38,688 bases of DNA, taken from positions 1-38,688 of IMG/VR virus record IMGVR_UViG_3300044939_000040; one strand, 5' to 3'. The DNA is from a virus. The notes below the pieces were generated by a model. It was not told the DNA's origin and ran no database searches. It saw only the letters and a program-made list of their open reading frames with translations. Below are positions 1 through 38,688 of the stretch, in pieces (position 1 is the first letter of the stretch; each line of letters starts with the position of its first letter). A program made the position numbers and the translations under genes.

Positions 1-270
1 CCAGCAACCCTGCCGGCAGTCAGCGGCGCCAACCTGACCAACCTGAACGCCTCCAATCTCGCGAGCGGCACGGTACCTGATGCGCGGTTCCCGGCCACCC
101 TTCCGGCGATCAGCGGCGCCAACCTGACCAACCTGAACGCCTCCAATCTCGCGAGCGGTACGGTGCCGGATGCGCGATTCCCGGCAACCCTCCCAGCAGT
201 CAGCGGCGCCAACCTGACCAATCTGAACGCGAGCAATCTCGCGAGCGGTACAGTGCCAAGCGCACGCGTC
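1..270 (+). repeat. 90-nt tandem repeats of fibre shaft (start of window)
   Basis: Codon-phased units begin at 22, 112 and 202, with a partial unit before 22 and a decaying unit after 202. Each encodes 30 residues with the core S-G-A-N-L-T-N-L-N-A-S-N-L. The unit at 112-201 is nearly identical to that at 22-111, differing at scattered, mostly third positions. The same array occurs at 38508-38688. Confidence 0.9.
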
Positions 271-1068
271 TCTGGCGCTTATACCAACATTACCGCCATT
301 GGTAATGGTGGTTCTCATGTATCAATCTCCGTAGATGGAAACGTCACGATCAACACACCTTCCAGCGGCACTCACACGATCAACGGCGGACTCACCAGCG
401 GCGGCAGCATACTGGTGAACAGCACCACAGGTTTACCAAATACAGTCATCGGGAGCAACGTCGCCATTGCGGCGGGTTACTCGTCACCTGTAGCAGGTAG
501 GATTCTGTTCGGCGATAACACGGGCTGGAAGCTACAGTTCGGCAGACGGGGGAGCGGGTCGGAAAGTGTAATCGCCGAATTGGTAGATAACGGAAACATC
601 AACATCTTTCACACGAGCGGAGTCAATTCGTCGTGGCAGGTAGTCAGTGGTCAACTTTACTTCGGGTCTTTGTCGAACGCTCAATTCAACTTGACTCAGA
701 ACGGGCAAAACCGCATCAGCTTCCTAACAGATGGAAAATCGTACGTCAGCGTTGACAGCATGACGAACGAAATTGGCTTCCGTAGGGTTCCGAGAACAAC
801 CGACACCACTCTGAACACCGCAAAAGTCGCTCAGTGCATCGCTGTCACCGCTGACGTGACGATCCCGGCCAACACGTACGCCGCCGGCGACAGCTTCAGC
901 ATCTACAACGACAGCGCATCGTCGATCACGCTCACGCAGGGCTCTGGACTCACGCTGCGGCAATCGGGCACTACGAACACCGGCAACCGAACGCTGGCAG
1001 CGCGCGGAATGGCGACCATCTGGTTCAACAGCGCGACCGAGGCCATTGTTATGGGAGACGTGACGTAA
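1..1068 (+). CDS. Tail fibre, C-terminal part (5' end lies at 38160-38688)
   Basis: The frame is open from base 1, so this is the distal part of a gene that starts at 38160 near the other end of the window. The first ~270 nt encode a 30-residue tandem repeat (core N-L-A-S-G-T-V-P-D-A-R-F) of the kind that forms fibre shafts. The rest is a Gly/Ser/Thr/Asn-rich, beta-type domain without catalytic motifs or an S74 chaperone, and it ends in TAA. If base 1 is joined at 38577 the whole protein is 494 aa; with one repeat fewer it is 464 aa. Base composition falls from about base 290 onward, as is common in exchangeable receptor-binding tips. Fibre identity is well supported by the N-terminus and repeats. 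The receptor is unknown. Confidence 0.8.
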   Translation, partial: PATLPAVSGANLTNLNASNLASGTVPDARFPATLPAISGANLTNLNASNLASGTVPDARFPATLPAVSGANLTNLNASNLASGTVPSARVSGAYTNITAIGNGGSHVSISVDGNVTINTPSSGTHTINGGLTSGGSILVNSTTGLPNTVIGSNVAIAAGYSSPVAGRILFGDNTGWKLQFGRRGSGSESVIAELVDNGNINIFHTSGVNSSWQVVSGQLYFGSLSNAQFNLTQNGQNRISFLTDGKSYVSVDSMTNEIGFRRVPRTTDTTLNTAKVAQCIAVTADVTIPANTYAAGDSFSIYNDSASSITLTQGSGLTLRQSGTTNTGNRTLAARGMATIWFNSATEAIVMGDVT

Positions 1069-1481
1069 TGGGGATGATGAACATGATGATGGCCCCGTCT
1101 GGGGGCAGGCTCGTCATTCCGCTGCCGGGCGAATTCTTCCAATACTCCTCTGGCTCGGCCATAACGGTAACCCTTCAGTTCGCGTCAGATGGAACTGTAA
1201 ATAGTGTAGCAACAGGTTATGGAACCACCTTTGCACATCGTTGGTGGACGAAAGGTTCGAACCCGAACGCATACGTCAGGGCAACGCTTCAATCCGGAGA
1301 CACACCATCAGGCACATTGAACGCTTGGCTGCAACTGAATACGACCCGGCAGTGGGGAATTACGGCTTCATCCCCTGGACAAGTAAGATATTCGGCGCTT
1401 CTGATACAAATCTCTCTTGATGGCGGTAATACGGTCGCCTCAAGCGGAACCTACCAGATCGAGGCCGAACACCTCATCTAA
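1068..1481 (+). CDS. Small virion-associated or fibre-accessory protein, unknown
   Basis: 137 aa, starting in a TAATG overlap with the fibre stop, so it is probably translated by coupling. The N-terminus is Met-rich (MGMMNMMMAP), followed by a Gly/Ser/Thr-rich, beta-type sequence with several aromatic residues and no signal peptide or TM segment. Its position directly after the fibre fits a fibre cap, fibre chaperone or second receptor-binding subunit. I do not recognise a family. From about 1130 to 1480 it is more AT-rich than neighbouring genes, like the fibre tip before it, so the two may be exchanged together. Confidence 0.6.
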   Translation: MGMMNMMMAPSGGRLVIPLPGEFFQYSSGSAITVTLQFASDGTVNSVATGYGTTFAHRWWTKGSNPNAYVRATLQSGDTPSGTLNAWLQLNTTRQWGITASSPGQVRYSALLIQISLDGGNTVASSGTYQIEAEHLI

Positions 1482-1532
1482 GCGAACTGGGCAGCACAAA
1501 CAGCGTGGCAGGCGAGACGTAGTAAAATGGTT

Positions 1533-1557
1533 GGGCCAGCCCACGTTGGGCTGGCCC
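1533..1557. terminator. Intergenic 11-bp perfect hairpin, possible minus-direction terminator
   Basis: Arms 1533-1543 (GGGCCAGCCCA) and 1547-1557 are perfectly complementary with a 3-nt CGT loop. No T-run follows on the plus strand. AAAA at 1525-1528 would give a short U-run five bases after the stem for leftward transcription. It may stop antisense transcription or stabilise the fibre mRNA 3' end. Confidence 0.45.
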
Positions 1558-1579
1558 ACCCAACCACAGGAGATCAACC

Positions 1580-1750
1580 ATGCAGAACCAAGTCAATCTC
1601 GAACCGAAGTTCATCATCGAAACGCTGAACGCGGAGATCAGCCGCCTGACGGGCGAAGTGCTCGCGCTGCGCGCGTACGTAGCTCAGCTCGTCGCGCAGG
1701 CGGCCGAGAAGAAGCCCGAGACGAACGATGGCGAGCCCGAGGCCGCGTAA
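1580..1750 (+). CDS. Small coiled-coil protein, 56 aa, unknown
   Basis: ATG at 1580 follows an AGGAG site at 1568-1572 at good spacing. The 56-aa product starts MQNQVNLEPKFIIETLNAE, then a predicted amphipathic helix (I-S-R-L-T-G-E-V-L-A-L-R-A-Y-V) and an acidic Glu/Lys tail. It looks like a short oligomerising coiled coil. It is the first gene after the hairpin at 1533-1557 and sits ahead of the lysis cassette. No family is recognised. Coding is supported by the RBS, codon use and position. Confidence 0.6.
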   Translation: MQNQVNLEPKFIIETLNAEISRLTGEVLALRAYVAQLVAQAAEKKPETNDGEPEAA

Positions 1751-1766
1751 CGTAGGGGGTGTGGTG

Positions 1767-2015
1767 GTGGAGTGGAGAGACCTAGCTTTGGCAGTCCTCT
1801 CAGGGCTGTGGATCGTCTTGTCAGGAGTCGCGACAGCGATATGGGCTCAGGTCCTCCGCAACCGCGATTCGCTGTCGAACTTCGAGCGTCACGTCAGCGA
1901 GACGTACGTCCGCCGCGATCACAGCGACTCGCAGTTCACGCAACTGATGACCGAAATCCGGTCTCTGCGGGAGCTGGTGATCACGGTAATCCAGCAACGC
2001 CGGCCGGGGGAGTAA
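1767..2015 (+). CDS. Single-TM coiled-coil membrane protein, spanin or holin accessory candidate
   Basis: I place the start at GTG 1767, after the purine run at 1754-1759. An ATG at 1728 in the same frame would overlap the preceding gene and has no clear RBS. The ~82-aa product has a hydrophobic segment near residues 5-24 (LALAVLSGLWIVLSGVATAI), then a charged, probably coiled-coil region to the C-terminus. One N-terminal TM plus a periplasmic coiled coil matches inner-membrane spanins or small accessory holins, and it lies just before the holin. No lipobox-bearing outer-membrane partner was found, so spanin is only a possibility. Confidence 0.55.
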   Translation: MEWRDLALAVLSGLWIVLSGVATAIWAQVLRNRDSLSNFERHVSETYVRRDHSDSQFTQLMTEIRSLRELVITVIQQRRPGE

Positions 2016-2016
2016 C

Positions 2017-2514
2017 ATGGCACCGATCCTAGGGTACCTGATCGCCAACGGGCTGCCGCTTGTGGCGAACGCGCTGATGACCGCCGGGAAGGAGAAGGTC
2101 GAGCAGGCTCTCGGGATGAAGCTGCCCGACATGACGTCCGGCGGCCTGACGCCGGAGCAGCTCTTCGCGCTGAAGAAGATCGAGGCGGAGAGGCCGGAAA
2201 AGCTGCTCGCTCTCGCAATTGAAGAAAAACGAATCGAGCAGCAGGGCGAGGCTGCAGAGGCGCAGGAGATCACGAAGCGCTGGCAGGCTGACATGACCAG
2301 CGATAGCTGGCTGTCGAAGAACATCCGTCCGGCGTCGCTCGCGTACGTTTTGCTGGCCCTCACAGCATTCGCTGTCGGGAGCGGGGCGGGGTTCGACATC
2401 CAGAACGCCTACATCGACATCTTCGGCAACCTTGCGATGGCTCTCGTCATCAGCTACGTCGGCGGCAGGAGCGTCGAGAAGGGGCTGACGATCTGGACCC
2501 GGAGCAAGCGATGA
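2017..2514 (+). CDS. Holin, 3-TM (GTA-holin-like) type
   Basis: 165 aa. The middle holds a charged helix (EKLLALAIEEKRIEQQ) followed by KRWQADMTSDSWLSKNIRP, which I recognise from the 'holin of 3 TMs for gene-transfer release' family of Gram-negative phages. Two hydrophobic segments follow (about 108-124 and 137-152), and a weaker one lies at the N-terminus (about 3-22). It would form the inner-membrane lesion that lets the endolysin out. The stop overlaps the endolysin start (ATGA). Family assignment is by motif memory; the lysis context supports it. Confidence 0.75.
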   Translation: MAPILGYLIANGLPLVANALMTAGKEKVEQALGMKLPDMTSGGLTPEQLFALKKIEAERPEKLLALAIEEKRIEQQGEAAEAQEITKRWQADMTSDSWLSKNIRPASLAYVLLALTAFAVGSGAGFDIQNAYIDIFGNLAMALVISYVGGRSVEKGLTIWTRSKR

Positions 2515-2843
2515 GCAGCCTTCGTGAGGAGCAAAGCGCTTTCGCGCGCGACATCGTGCGGCTGCTGACGTACGCTTCTGGTCTCGGCTACGAGTACACC
2601 TTCGGCGAATTCGAGCGTCCGATCGAGATGCAGAAGCTACACGTAGCGGCCGGGCGCTCGAAGACGATGAACAGCAACCACGTGCGGCGTTGCGCTGCCG
2701 ACATCTACTTCTTCAAGGGCGGAGAGCTGACGTACGACATCGAAGAGCTCGGCCGCTTCTGGGAAGCGCTATCACCGAAGAACTCGTGGGGAGGAAACTG
2801 GGCGTCTTTTAAAGACAAGCCTCATTTCGAACGACGCCCATGA
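2511..2843 (+). CDS. Endolysin: M15-type zinc L,D- or D,D-peptidase
   Basis: 110 aa, typical of phage peptidoglycan endopeptidases related to VanY / T5 endolysin. The zinc site is visible: S55-x-H57-x6-D64 (S-N-H-V-R-R-C-A-A-D) and H105 in D-K-P-H-F-E, after the GGNWASF loop. It should cut a peptide bond in the peptidoglycan stem or cross-link. There is no signal peptide, so export depends on the holin, whose gene it overlaps by 4 nt (ATGA). It also overlaps the next gene by ATGA, so the cassette is translationally coupled. Confidence 0.85.
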   Translation: MSSLREEQSAFARDIVRLLTYASGLGYEYTFGEFERPIEMQKLHVAAGRSKTMNSNHVRRCAADIYFFKGGELTYDIEELGRFWEALSPKNSWGGNWASFKDKPHFERRP

Positions 2844-3229
2844 ACCGCAGGCTTCCGATCCAAGAGGGGCTGCCGAAGACGGTGAAGATCGGGGCCTACA
2901 GGATGCGGATCGCTTTCACCAGCCACCGCACGCTGCCCGACATGAAGTTCCTGAACGGGCTGTGCGACTTCGACAACGGGGTGATCCACATCAACCGCGA
3001 CCACGCGCGCAACCACTCACCGGACCGCGTGCTGACGACGATCCTCCACGAGATCGGGCACGCGATCAACCACGTCTACGGTGTACGGGACGAGAGCGGG
3101 GAGGAGGGCTTCGTGACCGGCTTCTCGATCGGTTTCGTGGCCTTCATGATCGACAACCCGTCTTTCCATCACTGGATGAATCGCATCATCGAATCCACCC
3201 GCATCGACCACGCGAGGGCAGCAGCTTGA
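2840..3229 (+). CDS. HEIGH-motif zinc metallopeptidase, unknown target
   Basis: 129 aa with a clear HExxH site (H70-E71-I-G-H74, preceded by VLTTIL) and acidic residues E88/E89 that could be the third zinc ligand. The N-terminal half is a small beta-rich domain. No signal peptide is seen; a hydrophobic stretch follows the active site (about 92-104). It is coupled to the endolysin by ATGA and to the phosphoesterase by TTGA, so it may act at lysis or on host proteins late in infection. Small HExxH proteins like this are common in phages, but their substrates are unknown. Confidence 0.65.
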   Translation: MNRRLPIQEGLPKTVKIGAYRMRIAFTSHRTLPDMKFLNGLCDFDNGVIHINRDHARNHSPDRVLTTILHEIGHAINHVYGVRDESGEEGFVTGFSIGFVAFMIDNPSFHHWMNRIIESTRIDHARAAA

Positions 3230-3960
3230 AGCATCTCATCATCCCCGACGTACAGGCAAAACCCGGAATTTCGAACAAGTTCCTCGAAGCGATCGGACGA
3301 TACGCCGCCGAGAAGCGGCCGGACCGCATCATCTGCCTCGGCGACTTCGCCGACATGGCCTCGCTGTCGAGCTACGACAAGGGCAAGAAGTCGTTCGAGG
3401 GCCGGCGCTACTTGGCCGACATCGACGCCGCGAAGGCGGCGATGGAAGTGCTAATGACACCGATCGCAAGGGCCGCCGGGTACCGGCCGACGCTTGACCT
3501 GACGCTCGGGAACCACGAGCACCGCATCGTCCGCGCTACCGAGCTCCAACCGGAGCTAGACGGCGTGCTGTCTTTGGAACAGCTCGAATACGAGAGCTTC
3601 GGGTGGCGGGTTCATGAGTTCCTGCGCCCGGTGCAGCGCGACGGGGTGATGTACGCCCACTACTTCACGTCTGGCGTGATGGGGCGACCAATCACTACAG
3701 CATCAGCGTTACTGGCAAAGAAGCATATGAGCTGCGTAGCCGGCCACCAGCAAGGCAAGCAGATCGCGTACGCGACAAGGGCTGACGGGCAGACCATCAC
3801 CGGGATGATCGTTGGCTCGTGTTACGAGCACGAAGAGGACTACCTAGGACCGCAGGGAAACAAGCACTGGCGCGGAATCGTGATGCTCCACGAAGTCCGC
3901 GCCGGAACGTTCGACGAGATGTTCGTCAGCCTGCGGTACTTACGCAGCAAGTTCAGGTAG
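3226..3960 (+). CDS. Calcineurin-like metallophosphoesterase
   Basis: The start is TTG at 3226, overlapping the previous stop as TTGA with GAGGG upstream. An upstream in-frame GTG at 2962 would bury most of the previous gene. The 244-aa protein carries the metal-site series D8 (PDVQ, with Q where DxH usually has H), G-D40 (CLGDFAD), G-N96-H97-E and H145 (YAHYF) / H174 (AGH). It should hydrolyse phosphoesters using two metal ions. Phage members are used in nucleic-acid processing, but the substrate here is unknown. Its 3' end runs 21 nt into a convergent gene at 3940-4386. Confidence 0.8.
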   Translation: MKHLIIPDVQAKPGISNKFLEAIGRYAAEKRPDRIICLGDFADMASLSSYDKGKKSFEGRRYLADIDAAKAAMEVLMTPIARAAGYRPTLDLTLGNHEHRIVRATELQPELDGVLSLEQLEYESFGWRVHEFLRPVQRDGVMYAHYFTSGVMGRPITTASALLAKKHMSCVAGHQQGKQIAYATRADGQTITGMIVGSCYEHEEDYLGPQGNKHWRGIVMLHEVRAGTFDEMFVSLRYLRSKFR

Positions 3961-4386
3961 ACGAGTCACTCTTCCGCTCAGGATCGCGGAAGCCACGATG
4001 TCGTGATCGACGCCCAGAACGTCGCAGCAGAAGCGGAACGACATCGGACGTGTGCTGTCGGAAAGCATCCAGACCTTCGCGCCATCCACCAGCTCCGGAT
4101 CGTCGGACCTCAGGTCTTCGACAGCCTGCTGGATCATCCCGTAACACAGTCGTCGGCCGAATAAGCTATCGATGGGCGGCAGCTTAGAGTCTGGGAGTGC
4201 GTCGATCAGATCGTTCAGGTACTCATCGACCTGTCCGCTTTCGATGCGCCAGCGAACGCGAGAGCGCCCTTTACCGCACGTGACGCAGCTCTTGTTCGAC
4301 AAGTAGCGCAGCGTTCCGCCGCAGCAGCGGCACGGCTTGCCGATGTAGTAGTGGGAGTCAGGCTTCAATTGAGGCTTCGAGAACAC
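3940..4386 (-). CDS. Zinc-ribbon protein, unknown function
   Basis: 148 aa from a GTG start at 4386, with GAGGAG upstream inside the helicase gene, whose end it overlaps by 29 nt. The N-terminus has paired cysteines (C-R-C-C-G near 20-23 and C-V-T-C-G near 34-38), a probable zinc ribbon, followed by basic residues. The C-terminal half ends in a helix-turn-like segment (V-L-G-V-D-H-D-I-V-A-S-A-I-L). A nucleic-acid-binding role is plausible. It is the last gene of the leftward operon and converges on the phosphoesterase with overlapping ends, leaving no room for a terminator. Confidence 0.6.
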   Translation of the reverse strand: MFSKPQLKPDSHYYIGKPCRCCGGTLRYLSNKSCVTCGKGRSRVRWRIESGQVDEYLNDLIDALPDSKLPPIDSLFGRRLCYGMIQQAVEDLRSDDPELVDGAKVWMLSDSTRPMSFRFCCDVLGVDHDIVASAILSGRVTRLPELAA

Positions 4387-5725
4387 GGTAGAGCTCCTCT
4401 TGGGTAATGTCTTTGCGACGAATCGCTTCGAGCACGATCTCGTCGATCGAGCCCTTCACGATGAGATGGTGGATCACGACACCACGCTTCTGGCCTTGAC
4501 GCCAGATGCGTGCGTTGGTCTGGATGTACTCGTCGAGCGACCATGTGATGCTGTACCACACGATCGCGCGCCCGCCCGACTGAAGGTTCAGGCCGGTGCT
4601 GACGCTTCCCGGGTGGACGACGAGAACAGGCAGCCGGCCCTCGTTCCATTCGTCGATGAGTCGGTTGACCTGTTTCGCGCCGAGACCGCCGGTGATGAAC
4701 TCCGTGCGCACGCCGACGTGCTTGGCGAGATACGGCAAGATGCGGTCGATCTCGTGCCGGTACTGGACGGCGACCATCAGGGGCTCCCCCTGATGCTCGT
4801 CGACCAGATCGGCTAGAGCGCGCAGCTTGTCGTCGTGCAAATTTTGCACGGACTCGTCGGGAAGGTAGATCGCCCCGCCAGTCGCCTGCCGCATGCTGTT
4901 CAGCTTCGCTGCTACCTGCTGACCGGGTAGCCCGTCGAACGTTCCGCGCCGGATGCGCTCGCAGGCTTGCAGGGCATCCGGCGACTCGATCAGGATGTCG
5001 TTGTCGCGACGCTCCGGCATCTCGATGTAGTCGGCCGCGTCGAGGCGGTAGCAGATGTCGGAGATGGCGGAGTAAATCTCGGCGTCAGCCCCCTCACGCA
5101 GCGCCCACAGGCTGTAGCCGCCCCACTGTGGCATCTCGATGCAGTACCGCTCGCGGAATGCTGTCAGCGTGCGCCCGAGTCGCCGCCCGTTGTCGAGGAT
5201 GCGGACCTGCCCGAATAGGTCCATCAGGCTCTCGGCTGCCGGGGTGCCGCTCAAGCAGTAACGTCGGCGGAACTGCGGCAGCATGGCCTTTAAAGCCTTC
5301 GATCGTTGGGCCTGCGTGTTCTTGAACTTCTGGGACTCGTCGACCACGAGGACGTCCCACGCAGGCGTCTGCGAGAGGCTCAGATCGGCCAGCCAAGCGA
5401 CGTTTTCCGGGTTGAGTAGGTAGACGTCAGCCGGCTCCTGAAGAGCCTTCAGGCGCCTTTCTGGGCCTCCTGCGACGAGGCTGAACGTCAGCGGGAAGCC
5501 CCACTTTTCCGCCTCCTGCCGCCACGTCTTTTCCATCGGCCGCTTCGGAGCGATGACGAGAGCCGCGCGCATGGCTCCGGCTCGTTTCAGCTCCGTCAGC
5601 CCGGCGAGGACGATCCCAGTCTTGCCAGCTCCGGGGGACAGAAACAGCCCGTACGAAGGGCTGCTGAGCATGCGCTCCAGCGCGCGGCGCTGAAACGGGT
5701 GCGGAGAGTAGGTGATCGAGGACAT
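4358..5725 (-). CDS. SNF2/DEAD-type superfamily 2 helicase
   Basis: The start is ATG at 5725 (MSSITYSPHPFQ). The frame stays open upstream, but that part overlaps VRR-NUC out of frame and is low-complexity. 455 aa: Q-motif-like start, Walker A PGAGKT (31-36), motif II D-E-S-Q (129-132), motif III S-G-T-P (159-162), and the SNF2 motif VI region (N-A-R-I-W-R-Q-G-Q-K) near the C-terminus. It should translocate on DNA using ATP. Phage SNF2 helicases beside VRR-NUC, DUF2815 and DUF2800 genes form a familiar replication/recombination block, matching this operon. Confidence 0.9.
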   Translation of the reverse strand: MSSITYSPHPFQRRALERMLSSPSYGLFLSPGAGKTGIVLAGLTELKRAGAMRAALVIAPKRPMEKTWRQEAEKWGFPLTFSLVAGGPERRLKALQEPADVYLLNPENVAWLADLSLSQTPAWDVLVVDESQKFKNTQAQRSKALKAMLPQFRRRYCLSGTPAAESLMDLFGQVRILDNGRRLGRTLTAFRERYCIEMPQWGGYSLWALREGADAEIYSAISDICYRLDAADYIEMPERRDNDILIESPDALQACERIRRGTFDGLPGQQVAAKLNSMRQATGGAIYLPDESVQNLHDDKLRALADLVDEHQGEPLMVAVQYRHEIDRILPYLAKHVGVRTEFITGGLGAKQVNRLIDEWNEGRLPVLVVHPGSVSTGLNLQSGGRAIVWYSITWSLDEYIQTNARIWRQGQKRGVVIHHLIVKGSIDEIVLEAIRRKDITQEELYRVLEASIEA

Positions 5726-5975
5726 GGTCGAAGTCGTCGCGAGACCGGATGACGATAGCGGCGTGGCCGAGCGCGCGGAGCCGGGCGAGCGTCTGTTCCT
5801 GCGCCGGGCGGAGCCGGCCGGTGGGCTGCTTGAACTCGATCCAGACCACGTAGCCGTCCGGAAGCAGCAGAGCCCTGTCCGGCCAGCCAACGTCTACCGG
5901 CTTCACCTTCACCAGCAGGCAGCCGCGCTTCGCGGCGCGGCCCCTGCACGCTCGCTCTAAAGCGGACTCAAGCAA
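5427..5975 (-). CDS. VRR-NUC domain nuclease with long out-of-frame extension
   Basis: The first ~90 residues form a compact VRR-NUC fold of the PD-(D/E)XK class: V-G-W-P-D33, then I-E47-F-K49-Q and Q59. It should cut DNA, probably branched or recombination intermediates. VRR-NUC phage proteins are often about 90-120 aa. Here the frame continues to 182 aa, overlapping the helicase gene by 299 nt in another frame. Residues 92-182 are Arg/Gly/Ala-rich and look like an out-of-frame image of the helicase. The overlap may be real, or a stop may have been lost or frameshifted. The start overlaps the end of the next upstream gene by 8 nt. Confidence 0.75.
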   Translation of the reverse strand: MLESALERACRGRAAKRGCLLVKVKPVDVGWPDRALLLPDGYVVWIEFKQPTGRLRPAQEQTLARLRALGHAAIVIRSRDDFDHVLDHLLSAPVSAPRAGAHAQQPFVRAVSVPRSWQDWDRPRRADGAETSRSHARGSRHRSEAADGKDVAAGGGKVGLPADVQPRRRRPRKAPEGSSGAG

Positions 5976-6513
5976 TCGGCCCCCGAGGCTTTTTCTCCCC
6001 GGCAGCGCAGACGGCTTCGCCGATCATCGAGGCTGCCGACCCCTCAGCGGTCAGCTCCGGGCTGTAGTCGCCCTTCGCAACGACCATCCCGGTGCCGACG
6101 TCGAGCAGAAGCATCGTGCCGCGCTTCGCAAGGCACTGTCCGCGCAACACTGCGCCGTAGACGACGACCGGCTGCGATCCTTTCGGGGCCGAGATCGCGA
6201 TCATCGTCTGGTAGTAGAGCTGCCCGTCGGTCGTTTTCTTGATCTCGACCCCAAGAGAATCGACGATCGCAACACCTTCGTCATTCTCGATGATGACGAC
6301 GCCGGGCTCTTCGCGGACTGTCGTCTTAGCGTGCGCGTCGCTGACGAAGGAAAAGCCGATGAAGGCGGAGATGAGTGCTGAAACAACGGCCGACCCCAAC
6401 GACAGCAGAAAGTAGATCATCCACCGCCTATCACCGCCGTCAAGGGCGCGTTTGCACGATCGCGCGAAGAAGGCTGCCGCGATGAGAGAGGCGATGAAAA
6501 GACCGTAGAGCAT
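5968..6513 (-). CDS. Two-TM membrane protein with exported domain, unknown
   Basis: 181 aa. Hydrophobic segments lie at about 1-17 and 33-57, followed by SFVSDAHA-KTT, which resembles a signal-peptidase site. A soluble ~115-residue beta-rich domain with two cysteines (126 and 169 region) follows. A strong AGGAGG site overlaps the stop of the preceding gene. An early-operon membrane protein with a periplasmic domain could act in superinfection exclusion or envelope stress, but nothing in the sequence proves it. No family recognised. Confidence 0.6.
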   Translation of the reverse strand: MLYGLFIASLIAAAFFARSCKRALDGGDRRWMIYFLLSLGSAVVSALISAFIGFSFVSDAHAKTTVREEPGVVIIENDEGVAIVDSLGVEIKKTTDGQLYYQTMIAISAPKGSQPVVVYGAVLRGQCLAKRGTMLLLDVGTGMVVAKGDYSPELTAEGSAASMIGEAVCAAGEKKPRGPIA

Positions 6514-6522
6514 GACTTCCTC

Positions 6523-6870
6523 CTAAAGGCTGGTGACTCGAACCGTGGTGACCGCTCCGTCACCAAGGTCAGTGTGTTTCTCGATCAGGCGGGACACCGC
6601 ACCGAGCAAGGTCTTGTTCTCGGCGAGGAGACCTTCGACGACGGCTTGCCAGTTCGTCTTCGACCTCAGGGTGCGGACGACGGTCGCAGCATAGCAGGTA
6701 CCTTCGATGCGGATCGAGTTCGTGGTGTCGAGCCCGACTGATTCAGCGAACTCGACAAGCTCGCGCTTCAGCTCCTCTTCCTCGCGCGCGACTTCAGCCG
6801 CCTCAGCTTTCAGCAGCCCGAGGCTGTCGACTTTTCCCATCAAGGGTTTCAGGCGAATCTCGATTGTCAT
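6523..6870 (-). CDS. Early protein, unknown, 115 aa
   Basis: I choose the ATG at 6870 (MTIEIRLKPL) because AAAGGAG lies 8 nt upstream; an ATG at 6885 in frame sits before that site. The sequence has a Glu/Lys-rich helix (K-A-E-A-A-E-V-A-R-E-E-E-E-L-K), a small beta segment with one cysteine (G-T-C-Y-A-A-T-V-V) and a second helical part. A coiled-coil plus small-domain arrangement is likely. It lies between two putative membrane proteins in the leftward operon. I recognise no family. Confidence 0.6.
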   Translation of the reverse strand: MTIEIRLKPLMGKVDSLGLLKAEAAEVAREEEELKRELVEFAESVGLDTTNSIRIEGTCYAATVVRTLRSKTNWQAVVEGLLAENKTLLGAVSRLIEKHTDLGDGAVTTVRVTSL

Positions 6871-6938
6871 GGTAGCTCCTTTCATGGTGGGTGGTGGAAT
6901 TGTGGCCCGATTCCGGGCCGCGTGTCAAGCGCCGTCGG

Positions 6939-7337
6939 TCAATGGTACTCCCCGAGTGCGCAATGAAGGACCTCATGCCCTACGACGGTCGTCAGAGGGT
7001 CGTCCAGCATCTTCGGGCGCTGGACATGGATGACGCAGCGATTCGACTCCGGGTAGAACTCCGCGCACCCGGGGTAGCGCTGCCGCACGACCAGATCATC
7101 CGGCACGCCGCGCCACGCGCCGAGCTTGCGGCAGCGGTTGATGACGGAGAGCCGGTCGTCGTACCACTCGATCGTCAGCTCGAACTTCCTGACGTCGCTG
7201 GTCGGCTTGATGGGCTGCGCGCATGCTTTGGTCGAGTAGCCGAACACGAAGACGAGAACAGCGAAAGCGAGGATGACGACGATGATCGCGCGAGCGTATG
7301 CGCCGACCACAATCAGAAACAGCTCCCAGTTCTTCAT
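6939..7337 (-). CDS. Membrane-anchored HExxH metallopeptidase-like protein
   Basis: 132 aa. Residues 6-34 form one long or two short hydrophobic segments, followed by T-K-A-C-A-Q, which resembles a signal-peptide or lipoprotein-like junction. At the C-terminus lies G-H121-E122-V-L-H125-C-A-L-G-E-Y-H132, a zinc site with a likely third His, close to but one residue longer than the metzincin spacing. Three further cysteines (69, 91, 101) could form disulphides in the periplasm. The predicted topology puts the active site outside the cytoplasm. The target is unknown. It starts 1 nt after the SprT-like gene ends. Confidence 0.65.
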   Translation of the reverse strand: MKNWELFLIVVGAYARAIIVVILAFAVLVFVFGYSTKACAQPIKPTSDVRKFELTIEWYDDRLSVINRCRKLGAWRGVPDDLVVRQRYPGCAEFYPESNRCVIHVQRPKMLDDPLTTVVGHEVLHCALGEYH

Positions 7338-7338
7338 G

Positions 7339-7926
7339 TCAACCCCTCTCGACGATCATCGGCTCGGTGCTCTCACAGACCGGGCAACGCAGCCCGCCAC
7401 GCGCTGACGCCGCGTCTACCCACTTCTGCGTGATCCGGATAACTGCGCCGCAGCCCGTACATTCGGCTTTCAACATGAAGGTCTTCTGCACCGTCCTCGA
7501 TTCGACTTTCAGAGCTGCATGAGGATACGGGCCGAGCTCCTGAAGAATCAGACGCAGCTTTTCCTTGAGTTCAGGCCCGGCGGACGTACCGGTCCACGGA
7601 CCTTGCAGCCCGGCGGCCTTCGCGATTGCGATGAAAGGTTTTCCGTGCCCGTGCTGGCAGTCGTCGATCGCGTGGCATAGTTCGTGGACAAGCACTTCGA
7701 GCACCTTCTCGCCGTCGAAGAGGATCGGGTTGATGAAAATCTGGTTCGTACCGTCCGTTGACGATGCGCGCGGCCAGCACTGCCCGAGCGTCTTTTTGCG
7801 TTCCGAGACGCCGCCGCGATGCGGCCATCCGCAGCTTACGCGGACTCGATCTTTCGGGATCGCGCCGTTGAACACGTCATCCAGCAGCGCACGGACGGCT
7901 GCTTCGAGCCATTCTTCGCGGGTCAT
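7339..7926 (-). CDS. SprT-like zinc metalloprotease with C-terminal zinc ribbon
   Basis: 195 aa. H81-E82-L-C-H85 and a downstream H-G-H94-G-K-P-F make the SprT-type zinc site. C156-x2-C159 and C181-x2-C184 form the zinc ribbon seen after SprT domains. Cellular relatives (Spartan/SprT) degrade DNA-protein cross-links. Phage versions are widespread beside replication genes, as here, but their substrates are unproven. No TM segment or signal, so it is cytoplasmic. It is co-transcribed with the polymerase upstream and the membrane HExxH protein downstream. Confidence 0.8.
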   Translation of the reverse strand: MTREEWLEAAVRALLDDVFNGAIPKDRVRVSCGWPHRGGVSERKKTLGQCWPRASSTDGTNQIFINPILFDGEKVLEVLVHELCHAIDDCQHGHGKPFIAIAKAAGLQGPWTGTSAGPELKEKLRLILQELGPYPHAALKVESRTVQKTFMLKAECTGCGAVIRITQKWVDAASARGGLRCPVCESTEPMIVERG

Positions 7927-7936
7927 GGCTGTTCTC

Positions 7937-8182
7937 CTACAGTTCGCATGGGGCGTCGGCTACTTCGTTCAGCAAACTCGCCAATTGCTTAGCTACTGTC
8001 GTGTAAAGACTGCCATGCGCATTCGTGTCCAGTCGCAACGCCACACGGTTATCGACGATCAGCTCGATCGAGCCAAACCCCTCGCTGTTGCGGGATTTTT
8101 TCACTGAACAAGTTATCGGAGACCCTTTTTGCGTGTCAACGCTCATTGACTTTTGGACCGTTTTAAAGACGTACTCTTCCAT
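7937..8182 (-). CDS. Small early protein, unknown, 81 aa
   Basis: ATG at 8182 preceded by GAGGAGG at good spacing. The protein is mixed alpha/beta with two cysteines (C25 and C79) and no TM or known motif. It lies between the DNA polymerase and the SprT-like gene. Its low-GC codons (TTT, AAA, TCA) contrast with its neighbours, which may indicate recent acquisition. Function unknown. Confidence 0.6.
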   Translation of the reverse strand: MEEYVFKTVQKSMSVDTQKGSPITCSVKKSRNSEGFGSIELIVDNRVALRLDTNAHGSLYTTVAKQLASLLNEVADAPCEL

Positions 8183-8244
8183 ATAACCTCCTCACCATTC
8201 GCCGCGCTCGGCTGCGTTATAGGCGGCCTCGCGCGCGTTCTGAA

Positions 8245-10239
8245 TCAGTCTTTCCGGTAGGCGGGCGCCAGAAAACCCGCACTACGAATGGGGGCATTCC
8301 GGCACCAGTCCGGGGCCGTCATGCACTCCTGCAACTCGCGTAGGTCCGCCTCCTCGCGCCCTTCGCGAGCCAGCACGACGATCTCATCGTGGACGTGCAG
8401 GACGACGTCAAGCCCCCGGCGCTCCGCCTCACGCAACGCGCGGGCGAGCACGTCGCGGCTGATCGACTGCACGACGTTCTCGGTGAGCTTCCCGCCCCAC
8501 GTGTAGATGGACCCCCACTGCCCGGTGTGCTGATTCACCCCGTCGTACTGGATGACGTCCGACCAGTACCAGTTATCCGGGTCCTCTTTCCACGCCTTCA
8601 GCTTCTCGGCGGACGACTCGACGTCAGCGGGCGGGACGCGCATGCGACGCGTTTCAGTCAGGCGAGCGTTGATGTAGGTGATCTCGGTCCCTGCCGGTAG
8701 ACGGCAGACGACGTGGTGATCGCGCGGAGCGAAGACGAACTCGCGGTACCTGTACGGCTTGCGGTGGATGATGCACTGCTTCATCGCCGTTTCGAGCCCA
8801 TCCCACAGAGCGACGATCAGAGGGTGCGTGTCGCGATACGTGCGGATCGCGCGCTGCGCTTCTTCGGGCGTCATCTTGACGCCCATTCCCGCGGCGTACT
8901 CAACCAGCGTTTTGGCTCCGAGACCGTAGCCGCCCCCGAGCACCGGCGGCTTGGCGAAAGTGCGCTGCTCCTTCGTGACCTCCTCGTACTTCACGCCGAA
9001 CTGCGCGGCGGCGAAGTCCTTGTACGGGTCGAGCCCTTCGGCGAACCGTTTCATCTTCTCCTCGTCGCCAGCAGCCCAGTAGAGCATCACGACCTCGATC
9101 GAAGCGAAGTCGGCGATCGCGAGCTTGCGACCTCCCGGGTCGCGCACAATCGAGCGCACGAGATCGGCGACCAGCTTGAACGGCGCAGGATAGAGCGAAC
9201 GGAGAAGGTCGACGTCTTCGTGCTGTAGGACGTCCCACGCAGTCTGAATCTCTTCGTCGCTGCCGAGACCGCGGCGTAAGTTCTGCGGCTGTAAGCCGCG
9301 CCCGCTCCACCGATGAGTGCGCCCCGCCCCGCTGTACTGGAGCATGTGGCGCATCACGCCGTCGACGGTCTGGCGGACCGCTACGTCGTACTTCTTCGGC
9401 GCCGACATCCCTGCACCGACGCGCAGCAGAAGCACGCGCCGTACGTCCTGCGGCAGCTCCTTGCTCAACAGACCGTTGATCGTGGCAGCGTCGAGCGAGT
9501 CAAGCTGAACGCCCAGTTTACGTTGCACCCACTGCTTGATCTGGATCGGGCTGTTGGGGTTCTCGATCCCCGTGATCTGCTGAATCTCACGCAACGCATC
9601 AGCGCACAGACGATCGAAGACGCGGCTCGCGACACGAGCGCGCTCGACATCGACAGGCACTCCGCGTCGATTGATCCTCTGCGACATCTGATAGATGCGC
9701 AGCTCCTCCTCCGGCCACCCGAGACCGATCTCGTCGAGATACGTCGCGACGGCAGCCTCGATGACGATGTCGTTCTGGTTGTACTCGACGAAACGCTGCC
9801 AGTCGCCCGGTTGCTCCTTCGGGCTGACTGGCTTCGGCGGCATGCAGAAGATGCGGATCAAGCGTGACGACTCGCTCGTCTTCCCTTCGATCCCGAGAGC
9901 ATGGCATGCCTCGTCGAGCGACGCGGGCAGCGAGCGGTACTGCGCGTGGCCCATCGTGCAGGACCACTTCTCGTCGGGCAGCTTCAGACCGAGGACGTGC
10001 TCCGTGAGCTCCTGCTCGAAACCGGCGTTCCAAGCGTGGATGATCTTCGCTTCGAGTAGGTCGGAGCGCAACTCGTCGAGCGTGTTCGACTTCGGGTTGC
10101 GCTCATCATATTGCTTCAGATTGCCGCGCTCGTCTGTCCAAGCGGCGAGGATGATGCGGGTGCTGTGGTGGCGAGCGTAGTGCGCAAGGCCGACCGTCTT
10201 GAGATCGGACTCACTGTAGGTCTCGTAGTCGAGATGCAC
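8245..10239 (-). CDS. Family A DNA polymerase with 3'-5' exonuclease
   Basis: 664 aa from GTG at 10239 (GGAAGGA upstream). Exonuclease motifs: D-Y-E (residues 4-6), N-A-G-F-E-Q near 95, and Y-N-Q-N-D near 155. Polymerase motifs: A is D377-F-A-S-I-E, B is R-T-F-A-K-x6-G-Y-G with Leu434 at the place of E. coli Phe762 / T7 Tyr526, C is H-V-H-D618-E. It is the replicative polymerase, with proofreading. The compact DnaQ-like exonuclease plus PolA layout resembles polymerases of several podo- and siphoviruses, including those of Z-DNA phages, but I cannot rank relatives by eye. Confidence 0.93.
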   Translation of the reverse strand: MHLDYETYSESDLKTVGLAHYARHHSTRIILAAWTDERGNLKQYDERNPKSNTLDELRSDLLEAKIIHAWNAGFEQELTEHVLGLKLPDEKWSCTMGHAQYRSLPASLDEACHALGIEGKTSESSRLIRIFCMPPKPVSPKEQPGDWQRFVEYNQNDIVIEAAVATYLDEIGLGWPEEELRIYQMSQRINRRGVPVDVERARVASRVFDRLCADALREIQQITGIENPNSPIQIKQWVQRKLGVQLDSLDAATINGLLSKELPQDVRRVLLLRVGAGMSAPKKYDVAVRQTVDGVMRHMLQYSGAGRTHRWSGRGLQPQNLRRGLGSDEEIQTAWDVLQHEDVDLLRSLYPAPFKLVADLVRSIVRDPGGRKLAIADFASIEVVMLYWAAGDEEKMKRFAEGLDPYKDFAAAQFGVKYEEVTKEQRTFAKPPVLGGGYGLGAKTLVEYAAGMGVKMTPEEAQRAIRTYRDTHPLIVALWDGLETAMKQCIIHRKPYRYREFVFAPRDHHVVCRLPAGTEITYINARLTETRRMRVPPADVESSAEKLKAWKEDPDNWYWSDVIQYDGVNQHTGQWGSIYTWGGKLTENVVQSISRDVLARALREAERRGLDVVLHVHDEIVVLAREGREEADLRELQECMTAPDWCRNAPIRSAGFLAPAYRKD

Positions 10240-10378
10240 GTGTTTCCTTCCAAGCTTTTCTGGCGTCTTCGAACAGTTCCGAGAATGCGATTGCGATGTA
10301 GTGGGACAGATAGACGAAGACAGCCGGGATGAAGAGTACGATGATGCGTGCTCGCCTTCGCAGTGCCGAGAGCCTCAT
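10211..10378 (-). CDS. 55-aa single-TM protein, unknown
   Basis: A short gene starting ATG at 10378 in an ATGA overlap with the HNH gene stop and ending TGA at 10211, overlapping the polymerase start by 29 nt. The product begins MRLSALRRRARII, has a hydrophobic segment (about 12-33: RIIVLFIPAVFVYLSHYIAIAF) and a charged C-terminus. Positive residues before the TM suggest N-in topology. Translation coupling and the tight overlap argue that it is real. Role unknown; a toxic or membrane-directing early peptide is possible. Confidence 0.55.
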   Translation of the reverse strand: MRLSALRRRARIIVLFIPAVFVYLSHYIAIAFSELFEDARKAWKETRASRLRDLQ

Positions 10379-10881
10379 AGCTCGACCTCGTGCGGCATCT
10401 TCGCCCCCTTGCGCAGGTTGTACTCCGCGAATACAACGTTCAGGTTGGACCAGTGATGCAGTCCCCCACGTACGAGAGGGATTACGTGGTCGACGTGGAC
10501 ATCGAGACCAGCCTTACGGTAGGCTCGCGCGATAGCATAGATGGACTTCACGATAGGGCAGCTCTCGTCTATTGTCTGGCCAAGCATACGGGCCCGGCGG
10601 ATCGCTGCGTAGTTTGAAACTGCCTCCTTGTTGGCCTCGCGCCAAGCCTTAGCACGGGCGAGCGCCCGCTCCTTGTTGGCCTCGTACCAAGCCTTAGTAC
10701 GGGCACAGGCACGGGCGCGCTCCCGCTCCTTGTTGGCCTCGCGCCAAACCTTTTCACAGGCGCGCGCCCTTTCCTTGTTAGCTTCGCGCCAAGCCTTGTT
10801 AATAGCGCGTTTCCGCTCCTTGTTGGCCTCGCGCCAAGCCTTATCGCGAGCTCGCTTCCGCTCTTTCTGCTCTTCGGTCAT
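10375..10881 (-). CDS. HNH endonuclease with tandem-repeat helical arm
   Basis: 168 aa. The C-terminal 60 residues form an HNH site: H129-V-D131-H132-V-I-P-L, G-G, then N146-L and N155-x2-K. The N-terminal half (6-84) is five copies of a basic 15-residue unit, K-E-R-K-R-A-R-D-K-A-W-R-E-A-N; the fourth is 19 residues. The arm should be one long, highly charged helix with a Trp (or Tyr nearby) every turn set, suited to binding DNA or RNA. Similar lysine/arginine repeats precede some phage HNH nucleases. It may be a free-standing homing nuclease or act in recombination or packaging. It overlaps the MazZ-like gene by 4 nt. Confidence 0.8.
   Translation of the reverse strand: MTEEQKERKRARDKAWREANKERKRAINKAWREANKERARACEKVWREANKERERARACARTKAWYEANKERALARAKAWREANKEAVSNYAAIRRARMLGQTIDESCPIVKSIYAIARAYRKAGLDVHVDHVIPLVRGGLHHWSNLNVVFAEYNLRKGAKMPHEVEL
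10630..10866 (-). repeat. 45-nt repeats coding the HNH arm
   Basis: Five in-frame units of 45 nt (one of 57 nt) encode the basic helical arm of the HNH protein. The codons for W-R-E-A-N-K-E-R are almost unchanged between units, so they arose by recent duplication and could change copy number by slippage. Confidence 0.85.
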
Positions 10882-11210
10882 TCACCCTCACCTGTCAGCC
10901 ACCGTTCTTCCAGCTCCAGAACAGCGAGAGCATTCCACGCGACGTGAGCGAGATGCGGCAGGAGCGACTCCTCATCGAGTTCCTCCCCGCGATGGTACGC
11001 GAGAAGATGACGCCACAAAGCATCCATGTAACGCTCGGTCGCGTTCCGTACGGTCAACCATCCGCGATCGCAATACTTCTGCGCACCGTACGTGCCGACT
11101 GCGGTGACCAAGTCGAGAGCGTTCGCGAAGTCGCCAAGTACGAGGCTGTGGCGCGGCTTGTCGTAGTCCAGCTTCACGCCCGGCTCGTGCTGATCCTCAT
11201 CTTTGTCCAT
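10878..11210 (-). CDS. MazZ-like dATP/dGTP pyrophosphohydrolase
   Basis: Start ATG at 11210 with GAGG upstream; an open frame further upstream lacks support. 110 aa. The pattern K-L-D-Y-x-K-P-R, V-G-T-Y-G-A-Q-K-Y, R-Y-x-D-A-L-x-R-H-L, G-E-x-x-D-x-E-S, H-L-A-H-V-A-W-N-A-L matches the phage dATP/dGTP diphosphohydrolase family that includes MazZ of cyanophage S-2L (recognition from memory). Such enzymes cut (d)NTPs to (d)NMP and pyrophosphate, in Z-DNA phages making dGMP for PurZ. No PurZ is present here, so it may trim dATP/dGTP pools. It lies just after SSB and before HNH in the operon. Confidence 0.75.
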   Translation of the reverse strand: MDKDEDQHEPGVKLDYDKPRHSLVLGDFANALDLVTAVGTYGAQKYCDRGWLTVRNATERYMDALWRHLLAYHRGEELDEESLLPHLAHVAWNALAVLELEERWLTGEGE

Positions 11211-11242
11211 GATGAACCTCGTGGTAGGTGGGTGTGAAAAGG

Positions 11243-11273
11243 TGCCGGGGTTTCTGGAGGGGGCACCCCGGCA
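11243..11273 (-). terminator. Stem-loop with T-run between SSB and MazZ-like genes
   Basis: Arms 11243-11250 and 11266-11273 (TGCCGGGG / CCCCGGCA) form 8 bp with a 15-nt loop. Leftward transcription then meets CCTTTTC. It resembles a leaky intrinsic terminator or attenuator that would lower expression of genes after SSB. The long loop makes it moderate in strength. Confidence 0.4.
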
Positions 11274-11301
11274 GGCCCCTAAGCCCCTTTTTGTCAGGGG
11301 A

Positions 11302-11841
11302 TCAGAAATCCTCCTCGGGCTCGACAGCTTCGACCGCAAACTCACGATCAGCACGAGGCCCGCCAGCCAGCGGCTCGCCCTTGCGGACAAGCTGCACGTT
11401 GCCGAGTCCGCAGCCGACACCCTTCTTCGTGGTCACGTCGAAATCGTAGAGGACCACCGATACGTTACCGTAATCGCCGCTGTTCCAGTCGGCGGGGTTC
11501 GCCTTGTTCAGCGATGCGTCGACGACATCCGGCGCGCGATCCTCAGGGCAGCTAGCGTTCAGGAAGTAGTGGCCAGCGTAGCCCTCGCGGCCGTAGTTCG
11601 AGTCGTTCTTGTCATCGCCGTCGCGCAGAGGGTTGTGCAGTCCGGCCGTCTTACCTTTCCAGCACTCATCGATGATCGACTTGATCGCCGACTTCACCTC
11701 GGCCACCTGCGGATGATCCTTCGGGATCAGGATCGTCGTCGAGTAGCGCTTGCGGCCCTGAAGGTCCTCCTTCGGACGGAAGACGGACAGGAAGCTGAAT
11801 CGGACGTTCTTGAGAACGATGCGTTTTGACACTCGTGCCAT
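11302..11841 (-). CDS. DUF2815 single-stranded DNA-binding protein
   Basis: 179 aa from ATG at 11841 (MARVSKRIVLKNVRFSF), with GAGGAG about 10 nt upstream. The N-terminal strand pattern, the Y-S-T-T-I-L-I-P-K segment, the central G-R-E-G-Y-A-G-H-Y-F-L-N-A motif and the acidic C-terminal tail (E-P-E-E-D-F) are typical of DUF2815 proteins, OB-fold-like phage ssDNA-binding proteins. An acidic tail is how SSBs recruit partners. It lies directly after the DUF2800 nuclease, the usual order in such modules, and the start of a high-output part of the operon. Confidence 0.85.
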   Translation of the reverse strand: MARVSKRIVLKNVRFSFLSVFRPKEDLQGRKRYSTTILIPKDHPQVAEVKSAIKSIIDECWKGKTAGLHNPLRDGDDKNDSNYGREGYAGHYFLNASCPEDRAPDVVDASLNKANPADWNSGDYGNVSVVLYDFDVTTKKGVGCGLGNVQLVRKGEPLAGGPRADREFAVEAVEPEEDF

Positions 11842-11848
11842 GTTACGT

Positions 11849-12985
11849 TTACTCCTCGTTGTGCTCGGGTTGGAAGTCAGCCGACGCATCGAGCCGCAGC
11901 GCCGGCCGTGGATCGGATTCGGGAGCGAGCTGCGGGGCTCCCTGCGGTTTGATCGTCAGACGCTCGATGAGCTCGTGCCCTTTTCCGAGACGTGCTTCAG
12001 CATCCCCGATCGTGATCAGCTTGCGCTCGACGCGCCATGCGTCGTCACCGAGGACGGCCGGCAGCTCATGCTCTGCTTCTACCCTCCATCGGCGAGTCGC
12101 GCGCCCCTCGACCAGCTTGTAGCCGGGGACCTTGTCGCCCCTGCGCAGTAGGGCCACTACTCCTGCTTCGATATCGTCGCACCACTGGCGGACGTTTGGA
12201 ACCTGCTTCAGCGCTTCGGCCAGTTCGTACGGCTGTAGCTTGTTGAACTCAGACGATGTCATCGACTCGACCATCGACTTGCGCGCGGAGCAGAACGCGC
12301 GCCCGGGGCACCAGCGGCACGCTTTCGGCGACGGATAGTAGACGTGCGGCAGCTTTCGGACATCATCCGCCGTCTTGCGTACGAGCTCCTCGAATTCCTC
12401 CATCTCGTCCAGAGTCACCTCGACGGTGTCGATATGATCTCGTCGCGGCTGGCAGACGTGTAGGACGACCTTTTCGACCACGAGATACCCGAGCTCGTAC
12501 ATCGCGCCCGAAGCGTACATCGCAAGCTGCGGGTTCAGCAACCGGACCCCCTTCTCGTTCTCCGCCGCGAACACGAGATCGCCCTTCCCGAACTTGAAGT
12601 CGCAAACGTGCAGGACTCCATCATTTAAAGTGATGAAGTCTGCGGTGCCTGTCGCCAGCGCGCCGTCGGGCGCGTACTCACCGGTCAGGTGACCAATCGG
12701 TACCCGGTGCTCGACCGCGACCCACTCCGCGTCTTCTGACAGACCCAAGCAGTAACCCACGTAGTTGTGGATATGAGGCAGCCAGTCGTCCGGAACCTCG
12801 CAAAGCCGGAGCTCTCTTCCGAAAATGCGAGCTTCGAGCTCCTGCGCGGCGCGCTCGTGAGCGAGGGTTCCTTCGTCGCTCGCGTCTGTCGTCTGCTGCT
12901 CGAACTGCTCCGCGAACGCGACCGAGCCCGGGCATCGCATCCAGCGGTGCGCGCTCGACGGCGAAAGCCTCGCGTGGTAGGCCAT
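11849..12985 (-). CDS. DUF2800 RecB/Cas4-type PD-(D/E)XK nuclease
   Basis: 378 aa. Nuclease core: H43 (A-H-E-R), G-T-A-D116-F, and C-D129-F-K131-F-G-K-G. A Cys set typical of Cas4/AddB 4Fe-4S nucleases is present: C18 near the N-terminus and C223, C226, C232 (A-C-R-W-C-P-G-R-A-F-C) late. The C-terminal ~120 residues are a DUF2800-specific extension. It probably resects DNA ends for recombination with the adjacent SSB and SNF2 helicase. It starts 1 nt downstream of the 51-aa membrane gene stop. Confidence 0.9.
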   Translation of the reverse strand: MAYHARLSPSSAHRWMRCPGSVAFAEQFEQQTTDASDEGTLAHERAAQELEARIFGRELRLCEVPDDWLPHIHNYVGYCLGLSEDAEWVAVEHRVPIGHLTGEYAPDGALATGTADFITLNDGVLHVCDFKFGKGDLVFAAENEKGVRLLNPQLAMYASGAMYELGYLVVEKVVLHVCQPRRDHIDTVEVTLDEMEEFEELVRKTADDVRKLPHVYYPSPKACRWCPGRAFCSARKSMVESMTSSEFNKLQPYELAEALKQVPNVRQWCDDIEAGVVALLRRGDKVPGYKLVEGRATRRWRVEAEHELPAVLGDDAWRVERKLITIGDAEARLGKGHELIERLTIKPQGAPQLAPESDPRPALRLDASADFQPEHNEE

Positions 12986-12986
12986 G

Positions 12987-13142
12987 TCACGACCCCCAAG
13001 CGTCGGCGAGGATCAGACCGATGTTCGCCACCGCGTAGCCGAAGTAGACGACCCAGAGCGGGCTGCCCTTCAGAGCGAACAGGATCGACGTGACCGCATA
13101 CGCGAGTGTCACCGCGGCCACCAGAAGAATCGTCGCGCTCAT
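12987..13142 (-). CDS. 51-aa two-TM membrane protein, unknown
   Basis: Short gene starting ATG at 13142 in an ATGA overlap with the upstream gene and ending TGA at 12987, 1 nt before the DUF2800 ATG. The product has two hydrophobic segments (about 3-22 and 29-46) joined by K-G-S-P, forming a helical hairpin. Coupling at both ends supports expression. No family recognised. An early small membrane protein could act in superinfection exclusion or membrane attachment of replication. Confidence 0.6.
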   Translation of the reverse strand: MSATILLVAAVTLAYAVTSILFALKGSPLWVVYFGYAVANIGLILADAWGS

Positions 13143-13471
13143 TGCAGCGCCCGCAGCTTCTCGTAGACCTCGGCGCTGTCCTCTGGGGCGACCTCCGTGA
13201 TCGTTTTCAGCCCCAGCGACGCCACGAACGCTTTTACCTTCTCGGCGCCGATCTGCTTCGCTTTCTCGGCTGCCAGCTTGCGTAGCTCGTTGCCGCTGTA
13301 GACCTTCGGAATGCTCGGCTCCTCATCCGGCTGCTGCACCTTCACCGCGCCAGCGGTCTCGCGAATGAGCTCTACGCGTTCAGCGGATGGCAGCAGCGCC
13401 TGTAAAGCGTTGATCGATTCCTGGATGTCGTTCGCGTCGTCGATGTTTACTACGATGGAAAAGACCGGCAT
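13139..13471 (-). CDS. First gene of leftward operon, unknown, 110 aa
   Basis: ATG at 13471, GGAG about 9 nt upstream, about 24 nt after the predicted leftward start site. The N-terminal half is a small alpha/beta unit (M-P-V-F-S-I-V-V-N-I-D-D). The C-terminal half is a charged helical domain (G-N-E-L-R-K-L-A-A-E-K-A-K-Q-I-G) ending V-Y-E-K-L-R-A-L-Q. Similar helical tails occur in early phage proteins of unknown function. As the first early gene it may be a regulatory or host-takeover protein, but this is inference from position only. Confidence 0.6.
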   Translation of the reverse strand: MPVFSIVVNIDDANDIQESINALQALLPSAERVELIRETAGAVKVQQPDEEPSIPKVYSGNELRKLAAEKAKQIGAEKVKAFVASLGLKTITEVAPEDSAEVYEKLRALQ

Positions 13472-13486
13472 GTCGTGCTCTCCGTG

Positions 13487-13514
13487 TTGAGTGAGGCGCG
13501 CAGTATGCCATACT
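13487..13514 (+). promoter_or_regulatory. Rightward sigma70-type promoter of RHH gene
   Basis: -35 TTGAGT (13487-13492), 16-nt spacer, -10 CATACT (13509-13514) with an extended TG (13506-13507). The start would be near 13521, giving a ~28-nt leader before ATG 13549 with GGAG at 13537-13540. Confidence 0.6.
13502..13514. promoter_or_regulatory. Palindromic operator candidate AGTATG-C-CATACT
   Basis: A 6-bp inverted repeat with a 1-nt centre holds both divergent -10 boxes. It lies 35 nt before the gene of a ribbon-helix-helix protein, a family that binds short palindromes in its own promoter. A dimer bound here would block both promoters. Confidence 0.5.
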
Positions 13515-13529
13515 TGAATCCCTTTTCAA
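13502..13529 (-). promoter_or_regulatory. Leftward sigma70-type promoter of replication operon
   Basis: On the minus strand: -35 TTGAAA (13529-13524), 16-nt spacer, -10 CATACT (13507-13502), extended by TGG. Start near 13495, about 24 nt before the first gene at 13471. Its -10 is the mirror arm of the rightward -10. Confidence 0.6.
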
Positions 13530-13548
13530 CAGAACTGGAGAACCCACC

Positions 13549-13722
13549 ATGCGCAAGAACGAAGTTCATATCGGTCTGGTCATCGACAAAGCGACGCAGA
13601 AGAGGCTGCAAGGTATCGCTAAGCAGTATTCCGTCAGCTTCAGCGCCGTCGTACGTTGGGCGATCGCGCGCTATCTCGGTCAGAACGAAGCGCCGCCCGC
13701 AGCCCGCAGAGGCTCTAAGTAA
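13549..13722 (+). CDS. Ribbon-helix-helix (Arc/MetJ-like) transcription regulator
   Basis: 57 aa, too short for routine calling but well supported: GGAG at 13537-13540 and a promoter upstream. The fold is visible: basic start M-R-K-N-E, strand V-H-I-G-L-V-I-D, helix A (K-A-T-Q-K-R-L-Q-G-I-A-K-Q-Y), then S-V-S-F-S-A-V-V-R-W-A-I-A-R-Y-L as helix B. The strand would sit in the major groove of DNA as a dimer. The adjacent palindrome at 13502-13514 is the natural operator. It probably regulates the divergent early promoters; repressor is more likely than activator because the site covers both -10 boxes. Confidence 0.75.
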   Translation: MRKNEVHIGLVIDKATQKRLQGIAKQYSVSFSAVVRWAIARYLGQNEAPPAARRGSK

Positions 13723-13769
13723 GAAGCGAGAGTACGCGATCCCGCGTTGGCTGGGGCGGCGCAGGTTCA

Positions 13770-13778
13770 TGATACAGT
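13770..13778 (+). promoter_or_regulatory. Possible extended -10 before HD gene
   Basis: TGATACAGT fits TGn-TAtAaT at four of six core positions, about 36 nt before GTG 13815. No good -35 is visible. Weak call. Confidence 0.3.
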
Positions 13779-13814
13779 CATCGCCCCTCTGTTCAACCCG
13801 CCAACGAGGAACAC

Positions 13815-14465
13815 GTGAACCACACCCCGTCCATCCTGACGCGGAGCGGCATCCTATTCAATCTTGCCGATCCGAAGCCTGAACTCGTCCGACTCGAAGA
13901 TATCACTTATGCGCTGTCCCACATCAACCGGTTCACCGGCCACACGCGTACGCGCTGGACCGTAGCGCAACACTCGCTGCTCGCGTATCACCTCGCGTCG
14001 AGATGGAAGTCGGACTCCCTCCCGTACGTCAGCGATCTGCGCATCCTCTGCCTGATGCACGACGCAGCGGAGGCTTACGTCGGCGACATATCTTCGCCGC
14101 TGAAGTCGCTCGTGCCGCAGTTCCGCGAGATCGAGAAGCGCATCCAACGCACGATCTCTGACAAGTTCGAACTCCCGCAGCCGGACGACCATCTCACCGA
14201 TCTGGTCAAGACGATCGACTCGATCTGCTACGTCGCGGAGCGCAAAGTTCTGATGCCCGAGTTCGACTTCGCGAAGCACGGCCACAGCGATCACGAACTC
14301 TACCAGCATATCGAGTTCTGGTGCCCTCTCTCCATCGAGACAGCGTGCGCGTTTATCAAGTCGAACTTCTTCGTCAACGCGAGCGGGAAAGGCAAGTACG
14401 CGTCATCCGGTCAGCTCGCGAAGGAGTTCGAGCGCGCGATCCTGAATGAGCTGGAGGAGCGATGA
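13815..14465 (+). CDS. HD-domain phosphohydrolase (YfbR/DatZ-like)
   Basis: GTG start at 13815, GAGGA at 13806-13810. 216 aa. Metal site: H53 (V-A-Q-H), H82-D83 and D135 (T-I-D). The opening T-R-S-G-I-L-F-N-L, the E-D-I-x-Y-A-L-S pattern, the F-T-G-H segment and A-E-A-Y-x-G-D-I-S-S-P-L-K are typical of phage HD proteins related to 5'-deoxynucleotidase YfbR. DatZ, the dATP triphosphohydrolase of Z-DNA phages, is a specialised member. It should dephosphorylate deoxynucleotides; substrate cannot be read by eye. It overlaps the primase gene by ATGA. Confidence 0.8.
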   Translation: MNHTPSILTRSGILFNLADPKPELVRLEDITYALSHINRFTGHTRTRWTVAQHSLLAYHLASRWKSDSLPYVSDLRILCLMHDAAEAYVGDISSPLKSLVPQFREIEKRIQRTISDKFELPQPDDHLTDLVKTIDSICYVAERKVLMPEFDFAKHGHSDHELYQHIEFWCPLSIETACAFIKSNFFVNASGKGKYASSGQLAKEFERAILNELEER

Positions 14466-16387
14466 TCTACGGGACGATAGCGAACGATCTACTCGCGCGC
14501 GGATACGAGCCGATCCCGTGCGCAGGCAAGCGCCCGATCTACAGCGATTGGCAAAACAAGGTCGGCGTCAATCCGGCGAAGCACTACGAGGCGAACGTCG
14601 GTCTTCTCACACGATCGACACCGGCACTCGATGTCGACTTCGAAGACTCGTCTGTGCTCGACATCGTCGAAAGCGTCATCGGCAACAACCCGAAACGCAT
14701 AGGGCGCAAAGGCGCGCTTTACCTGTTCCGCACCGACGCCCCGTTCCGCAAAATGAGGCGCGAGTACGTACGCGACAGCGAACACGGTGCGATCGAATGG
14801 CTCGCAGACGGGCAGCAGTTCATCGCGTACGGTACTCACCCAGACACCGGCAGGCCGTACATGTGGGTCGGCGGTCGAGGGCCGCGAGATGTCGAGTCGC
14901 ATGATCTAACGACGGTCGACGAGACGGCGGCGTTGCGAATCCTCGATGAGATCGAGGAGCGTCTGCTTGCGTCTGGTTGGCAGCGCAAGGCCGGTGCGAC
15001 TGGCTCCACCGGATCGATGATCCGCCGCAGTTCCCCGGTCGAGTTCGACATCCCGGAGTCCGACTACACGCAGCGCCAGATCGAGTGCCTGAAAGCTCTC
15101 CCGCATCTCGATGCGGAGGATTACGGATCGTGGATCGCTGTCGGGCACGCGTTGCGATCCGAGGGTTTCGAGTTCGACGTCTACGATGCTTGGAGCCGCA
15201 CGGCGCCGAACTACGACCGCGATGCGTGCATCAAGCGCTGGGAGAGCTTCAACCCTCGAAGCGCTGGAGCGTATTCGTTGCTTCGAGCAGCTGGAATGAG
15301 CACGGCGAAGCTCGACTTCGAGCCGGTCGCGGGCGCGCAGGAGGAGCCCGCAGCCCCCGCAAAAAAGTCGCCCGATATCCAGACGATCGCGAGCATCGCG
15401 GAGCGCAAGCCACCCGACTGGCTGGTCAAGGGTCTCATCCCGAAGGTGTCTCTCGTCGGGTTGATCGCCTCCCCGAACGCGGGGAAGAGCTTCCTGCTTC
15501 TCGACCTGTGCGCGGCCGTTGAGCGCGCAGGGTCGTCGGACGTTACGTGGTTCGGGCGTCGCGTCAAGGCGGACGAGCGCTCGATCTGCGTCGTGTTCAG
15601 CTACGAGGGCTCGATGGTCGTACGTGCGCGTGCTCTGCGCAAGCGGTTCGACGGCGTCGGCAGTCGGATCGTGATTGAGAGTGGTTGGCCGAACCTGCGC
15701 GACCCGGAAAGCGTTTCTCGCGTCATGGAGCGCATCGGGGAGATCGAGCAGTCGCTCGGCGGGCGCGTGAGGCTGATCGCGTTCGATACGCTGAATCTCG
15801 CGCTGGCGGGCGGGAACGAGAACAGCAGCGAGGACATGGGCGCCGCGGTGGGCGCTATAAAGCGGCTTCGAGATGCGTATCGCTGCTCGGTGGTGGTCGT
15901 CCATCATCTGGGGAAGGATGAGACGAAGGGTGCTCGTGGGCATACGTCGCTTCTGGGAGCCCTCGACACGGAGATTACGATCGTGGGTGATCGGGTAGCC
16001 CCGACCCGGACGATCGAGCTCACGAAGTGCCGGGATGGGGACGGGATCGGCGGATTCGGCTGGTTCCGGTTGTCGGTGGTCGGGCTCGGGTTCGATGAGG
16101 ACGGCGACGAGATGACTTCGTGCGTGGTCGAGCCGACGGTAGAGGAGGAGGCGGCAGCCGGGCGGATGAAAGAGGCCGAGGAACGCGTCAGGAAGGCGCT
16201 GGAGCCGTTCCCGGGCGGGCTCAGCAAGAATGCCCTATTTGCGGCCGTCGGCGGCAACAGGAACCGCTTTTTCGCCGATCTGGAAGCCCTACGTGAGGCC
16301 GGCAAGATAGAATTTAAAGCGGGTGAACGTGGGGCGCTTCTTGTGGTGTGGGGTTGCGGTTCGACCAGTACCACCAGTACCAACTAG
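14462..16387 (+). CDS. Primase-polymerase fused to RecA-like (RepA-type) helicase
   Basis: 641 aa in three parts. Residues 1-150: archaeo-eukaryotic Prim-Pol, with D57-V-D59, G-R-K-G-A-L-Y-L-F and Y-G-T-H125-P-D-T-G. About 195-265: PriCT-2 linker (I-x-C-L-K-A-L-P, W-x-x-V-G-H-A-L). About 315-540: AAA_25/RepA-like ATPase with Walker A S-P-N-A-G341-K342-S343, Walker B I-A-F-D-T and the H-H-L-G-K motif, then R-G-H-T-S-L-L. A winged-helix-like end follows. It should start and unwind the replication fork. The last codons (S-T-S-T-T-S-T-N) are read from the GTAC repeat array, so the array extends into the gene. Confidence 0.88.
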   Translation: MIYGTIANDLLARGYEPIPCAGKRPIYSDWQNKVGVNPAKHYEANVGLLTRSTPALDVDFEDSSVLDIVESVIGNNPKRIGRKGALYLFRTDAPFRKMRREYVRDSEHGAIEWLADGQQFIAYGTHPDTGRPYMWVGGRGPRDVESHDLTTVDETAALRILDEIEERLLASGWQRKAGATGSTGSMIRRSSPVEFDIPESDYTQRQIECLKALPHLDAEDYGSWIAVGHALRSEGFEFDVYDAWSRTAPNYDRDACIKRWESFNPRSAGAYSLLRAAGMSTAKLDFEPVAGAQEEPAAPAKKSPDIQTIASIAERKPPDWLVKGLIPKVSLVGLIASPNAGKSFLLLDLCAAVERAGSSDVTWFGRRVKADERSICVVFSYEGSMVVRARALRKRFDGVGSRIVIESGWPNLRDPESVSRVMERIGEIEQSLGGRVRLIAFDTLNLALAGGNENSSEDMGAAVGAIKRLRDAYRCSVVVVHHLGKDETKGARGHTSLLGALDTEITIVGDRVAPTRTIELTKCRDGDGIGGFGWFRLSVVGLGFDEDGDEMTSCVVEPTVEEEAAAGRMKEAEERVRKALEPFPGGLSKNALFAAVGGNRNRFFADLEALREAGKIEFKAGERGALLVVWGCGSTSTTSTN

Positions 16388-16405
16388 TACCGGTACTGGT
16401 GGTAC
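16368..16405. repeat. 14-bp perfect hairpin across primase stop codon
   Basis: Arms 16368-16381 and 16392-16405 are exact inverted repeats (GTACCACCAGTACC) with a 10-nt loop that itself holds half of the palindrome AGTACCGGTACT (16386-16397). The TAG stop (16385-16387) is in the loop. Confidence 0.85.
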
Positions 16406-16594
16406 AAGTACCAGTACCAGTACCGCCCCTTAAGGGCGGTACTGGTACTGGTCGGTAGAACTGGTCGAGGTACCGGTTGAGGTACTGGTCGGGTCGAAGC
16501 CCTGCCGAAGCCGCCGATCAAACCTTGCGCCCGGGTGCAAGTGTTGCGAAAACGCAACAGCCGTTCGTGGCCGACGAACGGTAGGCCCGGGGGC
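16388..16594. other. Non-coding hairpin array; candidate replication origin/regulatory region
   Basis: No gene. It contains the two long hairpins, direct repeats GAGGTACYGGT at 16467-16477 and 16479-16489, then three small inverted repeats: CTTGC/GCAAG (16524-16541), GTTGCG-AAAA-CGCAAC (16543-16558) and CCGTTCGT/ACGAACGG (16561-16581). It ends at the promoter at 16595. The primase/helicase gene just upstream makes an origin role attractive but unproven. Confidence 0.5.
16410..16452. repeat. 19-bp perfect hairpin, GTAC-rich
   Basis: Arms 16410-16428 and 16434-16452 are exact inverted repeats around loop CTTAA. No U-run follows, so a simple intrinsic terminator is unlikely. Together with 16368-16405 and the repeats to 16489, GTAC occurs about a dozen times in about 120 nt. 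An origin, protein-binding array or mRNA 3'-end block is possible. Confidence 0.85.
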
Positions 16595-16623
16595 TTGACA
16601 GCGGCACGGATACGCTTTAAAGT
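16595..16623 (+). promoter_or_regulatory. Near-consensus sigma70 promoter
   Basis: -35 TTGACA (16595-16600, perfect), 17-nt spacer, -10 TAAAGT (16618-16623, four of six). Start near 16630, giving a ~46-nt leader to ATG 16676. This is the best promoter in the window. Confidence 0.75.
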
Positions 16624-16675
16624 ACGCTCAACGGTTGGGGATCGGCCTCAACCGGGACCTGAAAGGAGATGTGAG

Positions 16676-17020
16676 ATGTTCCTTCTGAACTTCGGGTTGA
16701 ACCGGAACGATGGAAAAGGTGAAGTCGACGCAATGCGACTGGTGCGCGATTTGCACTACTTCGGCATGTCCCCGGTACTGCTCGGTACGCCGAAGAGCGA
16801 TACCGAGCCGACTGCGGTCGTCTCGGTGAAGCATCGGCCGACCGGCACAATGGTCGACTACCTGTGCGACCGGTATGCGCAGGACTGCTTCGCGGTGTAC
16901 TGCCCGTCCACCGGTACCGGTGAGCTGGTAGGGCCGAAGGCTGCCGAATGGGGTGAATTCAACCCCGCCTACTTCATCGTGAACGGATACGGGAAGCGGC
17001 TCGCGGAGGTGTCAAGATGA
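16676..17020 (+). CDS. Small protein, 114 aa, unknown
   Basis: ATG at 16676 with AAAGGAG at 16662-16668, transcribed from the strong promoter at 16595. An open frame upstream lacks an RBS. The protein begins M-F-L-L-N-F-G-L-N-R-N-D-G, has two cysteines (C at about 61 and 70) and aromatic-rich segments, and no TM. It forms a two-gene unit with the next gene, closed by the terminator at 17234. A small gene with its own strong promoter in an early region could make an abundant host-takeover or regulatory protein, but I recognise no family. Confidence 0.6.
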   Translation: MFLLNFGLNRNDGKGEVDAMRLVRDLHYFGMSPVLLGTPKSDTEPTAVVSVKHRPTGTMVDYLCDRYAQDCFAVYCPSTGTGELVGPKAAEWGEFNPAYFIVNGYGKRLAEVSR

Positions 17021-17211
17021 GAGCTTTCGACGTGAGAATTGGGAATCGTAAGTTGGCGCAGATACTGTGCCCTAGCTCTACGTTGGCGCGGGAACTACGC
17101 AAAAAGCTGATCGCCGAGGGTTGGCCGAACACGATAAGCGTCTACCGCAACAACGAGGACATGACCGCATACGATGACGTGTCGAGGTACTCGAAGCCAG
17201 AGGAGCACTGA
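17017..17211 (+). CDS. Small protein, 64 aa, unknown
   Basis: Coupled to the previous gene by ATGA. 64 aa, basic N-terminal half (R-A-F-D-V-R-I-G-N-R-K-L-A), one cysteine (C18), then a helix L-A-R-E-L-R-K-K-L-I-A-E-G-W-P and an acidic end. The alternation of strand, helix and strand may form a small alpha/beta domain. No family recognised. Followed by the terminator at 17234-17267. Confidence 0.55.
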   Translation: MRAFDVRIGNRKLAQILCPSSTLARELRKKLIAEGWPNTISVYRNNEDMTAYDDVSRYSKPEEH

Positions 17212-17233
17212 AAAGCACAACACCCGACTGTCG

Positions 17234-17267
17234 CCGGCCTGCTACAATGCGGGCCGGTTTTGCTTTT
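17234..17267 (+). terminator. Intrinsic terminator ending the 16.7-17.2 kb unit
   Basis: Stem CCGGCC (17234-17239) / GGCCGG (17252-17257), extended by an inner GC/GC pair, followed by TTTTGCTTTT (17258-17267). It fits a Rho-independent terminator for rightward transcription and separates the small-gene unit from the packaging genes. Confidence 0.7.
17240..17248 (+). promoter_or_regulatory. Extended -10 (TGCTACAAT) inside terminator loop, possible late promoter
   Basis: TG-C-TACAAT matches the extended -10 form (five of six core bases) and lies in the terminator loop. Start near 17255 would leave the 5' arm out of the new RNA, so it would not terminate itself. No clear -35. It is the best-placed start for the packaging/head operon. 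Confidence 0.45.
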
Positions 17268-17284
17268 GTTGCGAGAAAACAACT

Positions 17285-17599
17285 ATGCCGTTCCAGAAGG
17301 GCCGACCGTCGAACAACCCCAACGGCCGGCCGAAGGGTTCGCCGAACAAACTCACGACCGAGCTCCGGGAAGCCATCCTAGAGGCCGCCAAGGCCATCGG
17401 CCGCCGCATCGCGGCCGAGGATCCGTCCGCGTCGAAAGACGCGATCGTGGCCTATCTGGAGCGCTTCGGACTGTCTCCGCACAAGGAGGAGCGCGTAGCG
17501 CTACTCCAGCTTGTCGGCAAGGTCTTGCCGCTCAAGGTCCATGGCGTCGACGACGGTCCTTTGCAGATCGTCATTCGCACCGAAGGAGACACGCAATGA
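17285..17599 (+). CDS. Putative small terminase subunit (DUF5681-like)
   Basis: ATG at 17285, about 30 nt after the putative start site; RBS is weak (GCGAGAA). 104 aa. The opening Q-K-G-R-P-S-N-N-P-N-G-R-P-K-G-S-P-N-K is the DUF5681-type motif often found ahead of large terminases. A helical body (L-T-T-E-L-R-E-A-I-L-E-A-A-K) and a short beta end follow. Position two genes before the large terminase and the basic N-terminus fit a DNA-recognition subunit. The motif also occurs in other small phage proteins, so this remains putative. Confidence 0.6.
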   Translation: MPFQKGRPSNNPNGRPKGSPNKLTTELREAILEAAKAIGRRIAAEDPSASKDAIVAYLERFGLSPHKEERVALLQLVGKVLPLKVHGVDDGPLQIVIRTEGDTQ

Positions 17600-18144
17600 C
17601 AACGCTCAAGGGCGCCGCGATCGGGCTGCTTTCGATCCTGTTGTGGCCGGTCGCGTTCATCGTGGTCGCGGTATGCGCGATCCTGCGCCTGCGCTATCCC
17701 CGTTGGGTCGACACGATCGATGATCCGTACGTGCGCGACGGCGTGGGCGCGCATCGCGGCCAGTACGAGCCGACCGTGCGCGCGGTCTACGAGCGCTACG
17801 GTCGCGTGATCGGTGACATCTACTGGCTCGGGTTCCGCAACACGCTTTACGGCTTCCTAATGGGCTTCAAGCCGAGCGAGCTCACGCCGCAGTACGACTA
17901 CAAGATCGGCTACTACAACTACTCGCACTTGCAGGATGGCATGCGGTATCGATCGATCGGCCGCTGGATCACGGTCTACACCGTGGTCGACTACAGCGCG
18001 ATCGTCGTGTGGCCGCCGGGCCCGTTCTGGGCTGTCTTCGGGTGGAAGGTCGATACGATGGTGAAAGACCCGACCGGGTGGCGTCATCCGGTTAACTCAG
18101 AAGGGCGCCCGGTGTTCAGCATCCGGTCGAAGCGATTGCGATGA
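17596..18144 (+). CDS. Membrane-anchored protein, unknown, 182 aa
   Basis: ATG at 17596 in an ATGA overlap. One N-terminal TM (about 6-30, G-A-A-I-G-L-L-S-I-L-L-W-P-V-A-F), then a soluble domain unusually rich in Tyr and Trp, with Y-D-Y-K-I-G-Y-Y-N-Y and V-W-P-P-G-P-F-W. The domain is mostly beta-like. It lies between the small and large terminase genes, a place where podoviruses often carry unassigned genes. Function unknown; membrane docking of packaging or a host-interaction role are possibilities only. Confidence 0.6.
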   Translation: MTTLKGAAIGLLSILLWPVAFIVVAVCAILRLRYPRWVDTIDDPYVRDGVGAHRGQYEPTVRAVYERYGRVIGDIYWLGFRNTLYGFLMGFKPSELTPQYDYKIGYYNYSHLQDGMRYRSIGRWITVYTVVDYSAIVVWPPGPFWAVFGWKVDTMVKDPTGWRHPVNSEGRPVFSIRSKRLR

Positions 18145-18233
18145 GCGAGATGCCCGAGTTCTTCGGTGACGCGATGTTCGCGGTCTCGCTCGCGGTCCAG
18201 CTTTGGCTGCCGATCGCGATTCTGACGTTCTGA
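18141..18233 (+). CDS. 30-aa hydrophobic peptide, unknown
   Basis: Starts in an ATGA overlap with the previous gene and ends at 18233, just before the large terminase GTG. Sequence is M-S-E-M-P-E-F-F-G-D then a hydrophobic stretch A-V-S-L-A-V-Q-L-W-L-P-I-A-I-L-T-F, enough for one TM. Its main role may be to couple translation into the terminase, which has no clear RBS. Short, so only moderately supported. Confidence 0.4.
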   Translation: MSEMPEFFGDAMFAVSLAVQLWLPIAILTF

Positions 18234-18238
18234 AGCAC

Positions 18239-19618
18239 GTGGCAAAGATCGAGCTGCCGGCGAACTTCACGCCGCGCCACTACCAGAAGCCGATCATGGC
18301 ATTTTTCGATCGCGGCGGTAAGCGCGCGTTCTGGTGCGTGCATCGTCGCGGCGGTAAGGATCGCACGATGCTGGCGCAGATCAGCAAGATGGCGCATCAG
18401 CGCATCGGCACGTACTGGCACATGCTGCCGACGCTGAAGCAGGCGCGCAAGGCGGTCTGGGACAACATCACGTTGGACGGGAAGCGCTTGATTGACGCCA
18501 CGTTTCCGCCCGAGATCGTGGCGAAGCGCAACGAGACGGAGATGAAGATCGAACTGAAGTGCGGTTCGATCATCCAGCTCATCGGTGCCGACAACTTCGA
18601 CTCGAACGTCGGCGCGAACCCGGTGCACGTGACGTTCAGCGAGTTCGCATTGACGCATCCGCGAGCGTGGCATCTCGTGCGTCCGATTCTCACCGAGAAC
18701 AACGGCACCGCTGCGTTTATCAGCACGCCGCGCGGCTATAACAGCTTCTACGAGATTGGCGAGGTCGCGCGCAAGGACGACACCGGCCGCTGGTACTACG
18801 CGGTCATGCCGATCGACGTCACCGGCGTCATGACGCGCGAGCAGGTCGAGCAGGAAGTGCGTGAAGGCATGCCGGAGAATCTCGCGCGGCAGGAATACTA
18901 CTGCGACTTCAGCGCAGCGAACGTCGGCTCGATTCTCGGTCCGTGGCTCGAAGCCGCTCATCGCGAGGGGCGACTGCTCGATGATCTGGTCGCCGATCCT
19001 GACGGTTCGCCGCTGGAGCTGTCGGGCGACTTGGGGTTCAACGATACGTGCGCCTGGTGGCTGTGGCAGCGCCTCCCGGGCGGCTGGTTCGCTTGCCTCG
19101 CGTACGTCGAAGATAGCGGGCTCGATGCTCAGGACTGGCTCGATCGCTTCAACGAGAGGCTCGGTTGGACGCCGGAGCGCATCGGTCAGGTCTGGCTGCC
19201 TCACGACGCGCGAGCGAAGACGTTCGCGACCCGCACCAGCGCTTTAGAGCAGTTCCGCGCTGCCGGCTACAAGACCGACATCGTGCCGCAGGTGAGCGTG
19301 ACGCACCGGATCAACGCTGCTCGCACGATCGCGCGCCGCACGGTCTGGAACGCGGTGACGTGCGAGATCGGCCTGAAAGCGTTGCGAGACTGGCAGTACG
19401 AGTACGACGAGGAGCGTCGGACGTACAGCAAGAACCCGGACCACAACTGGGCCTCGCACGGTAGCGATGCGTTCTCGTACGGCGCGCTCACGATGGAGTC
19501 GCGCAGCATCGCGCTGCCGACCCCGAAGGAAGTCAAGCAATTCGCGAGGACGGCCGATCGCGGATTCGCTTTAGAGGAGCTCTGGGATACGGCGCCGACG
19601 AGGAGTAGCCGCGTATGA
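18239..19618 (+). CDS. terL: Large terminase subunit
   Basis: 459 aa from GTG 18239 (M-A-K-I-E-L-P); a TTG at 18203 in the same frame is an alternative and neither has a good RBS. ATPase: Walker A H-R-R-G-G-K40-D, Walker B V-T-F-S-E135, coupling S-T-P-R-G (162-166). RNase H-type nuclease: D264 (S-G-D-L-G-F-N-D), D323 (P-H-D-A-R) and the late D-x4-H-G-S-D-A. It cuts and pumps DNA into the prohead through the portal encoded next. It overlaps the portal by ATGA. Confidence 0.93.
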   Translation: MAKIELPANFTPRHYQKPIMAFFDRGGKRAFWCVHRRGGKDRTMLAQISKMAHQRIGTYWHMLPTLKQARKAVWDNITLDGKRLIDATFPPEIVAKRNETEMKIELKCGSIIQLIGADNFDSNVGANPVHVTFSEFALTHPRAWHLVRPILTENNGTAAFISTPRGYNSFYEIGEVARKDDTGRWYYAVMPIDVTGVMTREQVEQEVREGMPENLARQEYYCDFSAANVGSILGPWLEAAHREGRLLDDLVADPDGSPLELSGDLGFNDTCAWWLWQRLPGGWFACLAYVEDSGLDAQDWLDRFNERLGWTPERIGQVWLPHDARAKTFATRTSALEQFRAAGYKTDIVPQVSVTHRINAARTIARRTVWNAVTCEIGLKALRDWQYEYDEERRTYSKNPDHNWASHGSDAFSYGALTMESRSIALPTPKEVKQFARTADRGFALEELWDTAPTRSSRV

Positions 19619-21840
19619 AAAAGGAAGACGTCGCGTATGGCAACCAGCCGAGCAGCTACGACAAGACGCCGCAGGGAATGGCGGAGCTGTGGGCGAAGGA
19701 GCTTGAGGCTGCTGGGAAGGAGCTGAAGACCTTCAAGGAGAAGTCGAAGGTCGTCGTCCAGAGGTATCTCGACAACCGCGATGGGCTCTTCGACGACCAG
19801 CGCAAGAACGTCAACCTGTTCTGGTCGACGACGCAGGTTCTGCTCTCCGCGCTGTTTGCGCGGCCGCCGAAGGTCGACGTCAGCCGCATGCACAAGGACG
19901 CGCAGGACGACGTCTCGCGCGTCGCTGGCGTCATCCTTGAGCGAATCCTGAATCGCGGGTTGCAGGACGACGGGAAATTCGATCGCGAGGCGTTCAAGCA
20001 AGCGATCAAGGACCGACTCATCGTCGGTCTCGGTCAGGTGTGGGTCCGTTACGAGGTCGAGATCGAGAAGCAGACGATCGAGCCCGCGATCGACCCGGTG
20101 ACGGGCGCGCCGATGGGCGAGCCGATCGAGGCGGAGGTCATCAAGGAGGAGTCGGTCCCGATCGACTACGTGTACTGGGAGGACTTTGACTGGTCGCCCT
20201 GCCGCACGTGGGAGGAATGCCGGTGGGTCTCTCGTCGCACGTATCTGACGAAAGACCAAGCTGTGAAGCGGTTCGGTGAGACGATCGCGTGCCAGCTCAA
20301 CTACACGAACAAGAAGAAGGCGGAGAGCCCGATCGACGTGCAGTCCGAAGCGTGGTCGAAGGCGTGCGTCTACGAAATCTGGTGCAAGGACGAGAAAAAG
20401 GTCTACTGGTACAGCCCGGGCTGCCCGGTGATTCTCGATGTCCGCGACGACCCGCTGCAACTCGAAGGCTTCTTCCCGTGTCCGAAGCCGCTCGCTGCGA
20501 ATCTCACGAGCTCGCGCTTCATGCCGAAGAGCGACTACGCGATGGCGCAGGACGTCTACACGCAGATCGACGAACTGAACATGCGCATCTCGTGGCTCGT
20601 GAAGGCGTGCAAAGTGGCCGGCCTGTACGACCAGAACACGAAAGGAAGCGTCCAGAGGTTGTTCCAAGAGGGCAGCGAGCTGTCGCTGATCCCTGTCGAC
20701 AACTGGGCCGCTTTCGCGGAGAAGGGCGGAGTTCAGGGAACCATCTCGTGGGTCCCAATCGAGCAGATCGCGAACGTCATCGCGCAGCTTCGAGTCGAGC
20801 TTGCATCCGCCCAGCAGCAGCTCTACGAGGTGCTCGGCATCAGCGACATCATGCGCGGTGCAACGGACCCGGACGAGACGCTCGGGGCTCAGAAGCTCAA
20901 GGCCCAATTCGGGAGCTCGCGCATCCAGTTCACGATGAGCGAGATCGCGGATTGGGTCGCGTTCGCGTGCCGCATCAAGGCGGAGATCATCAGCCGTCAT
21001 TGCCAGCCGGAGAGCATCGCGAAGTGGTCGAACATCGAGGCCACAGCCGACGCTCAGCTCGCGCCGCAAGCGATCCAGCTCATCAAGAGCTTCGAGGACT
21101 TCGAGTGGAAGGTCTCGATCGACCCGGATACGATGGCCGCGATCGACTACGCGCAGGAGCGGGAGTCGAGAACCCAGATGCTCGACGCGCTTGGCGTGTT
21201 CATGGAGCGCACGATGCCTCTCGTGCAGCAGGCTCCGCAGGCTGCCGGGGTCGTTCTGGAGCTCGTCAAATGGGCGATCGCGGGCTTCAAGGTCGGCAAG
21301 GAGGTCGAGAGCGTCATCGATCAGACGATGGACGCGATCAAGCAGGGCGCGAGCCAGCCGCCGCAGCCGCCGATCGAGCTGGAGCTGGAGAAACTGCGCG
21401 CACAGAACCGCATCGACGTCGAAATGATCCGCGGCGACACGCAGCGCGACATCCAAGCGTCGAAGCATCAGATCGAGCTGCTGAAGCTAGGCATGGAGCA
21501 GCATCTCGCGCAGCTCAATCAACAGCTTCAGCTCATCTCCGACACCATCGCGCAGCAGCGCGACGACGTGCGCGCGCAATTGCAGCAGCTACAGCAGCAA
21601 TTGCAGCAAGTTCAGCAGTCGCAGTCGCCTGTTCCGCCTCTCAACATCGTCGGAGGCTCCGACATGATGGCTCTGAACGAGGCTTTGGCGAAGCTCGGAA
21701 GCGGAATCGAGGAGCTGAAGAACAAGAAGAACCCGCGAAGGGTGCGAACTCCGGTCCGTGACGCGAACGGTGACATCGTCAAGGTCATCGAAGAGGATGA
21801 AGAACCGCTTCCGTTGCCGCAAGGGATGCCGCTGCAATGA
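19615..21840 (+). CDS. Portal protein
   Basis: 741 aa, within the podovirus portal range (P22 gp1, 725 aa). Residues 1-400 carry wing and clip elements with F-A-R-P-P-K-V-D near 80 and conserved W-E-D-F-D-W-S-P-C-R-T-W. The stretch 560-690 is a Gln-rich coiled coil (many Q-Q-L-Q), suited to a barrel above the clip. A charged tail ends in L-P-L-P-Q-G. It forms the dodecameric gate at the packaging vertex, directly after terL, the usual order. ATGA overlaps on both sides. Confidence 0.9.
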   Translation: MKKEDVAYGNQPSSYDKTPQGMAELWAKELEAAGKELKTFKEKSKVVVQRYLDNRDGLFDDQRKNVNLFWSTTQVLLSALFARPPKVDVSRMHKDAQDDVSRVAGVILERILNRGLQDDGKFDREAFKQAIKDRLIVGLGQVWVRYEVEIEKQTIEPAIDPVTGAPMGEPIEAEVIKEESVPIDYVYWEDFDWSPCRTWEECRWVSRRTYLTKDQAVKRFGETIACQLNYTNKKKAESPIDVQSEAWSKACVYEIWCKDEKKVYWYSPGCPVILDVRDDPLQLEGFFPCPKPLAANLTSSRFMPKSDYAMAQDVYTQIDELNMRISWLVKACKVAGLYDQNTKGSVQRLFQEGSELSLIPVDNWAAFAEKGGVQGTISWVPIEQIANVIAQLRVELASAQQQLYEVLGISDIMRGATDPDETLGAQKLKAQFGSSRIQFTMSEIADWVAFACRIKAEIISRHCQPESIAKWSNIEATADAQLAPQAIQLIKSFEDFEWKVSIDPDTMAAIDYAQERESRTQMLDALGVFMERTMPLVQQAPQAAGVVLELVKWAIAGFKVGKEVESVIDQTMDAIKQGASQPPQPPIELELEKLRAQNRIDVEMIRGDTQRDIQASKHQIELLKLGMEQHLAQLNQQLQLISDTIAQQRDDVRAQLQQLQQQLQQVQQSQSPVPPLNIVGGSDMMALNEALAKLGSGIEELKNKKNPRRVRTPVRDANGDIVKVIEEDEEPLPLPQGMPLQ

Positions 21841-23111
21841 CTTTCAAGGTCAACCACGCCTACACGAGCGCGATACCGGACGATCCGGCTGATTTCGCGG
21901 CCGGGAAGGTCACTCCGAGCCGATGGAACGCTGATCTGGTCGCGACGATGAACAGCGGCCGCCTCGCTGGCCGCGTATCGTCGGGGAACGGGGCCGTCGA
22001 GGAGCTTGATAGCTCCGCCGTGGCGGGCTTTCTGGGTCTCGGGAGCGCCGCCTACTCGTCCACTGGCGACTTTGCGCCTTCTTCGCACACCCACAGCGCT
22101 GCCGATATCACGTCCGGGACGTTCGCGGATGCCCGGATCGCGCAATCGAACGTCACGCAGCACCAGTCCGCGCTAAGCATCTCGTGGACGCAGGTCGGAA
22201 ATACGCCGACGACGCTCGCTGGATACGGAATCACCGACGCTGCGCCGCTTTCGCACGTCGGGAGCGGAGGTGCTGCGCACGCGAACGCCGTCCCGAATGG
22301 CGCAGCCGGCTTCATGACGGGTGCGGACAAGAACAAGCTGGACGGAATTCAGGCCGGGGCGACCGCTAACAGCAGCGACTCGTTCCTGCTGAACAGAGCG
22401 AACCACACCGGCACGCAGACAGCTTCGACGATCAGCAACTTCGCTGCGGCGGCGAGAGCGGAGACCGAGGCGGAGCTTATCGCCGGGTCTGGAATCACCA
22501 TCACGCCTGCCGGCTCTGGAGCGAACCGGACGCTGACGCTTTCGGCGACAGGGGGAGGCGGCGGGTACCCGAGCATCGCGTATCCGAGGCGCACTTCCAC
22601 GCCGAAGATCGCTGGTGACATCGGCGGCACTGCACTTAGCACGATCACGCTCACCGCGTCAAGGCAGTATTTCATCCCGCTCGTCGTACCGCGCGACGTT
22701 ACGCTGCCCAGTCTGCGCATCAGCGTGACGACGGCCGCCTCTGGAGCGGCGAACCTTGGCATCTACGCGAACACGCAATCAGGCGGTAACGACGTGCCGG
22801 GCGCACGGATTGCGCAGATCACTGCGACGCTTGACACGGGTTCGACGGGTGACAAGACGGGCAACTTCGCGTCATCTGTCACGTTGACCGCCGGCACCCT
22901 GTATTGGGTGTCGGTGATCTGCTCTGCGGCCGCCGTCATCCGCGCGCTTGCTGTTGGTTCGTGTCAGGTGGCGCTTGGTCGACAGGTCAACAGCACTGGC
23001 GCCATCACGTATCTGTTCGTCGCGGGCTCTGGGTCAACGCTGCCCGATCCAGCGCCCGGTTCGCTGTCCGACGGCACCGGCGTGTGCCCGGCAATTTACC
23101 TCATCGAGTAA
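21837..23111 (+). CDS. Second fibre-like protein, located in head module
   Basis: 424 aa, coupled to portal by ATGA. Fibre-type repeats are present: S-H-T-H-S-A-A-D-I-T-S-G-T-F-A-D-A-R-I, a glycine-rich H-x-G-S-G-G-A-A-H segment with F-M-T-G-A-D-K-N-K-L-D-G-I-Q-A-G-A, and N-H-T-G-T-Q-T. The C-terminal half is a beta-sandwich-like domain. The I-T-S-G-T-F-A-D-A-R motif resembles the L-A-S-G-T-V-P-D-A-R repeats of the main fibre. It may be a head fibre or a second receptor-binding protein; location beside portal rather than tail genes is unusual. Confidence 0.7.
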   Translation: MTFKVNHAYTSAIPDDPADFAAGKVTPSRWNADLVATMNSGRLAGRVSSGNGAVEELDSSAVAGFLGLGSAAYSSTGDFAPSSHTHSAADITSGTFADARIAQSNVTQHQSALSISWTQVGNTPTTLAGYGITDAAPLSHVGSGGAAHANAVPNGAAGFMTGADKNKLDGIQAGATANSSDSFLLNRANHTGTQTASTISNFAAAARAETEAELIAGSGITITPAGSGANRTLTLSATGGGGGYPSIAYPRRTSTPKIAGDIGGTALSTITLTASRQYFIPLVVPRDVTLPSLRISVTTAASGAANLGIYANTQSGGNDVPGARIAQITATLDTGSTGDKTGNFASSVTLTAGTLYWVSVICSAAAVIRALAVGSCQVALGRQVNSTGAITYLFVAGSGSTLPDPAPGSLSDGTGVCPAIYLIE

Positions 23112-23121
23112 GGAGGACGAT

Positions 23122-23262
23122 ATGCCATCCAAGACCGAAAAGCAAGCACGACTCATGCGCGCTGTCGCGCACGGCTGGAAGCCGCCCGGCTCCAAGACAC
23201 CGCCGGTTCCGGTGAAGGTGGCGAAGGAGTTCGTCGCTGCCGACAAGCTGCGCAAAAGCTAA
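23122..23262 (+). CDS. Small basic conserved phage protein, 46 aa
   Basis: ATG at 23122 with GGAGG upstream. M-P-S-K-T-E-K-Q-A-R-L-M-R-A-V-A-H-G-W then P-V-P-V-K-V-A-K-E-F-V-A-A-D. Short Lys-rich proteins of this shape (K-K-Q-x-R-x-M-R-A-x-A-H-G-...-A-x-E-F) are frequent in phage head modules. Role unknown. Confidence 0.65.
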   Translation: MPSKTEKQARLMRAVAHGWKPPGSKTPPVPVKVAKEFVAADKLRKS

Positions 23263-23265
23263 CAG

Positions 23266-23727
23266 ATGGCCGGTGCATTCCAGCTCTCAGCGTTTCAGGC
23301 TTCGGCCTTTCAGGTCGACGGCCCACCACCACCCCCGCCCCCTCCGGTTGACCTGAACCGGTGGGACGACGCGGAGGAGAAGCGGAAGAAGCGCGAGAAG
23401 AGGGAGCGCGAGGGTGCGGAGCATCTCGCAAAGCTCGTTCGCGATCTTGTCGAGGGCTCCGCGGATAGCGGAGGCGCGATCGAGATCAGCGAGGAGACAA
23501 GGACGGTTCGTTCCAGCTCCGGCCGCTACATCTACGTCCCGCCGCAGATCGATTTCGAGCGTGTGCGGATCGTTGCGGAGAACGCGATTCGCGCAGCAAT
23601 CGAGTCGGCGAACAGGTTGATTCAGGAAGAGGAGCGCCGCCGCGCGCTCATCATGGAAGAAGAGCGTCGGCGCGCTCTCATCAGGAAACGACGCAAGGAC
23701 GCCGAGTTCCTGCTTCTTCTCCACTAG
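23266..23727 (+). CDS. Structural or head-associated protein, unknown, 153 aa
   Basis: ATG at 23266 follows the previous stop closely. The N-terminus repeats A-F-Q-x-S-A-F-Q (three A/S-F-Q units), then a polyproline run, a highly charged helix (E-E-K-R-K-K-R-E-K-R-E-R-E), and a second helix with duplicated E-E-E-R-R-R-A-L-I. Repeated S-A-F-Q motifs at the N-terminus occur in some phage virion proteins. No clear domain. Probably a coiled-coil oligomer. Confidence 0.55.
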   Translation: MAGAFQLSAFQASAFQVDGPPPPPPPPVDLNRWDDAEEKRKKREKREREGAEHLAKLVRDLVEGSADSGGAIEISEETRTVRSSSGRYIYVPPQIDFERVRIVAENAIRAAIESANRLIQEEERRRALIMEEERRRALIRKRRKDAEFLLLLH

Positions 23728-23736
23728 GAGCCGAAA

Positions 23737-23931
23737 ATGCACGAACAGCAGCAACAGCAGCAATCGCTCATGCAGTCGTTCGCCGACAGGGTTCGAGCGA
23801 AGATCGAGGCTCTCAAGCGCCGAGGGCCGAAGCCGGAAGACCTTGGCAGCGGCGCAGCCGAGCGCGCTGGGCGCGCGATGGCCGGTCGGCAGCGTCAGAT
23901 TGATCGAGCCGTCGAACAGGCGACGCGATGA
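23737..23931 (+). CDS. Small Gln-rich protein, unknown, 64 aa
   Basis: ATG at 23737, AGGAGCC upstream. Begins M-H-E-Q-Q-Q-Q-Q-Q-S, then a basic helix and R-R-G-P-K-P. It overlaps the next gene by ATGA. Coding supported by RBS and coupling; no family recognised. Confidence 0.5.
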   Translation: MHEQQQQQQSLMQSFADRVRAKIEALKRRGPKPEDLGSGAAERAGRAMAGRQRQIDRAVEQATR

Positions 23932-24125
23932 GCGACACGAGGGTGTATCTCCTGTCCGCTGCGCCGGTCGACGCCGTGTCGGACCTTGATTACGCTCTCG
24001 CGGAGCTTGATCGTGCTCTCGGCATGATCGGTCTTCCGCCTTTCGATCGGACGACCGACCCGGCGATCGAGATCGTGCGCATCCTGACGGGCATCATCCA
24101 TTACGCAAGGCAGAGCAAGCATTGA
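23928..24125 (+). CDS. Small protein, unknown, 65 aa
   Basis: Coupled by ATGA to the previous gene. Two helices with D-L-D-Y-A-L-A-E-L-D-R-A-L and I-V-R-I-L-T-G-I-I-H-Y-A, probably a compact helical protein. No family recognised. Confidence 0.5.
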   Translation: MSDTRVYLLSAAPVDAVSDLDYALAELDRALGMIGLPPFDRTTDPAIEIVRILTGIIHYARQSKH

Positions 24126-24134
24126 GAGGCGAGA

Positions 24135-24503
24135 ATGGCGCGCCGGACCTACGTCTACTTCGAGGGCAAGCTGTACGAGAAGGGTGTCGACGAGCTGCCC
24201 GAGTCGTACTACACGAAGCACGGCAGGGGCGGGTTCAACCACCACAAGGCCGACGGGCTGCTGTGGAACGATCGCCACTACGATGGGCTGCGCGCGACGG
24301 ATGGTACGGACATCAGTTCGCGATCGAAGCATCGCGAGTACATGAGAAGGCATGGGTTGACGACCGTCGATGACTTCACCAACCATTTCGAGCGCGCCGC
24401 GAAAGAGCGCGCCGACTACTACACCACGGGGGGTGATCATCGTGCGCGTCGTGAAGCAGTGGAGCGCGCCATCTACGAACTGGAGAAGAGGCGGAGGCGT
24501 TGA
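24135..24503 (+). CDS. Conserved-type phage protein, unknown, 122 aa
   Basis: ATG at 24135 after GAGAGGCGAGA. M-A-R-R-T-Y-V-Y-F-E-G-K-L-Y-E-K-G at the N-terminus, a Tyr/His/Arg-rich middle with I-S-S-R-S-K-H-R-E-Y-M-R, then a charged helix. Short proteins starting with this strand and carrying S-R-x-K-H-R-x-Y-M are common in podovirus head regions, with no known role. The end overlaps the possible TTG of the next gene. Confidence 0.6.
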   Translation: MARRTYVYFEGKLYEKGVDELPESYYTKHGRGGFNHHKADGLLWNDRHYDGLRATDGTDISSRSKHREYMRRHGLTTVDDFTNHFERAAKERADYYTTGGDHRARREAVERAIYELEKRRRR

Positions 24504-24505
24504 GA

Positions 24506-25411
24506 ATGGCAGGGCTCCTGAAGACCGGGAAGATCGCAGCGAAGCTGGCTGCTTTGCGGAACCGCGTCGCGACTGCTCCGGGTGTTGAACCGATCGTCCC
24601 ACCGTCTCAGAGGGGGTGGGACTTGGTCGGTGAAGGCATTGAGCAGACGACCGGTGGTTTTCGCCCTCTTCAGGAGGCCGCCGAGCGCTACATGCGCGAT
24701 GCCGGAATCGAATACCGGCCGCAGACCGAGTTCGTGAAGGTCGACCCGGAGTTCGCGAAGCGCGTTGCGCGTGCGTACGATGAGATGAAGCACGACCCGA
24801 CGAATCCGGCGGTCCGCGAAGCGTACAGGGCGATGATCGAGGAGACGATGGGACAGTACGAGGCCCTCCGTCGAGCTGGCTTCCGCTTCGAGTTCATGCC
24901 TCCGGGCAAAGACCCGTACGGCAACCCGAGGAACGCGATCAAGGACTTGGTCCAGAACAAGCGGATGTACGTCTTTCCGACCGAAGAAGGGTTCGGAGGG
25001 CCGGCGAGCGCTGCTGTCGATGTGTCCGGGAACCCGCTGCTGATGCGAGTGGGTGAGAAGTGGGGCGGGAAAGACGTGACGGCGAACGACGTATTCCGTG
25101 CCGTGCATGATGCGTTTGGTCACGCGAAGCAGGGCGTCGGGTTCCGCGCTCGTGGGGAGGAGAACGCGTTTCAGCAGCATATGGGGATGTACTCACCGAA
25201 GGCTGCTCGCGCTATGGCGAGCGAGACGAGAGGCCAGAACTCGTGGGTGAACTTCGGACCGTACGGGGCGAAGAACAGGACAGCGAGCCCGGCGGAGACG
25301 GAGTACGCTCCGCAGAAGACTGGGCTTCTGCCGGATGAATTGATCTTTGGGAGAACGAACCGAGCGGAGCTTCTTCGGCAGCTTCGCATCATCGAGAGGG
25401 CGACAGAATGA
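24506..25411 (+). CDS. Conserved phage protein with HDxFGH metal-site-like motif
   Basis: Start ATG 24506, GGAGG 8 nt upstream; a TTG at 24500 is too close to that site. 301 aa. The most striking segment is V-F-R-A-V-H201-D-A-F-G-H206-A, followed by G-E218-E219-N-A-F-x2-H225 and E240-T-R-G-Q-N-S-W-V-N-F. Two His five apart followed by an acidic residue resembles the iron site of aromatic amino-acid hydroxylases (H-E-x-x-G-H), though overall similarity is not visible. No TM. I recall similar segments in large phage polyvalent/virion proteins, but cannot name a function. Coupled to the next gene by ATGA. Confidence 0.6.
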   Translation: MAGLLKTGKIAAKLAALRNRVATAPGVEPIVPPSQRGWDLVGEGIEQTTGGFRPLQEAAERYMRDAGIEYRPQTEFVKVDPEFAKRVARAYDEMKHDPTNPAVREAYRAMIEETMGQYEALRRAGFRFEFMPPGKDPYGNPRNAIKDLVQNKRMYVFPTEEGFGGPASAAVDVSGNPLLMRVGEKWGGKDVTANDVFRAVHDAFGHAKQGVGFRARGEENAFQQHMGMYSPKAARAMASETRGQNSWVNFGPYGAKNRTASPAETEYAPQKTGLLPDELIFGRTNRAELLRQLRIIERATE

Positions 25412-26862
25412 GCGACTTCCAGCGCGACCTTTTTCCGACGCGCACCCCTTGGGAGGTCATAACGAAAGAGCTACCAAGGTGGTGGCGTGAGATTCGTGAG
25501 GAGGGGGATAGAACCGGAGCCATCACTTTGCCTGATGTCGTCGATGTTGTCGTCCCTCAGACGTTGAGCGATGCCGCCCTGATGGTCACCACCGGGCCGG
25601 TTGGGAAGGCTGTACGTCTTGGTGCAGGAGCTCTCGCTGGTGCGGCTTACGCTGGAGACGCCGAGGCCGCTGGTGGCGGCGCGTTGAAGGGCGCAGCGAA
25701 GCTCGCGGCGAAGATCAAAGCCGCGGCGCAAGCTGCGGCCCTCAAAGGGAAGAGGGCGAACTACAAAGGAGATATCACGAAGGAGATCGAGAAACTCGAT
25801 CCCGAAGTGATGCGCGCAACGTTGAAAGAGCGGTATCCTGAAATCGGCGAACCCGTGACGATCTTCGACACGAAGAAGGGAAAGTCGTACCTATCGCGCG
25901 GGGATACGCCAGAATCGCTTTGGCTCGCTGAAGAGCGCCGCAAAGCGCAAGAGGCTATCAAGCGTGGCGAGTACCAACCCTACTTCGATGTCTCGAAGAG
26001 GTCGTACGTCGACCCGAGTAACTATCCGATCGAAGGGAACACCAACATGTCGCGCCCGGTGAAAGACATAACGCATGAGGCGTGGCTGAAGAAGTACGAC
26101 ACGCCGGAGACGAGGAAAAGGTTCGAAGCCGCATACGCTGCCGGGAATGAGACACCGGGCTCTCGATTGTGGTACGGGTTGAAGCAACTCGAAGATGAGT
26201 TCATCGACGAGCTCGGCCCAGAGCTTGGGCGTAAGGCTTTTCGGAAAGATATGGATGCTCTCGCAGCGACAACCGGAGGTATGGACCCGACGGGGAACCT
26301 TCTGTTCGCGCACTATGCTCGCCTCAAGGCTCTGCGTGGAGAGCCGATTCCAACGAACATCACCGAAATCCCCGCACCAATAAAGGCCGGGAAATACGGG
26401 GTCAAGACCAACGCAGAACGGTTCAACAAGATGGAGTTCGGAGGCGAACCTTTGAGTCCGATTACCGACCCGAAGAGGTTTAACTTCTCTGCGAACTTCA
26501 TGGGTCACACCAATCGGGGAACAATCGATGAACAGATGATGAGCCTCATCTACCCGAAGGAATCAGCGCCGACCGACTACGCCGCCGCGGAAGAGACCGT
26601 GCGCCGCTTCCTCGCGAAGACGGGAGACCCGATGTCGGAGGGCCAATCCGTGCTGTGGGTCGGCGTGAAGGGCGCAGAAGAAGGGAAACCTATGATTCAG
26701 CACATCAACGAAGCGATCGAGCGCACTTCAAGGATCACCGGCCTTTCGCCGCGTGAGGTGGTGCGCAGGTATCTCATCCGCAAGGAAGGGCCGCTTTACG
26801 GTATCGGAGCGGCGTCAGCTCTCGACGCTCCGTACAACGGCGAAGACAACCAGAGCTTCTAA
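25408..26862 (+). CDS. Putative virion or injected protein, unknown, 484 aa
   Basis: Coupled by ATGA to the HDxFGH gene, so the two probably act together. Residues 45-105 are Ala/Gly/Val-rich and hydrophobic (G-A-G-A-L-A-G-A-A-Y-A-G), like membrane-interacting parts of ejection proteins. Residues 110-430 are a long soluble region with many charged helices and N-F-S-A-N-F-M-G-H-T-N-R-G. Base composition is lower in GC and codon use less biased than in the flanking head genes, which hints at separate acquisition. No enzyme motif seen. Confidence 0.55.
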   Translation: MSDFQRDLFPTRTPWEVITKELPRWWREIREEGDRTGAITLPDVVDVVVPQTLSDAALMVTTGPVGKAVRLGAGALAGAAYAGDAEAAGGGALKGAAKLAAKIKAAAQAAALKGKRANYKGDITKEIEKLDPEVMRATLKERYPEIGEPVTIFDTKKGKSYLSRGDTPESLWLAEERRKAQEAIKRGEYQPYFDVSKRSYVDPSNYPIEGNTNMSRPVKDITHEAWLKKYDTPETRKRFEAAYAAGNETPGSRLWYGLKQLEDEFIDELGPELGRKAFRKDMDALAATTGGMDPTGNLLFAHYARLKALRGEPIPTNITEIPAPIKAGKYGVKTNAERFNKMEFGGEPLSPITDPKRFNFSANFMGHTNRGTIDEQMMSLIYPKESAPTDYAAAEETVRRFLAKTGDPMSEGQSVLWVGVKGAEEGKPMIQHINEAIERTSRITGLSPREVVRRYLIRKEGPLYGIGAASALDAPYNGEDNQSF

Positions 26863-26873
26863 AGGAGAAAAGC

Positions 26874-28064
26874 ATGGAAGAACCCACCATCCGCGAGACC
26901 TTGGAGTCGGCCATCGAATCAGTCGACTCCGCCTCATCCACCACACCGGCGAGCCCGCCGCCACCGGCCGCGGAGCCCTCCGGTGCATCCACAGGCGGCG
27001 CCGGCGAGACGCCCGAACCGTCGCCTCCAGCCGGCGAGTCGAAGATCGACCGTCCGCGTAACCCGGACGGCACCTTCGCTCCCAAACAGGGAACGGACGT
27101 ACCCAAACCGGGACTGCCTCCGGCACCGCCGGCACCGAAGGCGCCGGGCGCCGCGAAGAAGCCCGCCGAAGGGGCCCCCGCGGAGCAGCCGCAGCAGAAG
27201 ACGTTGCGCCCGCCGCAGTCTCTCAAGCCCGCCGAACGCGAAGCGTTCATGTCGGCGAGCCCGGTCCTTCAGGAGGCGCTCATCCGGCGCGAGAAGGAGA
27301 TTCAGCAAGCGTTGCAGCAGACGGCCGGCGCCCGCCAGTTCACGCAGCGGATGACGGAGGTGTTGCAGCCGTACATCCCCCTGATTCAGGCGAACGGCGG
27401 CGACCCGTTCCAGTTCGTCGGGAATCTGTTGTACGCAAGCAACGCTCTGACGCACGGAAGCCCGAAATTTAAAGCGGAGGTGGTCGCGAGCCTCATCCAG
27501 CAGTTCGGGGTCGACATCGAGATGCTCGACAGCGTTCTGGCCGGGCTGCCGGTGCAGAGCCAGAAGCCCGCTGCCGACCAGCAAATCCTGCCTCAGGTAC
27601 AGCAGCTCATCCAGCAGCAGCTCGCGCCGGTGCAGCAGCTCTTGGGCCAGATTCAGCAGCAGCGCCAGCAGGCGTTTCAGGCCGCCTACCAGAAGGAGAC
27701 TCAGTCTTTAGAGCAGTTCGCTGCTGACCCGAAGCACGAGTTCTTCGAGGACGTCCGGGAGATCATGGCCGACCTGATCGAGGTGGCGGCCAGCCGCGGG
27801 TACGAGCTTTCCTACGAGGACGCCTACGCTCAGGCGTGCCAATTGCACCCAGACGTCCGGTCTGTTATCATGTCGCGAAATAGCAACGCTCAGCTCCAGA
27901 ACACCGCGCAGAGCTTGACGGCGGCCGCCCAACGTGCTAAGGCGGCCGCCGTCAGCGTGGCCGGAGGCCCTGCGTCTGGTGTTCCGGGAGGAGCACCCGC
28001 TGGCGGAGCAGCTCCGTCAATCCGGGCCAGCATCGAGCAGGCTATCGCGGCGCAGGCCGGTTGA
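26874..28064 (+). CDS. Scaffolding protein
   Basis: 396 aa, strong RBS AAAGGAG. Pro/Ala/Glu-rich disordered N-terminus (about 1-115), then a helical, Gln-rich core (Q-Q-L-I-Q-Q-Q-L-A-P-V-Q-Q-L) and an Ala-rich end. Long, acidic, helical and placed directly before the major capsid gene, it fits an assembly scaffold. No protease motif is seen, so it may leave the prohead intact as in P22-type phages. Identity rests on composition and position. Confidence 0.75.
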   Translation: MEEPTIRETLESAIESVDSASSTTPASPPPPAAEPSGASTGGAGETPEPSPPAGESKIDRPRNPDGTFAPKQGTDVPKPGLPPAPPAPKAPGAAKKPAEGAPAEQPQQKTLRPPQSLKPAEREAFMSASPVLQEALIRREKEIQQALQQTAGARQFTQRMTEVLQPYIPLIQANGGDPFQFVGNLLYASNALTHGSPKFKAEVVASLIQQFGVDIEMLDSVLAGLPVQSQKPAADQQILPQVQQLIQQQLAPVQQLLGQIQQQRQQAFQAAYQKETQSLEQFAADPKHEFFEDVREIMADLIEVAASRGYELSYEDAYAQACQLHPDVRSVIMSRNSNAQLQNTAQSLTAAAQRAKAAAVSVAGGPASGVPGGAPAGGAAPSIRASIEQAIAAQAG

Positions 28065-28224
28065 TTCCTCCGGCGGACGGGAGTGTGGACCCGACGGGTC
28101 ACCACTGAACAGGTCCGAACAGCCCAAAGCTGACAGGCGCGTGCCATCCACTGAACACGGATGCCAAGCGGCGATAGGGTAAAGCAGCATCTCCCTTTTG
28201 CAACCTGACCGAAGGAGCTAAATC
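28065..28224. other. Leader of the major capsid gene
   Basis: 160 nt without a gene. It holds a short hairpin (GACCC-GAC-GGGTC, about 28091-28103) and the AAGGAG site before ATG 28225. I find no convincing promoter. It may be a stabilising leader for capsid mRNA. Confidence 0.4.
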
Positions 28225-29199
28225 ATGGCTTTCGCAAACGTCAGCGACATCGTCGCGACGACCATCCAAAATCGTTCGCGGACGATCGCGGACAACGTCA
28301 CCAAGAACAACGCTCTGCTGGCGAAGCTGAACGAGCGCGGCAACGTCAAACCGGCCTCGGGCGGTAACGTCATCTTCCAAGAGCTGTCGTTCGCCGAGAA
28401 CGGCAACGCCGGGTGGTACTCGGGCTACGACCTGCTTCCGGTCGCGGCTCAGGACGTCATCAGCGCTGCCGAATTCGCGTGGAAGCAGCTCGCGTGCCCT
28501 GTCGTCATCAGCGGTCTGGAAGACCTGCAAAACAGCGGCAAGGAGGCGTTCATCGACCTGCTGGAGTCGCGCATCGCCGTCGCGGAGGCGACGATGATGA
28601 ACAAGCTGGCGGGCGGTGTGTACGCGGACGGTACGGGATTCGGCGGCAAGGAACTGACCGGCCTGAATGCCGCGGTTCCTGTCTCTCCGAACTCCGGCGT
28701 CTATGGCGGCATCGACCGTGCGACGTGGACGTTCTGGCGCTCGAAGGTGGCGGACGTCAACACCTACGTCTCCGCTTCGACTCCGGTGCAGAAGACGTTC
28801 AACGACATCTGGTCGAAGCTCGTTCGCGGCGTGGATCGTCCCGACCTTATCGTGGTCGACACGATCATGTGGAACAACTACGTCAGCGAGCTGCAAGCGC
28901 AGCAGCGCTTCACCGACCCGAAGACGGCGTCGTTCGGCTTCCCGACGATCAAGTTCATGGACGCGGATGTCGTGCTCGACGGTGGTATCGGTGGGTTCTG
29001 CCCGTCGAAGACTGCCTTCTTCCTGAACACGAAGTACCTGTTCCTCCGCCCGCATAGCCGGCGCAACATGGTCCCGCTGTCGCCCAACAAGCGGTACGCG
29101 ATCAACCAAGACGCGGAGGTCCAGATTCTGGCGTGGGCAGGCAATCTCGCGTGCAGTGGAGCTCAGTTCCAAGGCCGCGTGGTCGACAACCGTCCGTAA
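28225..29199 (+). CDS. Major capsid protein
   Basis: 324 aa, AAGGAG before ATG. The N-arm has T-x-x-N-R-S-R-T-I-A-D-N-V-T, an E-loop-like glycine segment (N-V-K-P-A-S-G-G-N-V), then A-E-F-A-W-K-Q. Late P-H-S-R-R-N-M-V-P-L and the scaffold directly upstream match the HK97-fold capsid proteins of podo-/siphoviruses that have no separate protease. Followed by a hairpin (29223-29246) that would leave some read-through for minor head genes while ending most capsid transcripts. Confidence 0.88.
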   Translation: MAFANVSDIVATTIQNRSRTIADNVTKNNALLAKLNERGNVKPASGGNVIFQELSFAENGNAGWYSGYDLLPVAAQDVISAAEFAWKQLACPVVISGLEDLQNSGKEAFIDLLESRIAVAEATMMNKLAGGVYADGTGFGGKELTGLNAAVPVSPNSGVYGGIDRATWTFWRSKVADVNTYVSASTPVQKTFNDIWSKLVRGVDRPDLIVVDTIMWNNYVSELQAQQRFTDPKTASFGFPTIKFMDADVVLDGGIGGFCPSKTAFFLNTKYLFLRPHSRRNMVPLSPNKRYAINQDAEVQILAWAGNLACSGAQFQGRVVDNRP

Positions 29200-29222
29200 T
29201 AACCCCTCGTGGTGGGTGGGTT

Positions 29223-29253
29223 GGGGTGAGCTTCGCGGCTCACCCCTGTTTTA
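29223..29253 (+). terminator. Intrinsic terminator after major capsid gene
   Basis: Stem GGGGTGAGC (29223-29231) / GCTCACCCC (29238-29246), 6-nt loop, then TGTTTTA. A typical partial terminator after an abundant structural transcript. Confidence 0.7.
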
Positions 29254-29283
29254 CCAGCCACGGAAAGATCAGGAGGAAACACC

Positions 29284-29793
29284 ATGCAAGGTACTATCGG
29301 CATCAGCCCCGCGGACGTTGGAGTAGCCTCGTCCGTTCCCCAGTTCACTCTCGGCGTTCTCGGTCTCGTCGTCGATCCTTCAGACGGTTCGAGCAAGCTG
29401 TACATCTACGGTAGGGCGGCTGCCGCTATCACGGGCCGCGGCTACGTTGTGGTCGAGCAGAGCACCCCGTACACCTTCGCGCATATCACGACCGCGAACA
29501 CCGCTCCCGGCCAGTTCGGGCACGGCTCGCGTGTCGCTGTCGCGCAAGCGCCTCTGGCGGTCAACGAGTACGGCTGGTTCCAAGTCTATGGCAAGGGTCC
29601 GCTGCGCACCGTGGCCTCGGCTGCCAAGGGCACCCGCCTGAACACGACGGCGACTGCCGGCGTCGTTGAGAGTGCTGGCACCGCCGGTTCTCGCGCCATC
29701 AACGGTGTCGTGCTCGGCACCGCGACCGGCGGCGCGGAGGCGACCAACGAGACGGCCGTTCTGACGTTCCCGTCTGTCGGCGCGACGCTGTAA
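29284..29793 (+). CDS. Putative head decoration protein
   Basis: 169 aa, AGGAGGAAAC before ATG. Gly/Ala/Thr/Val-rich, low in charge, predominantly beta. It starts M-Q-G-T-I-G-I-S-P-A-D-V-G, includes G-Q-F-G-H-G-S-R-V-A-V-A-Q and a V-E-S-A-G-T-A-G-S-R segment, and ends in F-P-S-V-G-A-T-L. Small beta proteins directly after the capsid gene with their own RBS are usually decoration (cement) proteins. Not enzymatic by motif. The hairpin at 29804 follows. Confidence 0.6.
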   Translation: MQGTIGISPADVGVASSVPQFTLGVLGLVVDPSDGSSKLYIYGRAAAAITGRGYVVVEQSTPYTFAHITTANTAPGQFGHGSRVAVAQAPLAVNEYGWFQVYGKGPLRTVASAAKGTRLNTTATAGVVESAGTAGSRAINGVVLGTATGGAEATNETAVLTFPSVGATL

Positions 29794-29803
29794 TCGAAGA
29801 AAA

Positions 29804-29829
29804 GCGCGGAGGGCTAAGACCCTCCGCGC
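29804..29829. terminator. 10-bp perfect hairpin, minus-direction terminator candidate
   Basis: GCGCGGAGGG (29804-29813) / CCCTCCGCGC (29820-29829), 6-nt loop. No U-run on plus; on minus it is followed by TTTTCTT. It would stop leftward transcription, or protect the 3' end of plus mRNA. Confidence 0.5.
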
Positions 29830-29856
29830 GCCAACCCCCAACCATAGGAGCAATCC

Positions 29857-30492
29857 ATGCCCACCATCGAAGAAATCCGGGAGCTGCAAAAGCAACCGAC
29901 CGACTTTTCCGCTTTCGACGCGAGTGCGTACGACGATGCTCAGGAGCGCGAGTCGCGTTACGTCGGCGACGAGAAACTGTACGTCCAGTTCTACCGCAAG
30001 CCGGTGCTGAACGAGGCCGAATCGGTGAAAGCGGGTCGCCCGATCCACAAGGACGAGGTCTTCATCAAAATTTTCGTCCCCGGTGACAAGCTCTCTCAGA
30101 TCGACCGCATCGCTTCGGAGCAGGACATCGAGAGGTTCAGGAAGCACTACGAGAGGTTCGTCGCCGGGCAGGCTCAGCAGGTCGGGACCCCGTTGAGCTC
30201 CGTCGGCTTCATCCCTGCGACGCTGGTCGAGGACCTGAAATACTTCAACGTCCACACCGTCGAGCAGCTCGCGAGCGTGAGCGACGCTGTGGCGCAGAAG
30301 ATCAGCGGCTTGCAGTCCTTCAAGCAGAAGGCGCAAGCGTATCTCGACGCGACGAATTCGCCGGAGAAGCTGATCGAGCGTGCGCGTGAGCAGGTCGCCG
30401 CCGAGGTGATGGGAGAGCTGCGGAAGCGCGACCAAGAGCTCGCGGAGCTTCGCGCGCAGCTCGCGAAGATGCGCAAGAAGCAGGAGGAGTAA
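29857..30492 (+). CDS. Head or connector-associated protein, unknown, 211 aa
   Basis: ATG with AGGAGC upstream. Begins M-P-T-I-E-E-I-R-E-L-Q-K-Q. The central part is a beta domain (Y-V-Q-F-Y-R-K-P-V-L, V-F-I-K-I-F-V-P-G-D-K). A helix-hairpin-like segment (F-N-V-H-T-V-E-Q-L-A-S-V-S-D-A-V-A-Q-K-I) resembles HhH elements, and the end is a long charged coiled coil (E-L-R-K-R-D-Q-E-L-A-E-L-R-A-Q-L). Conserved proteins of this shape lie between capsid and connector genes in several podoviruses. Function unknown. Confidence 0.55.
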   Translation: MPTIEEIRELQKQPTDFSAFDASAYDDAQERESRYVGDEKLYVQFYRKPVLNEAESVKAGRPIHKDEVFIKIFVPGDKLSQIDRIASEQDIERFRKHYERFVAGQAQQVGTPLSSVGFIPATLVEDLKYFNVHTVEQLASVSDAVAQKISGLQSFKQKAQAYLDATNSPEKLIERAREQVAAEVMGELRKRDQELAELRAQLAKMRKKQEE

Positions 30493-30495
30493 AGA

Positions 30496-31257
30496 GTGCC
30501 TTTCCAGATCGAGAACACCGCAACCCTGTCCGCTGTCGTCAACCACGTCGCTCAGAGGGTAGGGTTTGCGGGCTCGATCGCGGATGCCGCCGGGTCGACC
30601 GACACCGGCGTGATCCGCATGGTGGCGGCTGCCAACGATGCCGCGAAGGAGCTCGCCGGCCTCTACGCATGGCCGGAGCTGATTCGCTCGCACTCTATCA
30701 GCGTGCAGGCGGACTTCCCGGGTCAGGCCGAGAAGGGCTATGACCTGCCGGAGGACTTCTTCGCGTTCATCTTCCAGACCGAGAACAGCGCTACGACCCG
30801 GATGCCGGCGATCGGCCCCCTGCTGCCGCGTACGTGGCAGACGATAAAGACGATCGCGCCGTACGTGAGTATCCGTCTCATGTGGCGCTACTTCAACGGC
30901 AAAATCTACTTCCTTAACCCGCCGTCGAGCGCGCAGTCGTTCACGTTGGAGTACCTGTCGCAGGGGTATGTCAAGGACGCGGACGACCCGACGACCTTTA
31001 AGAACGTCGCCTCGAAGAACGGTGACATCTTCATCGGCTTCGATGAGTACGTTCTGAAGTGCCTCGCTCGTGTGAAGTGGCTGGAGATGATGCAGTTCGA
31101 CGCTTCCGCAGCGACGAACGACTTCAACCGCGCGTTCGACTCGCGCGTCGCTCGTCTGGAGGGCGCCCCCGTCCTCTCGATGAAGAAGGCCGGCCTCTAC
31201 CCGCCGTTCGTCCCCATCGGGGCGCATAGCGTCCCGATCACTGGAATCGGATCGTGA
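30496..31257 (+). CDS. Head-to-tail connector (P22 gp4-like adaptor)
   Basis: 253 aa from GTG 30496, GGAGGAGTAAAGA upstream. Features are A-A-N-D-A-A-K-E-L-A-G-L-Y-A-W-P-E-L, Y-D-L-P-E-D-F-F, P-L-L-P-R-T-W-Q and I-Y-F-L-N-P-P, a pattern I associate with the adaptor/stabilisation protein that joins the portal to the short tail. The next gene (nozzle) fits this. No enzyme motif for the muramidase activity some gp4 homologues carry. Confidence 0.7.
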   Translation: MPFQIENTATLSAVVNHVAQRVGFAGSIADAAGSTDTGVIRMVAAANDAAKELAGLYAWPELIRSHSISVQADFPGQAEKGYDLPEDFFAFIFQTENSATTRMPAIGPLLPRTWQTIKTIAPYVSIRLMWRYFNGKIYFLNPPSSAQSFTLEYLSQGYVKDADDPTTFKNVASKNGDIFIGFDEYVLKCLARVKWLEMMQFDASAATNDFNRAFDSRVARLEGAPVLSMKKAGLYPPFVPIGAHSVPITGIGS

Positions 31258-31260
31258 CGC

Positions 31261-32898
31261 ATGCCGCTGCAGCCGATCGTCAAGCCGCGTGGGCATAGCC
31301 GAAAGGTCGCGACCGCTCGCAACAACGCGATGATGCCGGTCCCGACTCCGCTCGGCGGCCTGAACTTTCGCGACACCTACATGACGATGCCCGCCACCGA
31401 TGCGACGGTGTTGCAGAACGTCATCTGTCGCGCGAACGGTGTGGAGCTGCGCGGAGGTTGGCGTGAGCACGTGACGGGCCTCTCCGTTGGGGGCGACACG
31501 ACCGTGAACGCAGTCGCTGCCTACGCTGCGGCAAACCCAATCGACGATCGGCTCTTCGCGTTCGTATCGGATCGCATCTTCAATGTCACGAACAGCGCTG
31601 ACAACCCGACGTCGATGCAGACGGTGACAGGGGCGAGCGCGGATTGGAACTTCGTCCAGTTCCAGAACGGGAACGTGAACTACCTGTGCGCCGTCAACAG
31701 GGGCGGCGGCTACTGGACGTACGACTCTACGAGCGGTTGGGTCAACCGTACCAACAACCTGACCAACGGGCCGCCGAATATCACGCAGATCACGTCGATC
31801 GCGGTCTGGAAAAAGCGCCTGTGGTTCACGTTCAGCGGGCGATCGGCTGCCTACTATCTCCCGCTCGATTCGGTTCAAGGTGCTCTGTCCTCGTTCGACT
31901 TCGGTGCTCAGCTCAAGCACGGCGGGGAGATCGTCGGCATCGACACCTTCACGCAGGACGGCGGTCTCGACATCACCGACAACATGGTCGTGTTCGGGAG
32001 CGAGGGCGATATCATCGTCTACGGCGGGTACGACCCATCGAACGCCGCGAATTTCCAGCTCATCGGTGCGTGGAAGGTCGGGCGCTTCCCGAAAGGGTCG
32101 AACTTCTGGCGCAAGGTCGGCATCGACATCTATGCGGTGTGCGATCAGGGTCTCGTGTCCTTGAGCATGCTCGTCGGAGGGCGGTGGACTGATTCGGTCA
32201 TCTCGAACCCAATCACCGGAAAGATCGCTCCGGCCATCGGGCCAGCCGTTACGTCGAATCGAGGAAACGGTGCCGACACGTGGCAGATTCATCATTTCGC
32301 GCCTCTCGACATTCTCATCGTTAAGGAGCCGAAGACGGTGGACGGCTACTGGAGGCAGTGGGTGATGAACGTATCGACTGCGGCGTGGTCGACGTTCGAT
32401 GGCGTGCCGATCCTGTCTTCTACCATCTGGCGCAGTCAGTTCGTCTTCGGCACAGACGACGGGCGCGTCTGTTTCGCTTTCACGGAGGACGAGGAGACCG
32501 ACGGTGAGACGCGGCTTGGCGCGGCCGGGAGCACGATCGAGGGCGACATTCAGGGTGCCTTCTACGATTACGGGCAGCCCGGGGTGCTGAAGTGCTTTCA
32601 GCTTGTGCGTACGATCATCAACTCGGTTGACGCGCCCAACGTCGCGATTCGGCTCAATACGCAGTTCACGTTCGACACGATCAGCGGGTCGCCGGGGTAC
32701 GTTCCGCCGAGCGGCGCGAAGTGGGACCAGTCGCAATGGAACCAAGCGAACTGGGCCGGAAGCTCCAACACGTTTGAGGCGTGGACCGGTCTGTCCGGCG
32801 TTGGCTACTACGGGGCACTCCGCGTCGGGCTGCGTGGGTTGCCGAGGACGAAGTACGCGGGTTCGATCATCAACATCCAACCGGGAGGGCCGATGTAA
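31261..32898 (+). CDS. Tail nozzle protein, P22 gp10-like beta-propeller
   Basis: 545 aa. Starts with a basic arm, then repeating beta-blade-type segments such as L-F-A-F-V-S-D-R-I-F-N-V, Y-W-T-Y-D-S-T-S-G-W, L-W-F-T-F-S-G-R, I-I-V-Y-G-G-Y-D-P-S and D-I-Y-A-V-C-D-Q-G-L. Such propeller-like repeats with N-G-V-E-L-R-G-G-W near the start are typical of podovirus tail nozzle or packaged-DNA stabilisation proteins. Its stop overlaps the next gene as TAATG. Confidence 0.75.
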   Translation: MPLQPIVKPRGHSRKVATARNNAMMPVPTPLGGLNFRDTYMTMPATDATVLQNVICRANGVELRGGWREHVTGLSVGGDTTVNAVAAYAAANPIDDRLFAFVSDRIFNVTNSADNPTSMQTVTGASADWNFVQFQNGNVNYLCAVNRGGGYWTYDSTSGWVNRTNNLTNGPPNITQITSIAVWKKRLWFTFSGRSAAYYLPLDSVQGALSSFDFGAQLKHGGEIVGIDTFTQDGGLDITDNMVVFGSEGDIIVYGGYDPSNAANFQLIGAWKVGRFPKGSNFWRKVGIDIYAVCDQGLVSLSMLVGGRWTDSVISNPITGKIAPAIGPAVTSNRGNGADTWQIHHFAPLDILIVKEPKTVDGYWRQWVMNVSTAAWSTFDGVPILSSTIWRSQFVFGTDDGRVCFAFTEDEETDGETRLGAAGSTIEGDIQGAFYDYGQPGVLKCFQLVRTIINSVDAPNVAIRLNTQFTFDTISGSPGYVPPSGAKWDQSQWNQANWAGSSNTFEAWTGLSGVGYYGALRVGLRGLPRTKYAGSIINIQPGGPM

Positions 32899-33302
32899 TG
32901 GCCACTCAGAAGGAGATGCGAGACTTCATCGTCGCGCGCACCGGGATTGCCACGACAGAGCACTTCGTCTGCATCGGTCGGGAGAAGGATGGTGAGCTTG
33001 TCGCTGTCGTTGGGTACGACAACTACACCGGCACTTCAATCGAGATGCACGTCGCGTCGAAGGGCGACTACTGGATGACCAAATCCTTTTTGCGCGCGGC
33101 TTTCGACTACCCGTTCAACGTCTGTAATTGCAAGGTCGTTATTGGCGTCGTTTCGAGTGAAAGCAAGGAGGCGCTAAGGTTGGGCCATCATCTCGGGTTC
33201 AAGACGCAGACGGTTATTGAAGATGCGCACCCCGACGGGGCTCTTCATATCTTGGTAATGCGGCGCAAGGACTGCCGCTGGCTGCAGAAGAAGGGGAAGT
33301 AA
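32898..33302 (+). CDS. GNAT-type acetyltransferase
   Basis: 134 aa from ATG 32898 (TAATG with the nozzle). The GNAT core is readable: E-L-V-A-V-V-G-Y strand, S-I-E-M-H-V-A-S, the V-I-G-V-V-S-S-E-S strand, L-R-L-G-H-H-L-G-F as the acetyl-CoA/second helix, and L-H-I-L-V-M-R-R-K-D strand. Short GNATs occur among tail genes of many podoviruses; their substrates are unknown. Possibly modifies a virion or host protein. Confidence 0.7.
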   Translation: MATQKEMRDFIVARTGIATTEHFVCIGREKDGELVAVVGYDNYTGTSIEMHVASKGDYWMTKSFLRAAFDYPFNVCNCKVVIGVVSSESKEALRLGHHLGFKTQTVIEDAHPDGALHILVMRRKDCRWLQKKGK

Positions 33303-34706
33303 ATGGGCCGTAGAAGGGCACTGCCGCCACCGCCGCCACCCGACTATCTCGGTCTGGCGCGGCAACAAGCGGAAGAAAACCAAAAGAACCTGACGAATCA
33401 GACGTGGGCAAACCGTCCCACGATAGAGACTCCGTGGGGAACCCAGACGTGGGAAGCGAATGCGGTCATCGACCCTGCCACTGGGCAGAAGGTGACCCAG
33501 TGGACCAGCCGCCTGAATCTGTCCCCACAGCAGCAGGCCGCTCTCGACTCCCAGATGGCGGTCCAGATGGGATTGAGCAATCAGGCGGAGACGTTCCTTG
33601 GGCGTGTTCGCGATTCGATGTCGCAGCCGTTCGACTGGAGCAACCTGCCGGCCGCGTCTCAAGGTGTTCAGGCTCAGCTCACTGGTCCGGCCCCGCAAGC
33701 TCTGGGGTTCATCCAAGACCCCGGCAGCATCGCGCGTTCTTTCGCTGGTGGTGGGCCGATTCGAAGGTACGTCGGCGGAAGCAAAGATTACGCGTCCCAG
33801 GCTGGTGATGCTCTCTACCAGCAAGCACTTTCTCGTCTTGACCCGCGTTTCAGCCAACAAGCCAGCGACCTTGAGGCGTCTTTGGTGAATCGCGGCATCG
33901 CGCGCGGGAGCGAGGCGTGGAATCGCGAAATGGGGAACTTCGAGCGGGCGCGGAACGACGCCTACAACCAAGCAATCTTCAACGCCGCGCAACTTGCGGG
34001 GCAAGAGGCTTCTCGTCTGCAAGGGATGGACGTTACCGCCGGGAACTTCTGGAATCAAGCGCAGCAGCAGCGCTTCGGTCAGAACGCGGCTTTGGCGGAG
34101 TTCATCAACCAAGCACAGGCGCAGCAGTTCGGTCAGAACCAAGCGATGGCCGACTTCTACAACCGGGCGTTGCAGCAGAACTTCAGCAATCAGCTCGCTG
34201 CGAACCAGCAGAACTTCTTGCAGATGTTGCAAGAGCAGGAATTCCAGCAACGTCTGCGGCAACAAGCGATCGCAGAACAGCAGGCGGCTCGTTCTCAACC
34301 GTTGAACGAACTGAACGCTCTTCTGACTGGACAGCAGGTCGGAACACCGCAGATGCCGAGCTTCAACACCGCTGGGCTAGCACAGACGCCCAACCTTCTC
34401 GGGGCCGCGGACATGGGGTACCAAGCGCAGCTCGGACAGTACAACGCGATGCTCGCGAACCAGCAAGCGCGGAGGCAGGGGTTGCTCGGTACGGTCGGAA
34501 CCGCGGCTCAGATCGCCGGGATGTTCTTCTCAGATCGTCGTCTGAAATCGAAGATCAAACGCATCGGCGAGACTGCGCGCGGAACGCCGCTTTACATCTA
34601 CGAGATGGGAGGACGTACTCAGATCGGCGTCATCGCGCAGGAGGCCCCAGCTCATGCGGTGGTGAACATCGGCGGCCTGCTGGCCGTGGACTACAACGAG
34701 GTGTGA
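33303..34706 (+). CDS. Ejection/internal virion protein with C-terminal S74-type domain
   Basis: 467 aa. Short polyproline arm, a soluble start, then a Gln/Asn/Ala-rich helical body (220-350) typical of DNA-ejection proteins. The end (about 410-467) is F-F-S410-D-R-R-L-K415-S-K-I-K-R-I-G, then P-L-Y-I-Y-E-M, I-G-V-I-A-Q-E, the pattern of the S74 intramolecular chaperone normally found on tail spikes; Ser410 would be the autocleavage site. It may trim itself after assembly. Similar S74 ends on Gln-rich proteins occur in podovirus tail regions. Confidence 0.7.
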   Translation: MGRRRALPPPPPPDYLGLARQQAEENQKNLTNQTWANRPTIETPWGTQTWEANAVIDPATGQKVTQWTSRLNLSPQQQAALDSQMAVQMGLSNQAETFLGRVRDSMSQPFDWSNLPAASQGVQAQLTGPAPQALGFIQDPGSIARSFAGGGPIRRYVGGSKDYASQAGDALYQQALSRLDPRFSQQASDLEASLVNRGIARGSEAWNREMGNFERARNDAYNQAIFNAAQLAGQEASRLQGMDVTAGNFWNQAQQQRFGQNAALAEFINQAQAQQFGQNQAMADFYNRALQQNFSNQLAANQQNFLQMLQEQEFQQRLRQQAIAEQQAARSQPLNELNALLTGQQVGTPQMPSFNTAGLAQTPNLLGAADMGYQAQLGQYNAMLANQQARRQGLLGTVGTAAQIAGMFFSDRRLKSKIKRIGETARGTPLYIYEMGGRTQIGVIAQEAPAHAVVNIGGLLAVDYNEV

Positions 34707-34707
34707 C

Positions 34708-35073
34708 ATGAACTACGACAACCAAACCGACGAAGACCTGCTTGCGTATCTCCTCGAAATCGGAGCCTTGAGGCCGGAGGAGGAGAAGCTAGCGCGCATG
34801 CGCTCGCGCGCTGAAGCGCTACGGAACACCCCATACGGGAATGGGAAGATAGTTTCGGGCCACTACATCCCAACGAGCCCGTGGCAGGATGTCGCGACGC
34901 TTGGTGGGCAGCTCGCTGGCATCTACGGAGACTACAAGACGGACAAGGACGAGCAGGAGCTTTTCCGCAAACGCCGCTCTGCACTCGAAGGGTTCACGAA
35001 ACGCCGCCGCCCCGGCGCTGACCCTGCCGTCGATTACGCTGCCGGTGCGGGAACCCCGTGGGATGAATACTGA
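34708..35073 (+). CDS. Small protein of ejection module, unknown, 121 aa
   Basis: ATG 34708 just after the previous stop; stop overlaps the next start (TGATG). M-N-Y-D-N-Q-T-D-E-D-L-L-A-Y-L-L-E-I-G-A is acidic and helical, then P-Y-G-N-G-K-I-V-S-G-H-Y-I-P, and a basic end (K-R-R-R-P-G). P-x-G-x-x-V-S-G-H-Y-V-P-type segments recur among podovirus ejection-module genes. Function unknown. Confidence 0.55.
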   Translation: MNYDNQTDEDLLAYLLEIGALRPEEEKLARMRSRAEALRNTPYGNGKIVSGHYIPTSPWQDVATLGGQLAGIYGDYKTDKDEQELFRKRRSALEGFTKRRRPGADPAVDYAAGAGTPWDEY

Positions 35074-36251
35074 TGAACCCGTTCATCGATCAGGACAACC
35101 CTTTCTTCAGCCCGGACCCGAGGCTGTTGCGGTCGCTCGCGCTGCGTAGGGCTCCTGTCCCGCCTCCGTTTGGCAGGTCCTATGCTGACGAACTTCAGCA
35201 GAAGGCGGACGACCTGTACTCCCAAGGGATGGAGGCTCTCAACGCACCGGTCGACCCTTCGGCTCAGATCGCGCAGATGGGGCGAAACCAAGAAAGCGCG
35301 AGGCGCAAGCTCGCGCTTGCGCTCGCTGCGCAGCAGGCCGGGAAGGAGTTCGGCCCTCTCGGTGGAGAATTCCTGAAGCAGTCGATCGCGCTACGTCAGC
35401 CAATCGCTGTCGGAAAAGCGGGTGTTGTCGATCCGAGCGGGCAGTTCGTGCAAGACCCGACCTTCGAGACGCAGCAGCGAGCTCAGACGTTGCTGAATCA
35501 GGCGAATCGGTATGAGCAGCTTGCGCAGCGCGCGGTGAACGCGGAAGAGCGCGAGCGAGCCCGACAACTGGCGGACGAAGCGCGCAGGCAGGCGCATGAA
35601 ATTACTACGGCGTTGCGGATGCAAGGGCTCGCAATCCAGCAGTGGGGTCTCCAAATCCGCGCTGACGAAGCAGACCGCCGGAGGATAGAGTCCGAAGAAA
35701 AACAGGCGGAAAAGCAGCAGAAGAAGATCGCAGCGATCCGCAACGTCGAGGAGACGGCGGACTACAGCCTGAAAGCGATCGACCGGGCCGCGGCCTTGAT
35801 CGGAAACAACACCGTCGGAACGGTGGGCGATCTTCTGCGCAGGCTCCCGGGGAACCAAGCGCGAGACCTGCAAGCGGTACTCGAAACGATCCGCGCGAAC
35901 ATCGGCTTTCAGGCTCTCGCGAACATCCGCGCGGCGTCGCAAACGGGCGGAGCTCTCGGCCAGATCACCGAGCGCGAGCATGTCCTTTTGCAGGCGACCG
36001 TCGCGTCTCTGGACCAGTCGCAGACCCTCGCGCAGTTCAGGCAGAACTTGCAGATCGTGCGGAACCACTTCATGAAAGCGTTGGCCGCTGCTCAAGAAGA
36101 CCGGGCAGCGCTCAATGCGGGCGTACAGACGGCGCCAGCCGGCGCCGTGCGTCCGCGCGGGGCTCCCCCGCCGGGCGCGCAGCAGGCCGTGCCGCAGGGG
36201 CCACCGCCGGGCGCCGTGCGGCCGCGTGGGGCTGCTCCGCAGGGGATGTAG
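35073..36251 (+). CDS. Ejection (internal virion) protein, coiled coil
   Basis: 392 aa, TGATG coupling. The first 215 residues form a charged helical region with Q-A-N-R-Y-E-Q-L-A-Q-R-A and R-I-E-S-E-E-K-Q-A-E-K-Q-Q-K-K. Residues 225-340 hold the segment I-G-N-N-T-V-G-T-V-G-D-L-L-R-R-L and L-Q-A-V-L-E-T-I-R-A-N-I-G-F, which I recognise as recurring in podovirus DNA-transfer proteins. The end repeats P-P-G-A-V-R-P-R-G-A. Likely packed in the head and ejected to form the DNA channel. Confidence 0.65.
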   Translation: MNPFIDQDNPFFSPDPRLLRSLALRRAPVPPPFGRSYADELQQKADDLYSQGMEALNAPVDPSAQIAQMGRNQESARRKLALALAAQQAGKEFGPLGGEFLKQSIALRQPIAVGKAGVVDPSGQFVQDPTFETQQRAQTLLNQANRYEQLAQRAVNAEERERARQLADEARRQAHEITTALRMQGLAIQQWGLQIRADEADRRRIESEEKQAEKQQKKIAAIRNVEETADYSLKAIDRAAALIGNNTVGTVGDLLRRLPGNQARDLQAVLETIRANIGFQALANIRAASQTGGALGQITEREHVLLQATVASLDQSQTLAQFRQNLQIVRNHFMKALAAAQEDRAALNAGVQTAPAGAVRPRGAPPPGAQQAVPQGPPPGAVRPRGAAPQGM

Positions 36252-36254
36252 TCG

Positions 36255-38081
36255 ATGAACCAGTACACGGTGACGATAGACGGGCGCGAGTACGACGTCG
36301 ACGCTCCCGACCCCAACACGGCTTGGGCGTGGGCGAACAGCTTTCACGTCCAGCAGCAGTCTGCGCGCCAGCAGCAAATTCTGGCCGAGCAGGCCGCTCA
36401 AGCCGAGCGGTTTAAAGCGGACGAGGCGGCCCGTCCGTGGCTCCAGCGAGCCGCGATCAATCTCGGCGCCGGGCTCGACACCGCGTGGCAGGGCGCGAAG
36501 CAGCTCGTCGGGCGCGGGCCGAGTGACGAGGAGCTGCGCGAGCAGCGGGCGTTGAAGTCTCAGGCAGCGGAGAACATGACCGGAGGAGGGCTCCTTCAGG
36601 TCGCCGGAGAAGTGCTGCCGACCCTCTCTGTCCCGGCCGGCGGATTCGTGAAGGGCGCGCAAGCCCTGACCGGCGGCCGAATCCTGAAAAACGCGAGCCT
36701 CGCGAAGAAAGCAATCGCTGATGCGGCTCTCGCCGGCGGCGCGGCAGGCGCTTTACAGCCGACTCTCGACAACGAGTCGAGGGTCGTCAACACCGCGGTC
36801 GGCGCTGCCGGCGGGGCCGCCGTCCCGGCTGCCGTCCAAGGAGCGAAAGTGCTTCGGAGGGCTCTGACTCAGGCTGGCGCGAAAGAGCGCGCCGCCGATC
36901 GCATCCTTCGTGACGTCGGGGAGAAAGAAGCACGCCAAGCGGTCGCCGACATCCAGACCTACTACCCGAAGGGGGCGGAGGACATTCCGCTGTCGACGGC
37001 GGGCGTCACCCAGAACCCGAAGATCGCGGTGCTGGAGCGCGCCAGCCGTGCGCGCGATCCGGCGCAGTGGGCTCAGCTCGACGAGGCGACGAATCGCGCA
37101 GCGTGGGAGAACATCCAACGCGCGACACAGAACGCTGACGAGCTTGACAGGCTGCGTCAGGCACGTAGCGAGAACTGGATGCAGAGGCAGTCCAAGGCTT
37201 CGGCTGCCGTGCGCCCGACGAAATTCGCGAAGGAGCTGGAGGGCTTCTACAGCAAGATCGAGCAGGCTCTAAAGTCGCCGCCGGGACAGAACCAAATGCG
37301 CCCCGTGCTGCTTGAGATCAAGCGGCAGCTCGACGAACTTGGCCCGGAAATTACTCCGGAGCACCTGATGACCCTTCGCGCAAACATGCAGGGCGCGATC
37401 AAGGGCACGCCGGACAACGTCTTCGCCACAGCCCCGCGCACCGACCCCTACTACATCAGCCTGAAGCAGGAGCTTGATCGCATCCTGAACGACGTGACTG
37501 GCGGGAAGTGGCAGAAGGTCGTCGAGGGCTACGCGAAGGACAGCGTGCCGGTTCAGGCCGCGAAGTCGGCGAAAGGCATCCGCGAGACGTTCGAGACGCC
37601 GGAGGGTGTTCTGCGGACCGGCGACATCGGCGGGGTTCCGCGCGTCACGGAGGCTCGCCTACGTCAGGCTCTCGCGTCGAAAGGCGAGAGCAAATTCGGT
37701 GACGCGTTGACGCCGGAGAGCCGCCAGCGTCTCACGGCGACGCTGGAAGCGTTGAACCGTCAGAACATCACGCAACGAGTGAAGAACGCAGGCACCGGCG
37801 GCGGAGGGTCGAACACGTTGATGGACACAGCCGCCCTTCTCGCGCGCCGCCAGATGCCGGCGTCGGGGGTCATCGAGAGGCTGTGGAACGTCGCCGTGAA
37901 GCGCGGAGACGAGATGTTGCAGCAGGAGATCGATCTACTGCTTCGCGACCCAGAGGCGTTCAGAGCCAGTATCGTGAAAGCTCTGGAGGCCGGGCAGCCT
38001 CTTCCGAGAGCGAAGGCCGAAATTCTCGCAGCACTCCAGCGCGCACCCGGCGTATCGCTGCCTGCGCTGACAAACGAATGA
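36255..38081 (+). CDS. Large ejection/pilot-type protein
   Basis: 608 aa. Opens with Y-T-V-T-I-D-G-R-E-Y-D-V-D-A-P, an N-terminal fold common in podovirus ejection proteins, then a membrane-active Gly/Ala-rich part (about 100-200: A-A-L-A-G-G-A-A-G-A-L, A-A-G-G-A-A-V-P-A-A-V) and a long helical body with R-R-Q-M-P-A-S-G-V-I-E-R-L. It is the third of a run of three proteins that would assemble a trans-envelope channel on infection, as P22 gp7/16/20 do. No lytic transglycosylase motif is seen. Confidence 0.65.
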   Translation: MNQYTVTIDGREYDVDAPDPNTAWAWANSFHVQQQSARQQQILAEQAAQAERFKADEAARPWLQRAAINLGAGLDTAWQGAKQLVGRGPSDEELREQRALKSQAAENMTGGGLLQVAGEVLPTLSVPAGGFVKGAQALTGGRILKNASLAKKAIADAALAGGAAGALQPTLDNESRVVNTAVGAAGGAAVPAAVQGAKVLRRALTQAGAKERAADRILRDVGEKEARQAVADIQTYYPKGAEDIPLSTAGVTQNPKIAVLERASRARDPAQWAQLDEATNRAAWENIQRATQNADELDRLRQARSENWMQRQSKASAAVRPTKFAKELEGFYSKIEQALKSPPGQNQMRPVLLEIKRQLDELGPEITPEHLMTLRANMQGAIKGTPDNVFATAPRTDPYYISLKQELDRILNDVTGGKWQKVVEGYAKDSVPVQAAKSAKGIRETFETPEGVLRTGDIGGVPRVTEARLRQALASKGESKFGDALTPESRQRLTATLEALNRQNITQRVKNAGTGGGGSNTLMDTAALLARRQMPASGVIERLWNVAVKRGDEMLQQEIDLLLRDPEAFRASIVKALEAGQPLPRAKAEILAALQRAPGVSLPALTNE

Positions 38082-38159
38082 GCACAGCGAGAGACATGAC
38101 CACCAACAGAAGGATCGGCCGCATCAGGCCGGCATAGAAAGCGTCCATAGGAGTAGGAG

Positions 38160-38688
38160 ATGCCTCGGAACAACGCAGGAGTTTACACCCTCCCGTCTGG
38201 GAACCCGGTGTCCCCCAACACGCTGATTCAGACGTCGTGGGCGAACAACACCCTGAACGACGTCGCTGCGGAGATCACGAACTCGCTCGCGCGTAACGGC
38301 GCAGGCGGGATGACAGGACCTTTCCGCGCCACCGACGGCACGGTGGGCACCCCGTCCATCTCGTTCAACTCGGAGACGGCCAGCGGGCTTTACCGCCCGG
38401 CTGCTGGACAAATTTCGGTCTCGATTCAGGGGGTTCTGCGAGCGACGTTCTCGGCGACGGGTCTGTCAGTTACTGGTGACGTATCGACCACAGGGGCGTT
38501 CTCGGGTAGCGGCGCCAACCTGACGAGCCTGAACGCCTCCAATCTCGCGAGCGGAACGGTTCCGGACGCACGGTTCCCAGCAACCCTGCCGGCAGTCAGC
38601 GGCGCCAACCTGACCAACCTGAACGCCTCCAATCTCGCGAGCGGTACGGTGCCGGATGCGCGATTCCCGGCAACCCTCCCAGCAGTCA
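38160..38688 (+). CDS. Tail fibre, N-terminal part (continues at base 1)
   Basis: ATG at 38160 with GGAGTAGGAG upstream. The N-terminus M-P-R-N-N-A-G-V-Y-T-L-P-S-G-N-P-V is typical of podovirus fibres: a short attachment domain with N-T-L-I-Q-T-S-W-A-N-N-T-L-N-D. A shaft follows with two full 90-nt units from 38508. The frame is open at 38688 and, by base order, continues into codon position 202 (or 112) at the start of the window. Confidence 0.85.
   Translation, partial: MPRNNAGVYTLPSGNPVSPNTLIQTSWANNTLNDVAAEITNSLARNGAGGMTGPFRATDGTVGTPSISFNSETASGLYRPAAGQISVSIQGVLRATFSATGLSVTGDVSTTGAFSGSGANLTSLNASNLASGTVPDARFPATLPAVSGANLTNLNASNLASGTVPDARFPATLPAV
38508..38688 (+). repeat. 90-nt tandem repeats of fibre shaft (end of window)
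   Basis: Units begin at 38508 and 38598, exactly 90 nt apart, and the array is cut at 38688. Bases 38577-38644 equal 1-68, and 38645-38688 equal 159-202; the start copy has 90 nt more. Confidence 0.9.

Follow-up and report, generated by a model that had tools for sequence, protein, structure and literature searches.

The stop codon of the primase-helicase gene in IMG/VR virus record IMGVR_UViG_3300044939_000040 (positions 1 to 38,688, the whole 38,688-nucleotide stretch analysed here and called the window) lies inside an array of iterons. As judged from sequence comparison, this array is probably a cis-acting replication site recognized by the phage's own primase-helicase through its C-terminal winged helix, and the site is most likely the phage's origin itself. 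A compact block of near-identical short repeats is characteristic of iteron-type origins, and 11 copies occur here within 126 bp (Table 1). A central hairpin, whose palindromic apex contains TA, is flanked by iterons that are direct at the stop and inverted further on. A first-pass annotation had described the array as running into the primase stop codon (16385-16387), which is correct, but its onset at 16364 lies 24 bp ahead of the gene end and thus already within the last eight codons (STSTTSTN), which are spelled by iterons.

Table 1. Features of the window discussed in the text (position 1 is its first nucleotide).
Feature	Position	Strand	Details
DNA polymerase of the phage	8245-10239	-	
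Prim-Pol / PriCT_2 / RepA-type (AAA_25) primase-helicase gene, proposed initiator	14462..16387	+	641 aa; Pfam PF09250, PF08707, PF13481
C-terminal winged-helix domain, proposed iteron reader	16166..16351	+	AlphaFold2 model and Foldseek
Recognition helix and preceding residue	16256..16300	+	Asn in window, Tyr in L002/L003; relatives' alignment, model
Iteron array	16364-16489	.	126 bp; 11 9-mer copies, at most one mismatch
Iterons ACCAGTACC (six)	16364, 16373, 16383, 16404, 16410, 16416		one mismatch at 16383 and 16404
Iterons GGTACTGGT (five)	16392, 16438, 16444, 16469, 16481		one mismatch at 16469
First hairpin	16368-16381/16392-16405	.	14 bp perfect, 10-nt loop, stop codon inside span
Central hairpin	16410-16428/16434-16452	.	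19 bp perfect, 5-nt loop CTTAA
Apex palindrome CCCTTAAGGG, conserved	16427..16436	.	near-stop 10-mer counts
Conserved block past array	16495..16625	+	well conserved in L001, L002, L003, L005
Two short hairpins in conserved block	16543-16558, 16562-16582		
Sigma70-like promoter	16595-16623	+	TTGACA-17-TAAAGT; within conserved block

The 14-bp and 19-bp exact inverted repeats recognized in the first pass are present at 16368-16405 and 16410-16452, together with a 12-nt palindrome (16386-16397), two direct copies of GAGGTACYGGT (16467-16477 and 16479-16489) and the roughly 12 GTAC tetramers that had been counted (12 in 16351-16505, a density of 77 per kb vs. 4.1 per kb for the window). The sequence GGTACYGGT matches the window 12 times against 0.19 expected, with nine of these matches inside the array. 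Among perfect hairpins with a loop of 3-12, the 19-bp hairpin is the longest in the whole window and tops all 216 control stretches, and the 14-bp hairpin is joint second, tied with one of 14 bp at 27916-27954. When folded as single-stranded DNA, the array is much more stable than its shuffles (z = -9.65; reached by 0/200), and the 300 bp that hold it contain 22 inverted 8-mer pairs vs. nine at the next best place in the window. Tandem repeats in two coding regions (1-300 and 10.6-10.9 kb) have a higher direct-repeat content, and it is therefore in its inverted character that the array is unique in the window. One 90-bp coding tandem repeat occupies both ends of the window (4-257 and 38508-38688), and the record could therefore represent a complete circular map that was opened within a repetitive gene. 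In addition, the early-gene region carries a 45-bp tandem repeat in about three copies (10710-10863), and the matching place is also dense in the related loci L003-L005.

Other sequence signals in the window were also considered. The cumulative GC skew has its minimum at 14.0-15.0 kb, where gene direction flips as well and confounds the skew. No clear AT-rich stretch was found at the array, the AT-richest nearby 30-mer being 60% AT, with up to 80% in other clades. The sequence TTATCCACA, which we take to be DnaA-box-like, is not enriched in the window; at least three copies cluster ~1.3-1.4 kb past the helicase stop in L018, L029, L049, and L035 (4/75 clusters). Strong stems just 3' of a gene might also serve as a transcription terminator or an RNA processing hairpin, which is highly improbable here given that a terminator would have a GC stem followed by a T run. 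The stems had been noted to lack U-runs, and no terminator-like stem with a T run occurs there on the plus strand, which also speaks against the suggested RNA 3' end. Moreover, iterons in both orientations far exceed what a terminator needs, and the array has no Rfam family at gathering score.

A tblastn search of a phage collection with the primase returned only relatives below 60% identity, and metagenome contigs were therefore used for comparison. The close relatives are five IMG/VR loci (L001-L005) with primases 91-94% identical to that of the window, L003 being the same as L004 over this stretch. Conservation in close relatives, on which the first-pass annotation had staked its reading, is found for the array and the central hairpin in all five, with differing letters. 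The iterons read ACCAGTACC in the window and L001, AGTACTGGT in L002, AGTACTAGTACTGGT in L003 and L004, and both ATCGTACC and GATACGAT in L005, and a more distant locus (L006, 57% identical) carries ACTGGTTCCC repeats 155 bp past its stop. The central hairpin of L001-L005 keeps a GCCC/GGGC core and an apex with TA. The stem alignment that had been proposed yields weak covariation, with compensatory changes in 2/15 pairs among three distinct sequences, a level reached by 66/500 shuffles. Since the DNA after the array (~16495-16625) is well conserved, the array forms a fast-changing island beside conserved sequence. Within that conserved block, the first short hairpin (16543-16558, GTTGCG-AAAA-CGCAAC) keeps its AAAA loop in L002 and has a TTTT loop in L001, L003, and L005, in which the element is thus inverted, with one stem change in L003.

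The same architecture, spelled in other letters, recurs at the stops of related primase-helicase genes, and this comparison lends good support to the origin or protein-binding role that had been suggested. A first set comprised 87 loci plus the window, from which nine were dropped (no ORF end or <350 bp after it), leaving 79 loci in 27 clusters. In 16/27 clusters vs. 1.6 expected by position, the place where repeats are densest in the whole locus is no more than 300 bp from the helicase stop; the cluster of the window itself counts among the 11 misses, as coding repeats elsewhere in the window are denser. A second, out-of-sample set was assembled through three other helicases (233 loci, 11 lost; 47 clusters without any earlier locus), and repeat density peaks at the helicase stop in 27 of these clusters vs. 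3.95 expected, the top repeat window lying elsewhere in 20/47. Within the same loci, a repeat score of at least 20 is reached at 45/75 helicase stops vs. 1/123 other ORF ends. Named phages with an array at the stop include Rhizobium phage RHph_N65 and Roseobacter phages CRP-811 and CRP-831; the repeat scan found no array at the helicase stop in Caulobacter phage RW, Mycobacterium phage Nigel, or N15. A profile search from the primase alignment gave two further weak loci, which were left out. In L081 (~4850-5150), GGGACAAA repeats lie within the ORF and encode a GTNGTERD-like C-terminal extension, and iterons may thus be translated into protein in some relatives. No description of such arrays in RepA-helicase phages was found in the literature searched, judged by title and abstract.

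A hairpin near the stop is common but not universal. The best near-stop hairpin lies above every control stretch in 15/27 clusters vs. 0.5 expected, and a wider catalogue of apices contains many clusters with weak best hairpins near the stop. By eye, most of 22 loci share one layout: direct iterons run from the stop onward to a turned copy, after which an iteron and a short stem lead to an apex containing TA, and the order then reverses. As for the apex itself, 10-mers of the CCCTTTAGGG/CCCTTAAGGG/CCCTATAGGG type occur near the stop in 8/32 loci and nowhere in 354,185 bp elsewhere (a post hoc count), and in the new set, they occur near the stop in 6/47 clusters and nowhere in 345,650 bp elsewhere. 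A hand calculation for four 10-mers, 23.5 kb, and even base composition gives an apex expectation of ~0.09. A different single element resembling TAAGTGCTTG stands within the arrays of L006 (~8212), L103 (~7017), L002, and L005; the exact 10-mer is found near the stop in 2/32 loci and nowhere else in 354 kb, and no element like it was found in the window.

The gene that precedes the array encodes what would be expected beside an iteron origin, namely a replication initiator with a DNA-binding domain (Prim-Pol/PriCT_2/AAA_25 plus a predicted winged helix), and PHROGs matches of the 641-aa product are to DNA primase and replicative helicase-primase. A sequence search of solved structures gave no match for the protein. 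An AlphaFold2 model of the last 90 residues has helices at residues 11-30, 39-46, and 50-63, followed by a beta hairpin (66-70/76-80), with a pLDDT of 82-87 over residues 21-80. Among the Foldseek matches listed for this model, winged-helix DNA-binding proteins predominate (Fur, MarR, and ArsR families, Z-alpha), and because the best E is 4.8e-3 and none of the matches listed falls below 1e-3, the resemblance is one of fold and not of family. A model of the full-length protein was set aside (mean pLDDT 50).

The sequence of the iterons appears to follow this winged helix across phages, as expected if the array binds the protein, which had been among the initial suggestions. In the window family, the window, L001, and L005 have Asn immediately ahead of the recognition helix, where L002 and L003 have Tyr. 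With both strands counted, GTAC is preceded mostly by G in the Asn group (13/24, 15/30, 16/30) and mostly by A in the Tyr group (27/28, 20/26), so that Asn goes with GGTAC repeats and Tyr with AGTAC repeats in these few (five) sequences. Other residues, Lys/Arg in the wing, split in the same way, and L005 is an exception in that it retains Asn with partly different repeats (CGTACC, GATACGAT). For a broader sample, 309 loci were examined, of which 150 combined strong iterons with an ORF of sufficient length, giving 99 unique C-terminal domains and 1447 pairs with a core identity above 0.4. The partial correlation of iterons with the C-terminal domain given the helicase core is 0.364 (0/999 permutations), and that of iterons with the core given the C-terminal domain is 0.003. 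Similarly, nine pairs with a core identity of at least 0.8 and a C-terminal identity below 0.5 have a mean iteron similarity of 0.35, and 51 pairs alike in both core and C-terminal domain have a mean of 0.90. A natural swap is provided by L049 and L069, whose cores are identical to 0.92 and C-terminal domains to 0.21, and whose iterons are different. The iterons are likewise tracked by the DNA 350-1000 bp past the stop (partial 0.191 after allowing for the C-terminal domain), so part of the coupling reflects recombination of the 3' end as a whole; given that DNA, the partial correlation of the C-terminal domain with the iterons is 0.374. Across these loci, the iteron sequence is thus more closely tied to the predicted winged-helix domain than to other parts of the helicase. 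Both this coupling to a protein domain and the recurrence of the array at one position in unrelated clades leave almost no probability to a neutral, functionless expansion of short palindromic repeats, which might otherwise be read from the very fast change of the array between relatives 91-94% alike in primase and from the tandem growth of GGGTC in L001 (8050-8130), right past its array, which is short or absent in relatives.

Sites located 3' of an initiator gene are known from several systems, to which the window can be compared as far as the published descriptions go. In SaPI and SCCmec elements (Cch2), iterons lie directly downstream of the initiator helicase gene and are bound by the C-terminal domain of its product (PMC7581432), an arrangement like that of the window. 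These elements are described with a separate primase and few short iterons (AAGTG in SCCmec), whereas the window has a Prim-Pol fused to a RepA-type helicase, iterons that begin within the gene, and a conserved apex on its central hairpin. In the pRN1 family, the replication protein (ORF904) combines a Prim-Pol with a winged helix, and a stem-loop 3' of the gene varies in sequence while keeping its fold between conserved flanks, a feature extended by its authors to phage BIP-1 (PMC4234260). The window likewise has a Prim-Pol protein with a winged helix and, 3' of its gene, a stem-loop whose fold is kept while its sequence varies, with weak covariation in the stem. In that account, however, pRN1 has an SF3 helicase and a 21-nt stem with a 58-nt loop, and no iteron array is reported, in contrast to the AAA_25 helicase, short loop, and many iterons of the window. 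The primase-polymerase of phage NrS-1 also resembles the protein of the window in its Prim/Pol and helix-bundle module, which starts synthesis at specific template motifs, but its described recognition motifs, TTTGGTTA and GTG, are unlike the window (PMC8718748).

Phage P4 provides the serious rival to the origin reading. Directly 3' of its primase-helicase gene (alpha) lies crr, which like the window array is a block of iterons in both orientations (ten type 1 repeats are annotated in crr), and the annotated rep_origin of P4, which has the same repeats, is 4.5 kb away (X51522). By analogy, the array could be an accessory site for helicase loading or copy control, with synthesis starting elsewhere. 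The repeat scan, for which P4 served as positive control, picks up both P4 sites, crr and ori being its two best places. In the window, in contrast, there is one cluster and not two: no second iteron cluster was found, no 200-bp stretch outside the array having more than three iteron-like sites, and a crr-like role is on this ground unlikely.

The sequence past the array bears on whether it regulates transcription or packaging instead. Of the sigma70-like promoters between 13.7 and 18.3 kb, the best lies ~105 bp past the array, and single iteron-like sites occur outside the array at 16774 and 16910-16921, as would suit a set of operators through which a regulator, or the primase itself, controls this promoter or the primase transcript. 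We regard this as decidedly improbable, because the array stays at the helicase stop in other clades (RHph_N65, CRP-811, and others) despite different following genes, and because regulator arrays predict no link to the C-terminal domain of a helicase. There are also no sites at the primase promoter, and with no iteron-like site ahead of the primase gene, the primase autoregulation proposed earlier is not borne out. The promoter is nevertheless a good one, so some regulation by the array may occur. The first gene past it (16676-17020, plus strand) matches the S-adenosylmethionine lyase family weakly (E 3e-4, which does not reach the Pfam cut-off), as would fit an early anti-restriction gene. 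Terminase and portal genes follow, and with terL 1.7 kb further on, the array might be taken for a packaging site (cos/pac), for which the likelihood is very slim: a packaging site is expected to stay beside the terminase genes, and the array does not. For example, RHph_N65 has its array at ~34.9 kb and terL at 43.8 kb, and the CRP-811 array, at ~4.4 kb, is far from terS/terL (30.1-32.3 kb). Similarly, five terL relatives (L096-L100), which have no match to the window primase, contain no comparable array within 2.5 kb before terL (two hold <2.5 kb there); repeats before terL in L099 are coding repeats and were rejected as a comparable array.

If the array is a replication site read by the primase-helicase, initiation might proceed in a few steps. 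The winged helices of several protomers would bind the iterons, and the RepA-type helicase ring would assemble round the symmetric centre, which would then be opened or extruded as a hairpin. The helix-bundle/Prim-Pol part could prime on the exposed single strand, and the phage's DNA polymerase would extend the product. More tentatively, the arrays may represent a widespread, unnamed class of origins in Prim-Pol/RepA-helicase phages. In this class, the origin would sit on the stop codon of the initiator, and its iterons would change in sequence together with the winged helix. Opening or priming would take place at a fixed palindromic apex (CCCTTTAGGG, CCCTTAAGGG, CCCTATAGGG, and similar) enclosed by inverted iterons, possibly as an extruded hairpin. 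A site 3' of the initiator gene is already known, according to the accounts cited, from SaPI, SCCmec, pRN1, P4 crr, and, as proposed, BIP-1; what differs here is the RepA-type helicase, the entry of the iterons into the gene, the conserved apex, and the clade-wide drift of the letters. If this is true, the origins of many uncultured phages could be located from sequence, at the stop codon of the gene for the Prim-Pol/RepA helicase. Ready pairs for studying how a winged helix changes its target would be available among close relatives that differ in their iterons and among natural C-terminal swaps, and the conserved apex would be a defined point at which to examine where DNA is opened and primed by these enzymes.
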